From positions 620,001 through 684,000 of the forward strand of contig NC_014002.1 of NCBI RefSeq assembly GCF_000025865.1: a stretch of 64,000 bases of DNA, given 5' to 3'. Within the stretch, counting starts at the first letter, position 1. The number at the start of each line of letters is the position of its first letter. The notes beneath the pieces were generated by a model. The model was not told the origin of the DNA and did not search any database. It saw only the letters and a list, made by a program, of their open reading frames with translations. The DNA comes from Methanohalophilus mahii DSM 5219 (GTDB lineage: Archaea > Halobacteriota > Methanosarcinia > Methanosarcinales > Methanosarcinaceae). Made by a program: the position numbers and the translations under genes. This document shows, one piece after another, positions 1 through 64,000 of the stretch.

Positions 1-932
1 ATACATGCAGAAGGTATCAAGAAGCGCTGGTCATCTCCTACAAACCGGCGGGCGATATGTGGGCACACCAGTCCAACAAATCCTATTATTCCCAGGAATG
101 ATACAGCTGCTGCTGTTGCCAGTGATGCCACAAGCATGCCTATCAGGCGAACCCTGTCAACATTGACCCCTAGCCCCCTGGCAACCTCATCTCCTGCATC
201 AATCGCATTATAGTTCCAGCGATTATACAGGAAATAGGCTGAGGATAGCAGTGTGATAAATCCCATTATGTAGATACTTTCCCAGTAAGCCCTCCCAAGA
301 TCTCCGAATGTCCAGAATACTATTTCCGGCAGTTCCGAGTCATCTGCAAAAAACTGTAACAACATAGTGGCAGCAGTAAGCAATGAACTCAATGCAACCC
401 CAACAAGTATAAGAACTTCTGGAGTTGCATTTTTGTATTTTGCAATTGCCAGAATTGTTAAAGTCGATATCAGGGAAAAGGCAAAAGCTGAAAGCGTTGT
501 CATATAAGGTATATCCAGCATCGGCAGCCAGTTGCGTGTACCTGCCAGGATCGAAAGGGTGGCTCCAAAAGCTGCTGCATGGGATATTCCCAGTGTGTAA
601 GGCGACCCGAGGGGATTGCGCAGGATGGATTGCAATACGACCCCTGATATGGAAAGAGCGATACCCGCAATTATTGCAGCAATAGCACGGGGTATTCTCA
701 GGTTCCAGATAACTGATTTGGAATGTGTCAATTCAGTTGGAATTCCAAGTATCGTGCGGATTATGTCAGTAATTGCTAATTCAGCATTCCCTACAGAAAG
801 GGAGTACAGGAATATACCTCCAGTCAAAAATATAGAAATGAGGATAAAAGATATCTTTTTCCCAATGTAACTGCGGTATTCTTCAGGAAGTGTCCCGCTT
901 TCATCCTCATATTTTTGGCTGTAATATTCCAT
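1..932 (-). CDS. FecCD/BtuC-family ABC transporter permease (C-terminus cut by window edge)
   Basis: Inner-membrane permease of an iron-siderophore/heme/cobalamin-type ABC importer. I translated it from the ATG at 930-932. A charged cytoplasmic N-terminus (MEYYSQKYEDES) is followed by a hydrophobic helix (FILISIFLTGGIF) and family hallmarks: LRIPRAIAAIIAGIALSISG, QSILRNPLGSPYTLGIS, and near the edge GLVCPHIARRFVG. These are typical of the FecCD family, which has about ten helices and 330-350 residues; about 310 codons are present. It starts 15 bases after the binding-protein gene, so the two are one operon, and the ATPase gene probably lies beyond the window. The substrate (Fe-chelate or corrinoid) cannot be told from sequence. 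Methanogens need both metals and corrinoids. Confidence 0.93.
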   Translation of the reverse strand, partial: MEYYSQKYEDESGTLPEEYRSYIGKKISFILISIFLTGGIFLYSLSVGNAELAITDIIRTILGIPTELTHSKSVIWNLRIPRAIAAIIAGIALSISGVVLQSILRNPLGSPYTLGISHAAAFGATLSILAGTRNWLPMLDIPYMTTLSAFAFSLISTLTILAIAKYKNATPEVLILVGVALSSLLTAATMLLQFFADDSELPEIVFWTFGDLGRAYWESIYIMGFITLLSSAYFLYNRWNYNAIDAGDEVARGLGVNVDRVRLIGMLVASLATAAAVSFLGIIGFVGLVCPHIARRFVGDDQRFLIPSAC

Positions 933-947
933 GTTAAGTCCTTTGGA

Positions 948-2144
948 TCATTCGAAAGAGATCTGTCCAAACCCATGGCCGAAATTGTCAGTCATAGTTT
1001 CGTAGATATCCTCATTTTCAGGCGATTCAGCATAGAGGAATGAATATATTTCATTTGCTTTTTCCTGTGGATTTGTATCCTCGAATTTTGACGGATAAAC
1101 AACTTTTCCTACATACCATGCATCTGCAAGCACATTTCCATGGTTTGTGCTGTACCAGTTGTATGGTATCACTCCATAAAGTCTGCCGGCCTTTGCTGCA
1201 TCCAGCTCAGCATAAACGCCACCCGTAGCAAATGATTCGATTCCATATTTTTCATTGGTATGAGTATTACCATTCTCCGAAAAATCATAGGTTCCAAGAT
1301 CTATGAAAATATAATCGATACCTGGATTGGAATCCCACTGGAAAAGTGCATCATCTCCTATCTGATAACCTTCCCAGTCCCCTGTCTTTGAAACACTGGA
1401 ACCGACATTGTTTACATTGACATATTCAAAGGGTGGATAATCCGGCTGGGTAGAAAGGATGCCATGTGAGCCGCGGTAACTGACTCCAGCTATATAAGCA
1501 TTGACAGTCTCCTCGTCCTTAGTTCTTTCATTGAGTTCGGCAATTTCTTCTTCAAAGAAGGTTATTACTTCGCTGGCTCTTTGTTCCCTGTCCATTACCT
1601 GACCCATGATCCGGAGGGATTGCTTCATGTTTTCATCGCCGGTGTTTCCATCGTTCAGACCAACTACTGGTATTCCTACATCAGAGGACAGTTTATCTGC
1701 ATCCTCGGCATTGGAATAACTATAGAATATGACATCCGGAGCAGGGCTGAGGGTCAGGATGGATTCTGCATCATATTTACCCCTGAAAGCACCTATAAAG
1801 GGATATTTTTCAGAATCTCCGAATTGGGGATTTGCTATCCTGTATGGCCTCTCCGGGGCCTCAACAGATTCTTCCCATTGTTCTATATCTTCAACTCCAA
1901 CTATTGTACCCTGTTCACCCAGATAGGATAGATAGCGTAATGTACCAGCTCCTATGCAGATAGTATGTTCAATCTCATAGGGGACTGTCACCTCCCTGCC
2001 ATAAGAATCGGTTACAGTAATTGTTTTTTCATCGGTAGATGTATCGGCCTTTTCGTTTTGAGTTTCAGAGGAATCCATACATCCACTTGCAGAAAGACAT
2101 ATTCCAATGATTAGTAATAAAAATAATATTTTCATTTCATTCAC
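948..2144 (-). CDS. Iron/cobalamin-type ABC transporter substrate-binding lipoprotein
   Basis: Extracytoplasmic solute-binding protein that delivers an iron complex or corrinoid to the adjacent FecCD permease. The N-terminus is a lipoprotein signal: a hydrophobic run, then a lipobox ending ASGC with Cys at about residue 22, so it is probably lipid-anchored. The mature part has the TroA/FecB-like layout: a Ser/Thr-rich linker, a domain beginning ITVTDSYGREVTVPYEIEHT (typical of this class), and PDVIFYSY in the first lobe. I use GTG at 2142-2144 because AAGGTGAT lies about five bases upstream; ATG at 2135 is an alternative. It is the first gene of a binding protein-permease operon. Length (398 aa) is usual for archaeal members. 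Confidence 0.88.
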   Translation of the reverse strand: MNEMKILFLLLIIGICLSASGCMDSSETQNEKADTSTDEKTITVTDSYGREVTVPYEIEHTICIGAGTLRYLSYLGEQGTIVGVEDIEQWEESVEAPERPYRIANPQFGDSEKYPFIGAFRGKYDAESILTLSPAPDVIFYSYSNAEDADKLSSDVGIPVVGLNDGNTGDENMKQSLRIMGQVMDREQRASEVITFFEEEIAELNERTKDEETVNAYIAGVSYRGSHGILSTQPDYPPFEYVNVNNVGSSVSKTGDWEGYQIGDDALFQWDSNPGIDYIFIDLGTYDFSENGNTHTNEKYGIESFATGGVYAELDAAKAGRLYGVIPYNWYSTNHGNVLADAWYVGKVVYPSKFEDTNPQEKANEIYSFLYAESPENEDIYETMTDNFGHGFGQISFE

Positions 2145-2350
2145 ACAATCACCTTAACCGCATATATATCAGAAATAAATACAACTGAGTTGCATTTAGT
2201 GTTACTTTTTTTGCTTTCGTATTATTTAATTCTATAAATATCTATTGAGTATGAAAAGAGGTTATGTTTAAAACACTGTTAACACTCAATAAATAAGTGA
2301 TTTGTGGGATTGTGTATTATCTATCCACAACCATTAAATAACATTGCCAT

Positions 2351-2386
2351 TTTATATATTATATAAATCCAGCTACAAACGGAGGG
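2351..2386 (+). promoter_or_regulatory. TATA box and Shine-Dalgarno of the FAD/Fe-S oxidoreductase gene
   Basis: The stretch TTTATATATTATATAAAT at 2351-2368 is a strong archaeal TATA element. It would place transcription start near 2376-2384. GGAGGG at 2381-2386 is a Shine-Dalgarno sequence seven bases before the ATG at 2393. The transcript leader is therefore very short or almost absent. The rest of 2145-2350 is AT-rich and shows nothing else I can name. Confidence 0.6.
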
Positions 2387-2392
2387 TATAGT

Positions 2393-5300
2393 ATGTCACA
2401 ACAGGTCTTTGAGTTTTCAGAGCAGCAGAAGAAAGAATTAACCGATATCTTTGGCAGTAGGGTCAACTTAAGTCGCAGGGAACGTCATTTCTATAATCAT
2501 GATGTAGGAGCTTTGCCTTCCATGGCAAAAAAACTCCTTGGAAAAGCGGAACCTGCTGCTATTGTTAAACTCAAGAATGAGGAAGATGTAATAAAACTTA
2601 TGGATTTTGCTTCTCGTTATTCAGTACCTGTGGTTCCCAGGGCTGGAGCAACATCGGGCTATGGGGGTGTGATTCCTACAAAGGGAGGAATCATTGCTGA
2701 TGTTGGCCGGTTAAACCATATATATGATATTGACAGGGAGAATCTGACAGCAACAGTCGGGGCGGGAATCGTCTGGGAAAAACTTGAATCCAAACTGAAC
2801 CATGTTGATCTTTCCGTCTGTGCCCTTCCTTCAAGTGCACCGGCAGCAACAGTTGGGGGTTGGCTCGGGCAGAACGGTCTGGGTTACGGGAGTTATGAGT
2901 ACGGTTGGTCACAGGACACAATGCTTTCCGCACGACTGATCACTCCCGGTGGTGAGGTTCGTGAGTTTGAAGGAACTGATCTGCAAAAGATTGCAGGCAA
3001 TCTGGGTGCACTTGGTATAATTACACAGGTCACGCTCAAGATACGACCACACAGGCAAACAAAAGCAGTTTCTGCAAGTTTTGAGACTCCTGCTGCTTTA
3101 CAAAAGGCTCTGCAATTGATCGCTAAACGCAACATTGCGCTCTGGTCCATATCATTTATTAATCCGGGGTTTGCGGACATGAAAAATCGTGCTCCTCAAA
3201 AATTGCACCACGGTGAACCCATAGTACTGGAGGATACCGATTTACCTGAATCCTATATATGTAACTTCTTCTATCCGGATAACAGGGATGTAGATGGTCT
3301 TGAAAATGCCATCAAAGAAGCAGGTGGTTCTATCCTTCCTGAGCAAATTTCAAAACATGAAACCGGTGAATGGTTCAGGACGATGAAAGTCAAAAGGCTT
3401 GGACCCTCTTTTATTCCCGCAGAGGTAGTAGTGCCACAGGACAAGGTAAGTAAGGTAATCGATGAAATCAATGAAAAAATATCACTGCCTGTATTGATCG
3501 AAGGGATGGTTTCCCGGGACGGCGAAGTAGTACTTCTTTGTTTCATTCCTCATTCAGAGAGATCTTTCAAGTTCAATATGGCATTCTCCCTGGGTCTTAG
3601 CATCATCAGGATCGCTGAAGATAACGGAGGCAGGATGTATGCTTCTGGTCTCTACTTTGCTGATCAGGCTGAGAAAGTTTACGGTGAAAGGCTCAAGCAA
3701 TTGATGGGTGTCAAAAAGGAGCTTGACCCTTACGATATCATGAATCCCGAGACATTTACCGGCAGGGGATTATTCACTTCCGCGCTTTCCATGGCAGGTA
3801 AAATGGAACCTCTGATGCGCCTTGTGGGTAACATGTCGGGAGTAGATAGGACTGACTTCAAAGACCAGAAAAATATTCCCGGTGACATTATTTCCCATGC
3901 ATATACATGTGCACAGTGCGGCTATTGTGTAAACGAATGTGATCAGTATTACGGGCGTGGATGGGAATCCCAATCTCCCAGGGGTAAATGGTTCTTTATC
4001 AAAGAATACCTGGCTGGAAGGGATGAGATAAATCAGGAACAAACAGATACTTTCCTTGCATGTACCACCTGTGAATTGTGTGATGTGCGGTGTCAGCTTG
4101 ATCTGCCGATTGAGAATTCATGGCTGCGTCTGAGGGAAAACCTTGTGCAGCAGCGTGGCAAAATGACTTTCCCACCATTTGAGATTATGGCTCAGAGTCT
4201 GAACAAGGAACGTAATATCTGGGCGGAATACCGTCAGGGCAGGGACGAGTGGGTTCCTGAGGACCTCAAACCCAAAATCAAGGAAAAGGCCGATTATGCC
4301 TATTTTGCAGGTTGTACGGCTTCTTTTGTGGAAAAAGATATCGCAGAAGCATCTGCTCGAATGCTTTCAGATGCCGGAATTAATTTTACGATTCTGGGTA
4401 AGGAAGAATCCTGCTGTGGTATTCCTATGCTTACAGCCGGGAAGTGGGATGTTTTCGAAAACATCATGAAAATGAATGTGGGCAACATGAAGAAAAAAGG
4501 TGTCAAAACCGTAATTACTTCCTGTCCTGCATGCTGGTTTGTGTGGCACACCTATTACCGTCAGTGGGCCGAAAAACTGGGAATTGATTATGATTTCGAG
4601 GTCAAGCACTATTCCGAAGTACTTGCTGAAAGGATGGATATAATTGGACCCAAACTCAAGGTTCCACTTGAAAAGACCGTTACAATCCATGATGCCTGCC
4701 ATATGGGGCGTGCCGGAGGTATCTATGACCCTCCCAGAAAGCTTGCAAAAGCTATTCCCGGTGTTGAATTCCGTGAGATGGAGCATAACAGGGAAAACGG
4801 ACACTGTTGTGGTTCAGTATTAACGCTGGTGGCCGAGCCGGATGTTGCCAATGTAATCGGTGGTTTGCGGCTGAAAGAAGCCGAAGCCGTGGGTGCCGAT
4901 GTTATGCTTGCTGCCTGTCCATGCTGTCAGGTGCAGCTGCGTGTGTCTGCACAGAAGAGCAATATCCCTGTGGATGTGCAGGATCTGGGTGCAACCGTGG
5001 CACGTAGTATGGGGTATGATATTGCGGATACTACAAATGATGCTCTGGCGGGCTGGGCTGTCTTTGAGCAGATGATCTATCTTATGAAACCTGAGAACAT
5101 GACCAATCTGATGATGGAACTGATGCCACAGATGATGGCAGCCATGCCTTCGTATATGAGGGGAATGATGAAAACGGTCAAATATGTACCGGGAATGGAT
5201 AAACTAATGGCGCCGATGATGCCCAGAATGATGCCGATGCTTCTGCCTTCCCTGATGCCGAAGGTCATGCCGGATATGCTTGAAGCAGTTACCCGTCATG

Positions 5301-5437
5301 TCCAGATGCCCGACTACATGGAAGAACAGCTCCCGGACCTGATGCCAAAAGCAATGGAGAATCTGATGCCCAACATGCTCCCACAGATTGCACCGCTTTT
5401 GACACCCCGGATGATAGAATACATCAAGCAGAACTAA
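2393..5437 (+). CDS. FAD-linked oxidase fused to HdrD/GlcF-type Fe-S domain, with Met-rich C-terminal tail
   Basis: Large fused flavin/iron-sulfur oxidoreductase of the D-lactate/glycolate dehydrogenase type. Residues about 50-190 are an FAD-binding (PCMH) domain (VPRAGATSGYGG; SSAPAATVGGWLGQNGLGYG). About 225-465 is the FAD-oxidase C domain, ending DPYDIMNPETFTGRG. Two [4Fe-4S] motifs follow (CAQCGYC near 505, CTTCELCDVRC near 556), then two CCG domains (ESCCGIP near 672, HCCGS near 804) as in HdrD and GlcF. The likely reaction is oxidation of a 2-hydroxyacid with electron transfer to a carrier; the substrate is unknown. Residues 894-1014 form an unexpected tail with 29 Met in 121 residues and repeated MMP/LMP units. 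A good TATA box and SD precede it and a stem-loop follows, so it is probably monocistronic. Confidence 0.9.
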   Translation: MSQQVFEFSEQQKKELTDIFGSRVNLSRRERHFYNHDVGALPSMAKKLLGKAEPAAIVKLKNEEDVIKLMDFASRYSVPVVPRAGATSGYGGVIPTKGGIIADVGRLNHIYDIDRENLTATVGAGIVWEKLESKLNHVDLSVCALPSSAPAATVGGWLGQNGLGYGSYEYGWSQDTMLSARLITPGGEVREFEGTDLQKIAGNLGALGIITQVTLKIRPHRQTKAVSASFETPAALQKALQLIAKRNIALWSISFINPGFADMKNRAPQKLHHGEPIVLEDTDLPESYICNFFYPDNRDVDGLENAIKEAGGSILPEQISKHETGEWFRTMKVKRLGPSFIPAEVVVPQDKVSKVIDEINEKISLPVLIEGMVSRDGEVVLLCFIPHSERSFKFNMAFSLGLSIIRIAEDNGGRMYASGLYFADQAEKVYGERLKQLMGVKKELDPYDIMNPETFTGRGLFTSALSMAGKMEPLMRLVGNMSGVDRTDFKDQKNIPGDIISHAYTCAQCGYCVNECDQYYGRGWESQSPRGKWFFIKEYLAGRDEINQEQTDTFLACTTCELCDVRCQLDLPIENSWLRLRENLVQQRGKMTFPPFEIMAQSLNKERNIWAEYRQGRDEWVPEDLKPKIKEKADYAYFAGCTASFVEKDIAEASARMLSDAGINFTILGKEESCCGIPMLTAGKWDVFENIMKMNVGNMKKKGVKTVITSCPACWFVWHTYYRQWAEKLGIDYDFEVKHYSEVLAERMDIIGPKLKVPLEKTVTIHDACHMGRAGGIYDPPRKLAKAIPGVEFREMEHNRENGHCCGSVLTLVAEPDVANVIGGLRLKEAEAVGADVMLAACPCCQVQLRVSAQKSNIPVDVQDLGATVARSMGYDIADTTNDALAGWAVFEQMIYLMKPENMTNLMMELMPQMMAAMPSYMRGMMKTVKYVPGMDKLMAPMMPRMMPMLLPSLMPKVMPDMLEAVTRHVQMPDYMEEQLPDLMPKAMENLMPNMLPQIAPLLTPRMIEYIKQN

Positions 5438-5445
5438 GAGTAGAT

Positions 5446-5465
5446 ACACCCCTGTAATGGGGTGT
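5446..5465 (+). terminator. Stem-loop terminator after the FAD/Fe-S oxidoreductase
   Basis: ACACCCC and GGGGTGT form a perfect 7-bp stem around a six-base loop. The T-rich tract CATTTTCTATTTT follows immediately. It begins nine bases after the stop codon and faces a downstream gene with its own TATA-like sequence (TTATTTATAAAA near 5518). Confidence 0.75.
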
Positions 5466-5557
5466 CATTTTCTATTTTCCTGCTTCCATTGTGCTGTTAA
5501 CTGTGTTTCCTTATATTATTTATAAAATGAACACTTGTCTTTTATAGGGGCTGAAAG

Positions 5558-5827
5558 TTGTTATCGGAAATTCCTGCAATACTTGAAGAACTAGATCCTG
5601 AAAATATCGATAAAGAGGTATTAAGGGCAGCTATAATCGCAGAATTCGATGCTGTTAATATCTATGAACAGATGGCAGGCTTGACAAAAGATGAGAATCT
5701 TCGTGCAATCCTTCTGGATATAGCCAGGGAAGAAAAACTTCATATTGCAATGTTTCAATCTGTTTTACTTGAATATGACCAGGAGTATCTGGAAATAATG
5801 GCAGATTATTCCCTTGCTCATAGATGA
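5558..5827 (+). CDS. Small ferritin-like diiron protein (EncFtn/rubrerythrin-like)
   Basis: An 89-residue, two-helix ferritin-like protein. The metal-ligand pattern is visible: AEFDAVNIYEQM in the first helix and REEKLHIAMF (ExxH) in the second. This resembles half-ferritins of the encapsulated-ferritin type, which build a four-helix diiron site by dimerising. Iron oxidation or peroxide handling is the likely role. No encapsulin shell gene is visible nearby, and no C-terminal cargo-loading tail is obvious, because the chain ends soon after the second helix. The start is TTG at 5558; TATTTATAAAA about 35 bases upstream is a probable TATA box. Family assignment is by motif only. Confidence 0.7.
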   Translation: MLSEIPAILEELDPENIDKEVLRAAIIAEFDAVNIYEQMAGLTKDENLRAILLDIAREEKLHIAMFQSVLLEYDQEYLEIMADYSLAHR

Positions 5828-5906
5828 TTCTTTTTCGGATAAAATTTATATATTTGACGCTGTTTATTTTGATGTTAGAGGTGGGTAGGGGACCCTGTGA
5901 TCAATT

Positions 5907-6515
5907 ATGAATCTAAAAAATAATCATATTCTGATAGTTTCAATTGTCGCGTTTGTTATATTTGCGTTATTTCTGGCGTTTGTGGATGCCGGTGTTTCCA
6001 CTTCAAATACAGGAGTTGATCAAAAGATAAGTGGCTATTCATTCTCTCAACCCAATTCATCCGCTCCGGCTCCAACAGGTGTTGTTTACCTTGATTTAAA
6101 AGGTGAGAATGGATTTTCTGTAATTCTTGAAGATGAGGTTGCAGACCTTGTTGAAAAGAAAGGATTTAAAGTGGAAACTGTTTCAATGGAACCGGTAATT
6201 TATGACAGTACTGCACTTGCTGTTGTTGTAAATAAATCAGATATTTTCTACAATCCTTTTTACTCAACTGCAACTATGGATGTGGATTTTGTTTATTCCC
6301 ACACAGGCAACATGGAATATCTGGATATGCTGATCGATGATTTTGATAAGCCGGTTGTCTTTTCTTCTATGGATGGTTATCAGTTATTGCGACATGGACA
6401 ACTCACCTTAAATGATACTACAAAGGGTCTTGTAACTTATCCCTACTATAGACGCCATCTTGCTGAAAATATAGCAGCCGGTGTAGTCGAAAAAGCATTC
6501 AGTGATGATTTGTGA
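5907..6515 (+). CDS. Membrane-anchored or exported protein of unknown function
   Basis: I do not recognise this 202-aa protein. Residues about 8-28 (HILIVSIVAFVIFALFLAFV) form one hydrophobic segment, either an uncleaved anchor or a signal peptide. A Ser/Pro/Gln-rich linker follows (SQPNSSAPAPTG), then a compact domain of about 145 residues with alternating hydrophobic strands and no cysteines. Most of the chain is probably outside the cell. It sits 21 bases before yjbQ and may be cotranscribed. AAATTTATATATTTG near 5846 is a candidate TATA box. The leader contains a G-rich stretch (GGTGGGTAGGGG) 15 or more bases before the ATG, an odd position for a ribosome-binding site. Confidence 0.65.
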   Translation: MNLKNNHILIVSIVAFVIFALFLAFVDAGVSTSNTGVDQKISGYSFSQPNSSAPAPTGVVYLDLKGENGFSVILEDEVADLVEKKGFKVETVSMEPVIYDSTALAVVVNKSDIFYNPFYSTATMDVDFVYSHTGNMEYLDMLIDDFDKPVVFSSMDGYQLLRHGQLTLNDTTKGLVTYPYYRRHLAENIAAGVVEKAFSDDL

Positions 6516-6536
6516 TTTGATAATGGAGGGAACTGT

Positions 6537-6938
6537 ATGCAATTGTCCACCAGCAAAAGTGTTGAAATCGTGGATATTACCGATAAGGTGTCCGATGTGG
6601 TGAGAAGCAGTAATATCAATGAAGGAATGTGTACGATCAGTACTTCCCACACAACATGCGCGATAATAGTCAATGAAAACGAGTCGGGCTTGGTTTCTGA
6701 TATTATGGAATTGCTGGAAAAACTGGTTCCTTCAAATGCAGACTACTATCATGATAGGATAGATAACAATGCAGATGCCCACTTAAGAGCTGTTCTTCTG
6801 GGAAACAGTGAAACAATGCCTGTGAGAAAGGGCGACCTTGAACTTGGTACATGGCAGAGTATATTCCTTGTGGAACTGGATGGGCCGCGCAAGAGGAGTG
6901 TAGATATAATGGTATCCTCATATGGTTTCAGGGGATGA
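6537..6938 (+). CDS. yjbQ: YjbQ/UPF0047 family protein
   Basis: Member of the YjbQ (UPF0047) family, compact beta-sandwich proteins found in all three domains. Some members show weak thiamin-phosphate synthase activity, but the physiological role is unsettled. Family landmarks are all present: TSHTTCAIIVNENESG near residue 40, NADAHLRAVLLG near 80, and the LGTWQSIFLVELDGPR block near 105. The His and Glu residues of these motifs form the proposed active site. Length (133 aa) is typical. The start ATG has GGAGGG nine bases upstream. It follows the unknown exported protein closely. Confidence 0.92.
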   Translation: MQLSTSKSVEIVDITDKVSDVVRSSNINEGMCTISTSHTTCAIIVNENESGLVSDIMELLEKLVPSNADYYHDRIDNNADAHLRAVLLGNSETMPVRKGDLELGTWQSIFLVELDGPRKRSVDIMVSSYGFRG

Positions 6939-6990
6939 ATTAGCATCCCTAATACATTAACCAGTGCTAATTATGTATAGGTGGTCTATT

Positions 6991-7239
6991 ATGGTGGATA
7001 AAGAGAATAAGGAAGAGAATGAAACTGAAGGCAAAGATAAGAAAAAGAAAGTGGCACATATAGAGCCGGTGCATCCGGGAGATGAACGGGTAGGAAAAAG
7101 CCGACATCTGCTGGATACCTGTGAATGTTTTTTACTTCTTTTTCATCCCGATGTTTCAAATAAGTACAGATTCCTCATGAAAGCACCGTTATTGACCTGT
7201 TTTTGCATCCTTATTCTTTCAAGTTCTGCTTTGGAATAA
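6991..7239 (+). CDS. Doubtful small Lys/Glu-rich ORF
   Basis: An ATG at 6991 with AGGTGG about eight bases upstream opens an 82-codon frame. The first 45 residues are strongly charged (MVDKENKEENETEGKDKKKK), which looks protein-like for a salt-adapted archaeon. The last third runs antisense through the end of the MazG-like gene on the other strand and becomes hydrophobic and Cys-rich. Either the true protein is short and a frameshift hides its stop, or the frame is not expressed. I know no family for it. Confidence 0.3.
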   Translation: MVDKENKEENETEGKDKKKKVAHIEPVHPGDERVGKSRHLLDTCECFLLLFHPDVSNKYRFLMKAPLLTCFCILILSSSALE

Positions 7240-7454
7240 CCTCGCAGTTGTGCAATCCTGTACACAACTTCCAAGATATCGATCAGTTCCTCTACATCTT
7301 GAGAGTCTATATATTCATCGATTTCTTCATGCAGTTTCTTTTCCAGCTCGGGTAAAAAAGTCTCATCATCCAATGATTTCAATGTGCACTCTCTGCCGCT
7401 GCTTCTGATTATTTCAGGAATTTTATCCCTGATTACTTTATTAATTCTAGTCAA
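7143..7454 (-). CDS. MazG-like nucleoside triphosphate pyrophosphohydrolase
   Basis: A 103-aa all-alpha NTP pyrophosphohydrolase of the MazG/PRA-PH superfamily. The Mg-binding signature is clear: KLHEEIDEY followed by EELIDILEVV, the EExxE...ExxD pattern. The N-terminus (INKVIRDKIPEIIRSSG) matches the 'house-cleaning' subgroup, which hydrolyses non-canonical NTPs to NMP and pyrophosphate. It is a single-domain protein of usual size. It is transcribed alone toward the charged small ORF, with which it overlaps antisense. The substrate cannot be predicted; the phosphoribosyl-ATP pyrophosphatase HisE is related but normally lies among his genes, which are absent here. Confidence 0.85.
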   Translation of the reverse strand: MTRINKVIRDKIPEIIRSSGRECTLKSLDDETFLPELEKKLHEEIDEYIDSQDVEELIDILEVVYRIAQLRGYSKAELERIRMQKQVNNGAFMRNLYLFETSG

Positions 7455-7554
7455 AACACCACCCTTCTTATATGTATACTGTAGGGATGTTTCTATGAAG
7501 ATGATTATTAGACATAGTACAGTTAAACAGAACTATTAATAAAAAATTTCATGA

Positions 7555-7639
7555 TGCGAGGGAAGGGATTCGAACCCTCGAACTCCTACGAGAATAGGCC
7601 CTGAACCTATCGCCTTTGGCCTGGCTGGGCAACCCTCGC
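7555..7639 (-). tRNA. tRNA-Leu (anticodon CAG)
   Basis: Read on the minus strand, acceptor GCGAGGG pairs with CCCTCGC and the discriminator is A. The anticodon stem AUAGG/CCUAU closes the loop UUCAGGG, giving anticodon CAG (codon CUG, Leu). A long variable arm (UCUCGUAGGAGU) marks a class II tRNA, as expected for leucine. The T arm is GAGGGUUCGAAUCCCUU. Length is 85 nt. CCA is not encoded and there is no intron. Confidence 0.95.
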
Positions 7640-7940
7640 ACACGATTTCTGGCTATAGATAGGGCTTTTGATTCTTAAGGGTTTTGGTTCTGGATAAACA
7701 GTAGGTCAGGGATGTTTCACCCTGACATCTAAATATAGGAGTCTTTTTTGGAGGTTGTAAGCCGGAAGTTTTACCCCCGGCGCATGGGTTAGAATTTTTA
7801 TTCTGCCCTATCAACAGAATGCATGGCCGGTATATAGCCTCTTTTGCCTGTTTTTTCCAATGAGGGGTGATTATGAATATGCCATTAAAAAAGATAAAGG
7901 GTCATTAAAATGAAAAAGGAACAAACGGATGAGCTATTTC
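7640..7940. other. Gene-free stretch with two hairpins between tRNA-Leu and argF
   Basis: No coding frame is convincing in these 300 bases. Two inverted repeats stand out. GTCAGGG/CCCTGAC (7705-7711 and 7720-7726) has an eight-base loop. GGGTTAGAAT...ATTCTGCCC (7786-7808) has an AGAAT/ATTCT core with a TTTT loop and an outer GGG/CCC clamp. Part of the stretch should carry the tRNA-Leu promoter and the 3' end of argF, both read on the minus strand. A small RNA is possible but not shown. Confidence 0.35.
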
Positions 7941-8846
7941 TCATCCGATAAGTTTCAATATCAGGGCTTTCTGTGCATGCAACCGGTTTTCTGCCTGATC
8001 GAAAACCACGGAATGGGTACCGTCCATGACCTCGGCAGATATCTCTTCTCCCCTGTGGGCCGGCAGGCAATGCATAATGATTACATCATTCTTTGCGACA
8101 TCAAGCAACGTACTGTTAATCTGGTAGTCCGCCAGGTCACTCAGCCTTTTATCCCTTTCCTCTTCATCTCCCATGGATATCCAGACATCTGTATAGAGAA
8201 CGTCAGCATCAGTAGAAGCCTCTATCGGATCTCTGAGTATCTCAACCTTGCCACCCATTTCACGTGCCATTTTTACGATATCATCGTCCGGTTCGTAGCC
8301 ATCAGGACAGGCCACGGCAATCTCCATTCCTACTATGACACAACCAAGTATCATTGAATTGCACACATTGTTACCATCGCCCACCCAGGTAAGTTTTTGC
8401 CCTTCCAGTGTGCTTTTGTACTCCTTGATGGTTAACAGATCTGCCAGGATCTGGCAGGGGTGTTCCTTGTCGGAGAGTGCATTGATAACAGGCACGGTAG
8501 CATGTTCTGCGAGTTCTTCCACAGTTGAGTGGCTGTTCACTCTGGCCGTAATAGCTGATACATACCTGGAAAGGACCTTTGCAGTGTCTGCAACCGTTTC
8601 ACCTCTTCCTATCTGCATGTCTCTCTGGTTAAGATACAGGGAATGGCCACCCATATCACTCATGGCCACCTCAAAGGAAACGCGGGTTCTGGTAGATGAT
8701 TTTTCAAAAATCATCGCAAGGCTTTTGTTTTTCAGCAGATCAGTGACCTTGCCTTTTATTCTCTTTTCTTTCAGATCCTCTCCGGTCTCCAATATATCCA
8801 TTATGTCTTCTTTGGAAAGGTCCGTCATTGACAGAACATGTTTCAT
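7941..8846 (-). CDS. argF: Ornithine carbamoyltransferase
   Basis: Transfers the carbamoyl group of carbamoyl phosphate to ornithine, giving citrulline, in arginine biosynthesis. The cytosolic enzyme is a trimer. All signature motifs are present in 301 aa: the carbamoyl-phosphate loop SSTRTR near residue 52, HPCQ near 130, the ornithine-side DVWISMG region near 225, and [10 protein letters not shown] near 262. Length is standard. It follows purD after 13 bases on the same strand and is probably cotranscribed with it. The start [11 protein letters not shown] agrees with family N-termini. Confidence 0.97.
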
Positions 8847-8859
8847 TATATCAGCCCTG

Positions 8860-10164
8860 TTAAAATTCTCTTATCTTATTCATATGTGTGATTTTCTTTC
8901 GTACAAGAGCCCGGGTGCCGATATCCCGGCGTGAATGCAGATCGCCGATGATATTCTCAAGTGCATCCTGTGCTATTCTTTCAGCCTTGCTTATGGAATC
9001 CGCGATACCGACAACAGCTGCGGATCGAGACGTGCTGGTATAGATTTTACCATCCTTTTCATATACACTGGAATAGAACAAAATTGCATCGCCCATATCC
9101 CCGAAAACTATCTCTTTGTCTGAATCAGGGTTATCCGGATATCCTGCAGGAACCACGTACTTACACACAGTTGCCCTTTTGCTAAATACCACATCGAGGT
9201 CTTCCAGACGCTCCTCCACGATAGCCTCCATGACATCAAGTATATCGGTCTCAAGCAGAGGCATTACGTTCATAGCTTCGGGATCTCCGAAACGCGCATT
9301 GAATTCTATTACCTTTGGTCCTTTCCTAGTAAGGATGAACTGGCCGTAAAGGATGCCCTGGTATGGGATTCCTGTAACCTCACAGAGTTTTTCTACTACC
9401 TTTTGCATGATAGCCTTAGCCTTTTCCAGGTCATCTACCATCATGAAAGGCAGGATTACATCGGTGTTAGAATATGCCCCCATTCCGCCGGTGTTGGGTC
9501 CCAGGTCATTTTCGAATGCCCTTTTGTGGTCCTGTACGCAGGGAGCAAAAGCAAGAGTGCTTCCGTCAACAAATGCCTGCAGGGTAAATTCCTCTCCTTT
9601 CAGGTTCTCTTCAACAACCACACTATCTTTTTCGAGGATGCTCAGTGCATATTCATAGGCATCTGTGGTATCTGGCAGTTGATCGCCCATAACCCTGACG
9701 CCTTTGCCTCCGGTAAGCCCGGCGGGTTTTATGGCGACATCCCCGAGTTCTTCGATATATTCTTTCAATCCCCTTTCATCTTTGAATACTTTAAAAGCAG
9801 GGCATCCCTCGATATTTTCTTCCTTCATGAAGGTCCTGGCCCACGATTTATCGAATTCAATTTGGGCAACATCCTTTTTCGGACCCACAGAAGGAATTTT
9901 GACTTTTTCAAGAGCATCTACAAGACCGGCTGCAAGAGGAGCTTCGGGACCTATGAATGCAATGTCTATATTTCGTGAAGTGGCATATTCAACCACTTTT
10001 TTAATATCTGTTTCTTTTTCAAGTAAGAAATCCCTGCAAAGTTTTGCTATACCGGGATTTTTTTTGCTCATTACTGCATACAGTTGCGGCTCTCTCTTAC
10101 TTCTGGAGATGGCTTCAGCAATGGCATGCTCCCTGCCGCCTCCACCGATAAGCAAAACATTCAT
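8860..10164 (-). CDS. purD: Phosphoribosylamine-glycine ligase (GARS)
   Basis: Second step of purine synthesis: phosphoribosylamine + glycine + ATP gives glycinamide ribonucleotide. The N-terminal signature [15 protein letters not shown] is complete. The ATP-grasp domain follows, with [12 protein letters not shown] near residue 140, [11 protein letters not shown] near 235 and [10 protein letters not shown] near 285. I place the start at the ATG at 10162-10164, 12 codons inside the longest frame, because GAGAGGT lies just upstream and family members begin MxVLxxGxGGREHA. The protein is then 434 aa, the normal length. It is the upstream partner of argF. Confidence 0.96.
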
Positions 10165-10303
10165 GTGTAGACCTCTCTGATTAAAAATCCTATAGAACAC
10201 GTCGATAAATATTCATTTGTATTATGCAAACTTGTGTTGTAAACAGTTAGTATTAGAATAGAGCATTCAAGATAATTGAATAAATACTTTCCGCTTTTAC
10301 CGC

Positions 10304-10846
10304 TTATTCTTCTTTGAGCAGATCGGATGCTTTCACAAGCGGATTCAATGTCACATTTTCATTCCACAAATTCGCTTCTGCTCCTTCTTCCCTGTCAACA
10401 ACGGTAATCACTTCATCAACAGTGGCACCGAAGTCCCTGAGAAGATTGATCGCTTCAAGAACTGATCCACCACTTGTGGTAACGTCTTCTATCAGTATGA
10501 CTTTATCTCCTTCTTCCAGATCACCTACAAACCTCCCGCCGGTTCCATATGCCTTTGCATCCTTGCGTATGAGTAAAAGAGGGATCTCTGTTTTCAGGGA
10601 GACGGCCGTTGCAAGAGGTACTCCGCCAAGGGCCACTCCACCAATACGGTTTGTTTTAGAAAGGTCAATCCTGGCCGAGGCAATGTCAGAGATTTTTTTG
10701 AGGGTTACAGGATCTGAAATTGCCTTTTTTATATCAACGTAATATTTACTGGTTTTTCCCGAGGCAAGGGTAAACTGGCCGAACTTGACGGCTTCACACC
10801 TTTTGAGAGCTTCTATAAGTTCATCTTTCTCATTGTTTTCCTGCAT
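10304..10846 (-). CDS. pyrE: Orotate phosphoribosyltransferase
   Basis: Converts orotate and PRPP to orotidine 5'-phosphate in pyrimidine synthesis. The PRPP-binding loop VILIEDVTTSGGS is near residue 117 and the substrate loop FTLASGKTSKYYVDIK near 23. The start is the ATG at 10844-10846, 56 codons inside the longest open frame, because GGAG lies about eight bases upstream and the extra sequence is antisense-like and overlaps carS. That gives 180 aa, usual for archaea. It lies 17 bases downstream of carS on the same strand. Confidence 0.95.
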   Translation of the reverse strand: MQENNEKDELIEALKRCEAVKFGQFTLASGKTSKYYVDIKKAISDPVTLKKISDIASARIDLSKTNRIGGVALGGVPLATAVSLKTEIPLLLIRKDAKAYGTGGRFVGDLEEGDKVILIEDVTTSGGSVLEAINLLRDFGATVDEVITVVDREEGAEANLWNENVTLNPLVKASDLLKEE

Positions 10847-10863
10847 GGCATAATCTCCTGAGG

Positions 10864-11400
10864 TTACCAGGGTTCTTTCTTGATTCCAAGTATATAACCT
10901 ATTATATTGGTCCCTATGTGTAAAAGAGGTGTTAGTATCACTAACACTATAATGATATTCAGGGTAAAATTTGCAACAAACCATTGTGGGGATACCAGGT
11001 AGGTCAATATCCACGCACCTGCTACAAAATCAAGCTGGTCTGCAACTGGCAAAGGAGCTCCTCTTTTCAGATTTATTCTTCTTTTAACAAAACTCATTGC
11101 CATATCTCCAAGGAGAGAGCCAAACGAAAGAGCAGCAATCGGAATTATTACATCCGGGATTGTAAACCCAAAAGGTGGTAATCTAATCCCCATAAATTCG
11201 ATTTTTGTAAAGGCAATCCACGTTTGTAGGATTCCGGCAAGAATTCCAATAGAACTTCCGGCAATAAATCCCCGTATCGTTTTTCCGTCACCAAGTATCC
11301 TTCTTCCGTCTCCCATGGTCCTTTTGCCATCAATAGGTCTTCCTCCTCCCAAAAGAGCTGCAAAAGGATTTGGAAGATAGGCAGGCACCATTAGCCACAC
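10864..11400 (-). CDS. carS: CDP-archaeol synthase
   Basis: Integral membrane enzyme that activates digeranylgeranylglyceryl phosphate with CTP to CDP-archaeol, a core step of archaeal phospholipid synthesis. Motifs of the CarS/DUF46 family are present: AYLPNPFAALLGGG with DGKRTMGDGRRILGDGKTIRG, then several helices and a charged PVADQLDF segment. The start is uncertain. GTG at 11400 is the only ordinary start codon after the upstream in-frame stop. However, the codons before it read IKTLDTIILAVWLM, which matches the missing first half of the N-terminal helix of relatives. A non-standard start near 11430, just after AAAGGGG, is possible. It is followed closely by pyrE. Confidence 0.9.
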   Translation of the reverse strand: MWLMVPAYLPNPFAALLGGGRPIDGKRTMGDGRRILGDGKTIRGFIAGSSIGILAGILQTWIAFTKIEFMGIRLPPFGFTIPDVIIPIAALSFGSLLGDMAMSFVKRRINLKRGAPLPVADQLDFVAGAWILTYLVSPQWFVANFTLNIIIVLVILTPLLHIGTNIIGYILGIKKEPW

Positions 11401-11522
11401 AGCGAGAATAATTGTATCAAGCGTCTTGATCAGCCCCTTTTGCCTTCAATTAATTTCGTTTTTATATAAGGGTTTGCTGTTTTTCCTGTATTACCGTTGT
11501 ACTTTGAAAAATTACCTGAACA

Positions 11523-11542
11523 TGATTCCTTTGAGGGAATCA
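11523..11542. repeat. 7-bp inverted repeat upstream of the split ccmF genes
   Basis: TGATTCC and GGAATCA are perfect complements around TTTGAG. The repeat lies about 106 bases before the first ccmF gene, in the 248-base region divergent from carS. It could be an operator or a short hairpin; no function is shown. AT-rich sequence near 11610-11630 (TTTGCTAATATAATTC) is a candidate TATA region for the ccmF pair. Confidence 0.3.
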
Positions 11543-11648
11543 TTATCAGTTCAAATAATTAACAGCGTGAACTAAATTAGGCAAATCCCTTTATACCCGA
11601 AAAACTTTCCATTTGCTAATATAATTCTTACAGGACAGGTTTGTTTAC

Positions 11649-12578
11649 ATGAACCCTAAAAACCTCATTTCCAGAAAAAACCTTATTTTTGCAACTGTGA
11701 CAGCATTCGGGATACTTGCAGCTTTGATAACGATTGGAATGTTGACACCCCTGGTGGTTCAGTTATTAAGTGGTATGCAAATAGGTATGGATGCAACATA
11801 TTTCAATAACAGGGCAGGTCCTATTGCCGGTTTACTTGTAATCCTGCTATGTGCCTGCCTGCTTGTCACCTATATCTCCGGCAGGTATATTGGTGTCCTC
11901 CTTGGAAGTATAGTTTTATTATCTGCACTTATGGCAGTTTTGTCTCCTGTCGGGAATATGCTTGTAGACATTTCTATAATTCCCATGATTGCGGTTTTTG
12001 CGGCATCCCTGTACAGGTTAGTCGATGTTATCAGAAACCGCAGTGGCAAATCTCGTTTCAAGGGAATAGGTGCCCATGTAATCCATATTGGGATCTTGCT
12101 GGTGATATTCGGTACCATTTTCAGTTCAGCAATGAAAGTAGAAGATTCAGCTGTAGTTAGCATTGGTGAAGAAACATCATTTGAGGGAATTCCTTATTCT
12201 GTAAGTGTGATGGGCATGGCTTCAAATTTTGAAGGTACTCCCTATGACAATTATCCCGGTTCTTCCTATGCAACGAATGTTGGTCTTGTTATTTCTAAAA
12301 ACGGAAATGAGTTTGACAGGGGCACAGTTCGGTATATAACCGATATAAAATGGAGGCAGACATATACTTCTACATACATCAACAGGGGAATTATGGAGGA
12401 AGTTTTTATTGCTCCCAAAGCCCTCGATGAAAATTCCGGAGAAGTTGACCTGTATCTGCGGGTAGTTCCATTTATCGGTTTACTCTGGGCTGGTATTTAC
12501 ATAATGCTTGGGGGTATGTGCATACTGCTTCTTGGAAGTACAGTGCTGAAAGAAGGTGAAAAGGAGGTGGCCGCATGA
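11649..12578 (+). CDS. CcmF C-terminal half (split cytochrome c heme lyase subunit)
   Basis: Corresponds to the second half of bacterial CcmF, the heme lyase of cytochrome c maturation System I. Four to five helices come first: about residues 13-40, 57-75, 80-98, 104-124 and 150-168. An extracytoplasmic beta-rich domain spans about 170-272, and a last helix spans 275-300 (IGLLWAGIYIMLGGMCILLLG). The segment NYPGSSY resembles the conserved GPNY region of CcmF. In bacteria both halves form one chain of about 650 aa; here 309 + 349 aa sum to nearly that. The gene overlaps the next by ATGA, so translation is coupled. The C-half gene comes first, the reverse of the fused protein. Confidence 0.78.
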   Translation: MNPKNLISRKNLIFATVTAFGILAALITIGMLTPLVVQLLSGMQIGMDATYFNNRAGPIAGLLVILLCACLLVTYISGRYIGVLLGSIVLLSALMAVLSPVGNMLVDISIIPMIAVFAASLYRLVDVIRNRSGKSRFKGIGAHVIHIGILLVIFGTIFSSAMKVEDSAVVSIGEETSFEGIPYSVSVMGMASNFEGTPYDNYPGSSYATNVGLVISKNGNEFDRGTVRYITDIKWRQTYTSTYINRGIMEEVFIAPKALDENSGEVDLYLRVVPFIGLLWAGIYIMLGGMCILLLGSTVLKEGEKEVAA

Positions 12579-13624
12579 ATTTTGGAATGATTATTATATG
12601 GGTGGCATTTCTGCTTGGTTTATGTGCTATGGTCTATTCGTATCTGGGTTTTCGCAGGAAAAATGATAATTACCAGATAATTTCATCAAGACTTGAAATT
12701 GCCTGTGCTGTTTTGATCACAGTTGCTTCTGCCATGCTGATGTACTATCTTTATGATGTTGCTGCTTTTTTTGAGTATGTTTATATGCATTCCAGTCTTG
12801 ATCTTTCCACGTATTATCGTCTTTCAGCTTTCTGGGCAGGCCAGGAAGGTTCTCTTTTGTTGTGGGCCTGGGCCATTTCGGTTATGCTTTTGGTCCTCAG
12901 GTATGCCTCCCGCTTTTCTACAGGAAACGTATTCACGGTCACAAGGATACTGTCCCTGGGTATTCTTTCGGTATTTCTAATGCTGCTTGTACTTGACAAC
13001 CCGTTTGCGGTATATTACTCAAAAGCCGGCTCCGTTCTGGTAAGCAACTGGAATCCGTTTGTCCATCCCTATCACATAACAGATGGACAGGGCATGAATC
13101 CGCTGCTTCGCAATCCCTGGATGGCTGTCCATCCTCCCATCCTTTTCTTGGGCTATGCAGCTTTTACTATTCCTTTTGCGTCTGCTATTGCGGGTTTGCT
13201 CCTTAGTGACAGTAGCTGGCGTAAAATAGCCAATAACTGGATGCGGGTTTCCTGGTTATTCCTGACCGCAGGGATCGGTCTGGGTGGTTTCTGGGCTTAT
13301 GAGGTACTTGGTTGGGGTGCGTGGTATTGGAGCTGGGATCCGGTTGAGACCTCTTCGTTGATTCCCTGGATTACAGCGACAGCTTATCTGCATACAATAT
13401 ACGGCAGGCAGGGGCAGTTCAGATTCCTGGCGCCAGCAATGGCCATTTTCTCATTTATACTTGTAATTTTTGCAACTTTTGTTACGAGAAGTGGTATGTG
13501 GGCTTCTGTCCATTCCTGGCAGGATTTCAATGCAGAAAGTTTCTTAATAGGTATGTTCTTGGCAGGAATTACGCTTGTGGGCACATCCTTGCTTGCAAAA
13601 AGGTATTTTGAAGAACAGGATTGA
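12575..13624 (+). CDS. CcmF N-terminal half with WWD heme-handling domain
   Basis: Multi-pass membrane protein of the CcmF/CcsA heme-handling superfamily. The tryptophan-rich WWD signature WGAWYWSWDPVE is near residue 246. Before it lie WAGQEGSLLLWAW near 88 and AVHPPILFLGY near 182, both diagnostic of CcmF/NrfE, with His residues that can ligate heme. It would bind heme outside the membrane and attach it to CxxCH apocytochromes together with the C-half protein. It ends before the periplasmic domain and final helices of bacterial CcmF, which are encoded by the preceding overlapping gene. The histidine-kinase-like gene is convergent just downstream. Confidence 0.88.
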   Translation: MNFGMIIIWVAFLLGLCAMVYSYLGFRRKNDNYQIISSRLEIACAVLITVASAMLMYYLYDVAAFFEYVYMHSSLDLSTYYRLSAFWAGQEGSLLLWAWAISVMLLVLRYASRFSTGNVFTVTRILSLGILSVFLMLLVLDNPFAVYYSKAGSVLVSNWNPFVHPYHITDGQGMNPLLRNPWMAVHPPILFLGYAAFTIPFASAIAGLLLSDSSWRKIANNWMRVSWLFLTAGIGLGGFWAYEVLGWGAWYWSWDPVETSSLIPWITATAYLHTIYGRQGQFRFLAPAMAIFSFILVIFATFVTRSGMWASVHSWQDFNAESFLIGMFLAGITLVGTSLLAKRYFEEQD

Positions 13625-13645
13625 ACTGTTCTTTGCTTTTTATTT

Positions 13646-15178
13646 TTAATTGGCAACAGCAAGGTTCTCAGTAGTGGTATAGTCATCAGGTTGTGTGCGA
13701 ATCGGGAGTTGAACTGTGAATTCACTTCCCTTCCCTTTTACGCTTTCCACCAGGATTTTACCTTTGTGGCCTTCCACGATTTTCTTACAAATGTAGAGAC
13801 CGATGCCAGTTCCTCCATATTTTCTTCTGGTGGAACCATCTACCTGATAAAAGCTTTTGAAAATATTTTCCACCTTGTCTTTGGCTATTCCGATTCCTGA
13901 ATCCCTTATTTTCATCTCGACGTATTTGCCTGTTCTACTGGTGGAAACTTTTATCTTACCATTTGCGGGAGTAAATTTGATTGCATTGTCGAGTATTTGG
14001 AAAATAACATTTTTCAGTTGTGTCTCATCCGCATTTACTTGTGGAATATCTTCCAGATTTATTTCAAGTGTTAGATTATACTTTGCAAAATTAATTTTCA
14101 GTTCATCCAGGGTCTTGTTGAGAAGGGAATTTATATCTGTAGCTTCAAAATAGTATATCACATTCTGGCTACAGTCCTCACTGGCATAGAGAAGGACATT
14201 GACATGTTTTTGTAGCCTATCACAATTCCTGGTTATTGTAAGCAGGGCGTCCCTTTGTTTGCTGTTTATTTCCCCATACTCGCCTCTAGCGAGCAAATTG
14301 CTGAAACCTTTGATGGATGCAAGAGGCATCTGTAATTCCTTGCTTATATTGGCGAGAAATTCATTTCTCATTTTGTCCAGTTCCTGAAGTTCTTTATTTG
14401 CCTCTACAAGAGCCATTTCTGCCTGCTTTTTTTCGGTAATATCTTCACCGGAACTGATGGTACCCATGATTCCCCCCTGATCGTCTTTGAGTACAACATC
14501 ATGCCAGAACACCAATCGTTCCTCGCCTGTACGTGTAAGAATAGGTTTTTCAGAGAATTCGGGAGGTTCAATTTCCCCTTCCAGGACCATATTATAACCG
14601 GTCTTTATCATATCCCTTATCCTTTCCGGCAAAAAGACATCGAACCATTTCTGTCCTATTATTTCTTCCTGTGGATATCCCAGAACTTCAGAAGATTTTT
14701 TATTGGCAAGTACGACTTTCAGGTCCCTGTCAACTACGCCTATCAGTGTTTGGGCAACATCGATGTAGGTCTGTGCCTGGTCTCTTTCTTTTGCAAGTTT
14801 ATCATAAAGGGTCTTTATCTGTAGCAGGGAATTGATTCGTGTGAGAATTTCCAGGTCGTCAGATTTGTCGGTTATAAAATCATCTGCATCCTCTTTCAGA
14901 GCTGCTCTTATACATTCCCTGTCTGTTTTGGTGAACATAATTATGGGAAGATATCGATCACCTGTATTTTGCTTGATCTCCCTACAAATGCGGTAGTTGA
15001 CCTCTTCAGTCTCAGTATTGTCAATTATAACTATGCTCGGTGCATTATTTTCGATAAAAGAAATAGTATCTTCTTTGGGTTCTGCTTGTAGCACCCTGTA
15101 TGATGCAAGATATTCCAGCAAATGTTCATTATTTTTGCTGCTTAAAAGGACAATTGAAGGGATTTTTTCATCAAGCAT
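13646..15178 (-). CDS. REC-PAS-histidine-kinase-like protein lacking the phosphoacceptor His
   Basis: Soluble sensor of 510 aa. Residues 1-120 are a receiver-like domain: SIVIIDNTE carries the central Asp and MFTK the Thr, but the usual N-terminal acidic pair is missing (SIVLLSSKNN). About 135-255 is a PAS domain ending in the typical GEDITEKKQAE. About 270-335 is the dimerisation domain and 375-490 the HATPase domain, with intact N box (ILDNAIKFTP), G1 (DSGIGI) and G2 (GGTGIGLYI). The H box reads FLANISKELQMPL where families have SHELRTP, so Lys replaces the phosphorylated His at about residue 280 (codon AAG). It may bind ATP without autophosphorylating in the normal way. No membrane segment and no partner regulator gene are nearby. 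Confidence 0.88.
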   Translation of the reverse strand: MLDEKIPSIVLLSSKNNEHLLEYLASYRVLQAEPKEDTISFIENNAPSIVIIDNTETEEVNYRICREIKQNTGDRYLPIIMFTKTDRECIRAALKEDADDFITDKSDDLEILTRINSLLQIKTLYDKLAKERDQAQTYIDVAQTLIGVVDRDLKVVLANKKSSEVLGYPQEEIIGQKWFDVFLPERIRDMIKTGYNMVLEGEIEPPEFSEKPILTRTGEERLVFWHDVVLKDDQGGIMGTISSGEDITEKKQAEMALVEANKELQELDKMRNEFLANISKELQMPLASIKGFSNLLARGEYGEINSKQRDALLTITRNCDRLQKHVNVLLYASEDCSQNVIYYFEATDINSLLNKTLDELKINFAKYNLTLEINLEDIPQVNADETQLKNVIFQILDNAIKFTPANGKIKVSTSRTGKYVEMKIRDSGIGIAKDKVENIFKSFYQVDGSTRRKYGGTGIGLYICKKIVEGHKGKILVESVKGKGSEFTVQLPIRTQPDDYTTTENLAVAN

Positions 15179-15232
15179 GTCACCGCATCCATATGTCAGT
15201 TAAATATTAAATATTCATACTTATATATTAAT

Positions 15233-16369
15233 TCATCCTTTAAAAATCCCTATATTATCCTTGTTTAAGACATTATCATAATTTTTATATCCCAGGATAT
15301 CTGCTATCATATTCGTATGTTTTCCCTTTATTTTCTGTAATTCATCTGAGGTATAATCCGTAATTCCTTTCCCGAATACCTGCCCGTTGCACTCGAGTTT
15401 TACTATATCTCCACGATCAAAATCACCATTTACACCAATCACACCTGAAGGCAGGAGACTCATCCGGTTTCTTACTGCATCCCTGGCTCCTTCATCTACC
15501 ATGATTGTTCCCGAGGAATGGGCAAGTAAAATCCATCGAATCCGGTTCTTATGGACTTCTCCTTCAGCTAAAAACAGGGTGCCTATTTCTTCTCCTTCCA
15601 TTATTTTCAGGATTGCATTTTGGATAGAGCTGTTTGCAATTACCATATGACAGCCTGCTATGTTGCATATCTTGGCAGCATCGATCTTTGTTCTCATGCC
15701 CCCGGTACCTTTTGTACTTGAAGGGCTCCCGCCATAACTTTCGATAGTTGGTGTAATCTCAGACACAGTTTTCAGTAATACAGCATCCTTGTGCCTTTTA
15801 GGATTTTTATCGTATAAACCATCAATATCCGATAGGAGTATCAGCAGGTCTGCTTCCATTTTGCTGGCAACCATGGCCGAAAGCCTGTCATTATCTCCGA
15901 GCGTGGCTTCTATCTCGTGAACACATGTACTGTCATTCTCATTGATAATCGGGATAACCCCATATGCCAGCAAGGTGGATATACTGTTTCTCAGGTTGAG
16001 ATAGGTTAACCTGCTGGTAAAGGAGTCATAGGTCAAAAGAATCTGGGCTACATTCAGGTCGTAAGTACTAAAAGCCTCCATCCATTTTTGCATCAAAACA
16101 TTTTGACCAACAGCTGCTGCTGCCTGTCGAACAGGAATTTCCCGCGGCTTACAGCCAAGTTGCATCAGATCAATTCCCACTCCAATAGAACCAGAGCTGA
16201 CAAGAATGACTTCTTTTTCCAGGCTGTGGAGGTATGCGATCTGTGAGGCCACATGTTTCATGAATTCCTCATTCAATCCTCCACAATCATTACTTATGGA
16301 AGTTGTTCCTATTTTGATGACAACTTTTTTAGCGTTGTCAAGGATGACTTTTCTCTTGCTCAAAATCAT
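15233..16369 (-). CDS. proB: Glutamate 5-kinase
   Basis: Phosphorylates glutamate to gamma-glutamyl phosphate, the first step of proline synthesis. The amino-acid kinase fold spans about residues 12-260, with VVIKIGTTSIS at the start, LVSSGSIGVG near 57, NENDST near 145 and KGTGGMRTK near 215. A C-terminal PUA domain spans about 280-360, as in most ProB (378 aa in total). It begins 17 bases after proA with GGGG just before the ATG, so the two form a proA-proB operon. proC is not in this window. Feedback control by proline is usual for the family but cannot be judged here. Confidence 0.96.
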   Translation of the reverse strand: MILSKRKVILDNAKKVVIKIGTTSISNDCGGLNEEFMKHVASQIAYLHSLEKEVILVSSGSIGVGIDLMQLGCKPREIPVRQAAAAVGQNVLMQKWMEAFSTYDLNVAQILLTYDSFTSRLTYLNLRNSISTLLAYGVIPIINENDSTCVHEIEATLGDNDRLSAMVASKMEADLLILLSDIDGLYDKNPKRHKDAVLLKTVSEITPTIESYGGSPSSTKGTGGMRTKIDAAKICNIAGCHMVIANSSIQNAILKIMEGEEIGTLFLAEGEVHKNRIRWILLAHSSGTIMVDEGARDAVRNRMSLLPSGVIGVNGDFDRGDIVKLECNGQVFGKGITDYTSDELQKIKGKHTNMIADILGYKNYDNVLNKDNIGIFKG

Positions 16370-16386
16370 GATCCCCGGATGTTATT

Positions 16387-17730
16387 TCAAATGATGTCAC
16401 TAATCTGTTTATCCAGTTTCCTGTGGGTAAATTGTTTTGCATTATTCCCTGCATAATCAGATACCCTGTCTCCATTACCAAGAAGAATATACTTGTATAT
16501 CAAAAGGCCTTCCATTCCTACGGGTCCACGTGCATGTATTTTGTTTGTGCTGATGCCAACCTCTGCACCTTTGCCATACCTGAAACCATCGGCAAATCTT
16601 GTAGAGGCATTGACCATGACGCTTGAGGAATCCACAAGCTCGGTAAATATGCGGCGCTTTTCCTTGTTTTCAGTAACAATACAATCTGTATGATGGGAAC
16701 CGTACCTGTTAATATGATACATTGCTTCATTTATTGAATCAACCATTTTCACAGAAAGTATCAAATCATTATATTCGGTGCTCCAGTCTTCCTCGGATGC
16801 TTTTTTCAAGCCCTGGATGCCGGTATTTTCTGCAATAGTGTATGTTTTCTCATCCAGTCGGACCTCGACACCTGCTTTGACGAATTTTTCTATCATGCCG
16901 GGCAGGAACCTGTTTGCAATATCACTGTTTACAAGCAATGTTTCCATCGCGTTGCATACTGCCGGATACTGTACTTTTGAATCATAGCAGACACCAATCG
17001 CTTTTTCTATGTCTGCTTCACTGTCCACATAGACATGGCATATCCCGTCTGCATGACCGAGTACGGGTATCCTGGTATTATCCTGTATGAACTTCACGAA
17101 AGCGTTCGAACCACGGGGTATGAGCAGGTCTATATAGGAATCAAGTGCCAGGATATCCATTACCTCTTCCCGGGTTTCCATCAGTTGAAAGGCCTTTGCA
17201 GGAATATCCCCGGTTTCTTCCAGGGCGTTTTTAAGTATGTTGAAAATAGTACGATTTGAATTTAAGGCTTCACTTCCGCCCTTAAAGATCGTTGCATTTC
17301 CGCTTTTCAGGCAGAGGGACATGATCTGTGGAACAACATCAGGACGTGACTCGAAAATAACCCCTATAAGGCCGATCGGACAACTTACCTGATACAGTTC
17401 CAGTCCTTCATCAAGCTCTAAGCAGCTGAGGGTTTTGCCTGTTGGGTCTTCAAGTTCCATGACGTCTCTTATACCTGCAATCATTCCATCGATTTTGTTA
17501 TCAGTTACTTTCAGCCTGTCCACAAGAGCCTGTGAGATTTTCCCTTGCTCTTTTAACTTCTCAGCAGATTCGAGGTCTTTGCGGTTTGCCTTAATTATTG
17601 AATTTTTATTTTTTTCAAGGGCCTGTGCCATTGCTTCAAGCCCTCTATTTTTCAGGAGTGTATTTATGCTGGCAAGTTTGATGGAGGCATCTTTTGCTGG
17701 TATGACTTTTTTCTCTGTATTATTGGTCAT
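16387..17730 (-). CDS. proA: Gamma-glutamyl phosphate reductase
   Basis: NADPH-dependent reduction of gamma-glutamyl phosphate to glutamate semialdehyde in proline synthesis. It is an aldehyde-dehydrogenase-fold protein with the catalytic Cys in QYPAVCNAMETLLV near residue 272, the conserved PIGLIGVIFESRPDV near 122, and a C-terminal RGPVGMEGL typical of ProA. Length is 447 aa, slightly over the usual 415-430 because of an N-terminal extension (MTNNTEKKVIPAKD). It is the first gene of the proAB operon and lies just downstream of the mcr operon terminator, on the same strand. Confidence 0.96.
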   Translation of the reverse strand: MTNNTEKKVIPAKDASIKLASINTLLKNRGLEAMAQALEKNKNSIIKANRKDLESAEKLKEQGKISQALVDRLKVTDNKIDGMIAGIRDVMELEDPTGKTLSCLELDEGLELYQVSCPIGLIGVIFESRPDVVPQIMSLCLKSGNATIFKGGSEALNSNRTIFNILKNALEETGDIPAKAFQLMETREEVMDILALDSYIDLLIPRGSNAFVKFIQDNTRIPVLGHADGICHVYVDSEADIEKAIGVCYDSKVQYPAVCNAMETLLVNSDIANRFLPGMIEKFVKAGVEVRLDEKTYTIAENTGIQGLKKASEEDWSTEYNDLILSVKMVDSINEAMYHINRYGSHHTDCIVTENKEKRRIFTELVDSSSVMVNASTRFADGFRYGKGAEVGISTNKIHARGPVGMEGLLIYKYILLGNGDRVSDYAGNNAKQFTHRKLDKQISDII

Positions 17731-17830
17731 GGGAACACCTGATTATATGGTTGTAACTATGGCAAGAGCAAATAAGATCATCATATAAAAAAGCTTTAGC
17801 TATTTAACTGGGTCTAAAAAAATAGTAGGT

Positions 17831-17853
17831 GAAGTAGGCAATAAGCCTACTTC
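17831..17853 (-). terminator. Terminator of the mcr operon
   Basis: GAAGTAGGC and GCCTACTTC make a perfect 9-bp stem around five bases, ten bases after the mcrA stop. On the minus strand it is followed by ACCTACTATTTTTTTA, so a U-run lies downstream. This is the strongest terminator-like signal in the window, in keeping with a highly expressed operon. Confidence 0.88.
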
Positions 17854-17862
17854 GTATTGTGC

Positions 17863-19584
17863 TTATTTGGCCGGGATGATGAGGGATCTCTCACCAGCAG
17901 GCTCGAACTCACGAAGCGCACCGCGTCCGAACTCCTTCCTTGGCTGAGAGAAGTCGAATGGGAGCATTTCGTCGGCGAAACAGACCTTGATCAGTGGGTT
18001 GAGTGCGTATGCATCTCCACGACCGGCGTGTGCTCCTGCTGCGATTGCAGCGTAGCCACCCTGGTGACCGACGTTCATTGCGTAGTTCGGGTAGTTTGGA
18101 CCACGGAGTTCGTGGGGCAGACCTTCGTCGGATTGGTAGGAGAAGGTGTTGGTTGCACCACACTGGTCCTGCAAGTCGAATCCGAAGAATCCCAGACGTC
18201 CGTGACCTTCCTTGTGCAGGTACATACAGAGATACCATGCGGAGAGACCAGCGTTTGCGTTACCGGTTGCAAGGGATCCTGCGCTACCAGCAGCTGCAGA
18301 CAGGACGGTTGCTCTCTGAGATCCACCAAAGTGGTCTTCAAGGGCAACTGGGTATTTCTCGTAGTTCTCGAGACCGTAGAGTGTGGACTCTGTTGCGATG
18401 TCCTTGATAACATCCATGCTTGGGGCGACCTTGTTGTCGATACCCTTCTCAGCTGCACCATCGTACTTGTCGTTGATGTATTCAACGTCATAGTACAGGT
18501 TGTCATCCAGAATATTGTTGGTGTATGCAGCAGTGGAGTACTGGGTAAAACCGACACCACCGGACATGTAGGATCCGAGCCAGATCTGGTCGTAGAGCAT
18601 ACATCCTGCACCGACTACCTCAAGGGTTACGTTTGCAGGATCATCTGGGTTTACACGGCTGGTCTGGACAATATCTGAGAGGTTACCAAAGGTGACACCA
18701 CCAGGTTCGTTTGGTGCACGTGCACGTCTTGCAGGGAGCATGTCACCCATGTTGACAACACCTGCGTGCTTTGCTGCATAGGAAAGGTCTGCTACAGCTG
18801 CTTCACCGGCACACATTCCGTAGGCTGCAATGTAGGACATACCGATCTGCATTGCAGTCCACCTTGTGGTCTGACCACCGTCTGTTGTTCTGGATACGAT
18901 GGTTGGGATGTGGGCAGCCTGCCAGGTAGTATTGCCGATTGAGGCTTTGAGCTGTTCTGCCTGTTCTGCAGGGAACTGTTTGTCGATGTCGATGAGGAAC
19001 TGGTCATCGATCTCGTCTGCAAGTTCATCGTCACCTGTGAATATTTTCACATAACAGTCATCGACGAGTGCAGGGTGGCTCTCTACCATGTGTTCCTGAA
19101 CAACTGCACCGCCAGGGAGTGCGTGGTTGAGCACTTCGAGGTAGTGGTTGATTGTTTCAGGGGTTACCTCGATACTCAGTCTTTTTTCGAGGGTTTCGTG
19201 GGCCATATCCATACCGACAATACATGTTCTGCGTATGTCGTCCCACATCTGCTGCATTGCAGCGTTGTTGACATAGTGAAGGTCATCATTTTCGACCATC
19301 ATGTCATCATTACCGGATATGAAGGATGGTGTCAGAGCTCTCTGACCGAGAGGGATACCACCGCAGTGCATCATTGGGTTGTATCCTGCAAGACCCCTCT
19401 TTTCTGCAATATCCTTACCGACTTTCTTCATTTCCAGTTTCCTGGGGTTCTGGTCGACACCGAGGCGGTAATATGGAATTCTCATATCTGTAATATCGCC
19501 GCCTTCCATCTTGTTGGTGCCGTGCTCCTTTGTGAATTTAACTTCTAAATCTTTCTGGAACATTCTCTTTCTGTCGTCTGCCAT
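17863..19584 (-). CDS. mcrA: Methyl-coenzyme M reductase alpha subunit
   Basis: Large subunit of Mcr, which makes methane and CoM-S-S-CoB from methyl-CoM and coenzyme B using nickel cofactor F430. The enzyme is an (alpha beta gamma)2 hexamer in the cytoplasm. Diagnostic regions are intact: [20 protein letters not shown], the GLENYEKYP and [13 protein letters not shown] stretches, [26 protein letters not shown] (the usual mcrA amplicon, with sites of post-translational modification), and [13 protein letters not shown]. The start is ATG at 19582-19584 because AGGAG sits eight bases upstream; an upstream in-frame GTG would overlap that SD. This gives 573 aa. It follows mcrG by five bases and ends the operon. 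Confidence 0.99.
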
Positions 19585-19589
19585 TTTAC

Positions 19590-20345
19590 TCACTCCTGTA
19601 CAGCTGGCTTGTATCCATACATAGTTCTCTGTTCAAAGACCCTGTGTACCCATTCGAGGACTTCCTTGTCCTCCCTGTATGGGACATTGTCTACACGGTA
19701 GATTGTGGTCCTTTTTGCAGCTTCCTCATCGGACATTGGTTTTCCGAGGTCGACCTTCTTGTCGATTGGTCTTCCTACCTGGTCCTTCTGGACAATGATG
19801 GTTCCGTTTTCCAGACGTACCCTTTCGAGCATGTCAAACATTACGCCATCTTCCTGAAGACGGAGGGAGTGACCGTGTACACTGGCACCACGCAGGCATG
19901 CAAGTGCAGGGCAGGTCATTTCGGTTTCAAGCTGGAATTTTGCAAGTTCTTCCATGTCCCTCTCACGCGCTTCAACGACCTGACGGCCGGAAAGTGTACC
20001 TGGGTCTACGCCTCTGAAGTTAATTGCAGTGTTGTAGGACCTGAAGTATGGGGTGGAAGGTGCATTGTACATTGAGTCTACAAACTGTACGTACCTGATT
20101 CTGTCACCTGCTTTTGCACCATCTGTAGGTTCGACCATTTCACGGATGGAACATTCTGGTTCGCCCATTTCCGCCAGTGGTGGGTGGGTGCTTGGGTAAT
20201 CTGTACCGGGAACACGGTGTCCGAGAATAATGGTTAAGTCATCATCAGAGATTTCCCTGAGTTTTTCGACTTTACCGGACATGTGTTTCCTTCTATTTTC
20301 CGCAACACTTGTTGCTCCGGGATAAAACTGTGCTTCATATGTCAT
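19590..20345 (-). CDS. mcrG: Methyl-coenzyme M reductase gamma subunit
   Basis: Small subunit of Mcr, contributing to the F430 and coenzyme pockets. The N-terminus [20 protein letters not shown] and the later [22 protein letters not shown] are diagnostic for McrG. I chose the ATG at 20343-20345 over a TTG eight codons upstream: AAAGGAG lies about nine bases before it and family proteins begin M-x-Y-E-A-Q. That gives 251 aa. It lies four bases from mcrC and five from mcrA in the BDCGA order. Confidence 0.98.
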
Positions 20346-20349
20346 ATGA

Positions 20350-20961
20350 TTACACTCCTTTGTTATCAATTGATTTCATTGTGAATTTCACTGCTTTGAC
20401 GAGTTCGTTTAACTTGTCTCTAGAACAAGTTTCTCCTCGCGTCACTCCAGTCACAATCTCCATTACTTTTCCCTTTGTCTGGATATTTTTATCTTGAGGT
20501 TTTACCAATCTAGTATGGATACCGGCCTTTGCAAAATCTTCAAAGTCCACGATTGTCTGACAGACAACCACTGCCGGCACTTCTGCATAGACCAATATTT
20601 CCCTTACTTTCCTGACAACATGATCACGAATGTTTCCTGTATGAATGACTGCCATCTTGTGTCGATTTATCTGTCTGATCTCCTCCGGGTTTATACCGAA
20701 GGAACCGGATTTCATCTGTTCATCGGGAACTCCTGATCCCGAATTGAGCACAAGCACACTCACCTGTATGTCTTCTTTGCGCATTCCGTAAGTAAGTTCA
20801 CAAACAGGCTTGGTGATATGGCGTCTTCCGGGACTCATAGCGACTGCGACTACGTCGGTCCTGCCGGCTTCGGAAAGCGTGCCTCTCTGGGCCAGTCCGC
20901 CTCCTTTGCCAAGGCCCATTCCGTGTCTGCAATCTACAACCTGTGTTTCCCGGTCAAACAT
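20350..20961 (-). CDS. mcrC: Methyl-coenzyme M reductase operon protein C
   Basis: Not a subunit of the purified enzyme. McrC has been reported as a component of the ATP-dependent system that reductively activates Mcr (Ni to the +1 state). The protein begins MFDRETQVVDCRHGMGLGKGGGLAQRG, characteristic of the family, and continues with MSPGRRHITKPVCELTYG and VLNSGSGVPDEQMKSGSFG. Length is 203 aa, as usual. It sits between mcrD and mcrG, with a six-base gap on one side and four on the other, so its stoichiometry is tied to the structural genes by the shared transcript. Confidence 0.97.
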   Translation of the reverse strand: MFDRETQVVDCRHGMGLGKGGGLAQRGTLSEAGRTDVVAVAMSPGRRHITKPVCELTYGMRKEDIQVSVLVLNSGSGVPDEQMKSGSFGINPEEIRQINRHKMAVIHTGNIRDHVVRKVREILVYAEVPAVVVCQTIVDFEDFAKAGIHTRLVKPQDKNIQTKGKVMEIVTGVTRGETCSRDKLNELVKAVKFTMKSIDNKGV

Positions 20962-20967
20962 CTGGAA

Positions 20968-21462
20968 TCATTCCTTTTCATTTGTTCTCAGGAGGTTTAC
21001 CTGTGATTCGACCTTGCTTTTCGGGTCATAAAGACCGTATAGTGCAGGATCGGCTGTAGGGCCTCTTTTTGCATAATCTGAAACAGTTTGCCTTGTCTGG
21101 ATGAAACGCCCTTCCCTAATGTCATAACCGCAGGGAAGTGTGTCTTCACAAATTGCATTTATTTCTTCCATGATTTCCTTTCCGGCAAGTTCCAGTGTAA
21201 TCCTTCCCACAAGTACTTCCAGACCCATTTCGGTCTTACCAAAATGTACATTTGTCCTTGATGGATGATGTACGGGTGTTCCGACAGCAGGTCCGAAGGG
21301 TACTTTTGTAGGCAGGCGCGGCCCCTGTATGAATGCCCTTTGTATACCTTCAAGACTGCAAAGTTTATTGAGCAGCCCCTCTACGGTATCGGGTTTAATC
21401 ATACGTTTTGGGAATATCTCGATCTGTATGGGCTTTTTTGTGTCTGAAGCAGAAGTTTCCAT
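20968..21462 (-). CDS. mcrD: Methyl-coenzyme M reductase operon protein D
   Basis: Accessory protein that interacts with Mcr; a role in assembly or cofactor delivery has been proposed. Family features include QIEIFPKRMIKPDTVEGLLNKL near the N-terminus, IQGPRLP, and GPAVGTPVHHPSRTNVHFG. I start at ATG 21460-21462 (METSASDTKK), with AAGGT upstream, rather than the TTG five codons earlier. The protein is 164 aa. It follows mcrB by 29 bases, the largest gap inside the operon. Confidence 0.96.
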   Translation of the reverse strand: METSASDTKKPIQIEIFPKRMIKPDTVEGLLNKLCSLEGIQRAFIQGPRLPTKVPFGPAVGTPVHHPSRTNVHFGKTEMGLEVLVGRITLELAGKEIMEEINAICEDTLPCGYDIREGRFIQTRQTVSDYAKRGPTADPALYGLYDPKSKVESQVNLLRTNEKE

Positions 21463-21491
21463 TATTGGTACCTTCAATCTTTGTGACTCAT

Positions 21492-22796
21492 TTAGAGTGA
21501 TTCAGCGACTGCTTTTATTGGTTCTCTGAATTCTTTGATTGAACCGAATACATCACCTATGAGGCCGGATGTTTTCTCGATGGAGAACATCTGGGTACCT
21601 GCATCAAGTGATACACCAGCGGATACACATGGAATTGCGAATCCTCTTGAGTGTCTGGTTACAATGTGGTTACCGTTGAATACACCGGGACCACCGCCAC
21701 CATAGATAGAGTGGCTAAAGAATGAGAATCCTACAGCAGTACCCTGTGCCCTACCCATGTCACAGCCAGGCAGGCCAGTTTCTTTCTCAATGATATCGTT
21801 GTAATACAGAATTGTGGATGACACATTCTGGGCAGCCCTGCCTGCAGCACAGTTGACCATTGTAGCGGCAAGCTGGCCTGCTGCAGCATAAGCATTCCAC
21901 ATGGATACATCCTGTGCCTTGTAGAAGTTGTAACCTGAAGGAGCTGTCTTGTCAACTTCGATTACATTGTCCTCAATTGCTCTTTCAACAACAGACTGTA
22001 CTACGGTACCGACAGTTCCGTCTTTACCATTGTCTTTTACGAGATCGTATACTACGTTGTTGGCGTTAAGGCCCTGGCATGCAAATCCAAGAAGCTGATG
22101 TCTCTCGAATTCTCCGACTGCATTACCCATTTCGAACATACCTGCCTGTTCGAAGATGGAAGACAGTGCGGCTGCATTCATTGCTTTTTTCTCTGTAATT
22201 GCAGCAATGTGGTTGGTCATGATGTTTCTCAGGGAGTAACCCAGACCTTCATTCTTCTGTGGAATGTTCAGGATTGAAGCGATGTTTCCGCCGGCCATAT
22301 CCATTGTCTGTGGGTAGTTACCCCATACTGCTCCTTTGACCACAGGTGCGTTGAACATGTCAATGTTGAACATATCAACAATGGTCTGGACGGTTGCTGC
22401 TGCACTTACTGTGAGTGCGGAAGAGTAGTCAGCACCGGCAGTGAGCCTTGCGGTTGGAAGCTGAACAAGAAGTTGTTTGCCGCCACCAAGAGTCTCGATG
22501 TTGGTGTCATCGTCACTGTCTACCTGTACAAATTCTTTTACGGAGTCTGCAATTGCACCAGCGTTTTCCACAATATCGAGTTCCATTTCACGTCCCGGCA
22601 TGTGACGAGCCTTTCCGCCCATCTTACCGGTTGCGAGAGATTTTTGAATACCTCCCAGGTTGACTGCTACAGTCCTCTTTGTGTCTCCGATGATACGCTG
22701 AATTGCCGCGTTCCTTGTAGGAGCGAGCTCTTCAATTGCAACGCCGCTTTCTAAGAGTTTTCCTCTATCGTCGTAGATGTCTATTTTGTCAGACAC
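21492..22796 (-). CDS. mcrB: Methyl-coenzyme M reductase beta subunit
   Basis: Beta subunit of Mcr and first gene of mcrBDCGA. The protein starts (V)[17 protein letters not shown], as in all McrB. It carries the conserved [15 protein letters not shown] and a C-terminal [21 protein letters not shown] region that lines the active site. The start is GTG at 22794-22796, seven bases after a full AAAGGAGG. The open frame runs 19 codons further upstream, but that part ([13 protein letters not shown]) contains the SD and has no counterpart in the family. Length is 434 aa. Confidence 0.98.
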
Positions 22797-23087
22797 GTAT
22801 TTTCCTCCTTTAATTTTTTTGTAATGGAAAGAAAATCCCCATTTGGAAAGCAACCACGCTTGAGCGAGGATATGCTGTAAGCACTTTCAGGGTGAGAATG
22901 CCTTCCAGTCGGTTTTCTTTAATTTATTCATGTCAGCAATGGAGTTTTTGCCTTTAAAACTTTTGCATTCGTTTTTTTGGTCTGAACGATATACAATGAT
23001 TATTCATGATGTATAATTAATTGCATTTGATTTTTTATGTAATTAACCACAAAGATTTAGTAATATCTTTTTCTACCACTTGGTCAC
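22797..23087. promoter_or_regulatory. Divergent control region between mcrB and mmp10
   Basis: A 291-base non-coding stretch separates mcrB (minus) from mmp10 (plus), so both promoters must lie here. Near mcrB is the strong SD AAAGGAGG. The far half, 22970-23060, is very AT-rich with possible TATA elements for the minus strand (revcomp TTAATTATACATC near 23015; TTGTATATCG near 22995). If these are used, the mcr leader is about 180-200 nt long. CGCTTGAGCG near 22857 is a tight inverted repeat within that leader. Exact start sites cannot be fixed by eye. Confidence 0.55.
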
Positions 23088-24320
23088 ATGGAGATAGTCG
23101 CTGATATCGGAGGCAGTCCTGGAATTGATTGCCGCGGGTTTTGTTCATATTGTTATTTTAAGAAGGTACAGGAAGTACCACCTTTTGGTTGCAAGAACTG
23201 TTTTCCTTTTGCAAAGGGTTGTGATTACTGTACACGTAGTATAAGGGAGTCCTATCCCGGCTTTAAACCTCTGCAGATAGTAATGAGGGATGTATCCCAG
23301 AATTTACGTTTTTCATCTTCTGAACCGGATAAATTTACCATCAGTGGGGGTGGCGATATCAGTTGCTATCCCGAGATTAAGGAACTTGTCAGCTCGCTTT
23401 CTCGTTTTAAAAAGCCCATCCATCTGGGATACACAAGCGGGAAAGGATTTGATGATGCTTCTGACGCTTCCTTTTATATTGAACACGGTGTCAGTGAGGT
23501 TTCGTTTACGGTTTTTGCCACCGACCCTCAACTCAGGGCCAAATACATGAATGATCCTGAGCCGGAAGCTTCAATTGAAATTCTTCGCCGCTTTTGTGAT
23601 AAATGTGAAGTATATGCCGCTATTGTCCTTATTCCCGGTGTAAATGATGGTAATATCCTGGAAAGAACTCTTTCAGATCTTCAGGAAATGGGTGCAAAGG
23701 GAGCAATATTGATGCGTTTTGCCAACAGTCGCGAAGAAGGTTTGATCCTGCGCAATTCCCCTGTTCTGGAAAATATCACTACACATTCGATAGAGGAATT
23801 TAAGGCCATAGTAATAAATGCGGCAGATAAATTTGATCTGCGTATCACCGGCACACCTCTTGAAGACCCTCTTATTGGCTGTCCTTTTGCCATAAGAAAG
23901 GACAAAGCAGCACTATCCAAACTCCCGGAAGTTACAAAGACTGCGACTATTGTTACCAGTAAAGCTGCCCGGCCGAGATTACAGGAAGTTTTCGAGGCTC
24001 TGGATGCACCTGTAAATGTTGTGGCGGCAGACAAAGATATTGGATGTCTGATCACAATTGAGGATTTCCAGGCACTTGACCTTTCGCAGATAAAGGAAAC
24101 TGTAATGATTCCGGGGCGCACGCTTGCTCATGACCCTGAGATAAAATCAATCCTATCAAATGACGGTGTGGAGAGACTTATCAGACGAGGTCCGGACCAG
24201 CTCACCTATGACGGCGAAATGTCCATTGGTCTGGGTAGGGATGAAGTGCTTTCTTTTGAAATCGAGAATCTCAGCGAGCTTATCCAGCACATAAACGTCG
24301 TTGGACTTCCTGTGGAATAA
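23088..24320 (+). CDS. mmp10: Mmp10, radical-SAM methyltransferase acting on an McrA arginine
   Basis: Methanogenesis marker protein 10, a B12-dependent radical SAM enzyme that installs the 5-C-methyl group on an arginine near the McrA active site. The radical-SAM motif is [10 protein letters not shown] near residue 16, giving CxxxCxxC with an aromatic partner. A Cys-rich stretch typical of this family follows ([16 protein letters not shown], residues about 42-60). Further on are [10 protein letters not shown] and [16 protein letters not shown]. The C-terminal 140 residues form the family's extra domain. Length (410 aa) is normal. The gene is divergent from the mcr operon that encodes its substrate, and its stop codon directly abuts that of the DP2 gene. 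Confidence 0.96.
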
Positions 24321-27300
24321 TTACATATAATCCGCAAGTCCCATCTGTTTTGATTTATCATTCTTGAACAACGATTCGATATCGTATCCGATAAGTTCGA
24401 TGCGTTGCTGAGTATAACTTGAAACATTATACTTTTTTGCGACCTTCAGTGACACTTCTAGATATTTCTTGACCGCCCCTTCATGAACAGTCAGTATGAC
24501 TCTCCCACCACAATGTGGGCATGTGCCTGTAAGTGGTGCTCTCCTGAACTTCCCACCACATTTGACACACCGGGTTCCCTGCCTGGAAAATGCCCTGAGA
24601 TTGCCAAAAAGGTCTGGGAGAAAGTGTGATATGAGGACTCTTTCAGCCACATCTGCCACATCAACTGCACGTATTTTTTCTGCCAGGGATAGTTGGGCAT
24701 CCATTTTTTCCACCATAGAACCAAGTGTCTTGTATGCACTTTTGACTGGTCCGCCGGCAATATCCGAAGTGTCGTGTGTAAACATGAATCCGTCAAACTG
24801 TGCCCGGGTTCCTAACCTGCCGCTGACCAGATCAATAATGTCTTCCAGTTCCTTGGGATTTGTATAATTCAATGTATTTTCATAAAATTCCAGAGGATAA
24901 GAGGAACAAACGTCAATGTTGTGTGCTTCCTTATCAACTTCACTGGGATCAATCCTGGTTGTGAGTACAAGGGGTGCATCCATCTTTCCTCCTCTTTTGT
25001 CAGGGAGGTATTCATGTGAAAAATTAATCAGGCCATCCATAAGCAACATGACGCAATCCTCATCACCATCGCAATTACGCCTTTTTGCTGCATGGAAGAA
25101 AGGATGTGCATATCCCACGGATGCTTTTGTGAATCCTACCAACCTGCCCAGGACTCCTGCGGATGTGTGTGGTGCCAGGCCGATTAGCATCACTCCGATA
25201 ATGTCCTCTATAGTTTCTGCTTTGTAATAGGGTTCAAGTCCATAATACTTCACCAGCAGGTCATCGATGTATTTTGTAGTTTGAAGTATGTACTCTGCCG
25301 CACCCAGGGACACCACCAGGTCCTGTACGTTAAGGGTTACGACCTGATCATTACTCTCCAGTTTATTGCCGTGAATATCTGTCTCATATCCCAGCTCACG
25401 AAGTTTTTCAGCCGTGGTTCCAAGTTCATCGGCCCGGATGTGTGTCAGGGGAAGATCCGACATGTCGTACCTTACAGTTCCATCCTTGAATGTGAAAAGG
25501 TCATGTTTTGCTCGAAGTATTCCTTTTTCGAGAGGCTCAGGGGTCATGTGCTTTGACATCATCCTTTTTACCCCTTTGAAGGATTCCAGTTTATTTCGTT
25601 CTCCCAGCCTCTCAAATGCCCTGTCGTATATCGTTTTAAAATTTATATTGTGGGCGGTTACACAGGATGTGGTGGCCTTACATTTTGGACAGATATCCTT
25701 ATTGACAGCCCTGCCACAACGGGGGCAGAAAAGTTTTGGGATTGTATGGGTGCCACATTCACATCTGAATTCATGGGTTTCCATTCCACAGGAGGGGCAA
25801 ATCCGGTTTCCTATCTCTATATTTATTTCACCCACTTTGCTGTTGTTGTTGGCCTTATAGGATGCGGCACTTGAGAGCATGCGGGTATTTCCTCCGCTTT
25901 CACCTATCGGAAACAATACATGAGGAGCGGGGGACATCTTACGCCTGTTTGCTTTTTCCGGCCTTCCCATCCTTGCTCCGATGCGCATTGGTGCTTTCTC
26001 TCTGACAGTCCACCCTGAGAGTTTGTTGACACATTCAAGGACATCTTCACAGGGCAATTCTTCCCACTGTTTTTTTAGGTTCTCCTCAAATCCCAGGCAC
26101 TGTATAAAAGGTAAAGGATTCTCTATTGTTATTTTTTCGTCGTAAATCCGGTGTAATACGAGAAGTTTTTCCAGAATCGTTTTTATTCCCTGCTCCTTTG
26201 CTTTTTCTTCAGGTAGCAACAGTTTATTTCCCCGCTCTTTTGTTATGCCATTTTGAGCAATGAATTCTGCAAGTTTTACGAATTCATCTCTGTCAATGTC
26301 ATGCCAGGTACAGATGTAATCAGGGTGGAGGGGCAGATTGTAAGTGTTACAAATATCCATTACTTCATGCTGGTTTGGATTTTCAGGGGCATTCTGGCCA
26401 GTTTTATTTGCATATTCCTGCGCCCACCATTCCACACAGTAGGATGCAGGTATAAGTGGATGGTTGTTTTCCAGGAAATCCCCGTAATTGATAAGTATTT
26501 CACCAATGTCAATAATGGTTTCTACCTGTGAATGTAGCTCGATTGCAGTTTTTTCATCATCTATTCGAAGCACATCTCCGTTGTAGAGGCGCACGGTCGG
26601 TCCTTCGATAGAGTCCACAGGTGCCATTCCAGCAGCTTTTCCGGGTCTTTCTATTTTCAGCTGGGTCCCTGCAACGATGAAATTATCCATTATGACCATG
26701 CCTGCGGGATTTATGCCGGATGCCGCAAACGATGTATTGCGTGACCTGCCATAGCGGAGCCTGAATCCACCAGGCCTGGATGGGTGAGAAAATACAGGTC
26801 TGCCTGCAATAAGATCCCGCATATATTTATCCTTGGGCTTGACCTTGTTTTTCTCATCTTTGTCTTCCTCATCAGAACTCCCTCCTGAAATGAACGTGTC
26901 CAGCCATTCCCATCCGTCGATTTTGAGTTTGTTCACATGTTTTTGTACCTTTGGGGCTTTAAGGGCCAGTCCTTCGGCAAGTACGAGTGCCATTCCCCCG
27001 CGAACCCGGTTAGTTTCAATCCTTTCGAGGTTTCTGTAGCCTTCGACCTCTTCCTGTTCAGTGGGCTCTCCGTCTATGCAGATGGGACAATTTTCAACGA
27101 TCAGGCGTATTTCATCTTCAGAGGGCATGTACTGGAGAGTGGCAATTCGTCTGTATAGCAATATTTCTTCTACATATCTTTCCACTTCCTCCTTACGGGG
27201 TTTGTACCTGTCAACACCTATTCCTCTTCTGACATAATCTCCCACAAGTACAGAAAGAGCCTGTGCCGTACCACCGGCACTGCGTATGGGTCCTGCGTAG

Positions 27301-27728
27301 TATATCTTGATATATTCCGTACCATCATCATTTTTGCCCAGGCCTACACTGTCGATTCCCTCTATTGGGGCGGCAACTACGCCTTCGGTAAGCATTGCAA
27401 CCGCCACCCGTATGGCGCTCTCAATTGCCTCACGTTTTGTATCAAAGTTTCCCACATTGCCGGCAGCGATGTCTTTTCCAAGGGCCAGGGCTGCTTCTTC
27501 CCGCGACAGATCGGTTTCCAGTTCCCGGATTCGCCCGGCTACCCCTTCAACCCCGATAAGATTTTCTACCCGGTCTGCAAGGTCTTTTGCCAGGGGAATT
27601 TCTGTTTCGGGTTTTGGATCCTTTCCCTGTGAACGTGCACGGTTTGCTATTTCAATTTCATTATGCAGAACCTCTTCCATCAGGTCGAAGTATTTCTGCA
27701 TGGTTTCGCTTACTTCAATGTCTCCCAT
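24321..27728 (-). CDS. polC: DNA polymerase D large subunit DP2
   Basis: Catalytic subunit of the euryarchaeal replicative family D polymerase; it partners DP1, which is not in this window. Typical features are the N-terminal [45 protein letters not shown], the catalytic-centre block [21 protein letters not shown] with its Asp residues, and several zinc-binding CxxC pairs ([16 protein letters not shown] near residue 650; CVKCGG...CPHCGG near 1060). Many archaeal DP2 genes carry an intein at the catalytic motif; here it is uninterrupted and the length of 1135 aa is that of an intein-free protein. It is convergent with mmp10 and follows the AAA ATPase gene on the same strand. Confidence 0.98.
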
Positions 27729-27788
27729 TATGATCTGCCTTTCACAAACAATATGTGGTATAGTAAAAAAAGTCTGTCATAGGATAAT

Positions 27789-29210
27789 TCAGGCATACAT
27801 CCCTGCCGACTCAGGAGACATGACAAGTGTATTTATCTCCTTTTTGTATTTTTCAATGCTTTTGAGGACCTCGTCGGTTGTCAGGGTTTCGGTTTCTATA
27901 TCATTTAAGTCCGAGCGGGTTATGACATCAGGCATCTGTTTGCGCAATTTGACGATTTTGTTAAATACGCAGGCATTGACTATCCCTTTAACGTCAGCAC
28001 CGGTTAGTCCTTTGCTGGCCTTTGCCAGTTTTTCATAATCCATTCCTTCCTCAAGGTTGCGTCCCTTTAAGTGTATATGGTAGATATCCTGCAGGGCTTT
28101 TTCATCGGGGAGAGGCACTTCCATTTTCAAATCAAATCTCCCCGGGCGCAGGAATGCCGGATCTATATGGTTTGGCCGGTTTGTAGCACCCATTATAATC
28201 ACTCCTTTTGTACTTTCGATTCCATCCATTTCCTGCAAAAGAAGGGATACTATCCTTACTGTAACCTCATGTGAAGTGTCTCTCTGGGGCATTAATGCAT
28301 CAATCTCGTCAATAAAAATCACCGATGGACTGCTAGCCTTTGCTTTTTCGAAAAGGGTATTCAAGTTTTTCTCTGATTCCCCATACCATTTGGAAAGTAT
28401 GTCTGAACCATTTATGGAATAGAAGTTTGCATCCAGCTCTTTTGCAGCAGCTTTTGAAAGCATGGTCTTCCCGGTACCCGGCGGGCCGTATAACAGAATT
28501 CCACGAGGTAACTCTGCCTTGTAAACCTCATATATTTTAGGAAAACGTATTCCCAGATCGATTAGCATGAGTTGCTCTTTTGCTTCATCGCATCCTCCTA
28601 CATCTTCAAAATCAATATCCAAAAATTCACGGGGTATGACTTCGAATTTTCCCTTTTCTCCTGTTTTATCTCCTTCTTTTTCTTCAAAAGAATGGGGTTT
28701 ATACTCGGGTTCTCTCAGGGGCATTGGCACAAGGGATAGATCACTTTCTCCCTCGCCGGCTTCATATCCACAGTTTACAAGTATCTCGAGTATTTTCAGG
28801 AAAACAGGAATATTTTCTTTTAATTCGGCAGGGTCCAGAATAGAGGTTGAGGACATTTTGAATGTCTTTTTGGTATAACTGAGTATGTAGAGATTTTTGT
28901 TTTCCGTGTTGAATATGCGTAAACTTTTTTTAGTGCCTTCTATTGAATATTTATCTCCTGAAAGTTGTCTTTTTAATAATTCGATGGTTTTTTCAGTACT
29001 AACTTCGTCGCCGAGAACCATTCTTCCGTATATATCATAAAGTTCATCGTTGAAGGAATGTGGAGACACAAGGACAGCTGAGATTTCATAAATCTCGTCC
29101 CTTGTATGCAGGGGTGAAAGTAATGAAACAACATTTTCTTCGTTGATTGAGAAGAATATGTTATTATAATCCTTCATGCTCAGAACATCACTGTTTATCT
29201 TAAAAGGCAT
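27789..29210 (-). CDS. Single-domain AAA ATPase with unfamiliar N-terminal domain
   Basis: AAA-family ATPase of 473 aa. The AAA module covers about residues 205-440: [16 protein letters not shown], Walker A GPPGTGKT, Walker [11 protein letters not shown], sensor GATNRP and arginine finger LRPGRFD, followed by the helical lid with GLTGADVKG. It resembles Cdc48/PAN/katanin modules but has only one AAA domain. The first 190 residues match nothing I recognise: alternating strands and helices, no coiled coil of the PAN kind, no zinc motif. A Glu/Lys-rich linker joins the halves. It is probably a hexameric remodelling or unfolding ATPase. It lies upstream of the DP2 gene on the same strand, 60 bases away. 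Confidence 0.85.
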
Positions 29211-29380
29211 ATTTCAAAGTTTGATTCCCGTCTTTTAAAAAGATTGCGGCATTCAGATAATGGTTTTTCTGATGGTGGTTTATGATTGAGGGCAGGCCCT
29301 TGGCCCATTTAGCAGGAATAAATATAACTATCATTAAACTCAAATTTATATTAATTAATGTTTATTGAGAGGTGACTACT

Positions 29381-29839
29381 ATGAAGAAACTTATAACCAT
29401 TCTAATGGCCCTATTTATCTTTTCCATGTCTGCAGGTGCTACCATTGTTGATGATATGAAAAGTGAGGTGGATGAATACAATGCCAATTCGGATGCCATC
29501 CCCTCTTCCCTGAAAGACATGCTGGGCAACGAACGCATCCATGTTATTATAGATATGAATAACGGATCTGCCTTAAATCTCACAGTCGTGACAGTCGATG
29601 GTAAGATTGTTGAGTTTGCCGAAATGGAAGAAAGTGAAGAATTTGAACCCACTCTTGTGGTAAGCACTGATGAGGGTACTGCAAGGTCTATAATGGATTC
29701 TGCTTCTCCAGCTCAGGTTTTTCTGGATGCTTATGACAGAGGGGATATTGAGATAACTTCTCCAAGTTTTACAAAAAAAGTATCTCTCACAGTAGGTAAA
29801 TTTGTATTGAAAGTATCCCAGTGGCTGGGGTTCTACTGA
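29381..29839 (+). CDS. Exported protein with possible SCP2-like fold, function unknown
   Basis: A 152-aa protein with a clear signal peptide: MKKLITILMALFIFSMSAGA, probable cleavage after the second Ala-rich turn. The mature part has an alternating pattern reminiscent of SCP2 sterol-carrier domains, with VVSTDEGTARSIMDS and VFLDAYDRGDIEITSPS near the C-terminus, where SCP2 proteins have their acidic 'aF..G.i.i.Gd' segment. This resemblance is weak and is inference. The start is ATG 29381, six bases after GAGGTG; a GTG three codons upstream lies inside that SD. It stands alone, with polypyrimidine sequence (TTTTTCTTTTTTATTTTTAC) after the stop that may terminate it. Confidence 0.6.
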   Translation: MKKLITILMALFIFSMSAGATIVDDMKSEVDEYNANSDAIPSSLKDMLGNERIHVIIDMNNGSALNLTVVTVDGKIVEFAEMEESEEFEPTLVVSTDEGTARSIMDSASPAQVFLDAYDRGDIEITSPSFTKKVSLTVGKFVLKVSQWLGFY

Positions 29840-30020
29840 TATAATTCCCTGTCTATTTTTCTTTTTTATTTTTACTGTCTGGTTTTTCTACCAGAAACTA
29901 CATAAAAGTTCATGCATAATTAGTTACAATTCTACTTATTGCATGTATGCTATTACTGGCATATTTTTGACCCGTATGGCCAATCAGACTTATCAATAAG
30001 AGGACATGAAGAGGTATTCT

Positions 30021-31751
30021 ATGAAAGTTAAAATAACGGAAACAATTCTGAGGGATGCGCATCAGTCGCTTCTTGCAACCAGGATGCGTACGAGGAGTAT
30101 GTTACCTATTATTGAAGAACTGGATGAGGTTGGGTATTATTCCCTTGAGATGTGGGGAGGAGCAACCTTTGATTCCTGTATCAGGTACCTCAATGAAGAC
30201 CCCTGGGAAAGGCTGCATGAACTTAAAAAACATATGAACAACACATATGCCCAGATGCTTCTGAGAGGACAGAATCTTGTCGGATACAGGCATTATTCCG
30301 ATGATGTGGTTGAAAAGTTCGTGACCAAGGCCTATGAAAACGGTATTGATATCTTCCGTATATTCGATGCTGTCAATGATATACGTAACATGGAAAAGTC
30401 AATTACCGTTGCAAAAGGATTGGGAGCCCATGTACAGGGTACAATCTGTTACACCACAAGCCCTGTTCACACTGTTGAAAAATATGTGGATTTTGCCAGT
30501 GAACTGGCTGCAATGGAATGTGATTCTATTTGTATCAAGGATATGGCAGGGCTTCTGGCACCAAATGAGGCCAAAGAACTGGTAAGTTCTCTAAAAAAGG
30601 AAGTTGGTCTGCCTATAGATCTGCACTGTCACTGTACATCAGGCATGGCTCCTATGACATACATGGCTGCCTGTGATGCAGGTGTAGATATATTGGACAC
30701 TGCCCTGTCTCCCTTTGCCTGGGGTACATCCCAGCCACCCACCGAATCCGTGGTAGCTGCACTTAAAGGAACACCTTATGATACAGGTCTGGATCTTGGA
30801 AAACTTGCCGAAGTAAGCCGTTATTTCAAGGATATCAAATCCAAATACAGCGGAGTACTCAATCCGATATCCGAGCAGATTGATACCAATGTGCTTTTGT
30901 ATCAGATCCCAGGAGGTATGCTTTCCAACCTTGTATCCCAGTTAAAGGAACAGAATGCTCTTGACAGGTATGATGAAGTACTGGAAGAGATGCCAAAAGT
31001 CAGGGCTGAACTTGGATATCCGCCTCTTGTAACACCTACAAGTCAGATAGTGGGTTCCCAGGCTGTCCTTAACGTTCTCATGGGTGAGCGGTACAAAGTC
31101 ATTCCCAAGGAAGTCAAGGACTACGTGCGAGGCCTCTATGGTCGCCCACCATCACCAATCAGTGATGATATCATTGCTAGGATCATTGGTGAAGAAAGTC
31201 CAATCGATGTAAGACCGGCTGACCTGCTTGAACCGGAGTACGATAAAAGGAAAAAAGAAGCCGAAGAAATGGGTCTTGTCAAAAAGGAAGAAGACATATT
31301 GACCTATATCCTGTATCCGTCCATCGCTCCGAAATTCCTGCTTGGTGAGTCCAAGGAAGAAAAACTTGCACCTGCCAAACAAACCGCATCACCACCCCTG
31401 CCTCAGGTTTCCATACCTACCAGGTTCAAAGTGGAAGTGGATAATGAGGTGTTTGATGTACAGGTAGAGCCAATGGATGGTAGTGTTGTTGCAGTCGAGG
31501 AAAGCAGTTCAAAGACTCCTTCTGCCTCAGCATCTTCTCCTGGTGCTGTAACCTGTCATATGCAGGGTATGGTTCTCTCCGTTGACGTCAACATTGGAGA
31601 TAATGTTGAAGAAGGAGATAAGATTGGTGTCATTGAAGCAATGAAAATGGAAAATGCCATTAATTCATCACATGGTGGTGTGGTCAAGGAAATCCTTGTT
31701 GCGGAAGGTGATTCCGTGTCAACGGATGATGTGATTATGATCATTGAGTGA
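30021..31751 (+). CDS. pycB: Pyruvate carboxylase subunit B (carboxyltransferase + biotin carrier)
   Basis: Transfers CO2 from carboxybiotin to pyruvate to give oxaloacetate, the methanogen's entry to its incomplete TCA path. The HMGL-like carboxyltransferase domain runs from residue 1 to about 300: [18 protein letters not shown], metal-binding HCHCTSG near 200, and the [10 protein letters not shown] motif near 300. The conserved PycB_OadA region follows. The C-terminal biotinyl domain ends with the biotinylated Lys in EAMKMENAI near 545, preceded by a Ser/Pro/Ala linker. The start is the second ATG, at 30021, six bases after GAGG. It is 19 bases upstream of pycA. Confidence 0.97.
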
Positions 31752-31770
31752 TTTAGCCGGAGGTTTTTCG

Positions 31771-33267
31771 ATGTTTAAGAAAATACTGATTGCAAACCGA
31801 GGTGAGATCGCAATCAGGGTAATGAGGGCCTGCAAAGAGCTTGGTGTGTCCACGGTTGCGGTGTATTCCGAGGCCGACAGCAATGCCCTTTTTGCCAAAT
31901 ATGCGGACGAGGCATACTGTATAGGTCCACCTCCTTCATCCAGAAGTTATCTGAATATAGATTCAATTATCGATGTGGCCAGAAAGACAGGGGCAGAAGC
32001 AATTCATCCGGGATATGGTTTCCTTTCGGAGAATGCAAAATTCGCCAGCGCCTGTGAAAAAGCAGGTATTATTTTTATAGGCCCCTCGAGTGAAGTTATT
32101 GAAAAGATGGGTAGCAAGATTACTGCCCGCTCGGCAATGATCGAGGCCGGTGTACCGGTGGTTCCGGGTGATGGCAGGGCTATTGAGGACGATGCCACGG
32201 CAATTGAAATAGGTGAATCCATCGGATATCCTTTGATGGTGAAAGCTTCTGCCGGTGGTGGTGGTATAGGCATGAAAGTTGTTTATACTCCAGAAGAGCT
32301 GACCAGGGCACTTTCATCCATACGTAATGTTGCAGCTTCAACATTTGGTGACTCTACCGTCTTCATCGAAAAATATCTTGAAGAACCACGCCACATAGAG
32401 ATACAGATATTGGCTGACTCTCAGGGCAATTGTCTCTATCTAGGTGACCGTGAATGTTCCATTCAGAGAAGACACCAGAAATTGATTGAAGAGGCTCCCT
32501 CTCCTATAATGACTCCTGAACTTCGCAGGGACATGGGTGAGGCTGCTGTCAAAGCTGCCAAAAAAATAGGATATGTAAATGCCGGTACTGTTGAATTCCT
32601 GTATTCAAAGGGTGATTATTATTTCCTTGAAGTAAACACACGTTTGCAGGTAGAACATGGAGTTACCGAACTTGTTACAGGCATCGATATAGTAAAACAG
32701 CAGTTGCGTGTTGCCTGTGGTGAAAAATTACCATTTACCCAGGATGATATTGAAATCAGAGGCTCGGCTATCGAATGTCGTATCAATGCCGAAGATCCGC
32801 TGAATGATTTCGCCCCGTCACCCGGTAAGATACGCAGGTATCGTTCAGCAGGTGGCCCCGGCGTGAGGGTTGACAGTGGTGTCCATATGGGTTATGTAAT
32901 TCCTCCTTTTTATGATTCAATGATCTCCAAACTCTGTGTATGGGGGAGTGATCGTGAGGAAGCCATTGCGCGTATGAAAAGAGCCCTCTACGAATATGTG
33001 GTTGTAGGTGTTAAAACCAACATTCCTTTCCACAGAACGGTTTTGTCCATTGATGCATTCGCCAAAGGGGATCTGACAACACATTTTATTGATGACCACG
33101 ATGTGCTTTCAGCTTTAGAGAAGGTCGCTGTATCTGATAGTGAAAGATGTGCAACTCTTTCTTCTGCTCTTGAGGATCGCAACAAGAAGATTGCTGCGAT
33201 CAGCACTGCAGTTGGCTCATATATGAATGCTGCAAAAAGGCATGATATGAAAGGCTCAGATGAATGA
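31771..33267 (+). CDS. pycA: Pyruvate carboxylase subunit A (biotin carboxylase)
   Basis: ATP-dependent carboxylation of the biotin carried on PycB. It begins [24 protein letters not shown], then [14 protein letters not shown] near residue 75, the ATP-grasp loop [12 protein letters not shown] near 160, [13 protein letters not shown] near 200 and [14 protein letters not shown] near 285, all standard for biotin carboxylases. The start is the ATG at 31771, seven bases after GGAGG; the longer frame adds nine residues that overlap pycB. Length is 498 aa. Methanogens typically have this two-subunit enzyme, often with birA alongside, as here. Confidence 0.97.
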
Positions 33268-33268
33268 C

Positions 33269-33292
33269 GACAGATAACTTTTTTTATCTGTC
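33269..33292 (+). terminator. Stem-loop between pycA and birA
   Basis: GACAGATAA and TTATCTGTC form a perfect 9-bp stem around CTTTTT, starting just after the pycA stop and followed by CCTCTTTCTTTATT. It could end the pycBA transcript or attenuate read-through into birA, lowering ligase output relative to its carboxylase target. Confidence 0.7.
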
Positions 33293-33318
33293 CCTCTTTC
33301 TTTATTGCGGGGAGTTTT

Positions 33319-34287
33319 GTGGAGAATAAAAAGATTGAATTGATACGTCTTCTTTCTCAGGCAGATGGCAAGCCTATTTCCGGGGAACAGATTGGCAGGA
33401 AACTGGAAATTTCCAGGACCATGGTCTGGAAATACATTCAGTCGCTTCAAAGCCAGGGTTATTCGATTATCTCATCCCCTGGTAAAGGTTATATCTTAAA
33501 CTCAGTTCCGGATTTTCTTTTGCCAGAACTTGTGCAAGCAGGCCTTGAAACAGATATTTTGGGCAAGGACATCCGGCATTTTATGGAACTTGAGTCCACC
33601 AACGATTATGCAAAAACAATTGCAAAAGATACAACCGAAGGCACGGTTGTAGTTGCGGAAGTCCAGAAAAAGGGACGTGGGAGAAGGGGGTTTGATTGGG
33701 TATCTCCTCACGGCGGGGTATGGATATCCATTGTCCTTAAGCCATCGATAGTTTCTGCGGATGCTTCAAGATTGACTCTTGTGGGTGGACTTGCTGTAGT
33801 TGATTCTCTGAAATCAATTGGTCTTACCCCGTCTCTGAAATGGCCAAACGATGTGCTTGTCAACGGCAAAAAGATTTGTGGGATTCTTACAGAAATGGAA
33901 GCTGAAATAGATCGGGTTGAATATATTGTTCTGGGTATGGGAATTAATTTAAACTTTAATACCGAGATGTTGCCGGAGGAAATCCGGGATGGTTCCACAA
34001 CTATAAGTGATGAGCTTGGTACCTATGTGGATAGGCTTGAATTTGTCCGCTCATTACTTTATAATCTGGAACAGTATTATGTACATTTCAAGACACAACC
34101 CTTTGAGGAATTAATGGAAAGATGGATAGATTCTTCGGATACTATTGGTAGAAAAGTACGCATTGTTACTCCTTCTAAAATGGTGGATGGCAGGGCAATC
34201 GGGATATCCCCTTCCGGAGGTTTACTTTTGCAGAAAAACAATGGGTCAACCGAAGAAATTTTGTCTGGCCGCTGCATCTACATCTGA
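33319..34287 (+). CDS. birA: Biotin-protein ligase with N-terminal biotin-operon-repressor-type HTH
   Basis: Attaches biotin to the PycB carrier domain via biotinyl-AMP. Residues about 1-60 form a winged helix (LIRLLSQADGKPISGEQIGRKL...SRTMVWKYIQSLQSQGY), as in bifunctional BirA repressors. The catalytic domain follows with ESTNDYAK near 90, the adenylate loop KGRGRRGFDWVSPHGG near 118, and KWPNDVLVNGKKICGIL near 175. A small C-terminal domain completes 322 aa. The start is GTG at 33319 with GGGGAG four bases upstream. The HTH suggests it may repress biotin-related genes, perhaps pycBA itself, but no operator is evident. Confidence 0.95.
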   Translation: MENKKIELIRLLSQADGKPISGEQIGRKLEISRTMVWKYIQSLQSQGYSIISSPGKGYILNSVPDFLLPELVQAGLETDILGKDIRHFMELESTNDYAKTIAKDTTEGTVVVAEVQKKGRGRRGFDWVSPHGGVWISIVLKPSIVSADASRLTLVGGLAVVDSLKSIGLTPSLKWPNDVLVNGKKICGILTEMEAEIDRVEYIVLGMGINLNFNTEMLPEEIRDGSTTISDELGTYVDRLEFVRSLLYNLEQYYVHFKTQPFEELMERWIDSSDTIGRKVRIVTPSKMVDGRAIGISPSGGLLLQKNNGSTEEILSGRCIYI

Positions 34288-34298
34288 CGGGGATTGTG

Positions 34299-34826
34299 AT
34301 GAAGGATATTTCATCGTTTAAACTTTTTTATTATTTTATACTGCTTAATATTTTTTTATGCATTGTGGTAGCTGCCGAGGATCCGCAAGTAATCCTCAAT
34401 GGGACTTCAGTTTATGTTAAAGCCGGAGAGACCTTCGATTTTGAGCAGGATTACTCTCTGCATGTCAAGTATGTCAACCCCGAAAGTGAAAGGGTATGGG
34501 TATCCCTTTCATTGAATGGTGAAAGTGTGGCGGATTCCATTCTGGGTCGGGGTGAGGTATTTACCTATTCCAGTAATTCATCACCTGTATTCAATATTAC
34601 AATGGATAGGATATATTATGGTTCCAGTGGTGAGCTGGTAACTTTTGATCCAGTTTATCAATATGTAGATCAAAGGTACCCCTATAATCCGGATGATGAA
34701 AAGATGCAGAATAAAGTGCAAAATACATCTGATAATGAATCTCAAAATCAGAGAGTGCCTTTTTTAAATCCGACACTCCTGGTTTTGTTTGCCCTTCTGT
34801 TGCCCTATGTCTATGAACACAGGTAA
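34299..34826 (+). CDS. Exported membrane-anchored protein with S-layer-like domain
   Basis: A 175-aa surface protein. An N-terminal hydrophobic segment (about residues 8-26, FYYFILLNIFLCIVVAAE) is a signal peptide. A beta-rich domain follows with FDFEQDYSLHVKYVN and VWVSLSLNGESVADSILGRG, a pattern like half of the S-layer domain (DUF1608) of Methanosarcinales. An Asn/Gln/Ser-rich spacer leads to a C-terminal helix (FLNPTLLVLFALLLPYVYEH) that would anchor it. Potential N-glycosylation sites are frequent. The start is ATG 34299; an overlapping GTG at 34296 is equally near the GGGG ribosome site. It follows birA by 11 bases and is convergent with the coiled-coil genes. Confidence 0.7.
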   Translation: MKDISSFKLFYYFILLNIFLCIVVAAEDPQVILNGTSVYVKAGETFDFEQDYSLHVKYVNPESERVWVSLSLNGESVADSILGRGEVFTYSSNSSPVFNITMDRIYYGSSGELVTFDPVYQYVDQRYPYNPDDEKMQNKVQNTSDNESQNQRVPFLNPTLLVLFALLLPYVYEHR

Positions 34827-34828
34827 CT

Positions 34829-35746
34829 TTAGAGTTTGATATCTCCTTTATCCATAAGGACTCTCAGTTCATCTAGGCTGAGTTTGCCGGTCTTTTCAAA
34901 TTTTTCTTTTGCGGCGACGTGCTGATCACTCTTTTTTTGTTCGTCCTTATGGGTCTGTATATCATTCAACCTATCAAGATAGATACTCAGTTCATCTCTC
35001 AAATTAGATATTTTTGTTTTGAGAGGATCTATCTTTTCACGGGTAGGAGCAATTACCTGGTAGGTTTCTTTGATCTGTGAATGGAATTTATCCGCTTCTT
35101 TACGGATCTCATCGACCTGTTTATATAGCTCTATCATATTCAAATGATGTTGCTGGGATTTTTCTGCAAGTTGCTTTATTTCCTTTGAAACATCTCTTTC
35201 CTCGTCACCAATATCCCTGGTATTTTCATAAATATTGATGACCTGGTTGTGGAAATGATTGGCAGCTTTTGCTGCTTCAAGACGCTTTTCCAGTTCGTTG
35301 AGTTTTTCAAAAAGGTCCTGCTCGTGTTTCAGGGGAATATCAGCGTTGAGGAATTTATCAAGGTCTTCTGCATAGGCTTTAGAAAGGGTTTCCAGACTCC
35401 CTTTTGATTGTTCGTTATACTGATCACGCTTTTTCTTGAGATCATTTATGTCTTTTACGACTTTATTCCTTTCACCAGCAACTTCATTCCTTCTGGATTT
35501 CAAATCAGCTATCTTCTTGTTGATATCATCACGTTGCGTTTTCTCTTCCCGTGCCTCTTTTGCAAGTTCCCTGACTTTTGCATTGAGCTCATTCCTTTTC
35601 TCTTTGAGTTCATCGATATTAGTTTTATGAAGTTTGAGCTCTTTGAAAACTCCTTTTAAACTCTTTTCATGCTGGGATATCTCTTTCCTGTAATTATTTA
35701 CAGTATCTTTAAGTTCACGTTCTGTCATTGAAGATACATCTTTCAT
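34829..35746 (-). CDS. Archaeal coiled-coil protein (COG1340-like)
   Basis: A 305-aa protein that is nearly all coiled coil, from about residue 5 to 270, with heptads rich in Lys, Glu and Leu and no membrane segment. It resembles the COG1340 family of archaeal coiled-coil proteins, often mislabelled phosphoserine phosphatase although it lacks the HAD motifs. The C-terminus is distinct: EKFEKTGKLSLDELRVLMDKGDI, a short amphipathic tail seen in the family. It overlaps the upstream coiled-coil gene by four bases (ATGA), implying coupled translation and perhaps a hetero-oligomer. Function is unknown; the gene neighbourhood (MCM, DUF424) hints at a chromosome-related role, which is inference. Confidence 0.8.
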   Translation of the reverse strand: MKDVSSMTERELKDTVNNYRKEISQHEKSLKGVFKELKLHKTNIDELKEKRNELNAKVRELAKEAREEKTQRDDINKKIADLKSRRNEVAGERNKVVKDINDLKKKRDQYNEQSKGSLETLSKAYAEDLDKFLNADIPLKHEQDLFEKLNELEKRLEAAKAANHFHNQVINIYENTRDIGDEERDVSKEIKQLAEKSQQHHLNMIELYKQVDEIRKEADKFHSQIKETYQVIAPTREKIDPLKTKISNLRDELSIYLDRLNDIQTHKDEQKKSDQHVAAKEKFEKTGKLSLDELRVLMDKGDIKL

Positions 35747-36387
35747 GCAACATCCCCCGCAATTGCTTCTTTTTGGTTTTTCCAGTACTCAAGTGCTTCT
35801 TTGTGGCTTTTGATCCTTCTTTCCAACCAATTATGCCTGGGTTTTTTTTCACCAAGTTCTTTATGGATTTGGTCCAGGTTTTCTTCGTTTTCCATAGATC
35901 TTTTCAGGGATTCTATTTCGGAGGAAGCGTTTGAGGCTTCTTGTATGCGAGCTTTTATCTGGCTGGTGTATTCACGGGTGTTATCGTTTTCAAGTTCGTC
36001 TATTTTTTCCAGGACATCTTGAATAGTTTTTTCTTCATTTTCCAGCTGCCTTGTCCTTTTTAACTCCTCTATGTCATCATTTGTGGAGTGCATAATCCGA
36101 TTATCAAGTTTTTCGGGACAGGCCGTGAACATTTCTCCCAGCAGATTATTTGCCTGGTGATACAATTGCTGTTTTTTTTCTTTGAGCACTTCTAAGCGGT
36201 TTTTCTCTTCTTCTCTTTTCTTTTTAGAGTTGCTTATTGTATCCTCGAGTTTTTTTACTTCATTCTCAAGTTTACTGTACTCAGCATTGTACTCATTCAG
36301 AAACTTCTGGTGTTTTTCAATTACACCTTTCACCAATCCTTCTTTTCCAGGGAAGGGTGAATTTTCTTCAACTGCACTCTCATTCAT
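35743..36387 (-). CDS. Second coiled-coil protein, translationally coupled
   Basis: A 214-aa protein with long coiled-coil stretches (about residues 25-75 and 100-190) broken by a segment with one Cys (EMFTACPEKLDNRI). The C-terminus (KPRHNWLERRIKSHKEALEYWKNQ) is basic and aromatic. No enzymatic motif is visible. It lies between the DUF424 gene and the COG1340-like gene, with an ATGA overlap to the latter. I do not recognise a named family. The paired, coupled arrangement suggests the two coiled-coil proteins assemble together. Confidence 0.7.
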   Translation of the reverse strand: MNESAVEENSPFPGKEGLVKGVIEKHQKFLNEYNAEYSKLENEVKKLEDTISNSKKKREEEKNRLEVLKEKKQQLYHQANNLLGEMFTACPEKLDNRIMHSTNDDIEELKRTRQLENEEKTIQDVLEKIDELENDNTREYTSQIKARIQEASNASSEIESLKRSMENEENLDQIHKELGEKKPRHNWLERRIKSHKEALEYWKNQKEAIAGDVA

Positions 36388-36407
36388 CTTTAAAACCTTT
36401 CGTAGTC

Positions 36408-36698
36408 TTATATCCTGTATAATTGCGCATGTGGCACGCCATTAATAGTAATTATTGATTCAGGATCAATCATCCTGCATTCAAGGGCACATTCAATTGT
36501 TCTCTTGCCAAACAGATTAGCACTGGTTGCCCTTCCAAGTGCAGATTGCAATTGTTTTTCAGATACTATTTCCCCTTTATAGAAACTTTCTGTTATTTCG
36601 ACAACAACATCCCCCTGATTCAATTTTTGCCCGATTAATTCCTGGTCACAGGCAGCAACGATCAGTCTGTCTCCGGTTCGGTGTTCTTTGAGGTACAT
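36408..36698 (-). CDS. DUF424 family protein
   Basis: Small archaeal protein of the DUF424 family (96 aa). The pattern MYLKEHRTGDRLIVAACDQELIGQKL is characteristic, followed by VVEITESFYKGE and a C-terminal NGVPHAQLYRI. I start at the ATG at 36696-36698 because GAGG lies eight bases upstream; the longer TTG frame overlaps the MCM stop. Function is unknown. It is immediately downstream of mcm on the same strand and upstream of the coiled-coil pair, so all four genes may share a transcript. Confidence 0.85.
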   Translation of the reverse strand: MYLKEHRTGDRLIVAACDQELIGQKLNQGDVVVEITESFYKGEIVSEKQLQSALGRATSANLFGKRTIECALECRMIDPESIITINGVPHAQLYRI

Positions 36699-36708
36699 AT
36701 ATATTTCC

Positions 36709-38799
36709 TCATACAAATCTTATATGTTTTTTATCAGGTGCCAGCAAATCACCTGTTCTTTTCATTTTTTGAATAAGTTCCTCTGCATGTTCCCTATCTA
36801 TATTTTCAGCTGAGGCTTCTTCATAGACTTCATCTAAAGGTGCTTTACTGCCGGCATGTTTCTGACTTACATGCTTTATAATGTCCTGAAGAATGTGTAT
36901 TCTGTCACGTTGGCTTTTACTCGTACCGGATGCTATAACATCCACATCAAGAGCTCCAGTGTCAGGGTCAACTCCAACCTGTTTCATACAGGCAAGGGCA
37001 ATTTTTGTGGTCTGTTTTGCATCTTCGAGAGTCACAGTGTTGCTAAGCCTTATTCGGGCGCTGGATTCAGCAAGTCTGACCAGTGCTTCCAGCTGCCTTG
37101 CAGTGACAGGTACAGGAGAATCTTTGTTTTCCCCCATCTTACGTAGATCGAGATAGAAATTGACCAGATGTTGCCTAGCATCTTCTTCCATAATGGGGTA
37201 GACCATTCTGCGTGCATAGGCAACGTATTTGCGTAATAATTCCGTCTCGATTTCAGGTAGGATAACTTTTTGGTGAGAATTAACCTTTTCCTGCGTTATT
37301 GTAGAGGTGGATAATTTGTCCCATTGTTCATAAAGTTCTCCGGCATAATGGGATTTTAGAATATGGTTGGCTATATTTGTATCCATTTTTGTATCAGGTA
37401 CATCAAGCAGGATGAAAATCAGATCAAATCTGGATATTAGAGCAGGGGGCATATTGATCTGTTCTGCAAGTCCTTCGTATCTGTCAAAACGCCCGTATTT
37501 GGGGTTTGCCGCTCCTAACAAGGCACAACGGGATTTCAGTGTTGCTAGGATTCCAGCTTTTGCTACTGAGATTGTCTGTTGTTCCATTGCCTCATGGAGC
37601 GCACTTTTGTCTTCCCTGCTCATCTTATCCATTTCGTCCACTGCGGCAATTCCCATATCTGCCATAACCAGGGCACCGGCTTCAAGTGTCCAGCGGCCGT
37701 CTCCCAGATCATCCTTAACCGCTGCTGCGGTCAACCCACTTGATGAGGCACTTTTACCCGAGGCAAACACGCCTCTTGGGGATAATTTCACCATGTATCT
37801 GAGTAACTGACTTTTCGCAATACCGGGGTCTCCTACAAGCAACAGATGAATATCTCCTCTAACACGTCCACCGTCAGGCAGGGACTTTGGGACTCCTGAG
37901 AATAACTGTAAAGTGAGTGCTTCTTTGATATTCTCATAACCATAGATTGAAGGAGCTATGGATTTTATAATTTTATTATATATCTGTGGATCATTGCTAA
38001 GTTCTATTATTTCGTCTTCTTCTTCTGGAGATATATCCAGTTCATCATATTCCTGATCCAGATATTCTATTGAATTGCAGTGTAAGACAAGATCGTAAAA
38101 TGTGGATTTACCTTCACGTGTGGTTCGCTGATGGGATCTGAGGATACCGTTTACTACTACACGATCACCTGGTTTTACAATGCCAGCCAGTTCATCTTCA
38201 GCATCGCCATCAATACTCTGGGGCTGGCTCCCTCCTTTGAGACTTTCGGGTGATTCCTGTATCTGGAGCTTCTGGGCATCGATGAAATTGGATTTATCAA
38301 TGAGAAGTTTGAATGGCCCTCTTTTGCCGCAACTCTCTTCTTCACATTCACCGGGTTCCACGAATTTAGGCCCGCTCTGGGGTACATAATTTACATTTTC
38401 ACATCGCATACAGTAAAATGCCGCATTGGTGATCTTTGGACGTACTTCGGTTGCCTTGCGGATCATTCCTTCAACTGCAATGAACTTGAGAAGATGATTG
38501 CTTCTGAGATCACGTATCGTGACCTTGTTTGGAATACTGGTAAACTGGATGTGTGCATCATGCAGTTGTTTTTCAACAGGGATCTCAATTTGTTTAAGAG
38601 CTTCTTCAGCCGAGGGGATAACCTCATCCGGCGTTTGTAATAATTCTTCGGAAAGTTCCCTGTCGAATTGTTCCAGATCTGTAAAATTTACTTCTATACT
38701 TCGTAATTCCGGGTACTCGTTGGCAAGTTTAAGTATATCATGCCAGCAATATCGTTTAAGAAAATCCCGGAACTTATTTTCCCATTTCTCTTCCGTCAT
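36709..38799 (-). CDS. mcm: Replicative DNA helicase MCM
   Basis: Hexameric 3'-5' DNA helicase that unwinds origins and drives the fork. N-terminal OB domain with a zinc site (CMRCENVNY...CEEESCG, near residues 130-160). The AAA+ core has Walker A GDPGIAKSQLLRY near 330, Walker B AAVDEMDKMSRED near 388 and arginine finger ALISRFDLIFILLD near 450. A winged-helix tail ends in HIRFV. Length is 696 aa and there is no intein, although many archaeal MCM genes carry one. It is the first gene of a minus-strand run that continues with DUF424 and two coiled-coil genes. Confidence 0.98.
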   Translation of the reverse strand: MTEEKWENKFRDFLKRYCWHDILKLANEYPELRSIEVNFTDLEQFDRELSEELLQTPDEVIPSAEEALKQIEIPVEKQLHDAHIQFTSIPNKVTIRDLRSNHLLKFIAVEGMIRKATEVRPKITNAAFYCMRCENVNYVPQSGPKFVEPGECEEESCGKRGPFKLLIDKSNFIDAQKLQIQESPESLKGGSQPQSIDGDAEDELAGIVKPGDRVVVNGILRSHQRTTREGKSTFYDLVLHCNSIEYLDQEYDELDISPEEEDEIIELSNDPQIYNKIIKSIAPSIYGYENIKEALTLQLFSGVPKSLPDGGRVRGDIHLLLVGDPGIAKSQLLRYMVKLSPRGVFASGKSASSSGLTAAAVKDDLGDGRWTLEAGALVMADMGIAAVDEMDKMSREDKSALHEAMEQQTISVAKAGILATLKSRCALLGAANPKYGRFDRYEGLAEQINMPPALISRFDLIFILLDVPDTKMDTNIANHILKSHYAGELYEQWDKLSTSTITQEKVNSHQKVILPEIETELLRKYVAYARRMVYPIMEEDARQHLVNFYLDLRKMGENKDSPVPVTARQLEALVRLAESSARIRLSNTVTLEDAKQTTKIALACMKQVGVDPDTGALDVDVIASGTSKSQRDRIHILQDIIKHVSQKHAGSKAPLDEVYEEASAENIDREHAEELIQKMKRTGDLLAPDKKHIRFV

Positions 38800-38870
38800 T
38801 AATATCAGTGCATACCAGATTTGAGTTCGGATTATAAAATCTTACAAGCTTTATCTATCTTTCGTATGTA

Positions 38871-39566
38871 TCATTTCTTTGATCGTTGTATATCCCTGAG
38901 TACACCTCTTAATGTCTGTACTTCCCGTGGTGTCAATTCTGCGCGTCCGAATATCCTTTTCAACATAAGGGCCGTTTTTTCCATCTTATGTGTTGGGTGT
39001 TTTACATCTGCAAGCACCTGTTCAAAATGATCATATAACAATTGAAGATCAAAACCTTCAGCAATTGGTCTCTCGCCGATGGGGAGATTGCTCATCTCAT
39101 ACATTGCAATGGTTGCTGCATGGGAGATGTTCATTACGGGGTATTTTTCCGATGTAGGAATAGTCATTATCATATCGCATCTTTTGAGTTCTTCCCGGGT
39201 GAATCCATTATCTTCTCTTCCGAAAAGGAAGGCGATCTTTCCATTTGTTTCCCTGAATTTATCCCGGATCTCGGCGGGAGTGTATGCCGGCATGCGTATG
39301 TGCTGGTCGGTTTTTATACCCGCAATTCCCGATGTACCAATTACTATATCTGTATCTTCAATAGCCTCTTCCAATGTGTCTACTTTAGGGGTACTTTCCA
39401 GTAAATCACGTGCATGGCATGACATTGCTCTTGCCTGTCCTTCGAGCTTACAAGGATTTACAAGAACCAGGTCATCAAATCCGAAGTTTTCCATTGAGCG
39501 TGTAACCGAACCTACATTTCCCTGATATAGAGGTTCTACAAGTACGATTCTGATCTGCGGTGACAT
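38871..39566 (-). CDS. TrmJ-like tRNA 2'-O-methyltransferase (SPOUT family)
   Basis: SAM-dependent RNA ribose methyltransferase. The knotted SPOUT motifs are visible: VLVEPLYQGNVGSVTRSMENFG near the N-terminus (binding Asn and Arg), FLFGREDNGFTREEL near residue 110, and TIPTSEKYPVMNISHAATIAMYE near 130. This order matches TrmJ, which methylates position 32 of tRNA. A C-terminal helical extension (TALMLKRIFGRAELTPREVQTLRGVLRDI) also fits TrmJ. Length is 231 aa. It is transcribed toward mcm with a 71-base gap and is divergent from the rubrerythrin-like gene. The exact target nucleotide is inferred from family only. Confidence 0.9.
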   Translation of the reverse strand: MSPQIRIVLVEPLYQGNVGSVTRSMENFGFDDLVLVNPCKLEGQARAMSCHARDLLESTPKVDTLEEAIEDTDIVIGTSGIAGIKTDQHIRMPAYTPAEIRDKFRETNGKIAFLFGREDNGFTREELKRCDMIMTIPTSEKYPVMNISHAATIAMYEMSNLPIGERPIAEGFDLQLLYDHFEQVLADVKHPTHKMEKTALMLKRIFGRAELTPREVQTLRGVLRDIQRSKK

Positions 39567-39722
39567 ATCTTGCTTTTTGAATACGCTCTTTACTATAATA
39601 TCTTGCGAATGGTTGCCTGTTTATTATCGATATTGATGCAATATTTCGTGTCAAAAAATGTTATATACTATACGAACAATCTACATTCTACTGCTTCAGC
39701 AGCATTATCATGGAGTGATTTT

Positions 39723-40106
39723 ATGAGTATTGATAAAATATTGAAAGATACTTTCAAAGGGGAAACGACAGAAGTTGGATGGTACTTTGCCATGTCTAAA
39801 CTGGCAGAGAGGGAAGGCTATCCGGAAGTTGCAGTTTACTTGCGCCAGATTGCAATGGATGAGGCCTGGCATGCTGCAGAAACTGCTGAGATTCTCGGAT
39901 TGATCAAAGATTCTACAATTGAGAACATCAGGATGATGCTTGAAGGCGAAACCGCGGCAGAAGGCGAAAAGGGTGATGCTGCTAAAATTGCCAGGGATGA
40001 AGGCAATGAACGGGCAGCTCTTTTCTTCGAGAAAGCTTCCTTTGATGAGGCAAGACATAAAGAAGGCCTTAAAGGGCTGCTGAAAAGACTGGAAAAAGAG
40101 TGTTAA
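39723..40106 (+). CDS. Rubrerythrin-like ferritin-domain protein without rubredoxin domain
   Basis: A 127-aa four-helix diiron protein. Ligand motifs are ETTEVGWYFAMSKLAE near residue 14, MDEAWHAAE (ExxH) near 46, RDEGNERAALF near 88 and DEARHKEGL (ExxH) near 110. The C-terminal rubredoxin-type FeS4 domain of true rubrerythrins is missing, so electrons must come from a separate donor. A role in peroxide reduction is likely in this strict anaerobe. The start is ATG 39723 after GGAGTGA; 51 in-frame codons upstream lack family similarity. It is 14 bases before the sulfite-reductase-like gene. Confidence 0.88.
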   Translation: MSIDKILKDTFKGETTEVGWYFAMSKLAEREGYPEVAVYLRQIAMDEAWHAAETAEILGLIKDSTIENIRMMLEGETAAEGEKGDAAKIARDEGNERAALFFEKASFDEARHKEGLKGLLKRLEKEC

Positions 40107-40120
40107 TGGAGGGATTATTA

Positions 40121-40780
40121 ATGTCAAAAGATATTCTTGAAAAGGGTGCCATTCTCCAGAGGGACCGTGAAACATTCGCTATTGCTCCCCAAACACCGGG
40201 AGGCATTGTATCGCCTGATATCTTACGTAAGATTGCTGACACTGCAGATAAATATGGTGCAGCTGCCATTAAACTGACATCTGCTCAGCGTGTCTGTATT
40301 GTAGGCCTCAAGGAAGAAGATATAGACAATGCCTGGGATGACCTGGGTATGAAACCGGGTGCTGCAATAGGTCTATGTGTGAGAAGTATTAAGATATGTC
40401 CGGGTACCACTTTCTGTAAACGTGGTCAGCAGGATGCTGTAACTCTCGGCCTTGAACTGGATGAGATATATCACGGAATGCAACTTCCTTCCAAATTCAA
40501 AATTGCGGTTTCCGGCTGCATGAATTCGTGTTCCGAACCGGCTGTCAGGGACATAGGTATCATGGGTACCCCGAAAGGCTATACTGTGATGGTTGGCGGT
40601 AATGCAGGAATTCGTCCAAGACTTGGTGATGTGATAGCTGATGAACTTAATGATGACGAAGTCAAAGAACTCGTTGATAAGATTGTCAGCTTTTACAAGA
40701 CCCACACAAAAAAACATAGAATCGGACGCGTGATCGATGATATGGGTCTTGAAAATTTCAAAAGGGAAATAGGCCTGTAA
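40121..40780 (+). CDS. Small dissimilatory sulfite reductase-like protein (Dsr-LP)
   Basis: Single-repeat siroheme/[4Fe-4S] protein of 219 aa. The N-terminal ferredoxin-like half reads ILQRDRETFAIAPQTPGG and TSAQRVCIVGL. The siroheme-iron-sulfur site is CPGTTFC (CxxxxxC) near residue 94 and CMNSC (CxxxC) near 133, the standard sulfite/nitrite reductase spacing. It lacks the partner domains of Fsr or DsrAB and belongs to the small Dsr-like proteins common in methanogens. Substrate is not established: sulfite, nitrite or a role in sulfur assimilation are all possible. The start is ATG 40121 with GGAGGGA upstream. It forms an operon with the rubrerythrin-like gene and lies before hdrED. Confidence 0.9.
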   Translation: MSKDILEKGAILQRDRETFAIAPQTPGGIVSPDILRKIADTADKYGAAAIKLTSAQRVCIVGLKEEDIDNAWDDLGMKPGAAIGLCVRSIKICPGTTFCKRGQQDAVTLGLELDEIYHGMQLPSKFKIAVSGCMNSCSEPAVRDIGIMGTPKGYTVMVGGNAGIRPRLGDVIADELNDDEVKELVDKIVSFYKTHTKKHRIGRVIDDMGLENFKREIGL

Positions 40781-40794
40781 TTAAAAAGATTATA

Positions 40795-40820
40795 TCCTTT
40801 CCTTTCCCTTCCTTTTTTCT
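40795..40820 (+). terminator. Polypyrimidine tract ending the Dsr-LP transcript (probable)
   Basis: An uninterrupted 26-base pyrimidine run with a TTTTTT core starts 15 bases after the Dsr-LP stop, followed by more C/T-rich sequence and TTTTGTTTTTTGC near 40835-40848. Archaeal RNA polymerase often terminates at U-rich tracts without a hairpin. The hdrE promoter appears to start after it. Confidence 0.5.
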
Positions 40821-40856
40821 AATTCTCCTCTCCTGTTTTGTTTTTTGCATAATGAA

Positions 40857-40868
40857 AATATTTAAATA
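40857..40868 (+). promoter_or_regulatory. TATA box of hdrED
   Basis: ATATTTAAATAC is a good archaeal TATA element about 95 bases before the hdrE ATG, implying a leader of roughly 65-75 nt. AGGAGATAG is the ribosome-binding site just before the start. Other AT-rich sequence (CATCTTATATTACTAC near 40892) is an alternative that would give a shorter leader. Confidence 0.5.
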
Positions 40869-40958
40869 CAATTGTTACCACCAATAAACCATCTTATATT
40901 ACTACTGCTAATAATTTTTGTAAAATAACTTTTAAAATGGTATCAGGAGATAGAATTT

Positions 40959-41735
40959 ATGGCTATGGAATATTATTCTGGCATATCCGATGCTATGAGG
41001 ATCACATTCGTGCAGGTCATGATACTGGCCACGATCGCGATTGTGATATTCCTCTATGGAATGTATATAAATTTGAAAAAATGGGGATTAGGTGCTGAAG
41101 GTTACGGGCAAAAGCCTTCCAAAGGCAGCATCTTTACTTTCCCGAAAACACTGGCCTATCAGCTGAGTGAGGATGGGCATGGTCATAAGCAGAATATCAT
41201 TGTAACGCTTGTGCTTGATATTCTATTGCAACGTCGTATAATGCGCCGCAGTCCCCTTCGATGGTTCATGCACATTACCATTTTTGTAGGCTGGATGACC
41301 CTGTTCTTATTGTCTCTTCTCATGTTCCTTGTGGAATTACTCCACATGGCACACCTGGGAATCGGGCCTGAACCTGCAGTCTTCAGAGAATTCCTCGGTC
41401 CAATTAATGACCTGTTCAGCTACATTCTGCTTACAGGTATAATAATTGCAATCGCAAGAAGGCTCTTTATCCCGAGAATGCGTGAAGCTACCATTGCATA
41501 TGACTCCATACTGCTTGGTGGACTGACCCTCATTACTGTTACAGGATTTATTGCTGATGGTATCAGGAACGGCACTTTCTGGGGCTTTGGTATCGAATAT
41601 CCCTATGCTCCACCCGCGGCACTGTTCCATGTGATTATTTCCCTGCTATTCTGTATTGCTTACATCCCGTACAGCAAATATATCCACATGATTGCAACAC
41701 CTCTTACTATCCTGGCCAACAAGGGAGGCGAATAA
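40959..41735 (+). CDS. hdrE: Heterodisulfide reductase subunit E (cytochrome b)
   Basis: Membrane cytochrome b subunit of the methanophenazine-linked heterodisulfide reductase. About five transmembrane helices are visible: about residues 15-38, 95-125, 145-170, 185-205 and 225-245, as in the NarI/HdrE family. Conserved His residues in helices ([11 protein letters not shown] near 110, [10 protein letters not shown] near 228) would ligate heme. It passes electrons from reduced methanophenazine to HdrD and couples this to proton translocation. Length is 258 aa. The stop codon is one base before the hdrD ATG, whose SD (GGGAGG) lies inside the end of hdrE. Confidence 0.96.
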
Positions 41736-41736
41736 A

Positions 41737-42993
41737 ATGGTACGTGATAATCCGTCTATTACAACGGAAAACCTTACAGCTGTCCAGCTTATGGAAATCG
41801 ATTCCTGTACACGCTGTGGAGAGTGTGTAGAGTGGTGTCCTACCTATGATGCATCAGGTAAGGATCCAGGACTTGCACCAAGGGACAAGATTCTGCGCTG
41901 GCAGGAATATATGAAAAAATCCTATGGTCTGCGTGCCAGGCTCTTTGGGCCTAAGCAGGTTCCGGAGGAAGAAATTGACCAGTTCAAGGAAGATGTCTAC
42001 GGATGTACAACATGTGCAATGTGTGCTACAGTTTGTGAATCCGGTATCAATACCGTTGAACTGTGGGAAGCAATGCGTGCCAATCTCGTAAAACGTGGCA
42101 ATGGTCCTGTTGGAAAGCAGCCCATGTTTGTCAAACTCATTGGAGAATATGGCAATCCATACATGGCAGATCCCAAGGAACGTCTAAGCTGGGTCCCTGA
42201 CGATGTAAAAATAGAAGATAAAGCAGACATTCTCTATTTCGGTGGTTGTACTGCAGAATTGAGACAGAAAAAACTTGCTTTTGCAACCGCACGTGTACTG
42301 AATCATCTGGATATTCCTTTCACCATGCTCGGTGAGGATGAACAGTGCTGTAATTCCGCTCTTGTAAGGACCGGTCAGTACGAAATAGAAGACATTTCCA
42401 GAAAGTCTGCCCGTAAAAATGTAGACGGTATCAAGGCAAAGGGTGCCACCAAAGTACTTTTCGCCTGTGCGGGTTGTTACAGGACTGCTCTTGTGGATTG
42501 GCCAAGGTTACTTGGTGAAGAACTTCCATTCGAGGTTATTCACATAACTGAGTACCTTGACAAACTCATCGATGAAGGTAAGATCAACTGGAAACAGCCC
42601 TTTGATAACCAAACTGTTACTTACCACGATCCATGCCACCTGGGACGTCACGTTGGGGTCTTCGAACCACCACGTAAGGTATTGCGCAGTATCCCCGGTC
42701 TGAACTTTGTTGAAATGGATCGTATAAAGGATAACCAGCGATGTTGTGGAGCAGGCGGTGGTGTCAAAGCAGGTATTCCGGATCTTGCGCTTGGTGTTGC
42801 CGAGACAAGAGTTGAAGATGCTCTTGCCAAGAATCCGGATATTCTTTCCAGTGCCTGTCCATTCTGTAAGAGAAACCTTTCTGATGGAAGAGACTCTGTC
42901 AAGGCAGAAGATCTGGAAGTCGAAGATGTCATTGTTTTGACCGCTGAGGCTCTTGGTATCGATCTTTCTGATTGTGAAGATCAGGCAAGATAA
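41737..42993 (+). CDS. hdrD: Heterodisulfide reductase subunit D (catalytic)
   Basis: Reduces CoM-S-S-CoB to CoM-SH and CoB-SH. Two ferredoxin-type motifs ([12 protein letters not shown] near residue 28; [12 protein letters not shown] near 90) carry [4Fe-4S] clusters. Two CCG domains follow (EQCCNSA near 204; QRCCGAGGG near 333), with partner CxxC motifs CAGC near 246 and CPFC near 374, which hold the unusual active-site cluster. The start is ATG 41737; a longer upstream frame overlaps hdrE and is not family-like. Length is 418 aa. A stem-loop follows. Confidence 0.97.
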
Positions 42994-43000
42994 GCAACTC

Positions 43001-43033
43001 AAGGGGTTATACCCCTTTTATTTTCTCTTTTTA
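43001..43033 (+). terminator. hdrED terminator
   Basis: AAGGGGT and ACCCCTT pair perfectly over a three-base loop at 43001-43017, followed by TTATTTTCTCTTTTT. It starts seven bases after the hdrD stop. The DUF116 genes beyond would then need their own promoter or depend on read-through. Confidence 0.82.
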
Positions 43034-43072
43034 GAAACCTACATAAATTATCAGTTACGTCTTGTTGCTGCT

Positions 43073-43720
43073 ATGCAAATTCCCTATGAGTTTTTAGGCA
43101 GGATATTCATATACCTGATAATTCTGGCTTTGGCAGGGATATTGTTGGCACTTATAGTAGGTGCTTACAGTTTCAGGAAAAGGCACATTATTTTCCCAAA
43201 ATTTGTCCTTTTCATTCTCTATATGTTCTATGCTCCGGCCAAATGGATATGCAGAATGTTCCATATCAGGGATACTCTGGTTGATGAGATTCTGATCGAA
43301 ATTCGCAATGCTGTAATGCTTGATGAATTTAGTAACAGTTCCGGTTTACGTGTTGTATTCCTGCCACAATGTCTCAGGAATGCCCGTTGTCCTGCACGTT
43401 GTGATCCAATTCATGGTTATGAATGTCGGCGATGTGGCCTTTGTTCCATTGGTTATATCAGTTCAGAAGCTGAAAAACGTGGCTTCCGCGTTTTTGTAAT
43501 TCCCGGGGGAAGTTTCATTAAGAAGATCATAAAAAACTATCATCCTACTTCATGCATCGGAGTGGCCTGTTATAATGAGCTTACAGAGGCTATGGAAGAA
43601 GTTTCATTTATGCCTGTGCAGGGAATCTGCCTCTTAAAAGATGGTTGTTTTGAAACAGAAGTGGACGCCGAGGCTGTAATTGAAAAAATGGAGGCATGTA
43701 ATGTACGATCTGATAGGTAA
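43073..43720 (+). CDS. DUF116 family membrane-anchored Cys-rich protein (first of two)
   Basis: A 215-aa protein of DUF116. Residues about 10-32 (IYLIILALAGILLALIVGAY) and 45-60 are membrane segments. The soluble part carries a cysteine cluster typical of the family: LPQCLRNARCPARCDPIHGYECRRCGLCSIGY, six or more Cys that could bind a metal or Fe-S cluster. After it comes VIPGGSFIKKII and CIGVACYNEL. The start is taken at ATG 43073, directly before the first helix; no clear SD precedes it and 40 upstream codons overlap hdrD and its terminator. Function is unknown. It overlaps the next paralogue by 20 bases. Confidence 0.85.
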   Translation: MQIPYEFLGRIFIYLIILALAGILLALIVGAYSFRKRHIIFPKFVLFILYMFYAPAKWICRMFHIRDTLVDEILIEIRNAVMLDEFSNSSGLRVVFLPQCLRNARCPARCDPIHGYECRRCGLCSIGYISSEAEKRGFRVFVIPGGSFIKKIIKNYHPTSCIGVACYNELTEAMEEVSFMPVQGICLLKDGCFETEVDAEAVIEKMEACNVRSDR

Positions 43721-44336
43721 AGTGCTGCTAGGAGTCGTGGCAATATCTGTCTTTTTGAGTAGCCTTGCTCTTTTTGTCAGTCGTATCAGCCTTAATAGGC
43801 ATGTACGTCTTGCAGGTATTTTTGCATGGATACTTGATTTATTCTACCTGCCTATCAAGTATTTCTTTTGCAAATTCTCTGATCCCCGTATCCTGGACAG
43901 CTGGATGGTTTCCCTGAAGAACATTGCTCATTATCAGGCTTTCAGTAGGACTCGTAACAGGATTATGCTGTTGCCACATTGCATGCGTTTTCTTGATTGC
44001 CCCGCCCATGCTTCACGATATGGTATACAATGCAAGGAATGTGGCAGGTGTATAGTTGGACAGCTAAAAAGGGATGCGCAAAGGTATGGTTATCATTTCT
44101 ATATTATAACCGGTTCCTCATTTGTGAAGCATGTATTGAAAGAAAAGCCTGCAGATGGCATCCTTGTTGTTGGTTGTAATTATGAGATCAACAAGGGGAT
44201 GCGTTTTCTACGAGGTAAAAATGTTATTGCTTATGGTGTTCCTCTTGAAAGTGATGGTTGTTATAATACCTCCATAAGTTACGAAAAAATTGCAGGCATT
44301 CTTGAAGAATTCGGTCCGGCTGGCAATAGTGTGTGA
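43701..44336 (+). CDS. DUF116 family protein (second of two, paralogue)
   Basis: A 211-aa paralogue of the preceding protein with the same layout: N-terminal helix (LLGVVAISVFLSSLALFVS), Cys cluster LPHCMRFLDCPAHASRYGIQCKECGRCIVG, then ITGSSFVKHVL and VVGCNYEINKGMRFL. One Cys of the first protein's cluster (PARC) is not kept here (PAHA), so metal binding may differ. The start is ATG 43701, with GGAGG inside the end of the first gene, giving a 20-base overlap and coupled translation. The two chains may form a heterodimer. The 3' end overlaps the 3' end of the RNase P RNA gene on the other strand. Confidence 0.85.
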   Translation: MYDLIGKVLLGVVAISVFLSSLALFVSRISLNRHVRLAGIFAWILDLFYLPIKYFFCKFSDPRILDSWMVSLKNIAHYQAFSRTRNRIMLLPHCMRFLDCPAHASRYGIQCKECGRCIVGQLKRDAQRYGYHFYIITGSSFVKHVLKEKPADGILVVGCNYEINKGMRFLRGKNVIAYGVPLESDGCYNTSISYEKIAGILEEFGPAGNSV

Positions 44337-44684
44337 GTGAGGGGAGTAAGCTCCCTTCTGTTGATGCAAAGATGCATTGGCAGTATTCGGCTAAGCGTCA
44401 CACCAAACGGGGGTTGTCCGAACAACACCATTGATCCCATTTCGACTTGCACCCGCGAGGATTCGCCGTTCCATCCGTACCCTGCGCGACCTCAATTTTC
44501 CATATCATTGCTTTAACGCAGGCCGGTATCGTTTCTGTGCCATCATGCGGTAATACCGCAAGAGCCGGTTTCCCGGCTGCCCGGGCTCTCGCCCGATACC
44601 CTTTACAGGTATTCGCGTGTTCGGAAGGTGGGGAGACTTTCCTCAGACCAGAAGGCCCGGAAACTGCCCTCCCTCTCTCACAGG
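44332..44684 (-). ncRNA. rnpB: RNase P RNA (archaeal type A)
   Basis: Catalytic RNA of RNase P, which trims tRNA 5' leaders. Read on the minus strand, the universally conserved segments occur in order: GAGGAAAGTCTCCCCACC (P4 5' strand and CR-I), ACAGAAACGATACC, GGGTGCAAGTCGAAATGGG, and the 3' P4 strand ACAGAAGGGAGCTTACTCCC. P1 is formed by TGTGAG near the 5' end and CTCACACA at the 3' end, from which I estimate the limits. A TATA element (revcomp TCTATATATCC, 44699-44709) lies about 20-25 bases upstream of the predicted 5' end. The last bases overlap the end of the DUF116 gene on the opposite strand. Confidence 0.95.
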
Positions 44685-44740
44685 GCCCTTAATTCATCGG
44701 ATATATAGAAATACTTATCGCAATGATTTTTATTATATTC

Positions 44741-45139
44741 TTATTCAGGATTGAAATCCAGGGAAATGGAATCTATACAAAAGTGCTCTCCGGTGGGGGC
44801 CGGTCCATCATCAAAAACATGGCCTAGATGCCCGCCACAGCGGCTGCATATTACTTCGATACGTTTCATTCCCAGGGAATAGTCCGGTATTCTTTCAATG
44901 TTGTCTTCGGATATTGCTTCCCAGAAGCTTGGCCAGCCGGTGCCTGCGTCGTACTTTGAGGAGGAAGAAAACATTTCTTGGCCACACCCGGCACAGGTGT
45001 ATATACCATTTTCATAAAAATCATTATATTTGCCACTGAAAGGTGCTTCAGTTCCTTTTTTCCTGAGGACACGAAACTGTTCTGCAGACAATCGTTTTTT
45101 CCATTCCTCTTCTGAAATTTGTTTCCATTCCTCGGGCAT
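44741..45139 (-). CDS. msrB: Peptide methionine-(R)-S-oxide reductase
   Basis: Repairs methionine-R-sulfoxide in proteins. Features are YTCAGCG near residue 45 and CSRCGGHLGHVF near 95, the two CxxC pairs that bind zinc; GTGWPSFWE near 65; and the catalytic Cys in EHFCIDSISLDF near 117. Length is 132 aa, a stand-alone MsrB with no MsrA fusion. The start is ATG at 45137-45139 because GAGG lies six bases upstream; an earlier ATG is inside that SD. A striking 13-bp stem-loop can form in its leader. Methionine repair is notable beside the Met-rich oxidoreductase elsewhere in the window, though no link is shown. Confidence 0.96.
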   Translation of the reverse strand: MPEEWKQISEEEWKKRLSAEQFRVLRKKGTEAPFSGKYNDFYENGIYTCAGCGQEMFSSSSKYDAGTGWPSFWEAISEDNIERIPDYSLGMKRIEVICSRCGGHLGHVFDDGPAPTGEHFCIDSISLDFNPE

Positions 45140-45158
45140 ATTAAACCTCATAAAGACA

Positions 45159-45248
45159 TTGCAAACGGCTGGATGAAGAATGTTTGGTAGGGCGATACAG
45201 CCGTTCGCAATAATACTAACATTGTGTTTGGGTTATATAACCGTTTGC
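45159..45248 (-). promoter_or_regulatory. msrB control region: palindromic TATA and 13-bp leader stem-loop
   Basis: GGTTATATAACC at 45231-45242 is a perfect palindrome with a TATA core. About 25 bases into the transcript direction begins TTGCGAACGGCTG (45210-45198, minus strand), which pairs with CAGCCGTTTGCAA (45171-45159) over 13 bp, the one mismatch being a G-U wobble in the msrB mRNA sense. The hairpin ends about 13 bases before the SD. A third copy of the core GCAAACGG lies just upstream of the TATA box (45248-45241). It is either an operator set or an RNA leader structure. Confidence 0.55.
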
Positions 45249-45265
45249 CTGATGCACTACATGCC

Positions 45266-45703
45266 TCAGGGTACGACCAAGACTTGTGTTTTGGAATGCC
45301 TTACCACATTTTCTGCCACACTGCCAAGTAAAAGATGACTGATACCGGTTCTGCCAAGTGTCCCCATCACAATGAGGTCTATCTCGTTTTCCGTGGCAAA
45401 TTTGACAATGCCATCTGCTGGACTTCCCTCAATTATTATGGGTTCTACCTCGACATCTGCTTTCTTTCCGGCGTCAACAACGTATTCAGTTGCACTTTTC
45501 CCTTCATCTTTAAGGTGATTGCGCAATGAATCGGCCCACCTTTCTCCGCGGGTTGCGATGGATACACTTACAGGCGGTAAAACGTAGACTGCCTTGACCT
45601 CTGCACCGGTTGCTTTTGCAAGTTCGATACCCCAATCGACAGCATTCTTTACATTCTCAGACCCATCGGTAGATATCATTATCTTTTCAATTTTCGTACT
45701 CAT
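45266..45703 (-). CDS. Universal stress protein (UspA family)
   Basis: A 145-aa soluble alpha/beta protein of the UspA superfamily. It begins MSTKIEKIMISTDGSENVKNAVDWG. The nucleotide-binding signature GTLGRTGISHLLLGSVAENVV (GxxGx9GS type) is intact, so it is likely an ATP-binding Usp. These proteins commonly dimerise and respond to stress; the specific process is unknown. The start is the ATG at 45701-45703; a TTG one codon earlier is less likely. It lies upstream of msrB on the same strand, but the msrB region has its own promoter. Confidence 0.93.
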   Translation of the reverse strand: MSTKIEKIMISTDGSENVKNAVDWGIELAKATGAEVKAVYVLPPVSVSIATRGERWADSLRNHLKDEGKSATEYVVDAGKKADVEVEPIIIEGSPADGIVKFATENEIDLIVMGTLGRTGISHLLLGSVAENVVRHSKTQVLVVP

Positions 45704-45806
45704 CAAAATACCCCTTTAAAATATTGTGACTATAATGCTATATGTCTTTTGGTTGCATTTTAATATATCACAATCTTAATTTATAGCTACTATCATTTAT
45801 TCCCTG

Positions 45807-46526
45807 ATGGGCGAAACGATTCTTGTTGCAGAGGATATTTTCCAGGATTATGGCTGCCTACATGCTCTAAATGGAATTAACCTGCGTGTGAAAGAAGGTG
45901 AATTTATTGCAATTATCGGTCCCAATGGAGCAGGCAAATCGACCCTTTTGAAAATGTTTGCCTCTCTGCTCTCTCCTACCAAAGGTACACTGCAAATCTT
46001 TGGAACAAAAGATCACGACAGAGAAGATGTAAGGGACAGAATGGGAATGCTTTCCCACGAAACTTTCCTGTATGACAACCTGACAGCTCGTGAAAACCTT
46101 CTATTTTTTGGAAAACTGTATGGCATGGAACCGGTTGCTCTTGCTCAGAGATGTGACTATCTTATCAGAAAAATTGGTCTGTGGAAAAGGGCCGAAGATC
46201 CTGTTAAGAACTTCTCAAGAGGAATGAAACAACGTCTGTCCTTTGCAAGGGCCATTATCCATGATCCTTCCCTTTTATTACTTGATGAACCTTATACTGG
46301 TCTTGACATGAATGCAGCTTTACTTATGGAAAACCTCCTTCTGGAAAAATCGGTTATGACGAAGATAATGGTAACTCATGATATGGACAAGGCATTTCAT
46401 ATGTGCAGTCGCCTGTTAATTATGGAGGCCGGGAATATTGTTCATGATGTGGGGGGCAACGACCCAAATGCACGTAAATTTGCCGAAGCCATCTGTTTTT
46501 CTGATGGAGGGCAATTTAAATGCTAA
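45807..46526 (+). CDS. ccmA: Heme exporter ATPase CcmA
   Basis: ABC ATPase of cytochrome c maturation System I; it powers release of holo-CcmE from CcmC/D. Walker A GPNGAGKST near residue 39, signature FSRGMKQRLSFARA near 137, Walker B LLLLDEPYTGLD near 155 and switch His in VTHDMDKA near 192 are intact. The last part (MCSRLLIMEAGNIVHDVGG) is usual. It starts near a TATA element (TTTTAATATATC, about 45758-45769) with a leader of perhaps 15 nt and no clear SD. It overlaps ccmB by seven bases. Confidence 0.9.
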   Translation: MGETILVAEDIFQDYGCLHALNGINLRVKEGEFIAIIGPNGAGKSTLLKMFASLLSPTKGTLQIFGTKDHDREDVRDRMGMLSHETFLYDNLTARENLLFFGKLYGMEPVALAQRCDYLIRKIGLWKRAEDPVKNFSRGMKQRLSFARAIIHDPSLLLLDEPYTGLDMNAALLMENLLLEKSVMTKIMVTHDMDKAFHMCSRLLIMEAGNIVHDVGGNDPNARKFAEAICFSDGGQFKC

Positions 46527-47194
46527 AAGGATTGAATATAGCCTTTAAGGATTTGAAAATTGAAACCAGGGCCAGGGAGATATTTATTTCGATGGTTGTT
46601 TTTTCGTTATTAATCCTTATTATCTTTAGTATTGCTTTTTCTGACCTGTTGTCTTCTGCCAGCAAAACTGCAACGGTGGCTTCGGGTGTGCTATGGATAT
46701 GTTTCATATTCGCAGGGACACTGGGTTTAAACCGCACTTTTGCTACAGAGGTCCAGAACGGTTGTATGGACGGACTGAAAATGTGTCCCATTCCCCGCAA
46801 TTCAATTTACCTCTCCAAGGTCATTTTTGTGTTCCTGCTGATGTTGCTGGTAGAGATAATTACTATCCCAATGTTTTCTGTCCTCTTTAATTACCAGTTT
46901 ACTGGAATTATCTGGGTGGGGATAGTCATATTACTGGGATCCTTTGGCTTTGTTGTGGTGGGATGCCTGATATCTGCTCTTGTCGTACGTGCCCGTGCCG
47001 GGGAAATGCTGCTTCCTGTCCTGCTTTTACCTCTGTCCCTACCGGTGATCATCCCGGCGGTATCGGCTACATCGGGTCTGTTGAGAGGTGAGGACATACT
47101 GTCTTTAATATCATCTATCCGACTGCTGGTGGTCTATGACTTTGTCTTCTTTGCAGTTTCAATGCTGGTTTTTGAGTATGTCGTAGAGGATTAA
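46520..47194 (+). CDS. ccmB: Heme exporter membrane subunit CcmB
   Basis: Six-helix membrane protein that pairs with CcmA. Helices are seen at about residues 20-42, 52-70, 95-118, 125-150, 160-180 and 198-220. The cytoplasmic start FKDLKIETRAREIFISMVVFS and the later GLNRTFATEVQNGCMDGLKMCPIPRNSIYLSK are characteristic of CcmB, as is VRARAGEMLLPVLLLPLSLPVIIPA. Length is 224 aa, normal. The ATG lies inside the end of ccmA, giving tight coupling, and the gene is followed by ccmC after 63 bases. Confidence 0.9.
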   Translation: MLKGLNIAFKDLKIETRAREIFISMVVFSLLILIIFSIAFSDLLSSASKTATVASGVLWICFIFAGTLGLNRTFATEVQNGCMDGLKMCPIPRNSIYLSKVIFVFLLMLLVEIITIPMFSVLFNYQFTGIIWVGIVILLGSFGFVVVGCLISALVVRARAGEMLLPVLLLPLSLPVIIPAVSATSGLLRGEDILSLISSIRLLVVYDFVFFAVSMLVFEYVVED

Positions 47195-47257
47195 TATACA
47201 GTGAGTTCCATAGTCATGCAGACATCTGAAATAACCCTTACAAACCGGTGATGCTAG

Positions 47258-47959
47258 TTGCAGTGGGAAAAATATTCCAAACCATTTTACATGTTCACAG
47301 CCCTGATGCTTCTTGTAGCATTTTGGGCCATTTTTTTCTATCTGCCTGTCATGAAAGATCCGGCGGGTAATGTACTGGATACCAGTTTCAATATATTCTA
47401 TTTCCACTTGCCGATTGCAATTGTTGCCTACCTGGCCTTTTTTGTGGTTTTTGTTTCGAGTATCCTTTACCTGCGTGAAAATGATTCAAAATGGGATATG
47501 GTATCTCTTTCTGCTGCAGAAGTAGGTGTCATATTTGCATTCCTTGTGCTCGCCACCGGCTCCATCTGGGCAAAAGCTATATGGGGTTGGTACTGGGTGT
47601 GGGAGCCCCGGTTAACTACCTCCCTTGTGCTTTTTCTTGTATATGTAGGCTATCTCATGCTCAGGACAGCCCTGGATGACCCTCTAAAAAGGGCCCGGTT
47701 ATCTGCTGTTTTCGGGATTGTGGCCTTTGTATCGGTGCCTTTGAGTTTTCTTTCCATTCGTATCTGGAGAAGTGCCCATCCCCTGATGTTTGGAGGTTCT
47801 CTTTATGGTCAGGACGGAGGCGGGCTTGAAGGCAATTCTCTGCTCCTTGTGCTGCTTCTCAATATGCTGGCATTTGTGCTGCTGTTTATAAGCCTCACTT
47901 CCTTTAAGTTCCAAAATGAAAAGCTTGGAAGAGAACTGGAAATTGTTAAAGGCCGTTGA
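47258..47959 (+). CDS. ccmC: Heme-handling protein CcmC
   Basis: Membrane protein that loads heme onto CcmE. Six helices and the WWD signature WGWYWVWEPRLTTSL near residue 108 are present; bacterial CcmC usually has Asp where this has Glu (VWEPRL). Conserved outer-face His residues occur in FYFHLPIAIVAY near 47 and in RSAHPLMFGG near 170. Length is 233 aa. The start is TTG at 47258; no ATG fits better. It completes ccmABC. The usual ccmD and ccmE are not recognisable next to it, and ccmF lies 34 kb away as two genes. Confidence 0.9.
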   Translation: MQWEKYSKPFYMFTALMLLVAFWAIFFYLPVMKDPAGNVLDTSFNIFYFHLPIAIVAYLAFFVVFVSSILYLRENDSKWDMVSLSAAEVGVIFAFLVLATGSIWAKAIWGWYWVWEPRLTTSLVLFLVYVGYLMLRTALDDPLKRARLSAVFGIVAFVSVPLSFLSIRIWRSAHPLMFGGSLYGQDGGGLEGNSLLLVLLLNMLAFVLLFISLTSFKFQNEKLGRELEIVKGR

Positions 47960-47998
47960 GTAAAGCATATATGCCCCTGGGAGCATGAATATTGAACT

Positions 47999-49084
47999 AT
48001 GCTATTCGATCCGATCAATATTGAAGGTTTATCCATCCCGAACAGATTTGTACGCTCAGCAACCCATGAATGGCTGGCAGAGGAAGACGGTACACCCACA
48101 GCATCCATAGGGGATATCTATGAAGAGCTGGCCAAAAACGAGGTTGGACTTATTGTAACGGGATATTCCTACGTAAATCCTGCTGGGAAAAGCGATGATC
48201 TGCAGCAGGGTATCTATGATGACCGATTCATAGGACCGTACAGGAAGATTGTTGAGAGGGTCCATTCCTCTGGGAGTAAAATCGTACTCCAGATTGTACA
48301 TGGAGGACGACAATCAATGGCACAGCACGGTTATCCTCTGCTTGCTCCTTCTGAGGTTGAAGACAGTTCCACAGGTAAACTCCCAAGGGCAATGACTGAA
48401 GAAGAGATCTTGGAAACCATTGATGATTTTGTTAATGCTACCCGCAGGGCAAAAGAGGCAGGTTTTGATGGAGTACAACTGCACTGTGCCCATGGTTTTT
48501 TGCTGAGCAGTTTTATTTCACCCTATACCAACAGGCGTGAGGATAAATGGGGGGGCTCTGTTAAAAACCGTACACGTATAATCACCGAGATAGTGCGCCG
48601 TATCCGGGAGGATGTCTCCGCCGATTATCCTGTAATGGTCAAACTGAATGCAACCGATGGTTTCGATATATATTCTGGTCATATTAGCCTGGATGCACCT
48701 GAATGCGTGGAAATTGCTGCCCTTCTTGAAAAAGCAGGGGTATGTGCCATAGAGGTAAGTGGTGGAATTGTTGAGGCTGGTTCTGTAATGTCCCAGCCCG
48801 GGGTTGATACAGAGGAAAAGGAAGCCTACTTCAGACGCTATGCCAAAATGATAAAGGACACTGTAAGTATACCTGTAATACTGGTAGGAGGTATCCGCAC
48901 AAGAGCCGTTATGGATGAAGTCTTAAGGGTTTATGCGGATATGGTCTCCATGAGTCGTCCGTTCATCAGTGAACCAGACCTTGTGAAAAAACTGGAAAAA
49001 GGAGCAGATGGGGCACGTTGTGTTTCATGTAACCGTTGTTTTGATAAAGGTGGCATTAGGTGCAATTATGATTTCGACTCTTAA
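47999..49084 (+). CDS. Old Yellow Enzyme-family NADH:flavin oxidoreductase, short form
   Basis: FMN-binding TIM barrel of the OYE family, 361 aa. Family motifs are PNRFVRSATHEW near residue 18, the catalytic-site HCAHGFLLSSFISPYTNRRED near 160, GGSVKNRTR near 183, and VGGIRTR near 300. The chain ends RCVSCNRCFDKGGIRCNYD, which looks like the start of the [4Fe-4S] segment of 2,4-dienoyl-CoA reductase-type relatives, but the FAD/NAD domains that follow in those enzymes are absent. It probably reduces an activated C=C bond; substrate unknown. The gene follows ccmC by 39 bases but has no evident link to heme. Confidence 0.9.
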   Translation: MLFDPINIEGLSIPNRFVRSATHEWLAEEDGTPTASIGDIYEELAKNEVGLIVTGYSYVNPAGKSDDLQQGIYDDRFIGPYRKIVERVHSSGSKIVLQIVHGGRQSMAQHGYPLLAPSEVEDSSTGKLPRAMTEEEILETIDDFVNATRRAKEAGFDGVQLHCAHGFLLSSFISPYTNRREDKWGGSVKNRTRIITEIVRRIREDVSADYPVMVKLNATDGFDIYSGHISLDAPECVEIAALLEKAGVCAIEVSGGIVEAGSVMSQPGVDTEEKEAYFRRYAKMIKDTVSIPVILVGGIRTRAVMDEVLRVYADMVSMSRPFISEPDLVKKLEKGADGARCVSCNRCFDKGGIRCNYDFDS

Positions 49085-49160
49085 AAACAGCATCATTTTA
49101 ATAATAAGCAAGAAATACCTGCCGTCATAAACATTCTTAATTTCTCTGCAGGTCAACTTA

Positions 49161-49174
49161 CCCTATATATAGGG
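49161..49174 (+). promoter_or_regulatory. Palindromic TATA box of the S4/FtsJ methyltransferase gene
   Basis: CCCTATATATAGGG is a perfect 14-base palindrome centred about 27 bases before the ATG at 49195. This is the usual TATA-to-start distance in archaea, and there is no SD, so the mRNA is likely leaderless. Being symmetrical, it could also drive the opposite strand. Confidence 0.6.
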
Positions 49175-49194
49175 CGTTGTACATCTTGTAACTC

Positions 49195-49851
49195 ATGCGA
49201 CTTGATGTATATCTTATAGAAACCGGCTTTTTCAGTTCCCGGGGAAGGGCCAAGAAGGCAATAAGTGAAGGCCATGTGAAAGTTGATGGGAACGTTATAA
49301 CGAAATCTTCCCGTGAAGTGTCCGAGTTCAATGAAATAGAAGTGGATGAAGGGCTCGATAAACCCCGGGGATATTTTAAACTTCGTAACATACAGGAAAA
49401 ATTCGATTTGATCAAAGAAGGTGATAGCGTATTGGATCTGGGTTCCAGTGCCGGAGGTTTCCTGATGTTTGCATGTGAACTCGGTGCAAATGCTGTAGGG
49501 ATTGAATACAGCCGCCATTTTCGCTCAGAACTTGGAAGATTGGCTTATGAAAATCCAAATATAACCATAATCCTTGATGATGTATTTACGATGCCTACTT
49601 CGAAAATACCGGGAAGTCCCTTTGACGTATTGCTTACCGATATGACTCTTGAGCCAGAGGCTTCAATAGAGGCTCTCGGTAAGGTGCTTCCTCTTCTCAA
49701 GGAAGGTGGAATGATTTTTCAGGTAATTAAGCTGGGCAGAGGAAGGAATAAAAACCGCCTGGTTGAAAATATAAAATCGCTGGGTATCGAAGTCCTGGAA
49801 GTCCTGGATTCTGCCCAGAGGGAATTTTACGTAGTGGCAAAAAAGACATGA
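49195..49851 (+). CDS. S4-domain FtsJ/TlyA-like rRNA methyltransferase
   Basis: SAM-dependent methyltransferase with an RNA-binding S4 domain. Residues 1-60 are S4 (MRLDVYLIETGFFSSRGRAKKAI, VKVDGNVITKSS). The Rossmann part has VLDLGSSAGGFLMFA near 80, VGIEYSR near 100 and LLTDMTLEP near 143, where the motif IV Asp is kept. The layout equals bacterial TlyA, which methylates ribose in 16S/23S rRNA; the target here is unknown. Length is 218 aa. It is followed after seven bases by DUF2119 and the two form an operon. Confidence 0.85.
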   Translation: MRLDVYLIETGFFSSRGRAKKAISEGHVKVDGNVITKSSREVSEFNEIEVDEGLDKPRGYFKLRNIQEKFDLIKEGDSVLDLGSSAGGFLMFACELGANAVGIEYSRHFRSELGRLAYENPNITIILDDVFTMPTSKIPGSPFDVLLTDMTLEPEASIEALGKVLPLLKEGGMIFQVIKLGRGRNKNRLVENIKSLGIEVLEVLDSAQREFYVVAKKT

Positions 49852-49858
49852 GGAAGTT

Positions 49859-50437
49859 ATGCTGCTCAAATTTTATGGCAAGGGCAGGCCTTACAGGCTT
49901 TTTGCTGCAGGGATGCATGGTGGGGAGTGGAAAGACACTTCCAGCCTCCTGATGAAGTTGCAGCCTCCACTATCAGGTTCTCTTTTTCTGTTTCCTCTTG
50001 TTGATCGGGGCAGGTACCTCTCAACTCTTCAGGAAGGCTATTACAAAGGTCCCGGTTCTAAAATTCCTGTTTTTGTGAACAATTGTGCGCCTGAGATATA
50101 TATTGAGATTCATTCCTATTCAAAGCAGAATTTCCATAAACTTGCCGGAAGGGATCGTATTTCCAGGACAGGGGTTCCTCCTTACAGTGTGCTGGAAGAA
50201 GGCCTGCTGCTTGGTTCGGTGTCTCCTCATATCAGACTACATTTCCCCAAAGAGGCCCTCTGCCTATCTCTGGAGGTCCAAAGGGATAATCCTGCATCAT
50301 ATGAACTTGCACTTCATATGCTTGCCAGGATGAAAGAGTGTAAGGGTCGGGATGATTTTATTGCCTTTTTGAAAAAAAAGTATCCATCTGCGGCTCTTAA
50401 GGCAATTGAAGATTACAAAAAGTTTTATGGCCTGTGA
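49859..50437 (+). CDS. DUF2119 family protein, zinc-carboxypeptidase-like
   Basis: A 192-aa protein of the archaeal DUF2119 family. GMHGGEWKDTSSLL near residue 18 looks like the HxxE zinc motif of M14/succinylglutamate desuccinylase-type amidohydrolases. IYIEIHSYSKQNFHKLAGRDR near 78 could give the third ligand and the substrate-binding Arg. LSLEVQRDNPAS near 138 may hold the catalytic Glu. These assignments are inference from motif order. The function is unknown; the family is frequent in methanogens. It starts at ATG 49859 with GAGGAAG upstream and is coupled to the methyltransferase gene. Thermosome is convergent downstream. Confidence 0.78.
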   Translation: MLLKFYGKGRPYRLFAAGMHGGEWKDTSSLLMKLQPPLSGSLFLFPLVDRGRYLSTLQEGYYKGPGSKIPVFVNNCAPEIYIEIHSYSKQNFHKLAGRDRISRTGVPPYSVLEEGLLLGSVSPHIRLHFPKEALCLSLEVQRDNPASYELALHMLARMKECKGRDDFIAFLKKKYPSAALKAIEDYKKFYGL

Positions 50438-50461
50438 ATATGTCACAGGCCAGATGGCCAT

Positions 50462-52090
50462 TTAGAACGGCCTGTTGTAGTTATGGATGTTATGTTCGGG
50501 GTTGACATCCATCATATCTTTTTTCTGTGCCCTCATCATATCGTCGATCCTGAGAATCATGGTTGCAACTTCTGAAGCAGATCTTATAGTTTGGGTCTTA
50601 ACCCGAAGGGGATCAACGATTCCTTTCTCAACCATGTCAAGATAGTCGCCGCTGTAGATGTCCAATCCAATATTGGGATTTTCGACATGTGCATTACGCA
50701 GTTTCAGGATTACGGATGTCGCGTCCATTCCACCGTTTTCGGCAATAGCCATGGGTATGGATTCTACGGCATCGGCAAATGCAGTGATTGCCAGTTGCTC
50801 CCTTCCACCTATGGTTGAAGCATAGTGGCGCAGTCTCTGGGCAATTTCCACTTCTGCTGCACCGCCCCCTGCCACGATCTTACCATCCTCGAAGACTGAG
50901 TTGATAACATGGAGTGCGTCATCAAAGGCCCTTTCCAGATTGTCCGTGACATGCTCGGTACTTCCACGAAGCAGAATGGTAATTACCTTTGTATTTTCAC
51001 ATTTCTTTATGAATATCTTGGCAACGGTGGACTCTCCCTCTTCTCCGACTTCACCTGCATGTCCCAGATCCTCTTCACTGAGGTCGAAGACCCTTTTCAC
51101 GATTTTTGCCCCGGTTGCATAGGACAGGTTCTTTATATCATCATCACTGACCCTGCGGATACCCATAACACCGCTCTTTTGCAAGTAATGTGCTACCTTG
51201 TCACCGATATTCTTGGAGCATATTACGACGTTTGCCCCGCTCTGGATGATGTGGTCAGCCATCTGCTTGAAATCATCCTCTTCACGGGCGAGGAAATCTT
51301 GCATTTCATCAGCATTGCTAATTTGTAATTTGGATGTGTTTGATGTTTTCTGGGTTTCAAGAGGTGTGTCTATAATAGCGATCTTTGCATCCTTTACAGT
51401 TTTTGGCATACCAGGGTGTACCCTGTACTTGTTGAGCATTATGCCATCGAGGATCTCTGTTTCACTGACACTTTTTCCAGGTTCCTGTCTGAGGATTATG
51501 TCGTTGTCTACATTGACACTACCCTTTTTGCTAATCTGCAGGATTGCATCCACACAAAGTGCTGCAAGTATCTCCTTGTTGGTTTCGGAAGCCTTTCCTG
51601 ACATAGAAGTGCTGGCTATCTTTTCAAGAGCTTCCCTGTTTCCTTCGGTTACATCTATGGAAAATTCATTGAGAATTTCCAGAGCTTTTTCAGCTGCATT
51701 TTCGAATCCTCTTACAAGAACGCGTGCATGTACACCTTCTTCTATAAGATCGGATGCTTTGTCAAGTAATGTACCTGCAGTTACAACTGCACTGGTTGTA
51801 CCATCACCTGCAATCTCTTCCTGGGTACGGGCAACCTCTACGATCATTTTGGCAGTTGGATGCTCGATATCCATTCCCTTGAGGATCATGGCTCCGTCGT
51901 TGGTGAGGACTATGTCTCCAATGGAGTTTACCATCATTTTGTCCATACCTTTGGGCCCAAGGGTAGTCCTAACAATGTTTGCTACTGCCTTTGCTGCGGC
52001 GATGTTTACGGATAAAGCATCTCTTCCCTGCTTGTGTTCGGTGCGGGGATCCATGATGTAGGCGGGTTGTCCGCCGTAATGTCCTGGCAT
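50462..52090 (-). CDS. ths: Thermosome subunit (group II chaperonin)
   Basis: Subunit of the double-ring archaeal chaperonin that folds proteins using ATP. Signatures are RTTLGPKGMDKMMV near residue 40, NDGAMILKGMDIEHPTAKM near 63, QEEIAGDGTTSAVV with the catalytic Asp near 90, and VAGGGAAEVEIAQRL near 398. The C-terminus lacks the GGM repeats found in some relatives and ends EHNIHNYNRPF. Length is 542 aa. The start has AGGAGG eight bases upstream. Several paralogues usually exist in Methanosarcinaceae; only one is here. It is divergent from dph5. Confidence 0.98.
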   Translation of the reverse strand: MPGHYGGQPAYIMDPRTEHKQGRDALSVNIAAAKAVANIVRTTLGPKGMDKMMVNSIGDIVLTNDGAMILKGMDIEHPTAKMIVEVARTQEEIAGDGTTSAVVTAGTLLDKASDLIEEGVHARVLVRGFENAAEKALEILNEFSIDVTEGNREALEKIASTSMSGKASETNKEILAALCVDAILQISKKGSVNVDNDIILRQEPGKSVSETEILDGIMLNKYRVHPGMPKTVKDAKIAIIDTPLETQKTSNTSKLQISNADEMQDFLAREEDDFKQMADHIIQSGANVVICSKNIGDKVAHYLQKSGVMGIRRVSDDDIKNLSYATGAKIVKRVFDLSEEDLGHAGEVGEEGESTVAKIFIKKCENTKVITILLRGSTEHVTDNLERAFDDALHVINSVFEDGKIVAGGGAAEVEIAQRLRHYASTIGGREQLAITAFADAVESIPMAIAENGGMDATSVILKLRNAHVENPNIGLDIYSGDYLDMVEKGIVDPLRVKTQTIRSASEVATMILRIDDMMRAQKKDMMDVNPEHNIHNYNRPF

Positions 52091-52232
52091 TGATGTTGAA
52101 CCTCCTGATGAATAATCTGTATATAAAGAAATCTAACTGTCTGTGGTTCTATAAATACATTTCGTAGTAACTCTTTGCGATTGCTAGCCTTTTCAAAACC
52201 TTTAATATATAGAGCGGGCTCTTATAAAGCCT

Positions 52233-53039
52233 ATGCTTTATTTTGTCGGACTTGGGTTATTTGATGAAAAGGATGTTTCTGTAAAGGGGCTTGAAGTTAT
52301 AAAAAATGCTAATAAGGTGTATGTGGAATTTTACACTTCCCGATTGATGGGTGCGGATAAAGAAAAGATGGAAGACATGTATGGCAGGGAAATACACGTT
52401 CTTGACAGACCGCAGGTAGAACAAGATCCTTGGTGGCTGGAAGAAGCAAAAGAGATTGATATAGCTTTTCTAACAGGCGGGGACACGATGGTATCCACTA
52501 CTCATGTAGATATCCGTCTCAGAGCAATGGAGAAGGGCATTGAAACCCGTTTGATCCACGGCTCTTCCATAGTCTCTGCCATATGCGGTCTGACCGGCCT
52601 TCAGAATTACAGGTTTGGTAAAGCCGCAACCATTCCTCATCCATACACGAGCACCCGGGGAAATACCATTATTTCTGAAACTCCCTATGATACTATTCTA
52701 CGCAACAGGCAGATGGGTCTGCATACGGCTGTATTTCTTGATATTGATATGAATAAGGGGTATATGACGGTTAATCAGGGAATTGACCTTTTGCTTCAGG
52801 TAGATGAAAAAAGAGGTGAAAATCTCATAAAAGGCTCAATAGCTGTAGGGATTGCAAACGCAGGTTCTGAAAAACCTATTGTAAAGGCAGATTTTGCTGA
52901 AAATCTCAAAATTTACGATTTTGGTTCTCCCCTGCATATTGTAGCGATCCCGGCAGATCTGCATTTTGTCGAGGCTGAATCCCTTGTTAAACTTGCGGGT
53001 GCACCCGGATCTATCCTTGAAGTAGAGGACAAAAATTAA
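52233..53039 (+). CDS. dph5: Diphthine synthase
   Basis: SAM-dependent methyltransferase that trimethylates the carboxypropyl-histidine intermediate on elongation factor 2 during diphthamide synthesis. It belongs to the tetrapyrrole-methylase fold: MLYFVGLGLFDEKDVSVKG at the start, AFLTGGDTMVSTTH near residue 78, and HGSSIVSAICGLTGLQNYRFGKAATIP near 110. Length is 268 aa. The TATA element TTTAATATATAG near 52201 is about 28 bases before the ATG and there is no SD, so the transcript is probably leaderless. Confidence 0.96.
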   Translation: MLYFVGLGLFDEKDVSVKGLEVIKNANKVYVEFYTSRLMGADKEKMEDMYGREIHVLDRPQVEQDPWWLEEAKEIDIAFLTGGDTMVSTTHVDIRLRAMEKGIETRLIHGSSIVSAICGLTGLQNYRFGKAATIPHPYTSTRGNTIISETPYDTILRNRQMGLHTAVFLDIDMNKGYMTVNQGIDLLLQVDEKRGENLIKGSIAVGIANAGSEKPIVKADFAENLKIYDFGSPLHIVAIPADLHFVEAESLVKLAGAPGSILEVEDKN

Positions 53040-53085
53040 TTTGAAGTATTTTGAGTAAAAATCATTTACTTAGTGAGAGTATAAT

Positions 53086-54720
53086 ATGGTACGTGGTTCA
53101 GTAGGAGTCATATTCGGTGAAACAGGAACTCTTAATTTCAAGTTCCTGATATCAGACAGTACGGCAGTTCTGAGAGGGCATTATGTCAAAATATGGCATG
53201 AGACAGATGGCTGGATACTTGCACAGGTGTTGTCAATTGTGCGCTCCAGTGAAAAATATTCTCTGGAAGAAGCTAAAAAAGGGCAGAGAAAAGATCGAAA
53301 TGATGACCGTATAGTGGCCTCTGCCACAATAATAGGAAGCAGGGATGATCGTGGTCTTTTAAGAGCGCCTATGAGTCCTTTCAGTCCCGGGGATCAGGTC
53401 TATCTGGCAGATGATACACTTATTAGAGATACACTGGGTCTTGTGGGAGATGACATGTATATCGGATTGCTTGAAGGTACCGGTATTCCTGTACACCTTA
53501 ATGTAAACAGTCTTGTGCAGAAACACTGTAGCATCCTTGCAAAAACCGGTAGTGGTAAGTCTTATACTGCCGGAGTAATCCTTGAAGAATTACTTGATCA
53601 TAATGTACCCATGTTGATAATTGATCCTCACAGTGAGTATTCTTCGATTAAAGAATCGGCCAGTGGAAATGCCGGTGACCTTAAAAAATACGGTATAAAA
53701 CCCAAAGGGTACGGTTCCAGAATACAGGTTTATACTCCTGCCGATAAATCAATTAATCCAAATGCAGATCATCTTTTCAGGTTAAACGGGGTTAATCTTA
53801 CTCCCAGTGAACTGATGACTTTATTTCCTGATAATTTTAACAGTACTCATTCAGGCATTCTCTATGAAGCTGTACACAGGTTGCGTGCTGACGTGGAAAC
53901 CTATTTCCTTGATGATATAATAAGGGAAGTCAGCAATAATGAAAGCAAAGCCCGCTGGAATGTAATTAATTTACTTGAAGATATTAATCAGCTGGATATA
54001 CTTTCACCTCAACCCACTCCGGTTGAAGAATTAATGCAGGATGGAAAGGCTTCGATTATTGACCTGAAGGGGGTTCCCCCGCATATACAGACAATGATTG
54101 TTGCACAACTCTGCGATGCTCTTTTTGAAGCTCGCAAACTTGGCACGATTCCTCCGGGAATGCTGGTTGTGGAAGAAGCCCATAATTTTGCTCCTGAAAG
54201 AGGATATAGCAAGAGTTCCAGTTCCGAAATTCTCCGAACAATAGCCTCTGAAGGGCGAAAGTTTGGTTTGGGGATGCTGGTAATTTCCCAGAGGCCTGCA
54301 AGGGTCGATAAAAATGTACTTTCACAGTGTGGAAGCCAGATTATATTGAAAGTTACCAATCCCAATGACCTTAAATCTATCAGTAAAGGTCTGGAGGGTG
54401 TAAATTCCTATGTAGAGGAAGAATTGTTACGCCTGCCACCCGGGATTGCAATGCTGGTGAGCAATGATATTGAACGCCCGATACTTGTGGATATACGTGT
54501 GAGGAAATCCAGGCATGGTGGGGAATCTGTGGAAATTCTCAATAAATCCTCCTCGAAAGTGTCTCCGGGTGTCAAAAAAGAGTCCAAAGCAGAGCCCTTA
54601 ACCAAACCTGTGGAAGAAAAAAAATCCCAATCTCCGCCACCTAAAAGGCAACCAAGCCGCAATCCCAAGAAAGAGAGTGGTGGTCTTTTCAATAAGCTGT
54701 TTGGCTCTGAAAGTAAATAA
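53086..54720 (+). CDS. HerA-like ATPase/translocase
   Basis: P-loop ATPase of the HerA-FtsK group, 544 aa. The N-terminal HAS-barrel domain covers about residues 1-125 (GSVGVIFGETGTLNFKFLIS). Walker A AKTGSGKSYTAG is near 152, an extended arm follows, Walker B MLVVEEAHNFAPERG near 358, and SQRPARVDKNVLSQC near 404 with the arginine finger. The last 60 residues are a Lys/Ser/Pro-rich tail of low complexity ending GGLFNKLFGSESK. HerA normally works with the nuclease NurA in DNA end resection with Mre11-Rad50; none of these genes is adjacent, so this may be a HerA paralogue. It lies ten bases before DUF357. Confidence 0.9.
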   Translation: MVRGSVGVIFGETGTLNFKFLISDSTAVLRGHYVKIWHETDGWILAQVLSIVRSSEKYSLEEAKKGQRKDRNDDRIVASATIIGSRDDRGLLRAPMSPFSPGDQVYLADDTLIRDTLGLVGDDMYIGLLEGTGIPVHLNVNSLVQKHCSILAKTGSGKSYTAGVILEELLDHNVPMLIIDPHSEYSSIKESASGNAGDLKKYGIKPKGYGSRIQVYTPADKSINPNADHLFRLNGVNLTPSELMTLFPDNFNSTHSGILYEAVHRLRADVETYFLDDIIREVSNNESKARWNVINLLEDINQLDILSPQPTPVEELMQDGKASIIDLKGVPPHIQTMIVAQLCDALFEARKLGTIPPGMLVVEEAHNFAPERGYSKSSSSEILRTIASEGRKFGLGMLVISQRPARVDKNVLSQCGSQIILKVTNPNDLKSISKGLEGVNSYVEEELLRLPPGIAMLVSNDIERPILVDIRVRKSRHGGESVEILNKSSSKVSPGVKKESKAEPLTKPVEEKKSQSPPPKRQPSRNPKKESGGLFNKLFGSESK

Positions 54721-54730
54721 GGTGTTATAA

Positions 54731-55012
54731 ATGGCAGCGGATTTGAATGAGAAAGTTGGAAGATATGAAAAATTGCTTAAAAAAGCCCTGAAGCTTGCAC
54801 GACCTGCTCCAAGGGCCAATTCTCATTTTATGAAAGTAGCAGATGATTATCTAAATATGGCCCAATCCTATTACAATGATGGTCTTCATTTCATTAAGAT
54901 TGAGGATCCTGTAAATGCCCTTGTATGTTTCAGCTATGGGCATGCTTGGCTGGATGCCGGTGCAAGGCTTGGGATTTTTGATGTAGATGATGATGTGTTA
55001 TTTACAATATGA
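54731..55012 (+). CDS. DUF357 family protein
   Basis: A 93-aa helical protein of archaeal DUF357. Pattern: KVGRYEKLLKKALKLARPAP, then YLNMAQSYYNDGLHFIKIEDPVNALVCFSYGHAWLDAG near residues 40-75, typical of the family and resembling a TPR-like hairpin. It has no catalytic motif. It begins ten bases after the HerA-like gene and is probably cotranscribed with it. Function is unknown. Confidence 0.88.
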   Translation: MAADLNEKVGRYEKLLKKALKLARPAPRANSHFMKVADDYLNMAQSYYNDGLHFIKIEDPVNALVCFSYGHAWLDAGARLGIFDVDDDVLFTI

Positions 55013-55173
55013 TCTGCCATTCCTTATCCAAATTCGGTTTAAGCAGAGAATTAATATAAGTGAAACGAATATGACTGAGTTTATTGCTTAATATGCTATT
55101 TGTGCTTATTAGTTTTGATGGCGATGTTTAAATTTGAGAGAATGTAGAAGTTTTAAACCTGGAGACGAAAAGT

Positions 55174-55518
55174 ATGCCGAGTTATCATGTAACCCTTGAA
55201 GCTGCCTGGTTGGTAAGGGATGTTAAAAGCGCAGATGATGCCATTGGTGTAGCAATTGCTGAAGCCGGAAAGAGGCTAAATCCCCAACTTGATTTTGTTG
55301 AAGTTGATGTGGGTTCTACTTTCTGTCCTGCCTGTAATGAACCTTTTAGTAGTGTTTTCATAGCAGCAAATACCGCTATCGTCGGCCTTATCCTGGAAAT
55401 GAAAGTTTTTGATGCTGAAAGTGACGAACATGCTTCCCGTATTGCCAAATCGGTCATCGGAAGAACCTTGAGGGATGTACCTCTTACTGTAATAGATGTC
55501 GAAGAATTTGTCAGATGA
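55174..55518 (+). CDS. UPF0212 (DUF555) family protein
   Basis: A 114-aa protein of the UPF0212 family, widespread in euryarchaea. It begins [24 protein letters not shown], with FCPACNEPF near residue 50, a single CxxC that may bind metal as a dimer, and a C-terminal [11 protein letters not shown]. Function is unknown. It precedes the PfkB kinase gene by 13 bases. The upstream 160 bases (55013-55173) hold AT-rich sequence with a probable promoter and nothing else. Confidence 0.9.
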
Positions 55519-55531
55519 AGCTGGAGGTCTA

Positions 55532-56425
55532 ATGTCCTCTCCTATAGATGTTGTAGGACATGCGGCATTGGATTATCTTTTTGAAGTAGAACATATTGCT
55601 TCACCAAACGAATCCTATCCGATAACAAGCTATGAAGTACTTTTCGGAGGGGGTGCTGCAAATATTGCCGCAGCAATGGCGCAGTTGGGCGGTAAATCCC
55701 GTTTGGTTGCTGCTGTAGGAGATGATTTTTCTACAAGTGGCTATGAAAAACATCTGAATAGTCTGGGTGTTGATCTTTCTCTCCTTTACCATATAGAAGG
55801 TGAGGAAAGTACCAAAGCTTTTGTCTATACTGACCCAAATCATAACCAATCATCCTACTTTTACTGGGGTTCATCTTCAAAGTTGCCTGATATGGAAGCT
55901 CCGGCGCTGGATTTTGTCCATCTGGCACCCTCTGAGGCAAGTTTCAGTGCCCGGGTGGCCCAGAAATCAAAGTTTGTTTCTTTTGATCCGGGCCAGGACC
56001 TCGTTACTTACTCAAAAGAGCATCTGGTTACTATACTGGATAATACGGATCTTCTATTTGCCAATATACATGAGGTCAAGCGTGTAAAAGAGATGACGGG
56101 GAAGTCTTTAAATGACCTGAAGAAATCCATATCAACAGTTGTAGTCACCTGTGATTCCAGTGGAAGTAAGATATATAGCAAAAATGAAAAAATCGATATT
56201 CCTATCGTGGCCGTAAAAGCTGTGGATCCCACCGGGGCGGGGGATGGTTATAGAGCGGGATTTCTTTTGGCTTTCAGGGAAGGTTTCCCTGTTGAAGTAT
56301 GTGGCAAAATAGGAGCAACTGTTGCTTCATTTGAAGTAGAATGTGTTGGATGCCAAACCAATCTTCCATCATGGAATGATATGAAAAAAAGATATGAAGA
56401 GAACTTTGGAGTATTGCCCCTCTGA
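55532..56425 (+). CDS. PfkB-family carbohydrate/nucleoside kinase
   Basis: Ribokinase-like ATP-dependent kinase of 297 aa. VGHAALDYLFEVEHI is at the start, FGGGAANIAAAMAQLGGKSRLVAAVGDD near residue 42 is the first PfkB signature, and DPTGAGDGYRAGFLLA near 233 is the second, with the catalytic Asp. It may phosphorylate a sugar or a nucleoside; the archaeal subgroup includes nucleoside kinases, but specificity cannot be read here. The start is ATG 55532 with GGAGG, 12 codons inside the longer frame, which overlaps UPF0212. It is convergent with ppdK. Confidence 0.9.
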   Translation: MSSPIDVVGHAALDYLFEVEHIASPNESYPITSYEVLFGGGAANIAAAMAQLGGKSRLVAAVGDDFSTSGYEKHLNSLGVDLSLLYHIEGEESTKAFVYTDPNHNQSSYFYWGSSSKLPDMEAPALDFVHLAPSEASFSARVAQKSKFVSFDPGQDLVTYSKEHLVTILDNTDLLFANIHEVKRVKEMTGKSLNDLKKSISTVVVTCDSSGSKIYSKNEKIDIPIVAVKAVDPTGAGDGYRAGFLLAFREGFPVEVCGKIGATVASFEVECVGCQTNLPSWNDMKKRYEENFGVLPL

Positions 56426-56441
56426 TCTCTTCTTTTTTGTT

Positions 56442-59099
56442 TTATTTATTTTTATTCTCGATCACGGCCTGGGCTGCTGCCAGTCTTGCAATGGGCACGC
56501 GGAATGGTGAACAACTTACATAGTTGAGTCCTACGTTATGGCCATATTTTACAGAAGCAGGCTCTCCGCCGTGTTCTCCACAAATACCGATCTTGAGTTT
56601 GCTATTTGTGTCTCTACCCTTTTCAATACCTATTTTGACAAGTTCTCCGACTCCTTCTTGGTCAAGTACTGCGAATGGGTCCTGCTCCAGTATATTGTTC
56701 TCTATATAGGACGGGAGGAACTTACCTGCATCATCCCTGCTGAAACCGAAGGTTGTCTGGGTCAGGTCATTGGTACCAAAGGAGAAGAATTCAGCCTCTT
56801 CAGCGATACGGTCTGCAGTCAGGGCTGCTCTTGGTAGTTCTATCATGGTTCCCACGAGATAATCGATGGTTGAACCGTTACAATCCATTACTTCCTGTGC
56901 AGCGGATTTCACTGTTTCCTTGATTACCTTGAGTTCATTGACATGACTGACCAGTGGGATCATTATTTCCGGTACAATTTCGACCCCTTCCTTTTTCAGG
57001 TCACATGCTGCTTCAATAATAGCTTTGACCTGCATCTCGTACACTTCCGGATAAGTAATGCCAAGGCGGCATCCACGGTGGCCAAGCATCGGATTGACTT
57101 CTTTGAGTGATTCTACTCCACCTATCAGTCTGTTTACTTCAGCGATCTCTGACTGTTTGGCACCCTTACTTTTCAGTTCGCGTAGTTTTTCCGTGAGTTC
57201 TTCATGGTTGGGCAGGAATTCGTGAAGTGGCGGGTCAAGTAATCTGATTGTGACAGGATAGCCTTCCATTGCACGGAATATTCCGGTAAAATCTTCCTTT
57301 TGCATGGGGAGCAATTTTTCAAGTGCCTGTTTCCTTTCCAGGCTGCTTTCTGCCATTATCATTTCACGAACAACAGGGATTCTTTCCTCGCCAAAGAACA
57401 TATGCTCTGTACGGCAAAGGCCTATACCTTCAGCTCCGAATTCCCTTGCTACTGCTGCATCTTGGGGGGTATCGGCATTGGATCTGACATTTATTGACCT
57501 GATATTGTCCGCCCACCCCAGGATGGTATCAAGTTCATCACTCAGTTCGGGGGAAATGAGTTTGACTTCTCCCAGTATGACTTCTCCTGTACTGCCATCG
57601 ATAGTTACATAGTCTCCTTCTTTTACAGTAACATTTCCATTGGTGAATTCTTTTTTGTCGATGTCGATTGTAATTCCGCCACAACCGGCAACACATGGTT
57701 TACCCATTCCTCTGGCAACAACTGCTGCATGGGATGTCATTCCACCGCGAACAGTGAGTACACCTTCAGAAGCTGCCATTCCTCCGATATCCTCCGGTGA
57801 TGTTTCAGTACGTACAAGGATAGTCTGTTTTCCTTCCTTGGATTTCTCTTCGGCATCCTCTGCTGTGAATACAACCTTTCCGACTGCTGCACCTGGTGAT
57901 GCTGGTAATCCTGTAGCAATTACATCGAGTTTTGCACCGGGATCTATCATTGGATGGAGGACTTTATCTATCTGTGAGGCTTCGATACGTGATACTGCAG
58001 TTTCTTTATCAATGAGACCTTCTTTTTCCATTTCCACGGCTATTCTGAGAGCTGCTTTTGCAGTCCGCTTACCGGTTCTTGTCTGAAGCATGTAAAGAGT
58101 ACCTTCCTGGATGGTAAACTCTATGTCCTGCATGTCCTGGAAGTGATTTTCCAGTTTCCTGTAGATGTCTACCAGTTCATCATAGACCTCAGGCATGCTA
58201 TCCTGGAGTGCTTCGATGGGTTGTGGGGTGCGGATCCCTGCAACTACGTCTTCTCCCTGGGCATTTGTGAGGAATTCGCCGAAGAAGCATTTTTCACCGG
58301 TAGCAGGGTCACGCGTGAAAGCAACACCTGTTCCGGACTTTTCACCCATGTTTCCATAAACCATGCTCTGTACGTTTACAGCAGTACCCCAATTGTCAGG
58401 TATATTATTCAGGCGGCGGTATTTTATTGCTCTCTGGTTGTTCCAGGAATTGAATACAGCATCGATTGCCATCTGGAGTTGTTTTCTGGGATCCTGTGGA
58501 AACTCTTCCCCTGTATTGTCCTTTATTATTGATTTGAATTTTTCGACAAGGTATTTGAGAGAATCCGTGTCCAGTTCGGTATCCAGTTCTACACCAAGTT
58601 CTTCTTTCCTTGCTTCAATTAGTTTTTCAAAATTTTCAGTAGGTATTCCAAGTACAACATCTGAGAACATTGTCAGGAATCTTCTGTAACTGTCATAAGC
58701 AAAACGTTCGTTAGATGTCTTTTTTGCAAGTCCTGTGACAGTTTTGTCATTTAGGCCGAGGTTGAGAACAGTATCCATCATTCCAGGCATTGAAACCCCT
58801 GCTCCGGAGCGAACAGAAAGGAGAAGGGGATTGTCCGGATCCCCAAACTGTTTGTTATTTGCTTTTTCGAGCTTTTGTAAAGCCCGATTCACTTCATCAA
58901 GCACTCCGGGTGGATATTGATTGTTTTTTGTATAGAGCACACACACTTCGGTGGTAATTGTAAAGCCTGGAGGTACCGGAATACCCAGGTTTGCCATTTC
59001 GGCGAGGTTTGCACCTTTACCACCCAGCAAATCTTTCATGCTGTTTTTTCCTTCGGTTTTATTATTTCCAAAAAGATAAACGAATTTTTTATTTGCCAC
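56442..59099 (-). CDS. ppdK: Pyruvate, phosphate dikinase
   Basis: Interconverts pyruvate + ATP + Pi and PEP + AMP + PPi; in methanogens it feeds gluconeogenesis from pyruvate. The N-terminal ATP-grasp domain has [21 protein letters not shown] and [21 protein letters not shown]. The swivelling phosphohistidine domain has [19 protein letters not shown] with the catalytic His near residue 455. The PEP-binding barrel includes [32 protein letters not shown] and [13 protein letters not shown] near the end. The start is GTG at 59097-59099, seven bases after GGAGG; an ATG five codons upstream contains that SD. Length is 885 aa. pycBA is 25 kb away, so the two are not one operon. Confidence 0.97.
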
Positions 59100-59374
59100 T
59101 AACTTTCCTCCCATGGAAATGTAGATTCCTGATTATATGTAGGATCCTGTTTGTTAGTTGATGACACAATAGTTCATTTTATATTAAGGTTTAACGATGC
59201 ATTATGTTTTGAAGCAAGAATGAAATAATTTGCAGGGAATTAATTTTGTTTTAATCATTCCTTTTGTGCCCGGGAATGGCATAGGTTTCTATTAAAGGTG
59301 TTGCGATACATTTATATACAATTAATTCAATCTATTTATACTTCCAAATTACCTTATATAATGGAAAAATGCAT

Positions 59375-59635
59375 ATGAAAAGACTTGGAGTAGTGTCCCA
59401 CCTGATAGGTGGCAGGAAACTTATAGTTAAAGGCTCCGAAAGCATGGCTTTCTGTAATATAAAGGATTTGCCCAGGAAAGGGTCGGCAGTTCTGGACAAG
59501 AAGGTTGCAAGAATTGGCAAAGTTTCCGATATAATAGGTCCGACCGCCCAGCCTTATATTGTAGTCAAAATTTTTAGTGACGTACCGGATTCGAAGATAA
59601 AAAGCTGGATCCGAGAAAAAGTGTATGTCAAATAA
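59375..59635 (+). CDS. gar1: H/ACA ribonucleoprotein subunit Gar1
   Basis: RNA-binding beta-barrel component of the archaeal H/ACA RNP, which guides pseudouridylation with Cbf5, Nop10 and L7Ae. It reads MKRLGVVSHLIGGRKLIVKG, with VLDKKVARIGKVSDIIGPTAQPYIVVKI near residues 40-70, the conserved Gar1 core. Length is 86 aa, without the Gly/Arg tails of eukaryotic Gar1. A second ATG two codons upstream (59369) is equally possible. Sequences TTTATATAC near 59309 and TTATATAATGG near 59353 are candidate TATA boxes. It lies directly before tfb, a pairing common in archaea. Confidence 0.93.
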   Translation: MKRLGVVSHLIGGRKLIVKGSESMAFCNIKDLPRKGSAVLDKKVARIGKVSDIIGPTAQPYIVVKIFSDVPDSKIKSWIREKVYVK

Positions 59636-59682
59636 TAAAAGTTTCCATTTTTATTCCGTGATTTTAAGCAGAGGTCCAATAC

Positions 59683-60696
59683 ATGGTAGAAGTTGAAAGG
59701 GTAAGGTATTCAGACACTTCCGAACGAGAAAAAATGCGTGCTATGATAAAGGCACGTCGTGAGAAGGAAAAGAATACTGATGTAGAGAATAAGGCACTTG
59801 AGTGCCCTGAGTGTGGTAGCCGCAATCTTGAACAGGATTATGAACGTGCAGAACTTGTATGTGCGGATTGTGGTTTAGTAGTTGATGCTGATTTTGTAGA
59901 TGAAGGACCTGAATGGCGGGCTTTTGATCATGACCAGAGGATGAAGCGCTCCCGTGTGGGTGCACCGATGACCTACACGATACATGATAAGGGTCTTTCC
60001 ACAATGATCGATTGGAGGAACCGTGATTCCTATGGAAAGTCCATATCATCCAAGAATCGTGCCCAACTGTATCGTTTGAGGAAATGGCAGAGACGTATCC
60101 GTGTCAGTAATGCAACTGAACGAAACCTGGCGTTTGCTCTTTCAGAACTTGACAGGATGGCCTCAGCCCTTGGTCTTCCCAGGACGGTTCGTGAAACAGC
60201 CGCTGTTGTTTACAGAAAAGCGGTTGACAAGAACCTGATTCGTGGTCGCAGTATTGAAGGTGTTGCCGCAGCTGCTCTGTATGCGGCATGCAGGCAGTGC
60301 AGTGTTCCAAGGACACTGGACGAGATTGGAGAAGTATCCAGGGTCAGCAGGAAAGAAATTGGTAGGACATACCGTTTCATTTCAAGGGAATTGTCCCTCA
60401 AACTAATGCCAACTTCCCCGATAGATTACGTGCCCAGGTTCTGTTCGGGCCTCACCCTGAAAGGCGAGGTGCAATCCCGCGGTGTAGAAATCCTGAGGCA
60501 GGCATCGGAGAAAGAACTAACAAGCGGACGTGGGCCTACAGGTGTTGCTGCTGCGGCTATCTATATCGCCTCTATCCTGTGTGGGGAACGCCGTACACAG
60601 CGTGAGGTCGCAGATGTGGCAGGTGTGACAGAGGTTACTATCCGTAATCGGTATAAGGAACTTGCAGAGGAACTCGATATCGAGATAATCCTCTGA
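59683..60696 (+). CDS. tfb: Transcription initiation factor IIB
   Basis: Basal transcription factor that bridges TBP-TATA and RNA polymerase. An N-terminal zinc ribbon ([27 protein letters not shown], residues about 40-65) is followed by the B-reader region ([33 protein letters not shown]). Two cyclin repeats then cover about 145-235 and 240-330. The recognition helix region [15 protein letters not shown] near the end contacts the BRE. Length is 337 aa with no intein. The N-terminal 35 residues are charged and longer than usual. It follows gar1 after 47 bases. Confidence 0.98.
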
Positions 60697-60745
60697 TTAT
60701 GGAAGGATAATTTTAATATCCTTCAACTTCTTTTCTCCCCTATCC

Positions 60746-61357
60746 ATGTTTGCAATACTGGACATGCTGTTTGTGGGATTTGCAGTAGGTCTTACAGGAG
60801 CGCTTGTACCAGGTCCGATGCTTTTTGCCACCATTGAGGGTTCTTTGAAAAAAGGATGGAGGGCAGGGCCTGAAGTTGTCCTTGGTCATGCTTTGATTGA
60901 ACTTTTAATTTGTATTCTTATTGTGCTGGGCCTTACATCTCTTATTGGGGACGGGGAAATGTCCGTTATATCTTTTGTAGGGGGTCTGGTACTTGTTGTA
61001 TTTGGTTTACTTACGATAATACAGTCCCGGAATACATCTATTGATTCAGGGTTATCCGGTGGAGTTCTGGCAAACCCTGTTTCTGCAGGTATACTAACTT
61101 CGGCTTCCAATCCTTATTTCTGGGTATGGTGGCTGGCTGCAGGGAGTGCACTTGTGCTCAGGGGTTTGGAGATAGGTATATTTGCTGCTGTGATGTTTAT
61201 TATCGGTCACTGGCTGGCTGATCTTGGATGGTTTACCTTTGTTTCCACATCTCTTAGCAAGACGAGAAGTTTCTTTTCGGGAACTTTATACAGGGGTGTC
61301 CTTGCATGTTGCGGGGTTTTTCTGATGGGATTTGGTACCTGGTTTGCTCTTGGGTGA
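60746..61357 (+). CDS. LysE/RhtB-family amino-acid exporter
   Basis: Six-helix membrane protein of 203 aa. The N-terminal GLTGALVPGPMLFATIEGSLKKGWRAGPEVVLGHALIELL is the family signature, with Pro-Gly-Pro in the first helix. Further helices lie at about residues 38-60, 65-88, 108-132 and 140-165, and the last at 180-200. It probably exports a small amino acid or related metabolite; the substrate cannot be told. The start ATG 60746 has no strong SD. It ends five bases before trm5. Confidence 0.88.
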   Translation: MFAILDMLFVGFAVGLTGALVPGPMLFATIEGSLKKGWRAGPEVVLGHALIELLICILIVLGLTSLIGDGEMSVISFVGGLVLVVFGLLTIIQSRNTSIDSGLSGGVLANPVSAGILTSASNPYFWVWWLAAGSALVLRGLEIGIFAAVMFIIGHWLADLGWFTFVSTSLSKTRSFFSGTLYRGVLACCGVFLMGFGTWFALG

Positions 61358-61361
61358 TTTG

Positions 61362-62357
61362 ATGGAATGCTTGTGTGTGAAAGTGAAAAAACGGTTTGGA
61401 GAGCCTGTCAGGCAGGCATTGGCAGAGATGGATTTACTGGATAATTCATACAGGCTGTCCGCGGATGATGCCTGTCTGTATGTACCTGTTATTGACGATT
61501 GTCCGGAGGAGGTCTGCTTAAATCTTCCCTATGCGGCAGAACTGGTAAAACATGACCTGCAACCCAATAAGAAACAGGTCACTCCTGAAAGTTTGCTTGG
61601 TTTTTCTCCCTCTTTTGAAATAGTGGGGGATATTGCAATTCTTGACGGCGATGAAGAGGAACCTGAAAAGGTTGCCCGGGCCCTGCTGGAATTTAGAAAG
61701 AGTCTGCGTGTGGTTTTACAGGAGGAATCCGGGATCACAGGGGAATTTCGGGTACGCAGGTTCAGGCTGGTTGCCGGGGAAGACAGGACTGAAACGATGC
61801 ACCGGGATCATGGGTACAGGTATCTGGTGGATGTCGCGAAGGTTTATTTTACTCCCAGGCTTTCCACGGAACGCCAACGGGTGGTTTTGCAGTTGAAACC
61901 GGATGATGTAGTTGTGGATATGTTTGCAGGGGTGGGTCCATACAGTATCCCGGCGGCCAAAAAATGTAGTTATGTGTATGCGATTGATAAAAATCCGCAC
62001 GCAGTTGAGTACCTGCAAAAAAACATCGAAATCAACCGGCTGGATAATGTTGAAGCCTTTGTGGCAGACGCCCGTGACCTTCCGGGGATGCTGGGTCAGG
62101 TAGCAGACCATGTTATCATGAACCTGCCTCACAATGCCTGTGATTTTGTTGATGAGGCCGTGGCCCTGACAAAACCCGGAGGTCTTATCCATTATTACGC
62201 AATGGCGCATGATGATGATCTTTTTGGTCCCTCTCTTTGCCTGATCGAGGAGACTGCAAAAAAAGCAGGCAGGGAATTTGAAGTACTGGTTACCCGCTCG
62301 GTCCGTTCGTATGCCCCGCATCAGTATAACATATGTATCGATATGCGGATCTATTGA
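61362..62357 (+). CDS. trm5: tRNA (guanine-37-N1)-methyltransferase Trm5-like
   Basis: SAM-dependent enzyme that methylates N1 of G37, next to the anticodon, to prevent frameshifting. An N-terminal region about residues 1-100 (with VCLNLPYAAELVKHDLQPN) precedes the Rossmann domain: FTPRLSTERQRVV near 168, VVDMFAGVGPYSIPAAKK near 185, AIDKNPHAVEYLQKNIEINRLDNVEAFVADARDL near 207 and the NLPHNACDFVDEA motif near 247. This fits archaeal Trm5b. The start is ATG 61362, ten codons inside the longer frame that overlaps the LysE gene. Length is 331 aa. tRNA-Thr lies just downstream. Confidence 0.93.
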   Translation: MECLCVKVKKRFGEPVRQALAEMDLLDNSYRLSADDACLYVPVIDDCPEEVCLNLPYAAELVKHDLQPNKKQVTPESLLGFSPSFEIVGDIAILDGDEEEPEKVARALLEFRKSLRVVLQEESGITGEFRVRRFRLVAGEDRTETMHRDHGYRYLVDVAKVYFTPRLSTERQRVVLQLKPDDVVVDMFAGVGPYSIPAAKKCSYVYAIDKNPHAVEYLQKNIEINRLDNVEAFVADARDLPGMLGQVADHVIMNLPHNACDFVDEAVALTKPGGLIHYYAMAHDDDLFGPSLCLIEETAKKAGREFEVLVTRSVRSYAPHQYNICIDMRIY

Positions 62358-62422
62358 TATTATGCAGGCAAAATAGCGAAATGGTTAAATCCTAATATCC
62401 GTATCTGGATACGCATCTATGT

Positions 62423-62494
62423 GCCGTCGTGGCTTAGTGGTATAGCGGCTGATTCGTAATCAGCAGGCCGGGGGTTCGAATCCCCCCGACGGCT
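62423..62494 (+). tRNA. tRNA-Thr (anticodon CGU)
   Basis: Acceptor GCCGTCG pairs with CGACGGC, and the discriminator is U, usual for archaeal tRNA-Thr. The anticodon stem GCTGA/TCAGC closes loop TTCGTAA, so the anticodon is CGU (codon ACG). The T arm is GGGGGTTCGAATCCCCC. Length is 72 nt, without intron or encoded CCA. Confidence 0.96.
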
Positions 62495-62931
62495 TATATT
62501 CTCTCGGAAAACGGGTATACATTTGAATATTCGTGCAATATTTGCATAGAGAATGTATGTAATTGTAGTACCCATTTTTTTCCAGTCTTCGTACAATATA
62601 TTATTTCCTGATTTTCTGCTCCTGTAATTGAATTTCATTTTATCCAAATCCCTTTCCCTTCTGGATAAATTACGAAACAAGGGATTGATCTGCCTGTGTG
62701 AAGAGCAAGCTGAATATCAAACCAGTTTACAGGGTTATAACATCCTCTATTATATGCTAGAACTTGTGAAAAACATTAGATGTTGATGGTGATGAGGTCC
62801 GATATGCAGAATCTACAAACCCGAGTTTACTTATCCTATTTTAGAATAATATTTTTTATCAGAAAAATTCAAAGGTAACTATTAATGTTAAGTTTTTTTA
62901 TTTAAATATACAAATAATTCCTATGAGCTTA
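62495..62931. other. Gene-poor AT-rich stretch after tRNA-Thr
   Basis: I see no convincing gene in these 437 bases. The only long frame (minus strand, from 62680) reads through the tRNA and is not protein-like. AT content rises toward 62850-62930. No direct repeat of the tRNA 3' end was noticed, so there is no positive sign of an integrated element, although a tRNA 3' end followed by a sparse AT-rich stretch is where one would look. Confidence 0.4.
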
Positions 62932-63087
62932 TTATAAGCCCCCTAGCCACCTTGTTAGAATAATAGTATAGAGAACAAGTAGAATAAGTCCTGCTGCAAG
63001 TTTTATATTTACATGTTTTACTGCCCATGCTGTTGACAAAAAATCGTCCGGAATGTATTTTTCAATATTATAGTTTTCAATTCCCAT
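62932..63087 (-). CDS. Small single-helix membrane protein, unknown
   Basis: A 51-aa frame with ATG at 63085-63087 and AGGGGGGA about eight bases upstream, an unusually strong ribosome-binding site for such a short gene. The first 30 residues are polar and aromatic (MGIENYNIEKYIPDD, FLSTAWAV); residues about 31-49 are one hydrophobic helix (KLAAGLILLVLYTIILTRWL). It would be tail-anchored with its N-terminus inside. It is divergent from the ZIP transporter gene, 123 bases away. A longer frame from 63120 is less likely. I know no family. Confidence 0.55.
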   Translation of the reverse strand: MGIENYNIEKYIPDDFLSTAWAVKHVNIKLAAGLILLVLYTIILTRWLGGL

Positions 63088-63210
63088 TTCGAAGTCCCCC
63101 CTACAAAAATGGGAATTCATTTTATATCTGCTTTTTTCACGATAGTTAAATTAATAACCAATTCAAAACAGACTTGAAATAAGTATCAAAGGGATAGAGG
63201 ATCTGGAAGT

Positions 63211-64000
63211 GTGGTGGATTTTTTACAAGATTTAAGTCCGGTAGTACAAGCTCTACTTGCAGGACTTTTCACATGGAGTTTTACTGCACTTGGAGCTGCA
63301 AGTGTATTTCTGACCAAAGAAATTAATAGAAAGTTTCTTGATACCATGCTTGGCTTCGCAGCAGGTGTGATGATAGCCGCAAGTTATTGGTCACTACTTT
63401 CTCCTGCTATTGAAATGTCATCAATGAGACAAGTTCCTGTTTGGCTTCCAGCTGCTGTTGGATTTCTTCTAGGAGGACTTTTCTTAAAGGGAATGGATGA
63501 ATTATTCCCTCATATTCAATATGGTCGCCCATCAAAAGATGCAGAAGGTATCAAAACGTCTTGGCAGCGAAGTACTTTGCTCGTTCTTGCAGTGACATTA
63601 CACAATATTCCTGAAGGACTAGCTATAGGCGTTGCATTCGGAGCAGTGGCAGTTGGTCATGCATCTGCTAACCTGGCAGGTGCTTTGGCTCTTACTATAG
63701 GAATTGGAATTCAGAATTTCCCAGAAGGACTTGTGATTTCTCTACCTTTAAGGCGTGAAGGTATGACTTGTTTGAAGAGTTTCTTTTATGGGCAAGCATC
63801 TGCAATAGTAGAACCAATAGCCGCTGTTGTTGGAGCCGGGTCTGTTATTTTAGTCGAATCTATATTGCCATATGCTTTATCTTTTGCAGCGGGTGCTATG
63901 ATTTTCGTTGTGATTGAAGAAATCATTCCTGAGTCACAACGAGGTGGCAATGCATCTTTAGCAACTATGGGTGCAATGATAGGTTTTGTTGTAATGATGA
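63211..64000 (+). CDS. ZIP-family metal transporter (C-terminus cut by window end)
   Basis: Divalent metal (zinc/iron/manganese) permease of the ZIP/GufA group, open to the window edge in frame (263 codons). I translated it from GTG at 63211 (GTG 63214 is an equal alternative): VVDFLQDLSPVVQALLAGLF. The two diagnostic metal-binding helices are present: HNIPEGLAIGVAFG near residue 130 and IGIGIQNFPEGLVISLPL near 163. An early LGFAAGVMIAASYWSLLSPAIE (residues about 48-70) is the first of this subfamily's helices. Preceding sequence carries only GAGG 11 bases upstream as an SD. Confidence 0.93.
   Translation, partial: MVDFLQDLSPVVQALLAGLFTWSFTALGAASVFLTKEINRKFLDTMLGFAAGVMIAASYWSLLSPAIEMSSMRQVPVWLPAAVGFLLGGLFLKGMDELFPHIQYGRPSKDAEGIKTSWQRSTLLVLAVTLHNIPEGLAIGVAFGAVAVGHASANLAGALALTIGIGIQNFPEGLVISLPLRREGMTCLKSFFYGQASAIVEPIAAVVGAGSVILVESILPYALSFAAGAMIFVVIEEIIPESQRGGNASLATMGAMIGFVVMM

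Follow-up and report, generated by a model that had tools for sequence, protein, structure and literature searches.

Can a histidine kinase that has exchanged its phosphoacceptor histidine for another residue still take part in phosphotransfer and, if so, with which partner? This question is raised by a gene in a 64,000-nucleotide stretch of the genome of the archaeon Methanohalophilus mahii DSM 5219 (positions 620,001 to 684,000 of contig NC_014002.1; hereafter, the window). The encoded protein, denoted A, has Lys at the phosphoacceptor site. Here we describe a paralog of A, denoted B, with a mirror-image pattern of losses, and propose, at about even odds (probability of roughly 0.5), that A and B are halves of an ancestral kinase that was split by duplication and complementary decay, such that A would phosphorylate the His of B.

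Domain organization of A and its substituted H box

The gene and its parts are located in the window as follows.

13646..15178, minus strand: protein A, 510 amino acids, REC-PAS-HisKA-HATPase, His-less (open reading frame and Pfam)
14834..15130, minus strand: receiver domain (residues 17-115), with Ser-Ser as the acidic pair and Asp53 retained
15022-15020, minus strand: codon of Asp53 in the receiver
14426..14755, minus strand: PAS domain (residues 142-251; Pfam PAS_4)
14183..14371, minus strand: HisKA/DHp domain (residues 270-332)
14339..14341, minus strand: AAG codon of Lys280, at the site of the phosphoacceptor His
14327..14329, minus strand: Met284, at the Thr position of the HExxT phosphatase motif
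13697..14029, minus strand: HATPase_c domain (residues 384-494), with intact N, G1, F, and G2 motifs

Active kinases of the HisKA type combine a phosphoacceptor His with the N, G1, F, and G2 ATP-binding motifs. The window's A lacks the former and contains all of the latter, which are intact in all 17 orthologs (this one included). Its H box, FLANISKELQMPL, remains recognizable around Lys280, and the adjacent E281 is kept in 17 of 17. The Pfam scores of A are 30.7 bits for Response_reg (cut-off 30.2), 42.1 bits for HisKA, and 105.2 bits for HATPase_c. The first-pass annotation of this locus was correct in placing Lys at the phosphoacceptor site and in counting at least two base changes from a His codon (AAG, at 14341-14339, is two changes away from CAT or CAC); its observations that the ATP-binding boxes are intact and that the receiver keeps its Asp but lacks the acidic pair also hold. 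Among the 20 HisKA matches in the window's genome, 19 have His at this site, A being the sole exception.

Sequencing error, which had been judged unlikely, is ruled out: Lys (AAG) is present in a second species at 85% identity and Arg (AGG) in three species at 84%, and a broken remnant of A in yet another genome (G004) still carries AAG at the site.

Orthologs of A in three genera

We searched for A in 40 relatives, 111 genomes of the family, and 185 genomes of the order, with one genome per species. The 17 orthologs, including the one in the window, were detected with E-values of 1e-110 or lower and belong to three genera, denoted g1 (the window's own genus), g13, and g3. In the alignment of these proteins with one His-bearing outgroup protein, L010 (alignment A1), the phosphoacceptor site is occupied by Lys in 2, Arg in 4, Tyr in 7, and His in 4. 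The four His-keeping proteins comprise one subclade of g3; because the His is kept, A may be a complete kinase in these four genomes. The first-pass annotation proposed to check whether Lys is conserved and regarded His in orthologs as evidence against its reading. It is the absence of His that is conserved (13 of 17), not Lys itself, and the exceptions are confined to a single subclade of another genus. The site is encoded by AAG for Lys, AGG or CGG for Arg, TAT or TAC for Tyr, and CAT for His, so that, judging from the codons, a path from His to Lys by way of Arg, one base at a time, is possible. As we read the tree, either His was lost two or more times or it was lost once and regained once.

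The residues involved in ATP binding, Asn398, Asp426, Gly428, Gly430, Phe440, and Phe443, along with GxGxGL, are invariant in all 17 proteins, and the reading frames, of 505-525 residues, are all uninterrupted. The receiver Asp is found only in the five core species of g1, where the acidic pair is Ser-Ser. At the Thr position of HExxT, there is Met in the window, Ile in four relatives, and Thr in the other 12 proteins. Accordingly, the phosphatase role suggested in the first-pass annotation, as the only role of A, is disfavored in the five core species, in which the phosphatase Thr is gone as well, and is possible in the 12 others.

A shifted phosphoacceptor was considered and rejected: no His in the DHp domain is common to all A proteins, and those present in the second helix of some lie outside the H box. 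The same observation bears on the possibility that another residue, for example, the Tyr of the g3 and g13 forms, is phosphorylated instead of His. Although Tyr occupies the exact site in 7 of the 17 proteins, we find this very improbable, given the Lys or Arg in the remaining six His-less ones; moreover, the Tyr autophosphorylation once reported for RdmS, a Methanosarcina acetivorans kinase homolog, is now described by its authors as apparently unspecific (PMC11784639).

The genes next to A, with names assigned by reading the translations, are conserved as well.

15233..17730, minus strand: homologs of proB and proA, directly upstream of A and on the same strand
17863..22853, minus strand: homologs of mcrA, G, C, D, and B, the synteny anchor

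The gene order mcrB-D-C-G-A, proA, proB, A was found in the window and in 16 of the 16 other neighborhoods examined, that of G019 being truncated by a contig that starts inside mcrA. A search of contigs with protein A, from which close relatives were possibly excluded, yielded 35 loci, bacterial by title, with a best identity of 35% and no methanogens among them.

A paralog with mirror-image losses

Among the best non-orthologous matches of A, we identified full-length homologs in which SHELRTP or NHELRTP is intact and the ATPase domain is damaged. The copy in the window's genome, G000, lies outside the window.

G000:C1:1919217-1920683, plus strand: paralog B

With the G000 copy as the query, B was detected in 18 of the 111 genomes of the family, namely, all 17 that encode A plus G049. 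Both genes are thus present in 17 of the 18 genomes that have either one; B occurs alone in one genome and A alone in none. The assembly of G049 is 76% complete, and proB was also not found in it, with a query that matched in each of four other genomes. The flanking genes of B are ygiQ-like and glcF-like (names by reading) in 16 of the 18 stretches; the remaining two are cut on one side by the end of a contig, after B in G019, where B itself is incomplete and runs off the contig, and before ygiQ in G053. Separate glcD-like and glcF-like genes (by reading) adjoin B, unlike in the window, where a 1014-residue reading frame (2393-5437, plus strand) encodes an FAD-binding domain fused to cysteine-rich CCG domains.

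In the phylogenetic tree, which was built without row O_G006p, A and B are sister clades (support of 89/85 for A and 100/99 for B) that are split from the outgroup rows with support of 99/97. Given this topology, A and B look like duplicates that predate the three genera. Identity between A and B of the same genome peaks in the DHp domain, at a mean of 0.50.

The conserved motifs are distributed between the two clades in opposite ways. GxGxGL of the G2 box and Phe443 are each present in 17 of 17 A and 0 of 18 B, whereas HELRTP is present in 4 of 17 A and 18 of 18 B, and the receiver Asp in 5 of 17 and 18 of 18, respectively (the tallies include B of G055, a 463-residue frame absent from alignment A2). 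Judging by sequence, ATP use and the acceptor His would reside on different proteins in 13 of the 17 pairs; in the other four, A keeps its His.

The ATPase domain of B is not equally eroded in all genera. Asp426 of the G1 box is retained in 11 of the 18 B proteins, all from g3, and the N-box Asn and DxGxG are kept in 11 of 11 g3 members, which therefore may have some residual ATP binding. HATPase_c scores are 103.6-108.0 bits for A (6 of 17 scored) and, for B, 16.8-30.7 bits in g1 and g13 (5 of 7 scored) and 60.3-77.5 bits in g3 (10 of 11 scored), with ten of the B scores derived from the last 170 residues only and the others from whole proteins. Ordered INTERMEDIATES, the B scores are 74.5-77.5 bits where A has His (3 of 4 scored), 60.3-70.7 bits where A has Tyr in g3 (6 of 6 scored), and 16.8-30.7 bits where A has Lys, Arg, or Tyr in g1 and g13 (5 of 7 scored). 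This ordering is a picture of the route and not independent evidence, as it involves three clades and mixes whole and partial proteins. B of G049, the genome with B alone, scores 72.7 bits.

On the receiver side, the mirror image is weaker. Receiver scores of A are 30.7-56.4 bits in five proteins, with none listed for a sixth, from G006, and those of B are 52.3-102.9 bits in the five scored; in G009, they are reversed (56.4 bits for A versus 52.3 bits for B). The receiver of B is itself imperfect: its acidic pair is Asp-Asp in no more than 6 of the 18 proteins, although 16 of 18 retain the first Asp; Lys is present in 16 of 18, with Arg in the other 2, and Thr or Ser in 16 of 18.

In the predicted structural models, which both retain the strands and helices around the ATP lid, the place of the lid is taken in A by 31 residues, partly of low confidence, that link a strand whose last residue is 426 to a helix that begins at 458, and in B by 19 residues that link a strand whose last residue is 431 to a helix that begins at 451 (mean pLDDT of 68.9 for A and 77.8 for B; pTM of 0.40 each).

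Complementary substitution rates

In the five core genomes of g1, dN/dS values for A are 0.34 in REC, 0.07 in PAS, 0.25 in DHp, and 0.21-0.22 in the catalytic domain (CA); the respective values for B are 0.16, 0.16, 0.09-0.10, and 0.39-0.40, the CA value of 0.39 being obtained with the domain cut at residue 448 to exclude the 3' end that is altered in G005. Within the core genus, PAS is the most conserved part of A, and the receiver has the highest dN/dS among its domains. Bootstraps of dN exclude zero for REC and DHp, both faster in A; the CA difference, with a log2 of -0.70 (-1.47 to 0.09), does not exclude it.

Across the 17 shared genomes, amino-acid distances show REC evolving faster in A (0.28; 0.07-0.49) and CA faster in B (-0.45; -0.67 to -0.24), with a DHp difference of 0.34 (-0.07 to 0.75) that does not exclude zero. 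The ratio of CA/DHp in B to CA/DHp in A has a log2 of 0.78 (95% bootstrap interval of 0.32-1.26; 17 genomes), and the contrast also excludes zero in g3 (0.05-1.99) and in g1 with g13 (0.37-1.38); the receiver difference within g3, 0.21 (-0.11 to 0.53), does not. Both genes were compared over an identical set of genomes, so that sampling does not account for the contrast. In each of the three genome sets, PAS evolves more slowly in A than in B, which fits A being the sensor half. Decay and substitution rates are thus complementary: A conserves the ATPase domain and erodes the His and the receiver, and B does the reverse.

The retained parts are under purifying selection: in the core genus, the A gene as a whole has a dN/dS of 0.23, and in g3, its DHp and CA domains have values of 0.03-0.21. 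These values, the open frames in all 17 genomes, and the invariant ATP motifs argue against the notion that A is a decaying gene heading for loss, which we consider highly unlikely even though its receiver has the highest dN/dS among its domains and the gene is a broken remnant in one genome and absent from another.

Joint loss of A and B in two genomes

The genomes in question are G004 and G002. G004, which is close to the window's species, contains remnants of both genes at their home loci: a broken 201-base remnant of A (L178:9714-9914), with proB on one side and ccm-like genes on the other, and a 201-base remnant of B between ygiQ and glcF (L192:5149-5349). In G002, neither A nor B was found at the two home loci. 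In the species tree, G002 is placed beside G006 (support of 100) and G004 among the core species, where the forks are weak, so that the two genomes are on separate branches; by branch length, the chance of joint loss in both is about 0.001.

As proof of a link between A and B, this joint loss seemed strong and was dropped after comparison with the turnover of other kinases. Among the other HisKA genes of G000, 5 of 18 have an ortholog with at least 80% identity in G004 and 13 of 18 do not; among those of G006, 3 of 28 have one with at least 60% identity in G002 and 25 of 28 do not (30 loci of 37 matches). Histidine kinases are gained or lost rapidly between G002 and its sister species G006, with 8 HisKA matches in the former versus 37 in the latter. 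Because most other HisKA genes likewise lack counterparts in G004 or G002, the joint loss is nearly uninformative on a link, being of little use either for or against it.

A putative split kinase and its rivals

In the mechanism that we propose, A, with its catalytic domain and conserved PAS, would bind ATP and not phosphorylate itself at the usual site, and B, with its own ATPase domain apparently damaged or dead, would contribute the phosphoacceptor His of its HELRTP box and the receiver Asp. A and B would either dimerize, with their related DHp helices as the interface, or come together as a pair of homodimers; the catalytic domain of A would phosphorylate the His of B in trans, and the phosphate would then move to the receiver of B or to a separate receiver protein, the putative downstream target. 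The intact HExxT box of B could also serve as a phosphatase, and the PAS domain of A is the best candidate sensor of the presumed signal. The location of A and B at separate loci counts against a split kinase, as do the His of A in 4 of 17 genomes, the possible residual ATP binding by B in g3, and the imperfect receiver of B. The first-pass annotation, which regarded A as a pseudokinase, an ATP-bound sensor, or a scaffold, pointed to the right region of possibilities, within which a paralog with mirror-image losses shifts the probable reading to one half of a split kinase.

We more tentatively suggest, at somewhat less than even odds, that A and B form an obligate heterodimeric HisKA-type split kinase that arose in archaea by stepwise decay, with intermediates still alive. 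The first putative intermediate would be an A with His together with a B whose ATPase domain is partly degenerate (the His subclade of g3); the second, an A with Tyr and a lower-scoring B (the Tyr subclade of g3); and the end state, an A with Lys, Arg, or Tyr and a B without the G1 and G2 boxes (g1 and g13).

The main rival to the split kinase is that A is a stand-alone pseudokinase similar to DivL of Caulobacter and other alpha-proteobacteria, with a DHp domain that docks or senses a phosphorylated receiver or allosterically regulates another kinase, and that B is a separate phosphotransfer or receiver protein served by other kinases. DivL is a HisKA-HATPase protein with PAS and a conserved non-His residue, Tyr, at the phosphoacceptor site, which weakly binds an ATP analog and senses DivK~P (PMC4211667). 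Tyr is also found in 7 of 17 A orthologs, although the window has Lys, and DivL (PDB 4q20) turns up when A is compared by sequence and by fold (E-value of 2.6e-35 in one comparison, rank 34 in the other); B, for its part, resembles the archaeal 'HisKA, no HATPase' proteins described in a 2018 census (PMC5847659). Nevertheless, we consider this rival unlikely. A, in contrast to the weakly binding DivL, keeps all tested ATP motifs in 17 of 17 orthologs; a dN/dS of 0.06-0.21 in its ATPase domain would be hard to explain without ATP use; and the mirror-image losses in the sister paralog would be left unexplained. A also differs from DivL in having an N-terminal receiver, a site that varies among Lys, Arg, and Tyr, and a mirror-image paralog.

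It is less probable still, and in our view improbable, that A hydrolyzes ATP as a kinase for a partner other than B, in the manner of the M. acetivorans type-2 proteins RdmS and MsmS. These 'MA_type 2' archaeal kinase homologs lack a phosphoacceptor and keep ATP binding, and RdmS, from the same archaeal family, hydrolyzes ATP without autophosphorylation and is suggested by its authors to phosphorylate another signaling partner (PMC11784639). However, the H box is described there as wholly absent, whereas A has a substituted residue in a box that is otherwise kept and scores 42.1 bits as HisKA, with E281 in 17 of 17.

Relation to known systems

With A and B read as a split kinase, the closest working analog is CheA3/CheA4 of Rhodobacter sphaeroides, and DivL is the closest look-alike of A alone. 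In CheA3/CheA4, ATP use resides on one protein and the acceptor His and phosphatase on the other, and the HExxT phosphatase motif is named in the same paper (PMC3591291). That pair is of the CheA type, whereas the putative pair described here is of the HisKA type. Furthermore, A and B each keep a copy of every domain and have diverged through decay at single sites and in motifs, whereas in CheA3/CheA4 whole domains are missing.

Other known proteins share parts of the pattern. The archaeal REC-HisK proteins have the order REC-PAS-HisKA-HATPase, and B approaches the 'HisKA, no HATPase' class, with the difference that B keeps a recognizable ATPase scaffold in most scored species and that no paired partner is described for that class in the sections of the census consulted (PMC5847659). 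According to the census, no archaeal REC-HisK protein had been characterized experimentally by 2018, and the partners of REC-PAS/GAF-HisKA proteins without an ATPase domain remained unknown (PMC5847659). ChrS and HrrS of Corynebacterium glutamicum are paralogous kinases with native heterodimerization and a functional pseudokinase form; however, the pseudokinase is a product of laboratory evolution, phosphotransfer does not involve its His, and there are no mirror-image losses (PMC9491836).

A His-less HisKA protein (DivL), archaeal ATP-binding kinases without an H box (RdmS/MsmS), and split kinases (CheA) are thus already known. A mirror-image HisKA pair in archaea was not found among the top matches listed in a search of the open literature, nor were full-length HisKA-type paralogs that had divided a kinase between them through complementary point decay. 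If the proposal is true, this would be a natural archaeal HisKA-type split kinase with surviving intermediates, which would show a one-protein enzyme turning into two mutually dependent ones and provide a testable partner in a little-studied protein class. A plain 'histidine kinase' label on A or B would mask that neither looks complete.

In-frame stop codons and altered ends

Two B genes have irregular frames. In G055 (L144:6081-7469), there is an in-frame TAG, beyond which the frame is open, and in G005 (L140:9736-11301), the 3' end is altered; both changes fall in the ATPase domain, the one that is being lost from B. Pyrrolysine can be encoded by TAG in these archaea. A HisKA match elsewhere in the window's genome (L172, G000:C1:1470136-1470324, minus strand) also has an in-frame TAG, inside the domain, and may represent either read-through or a broken gene.
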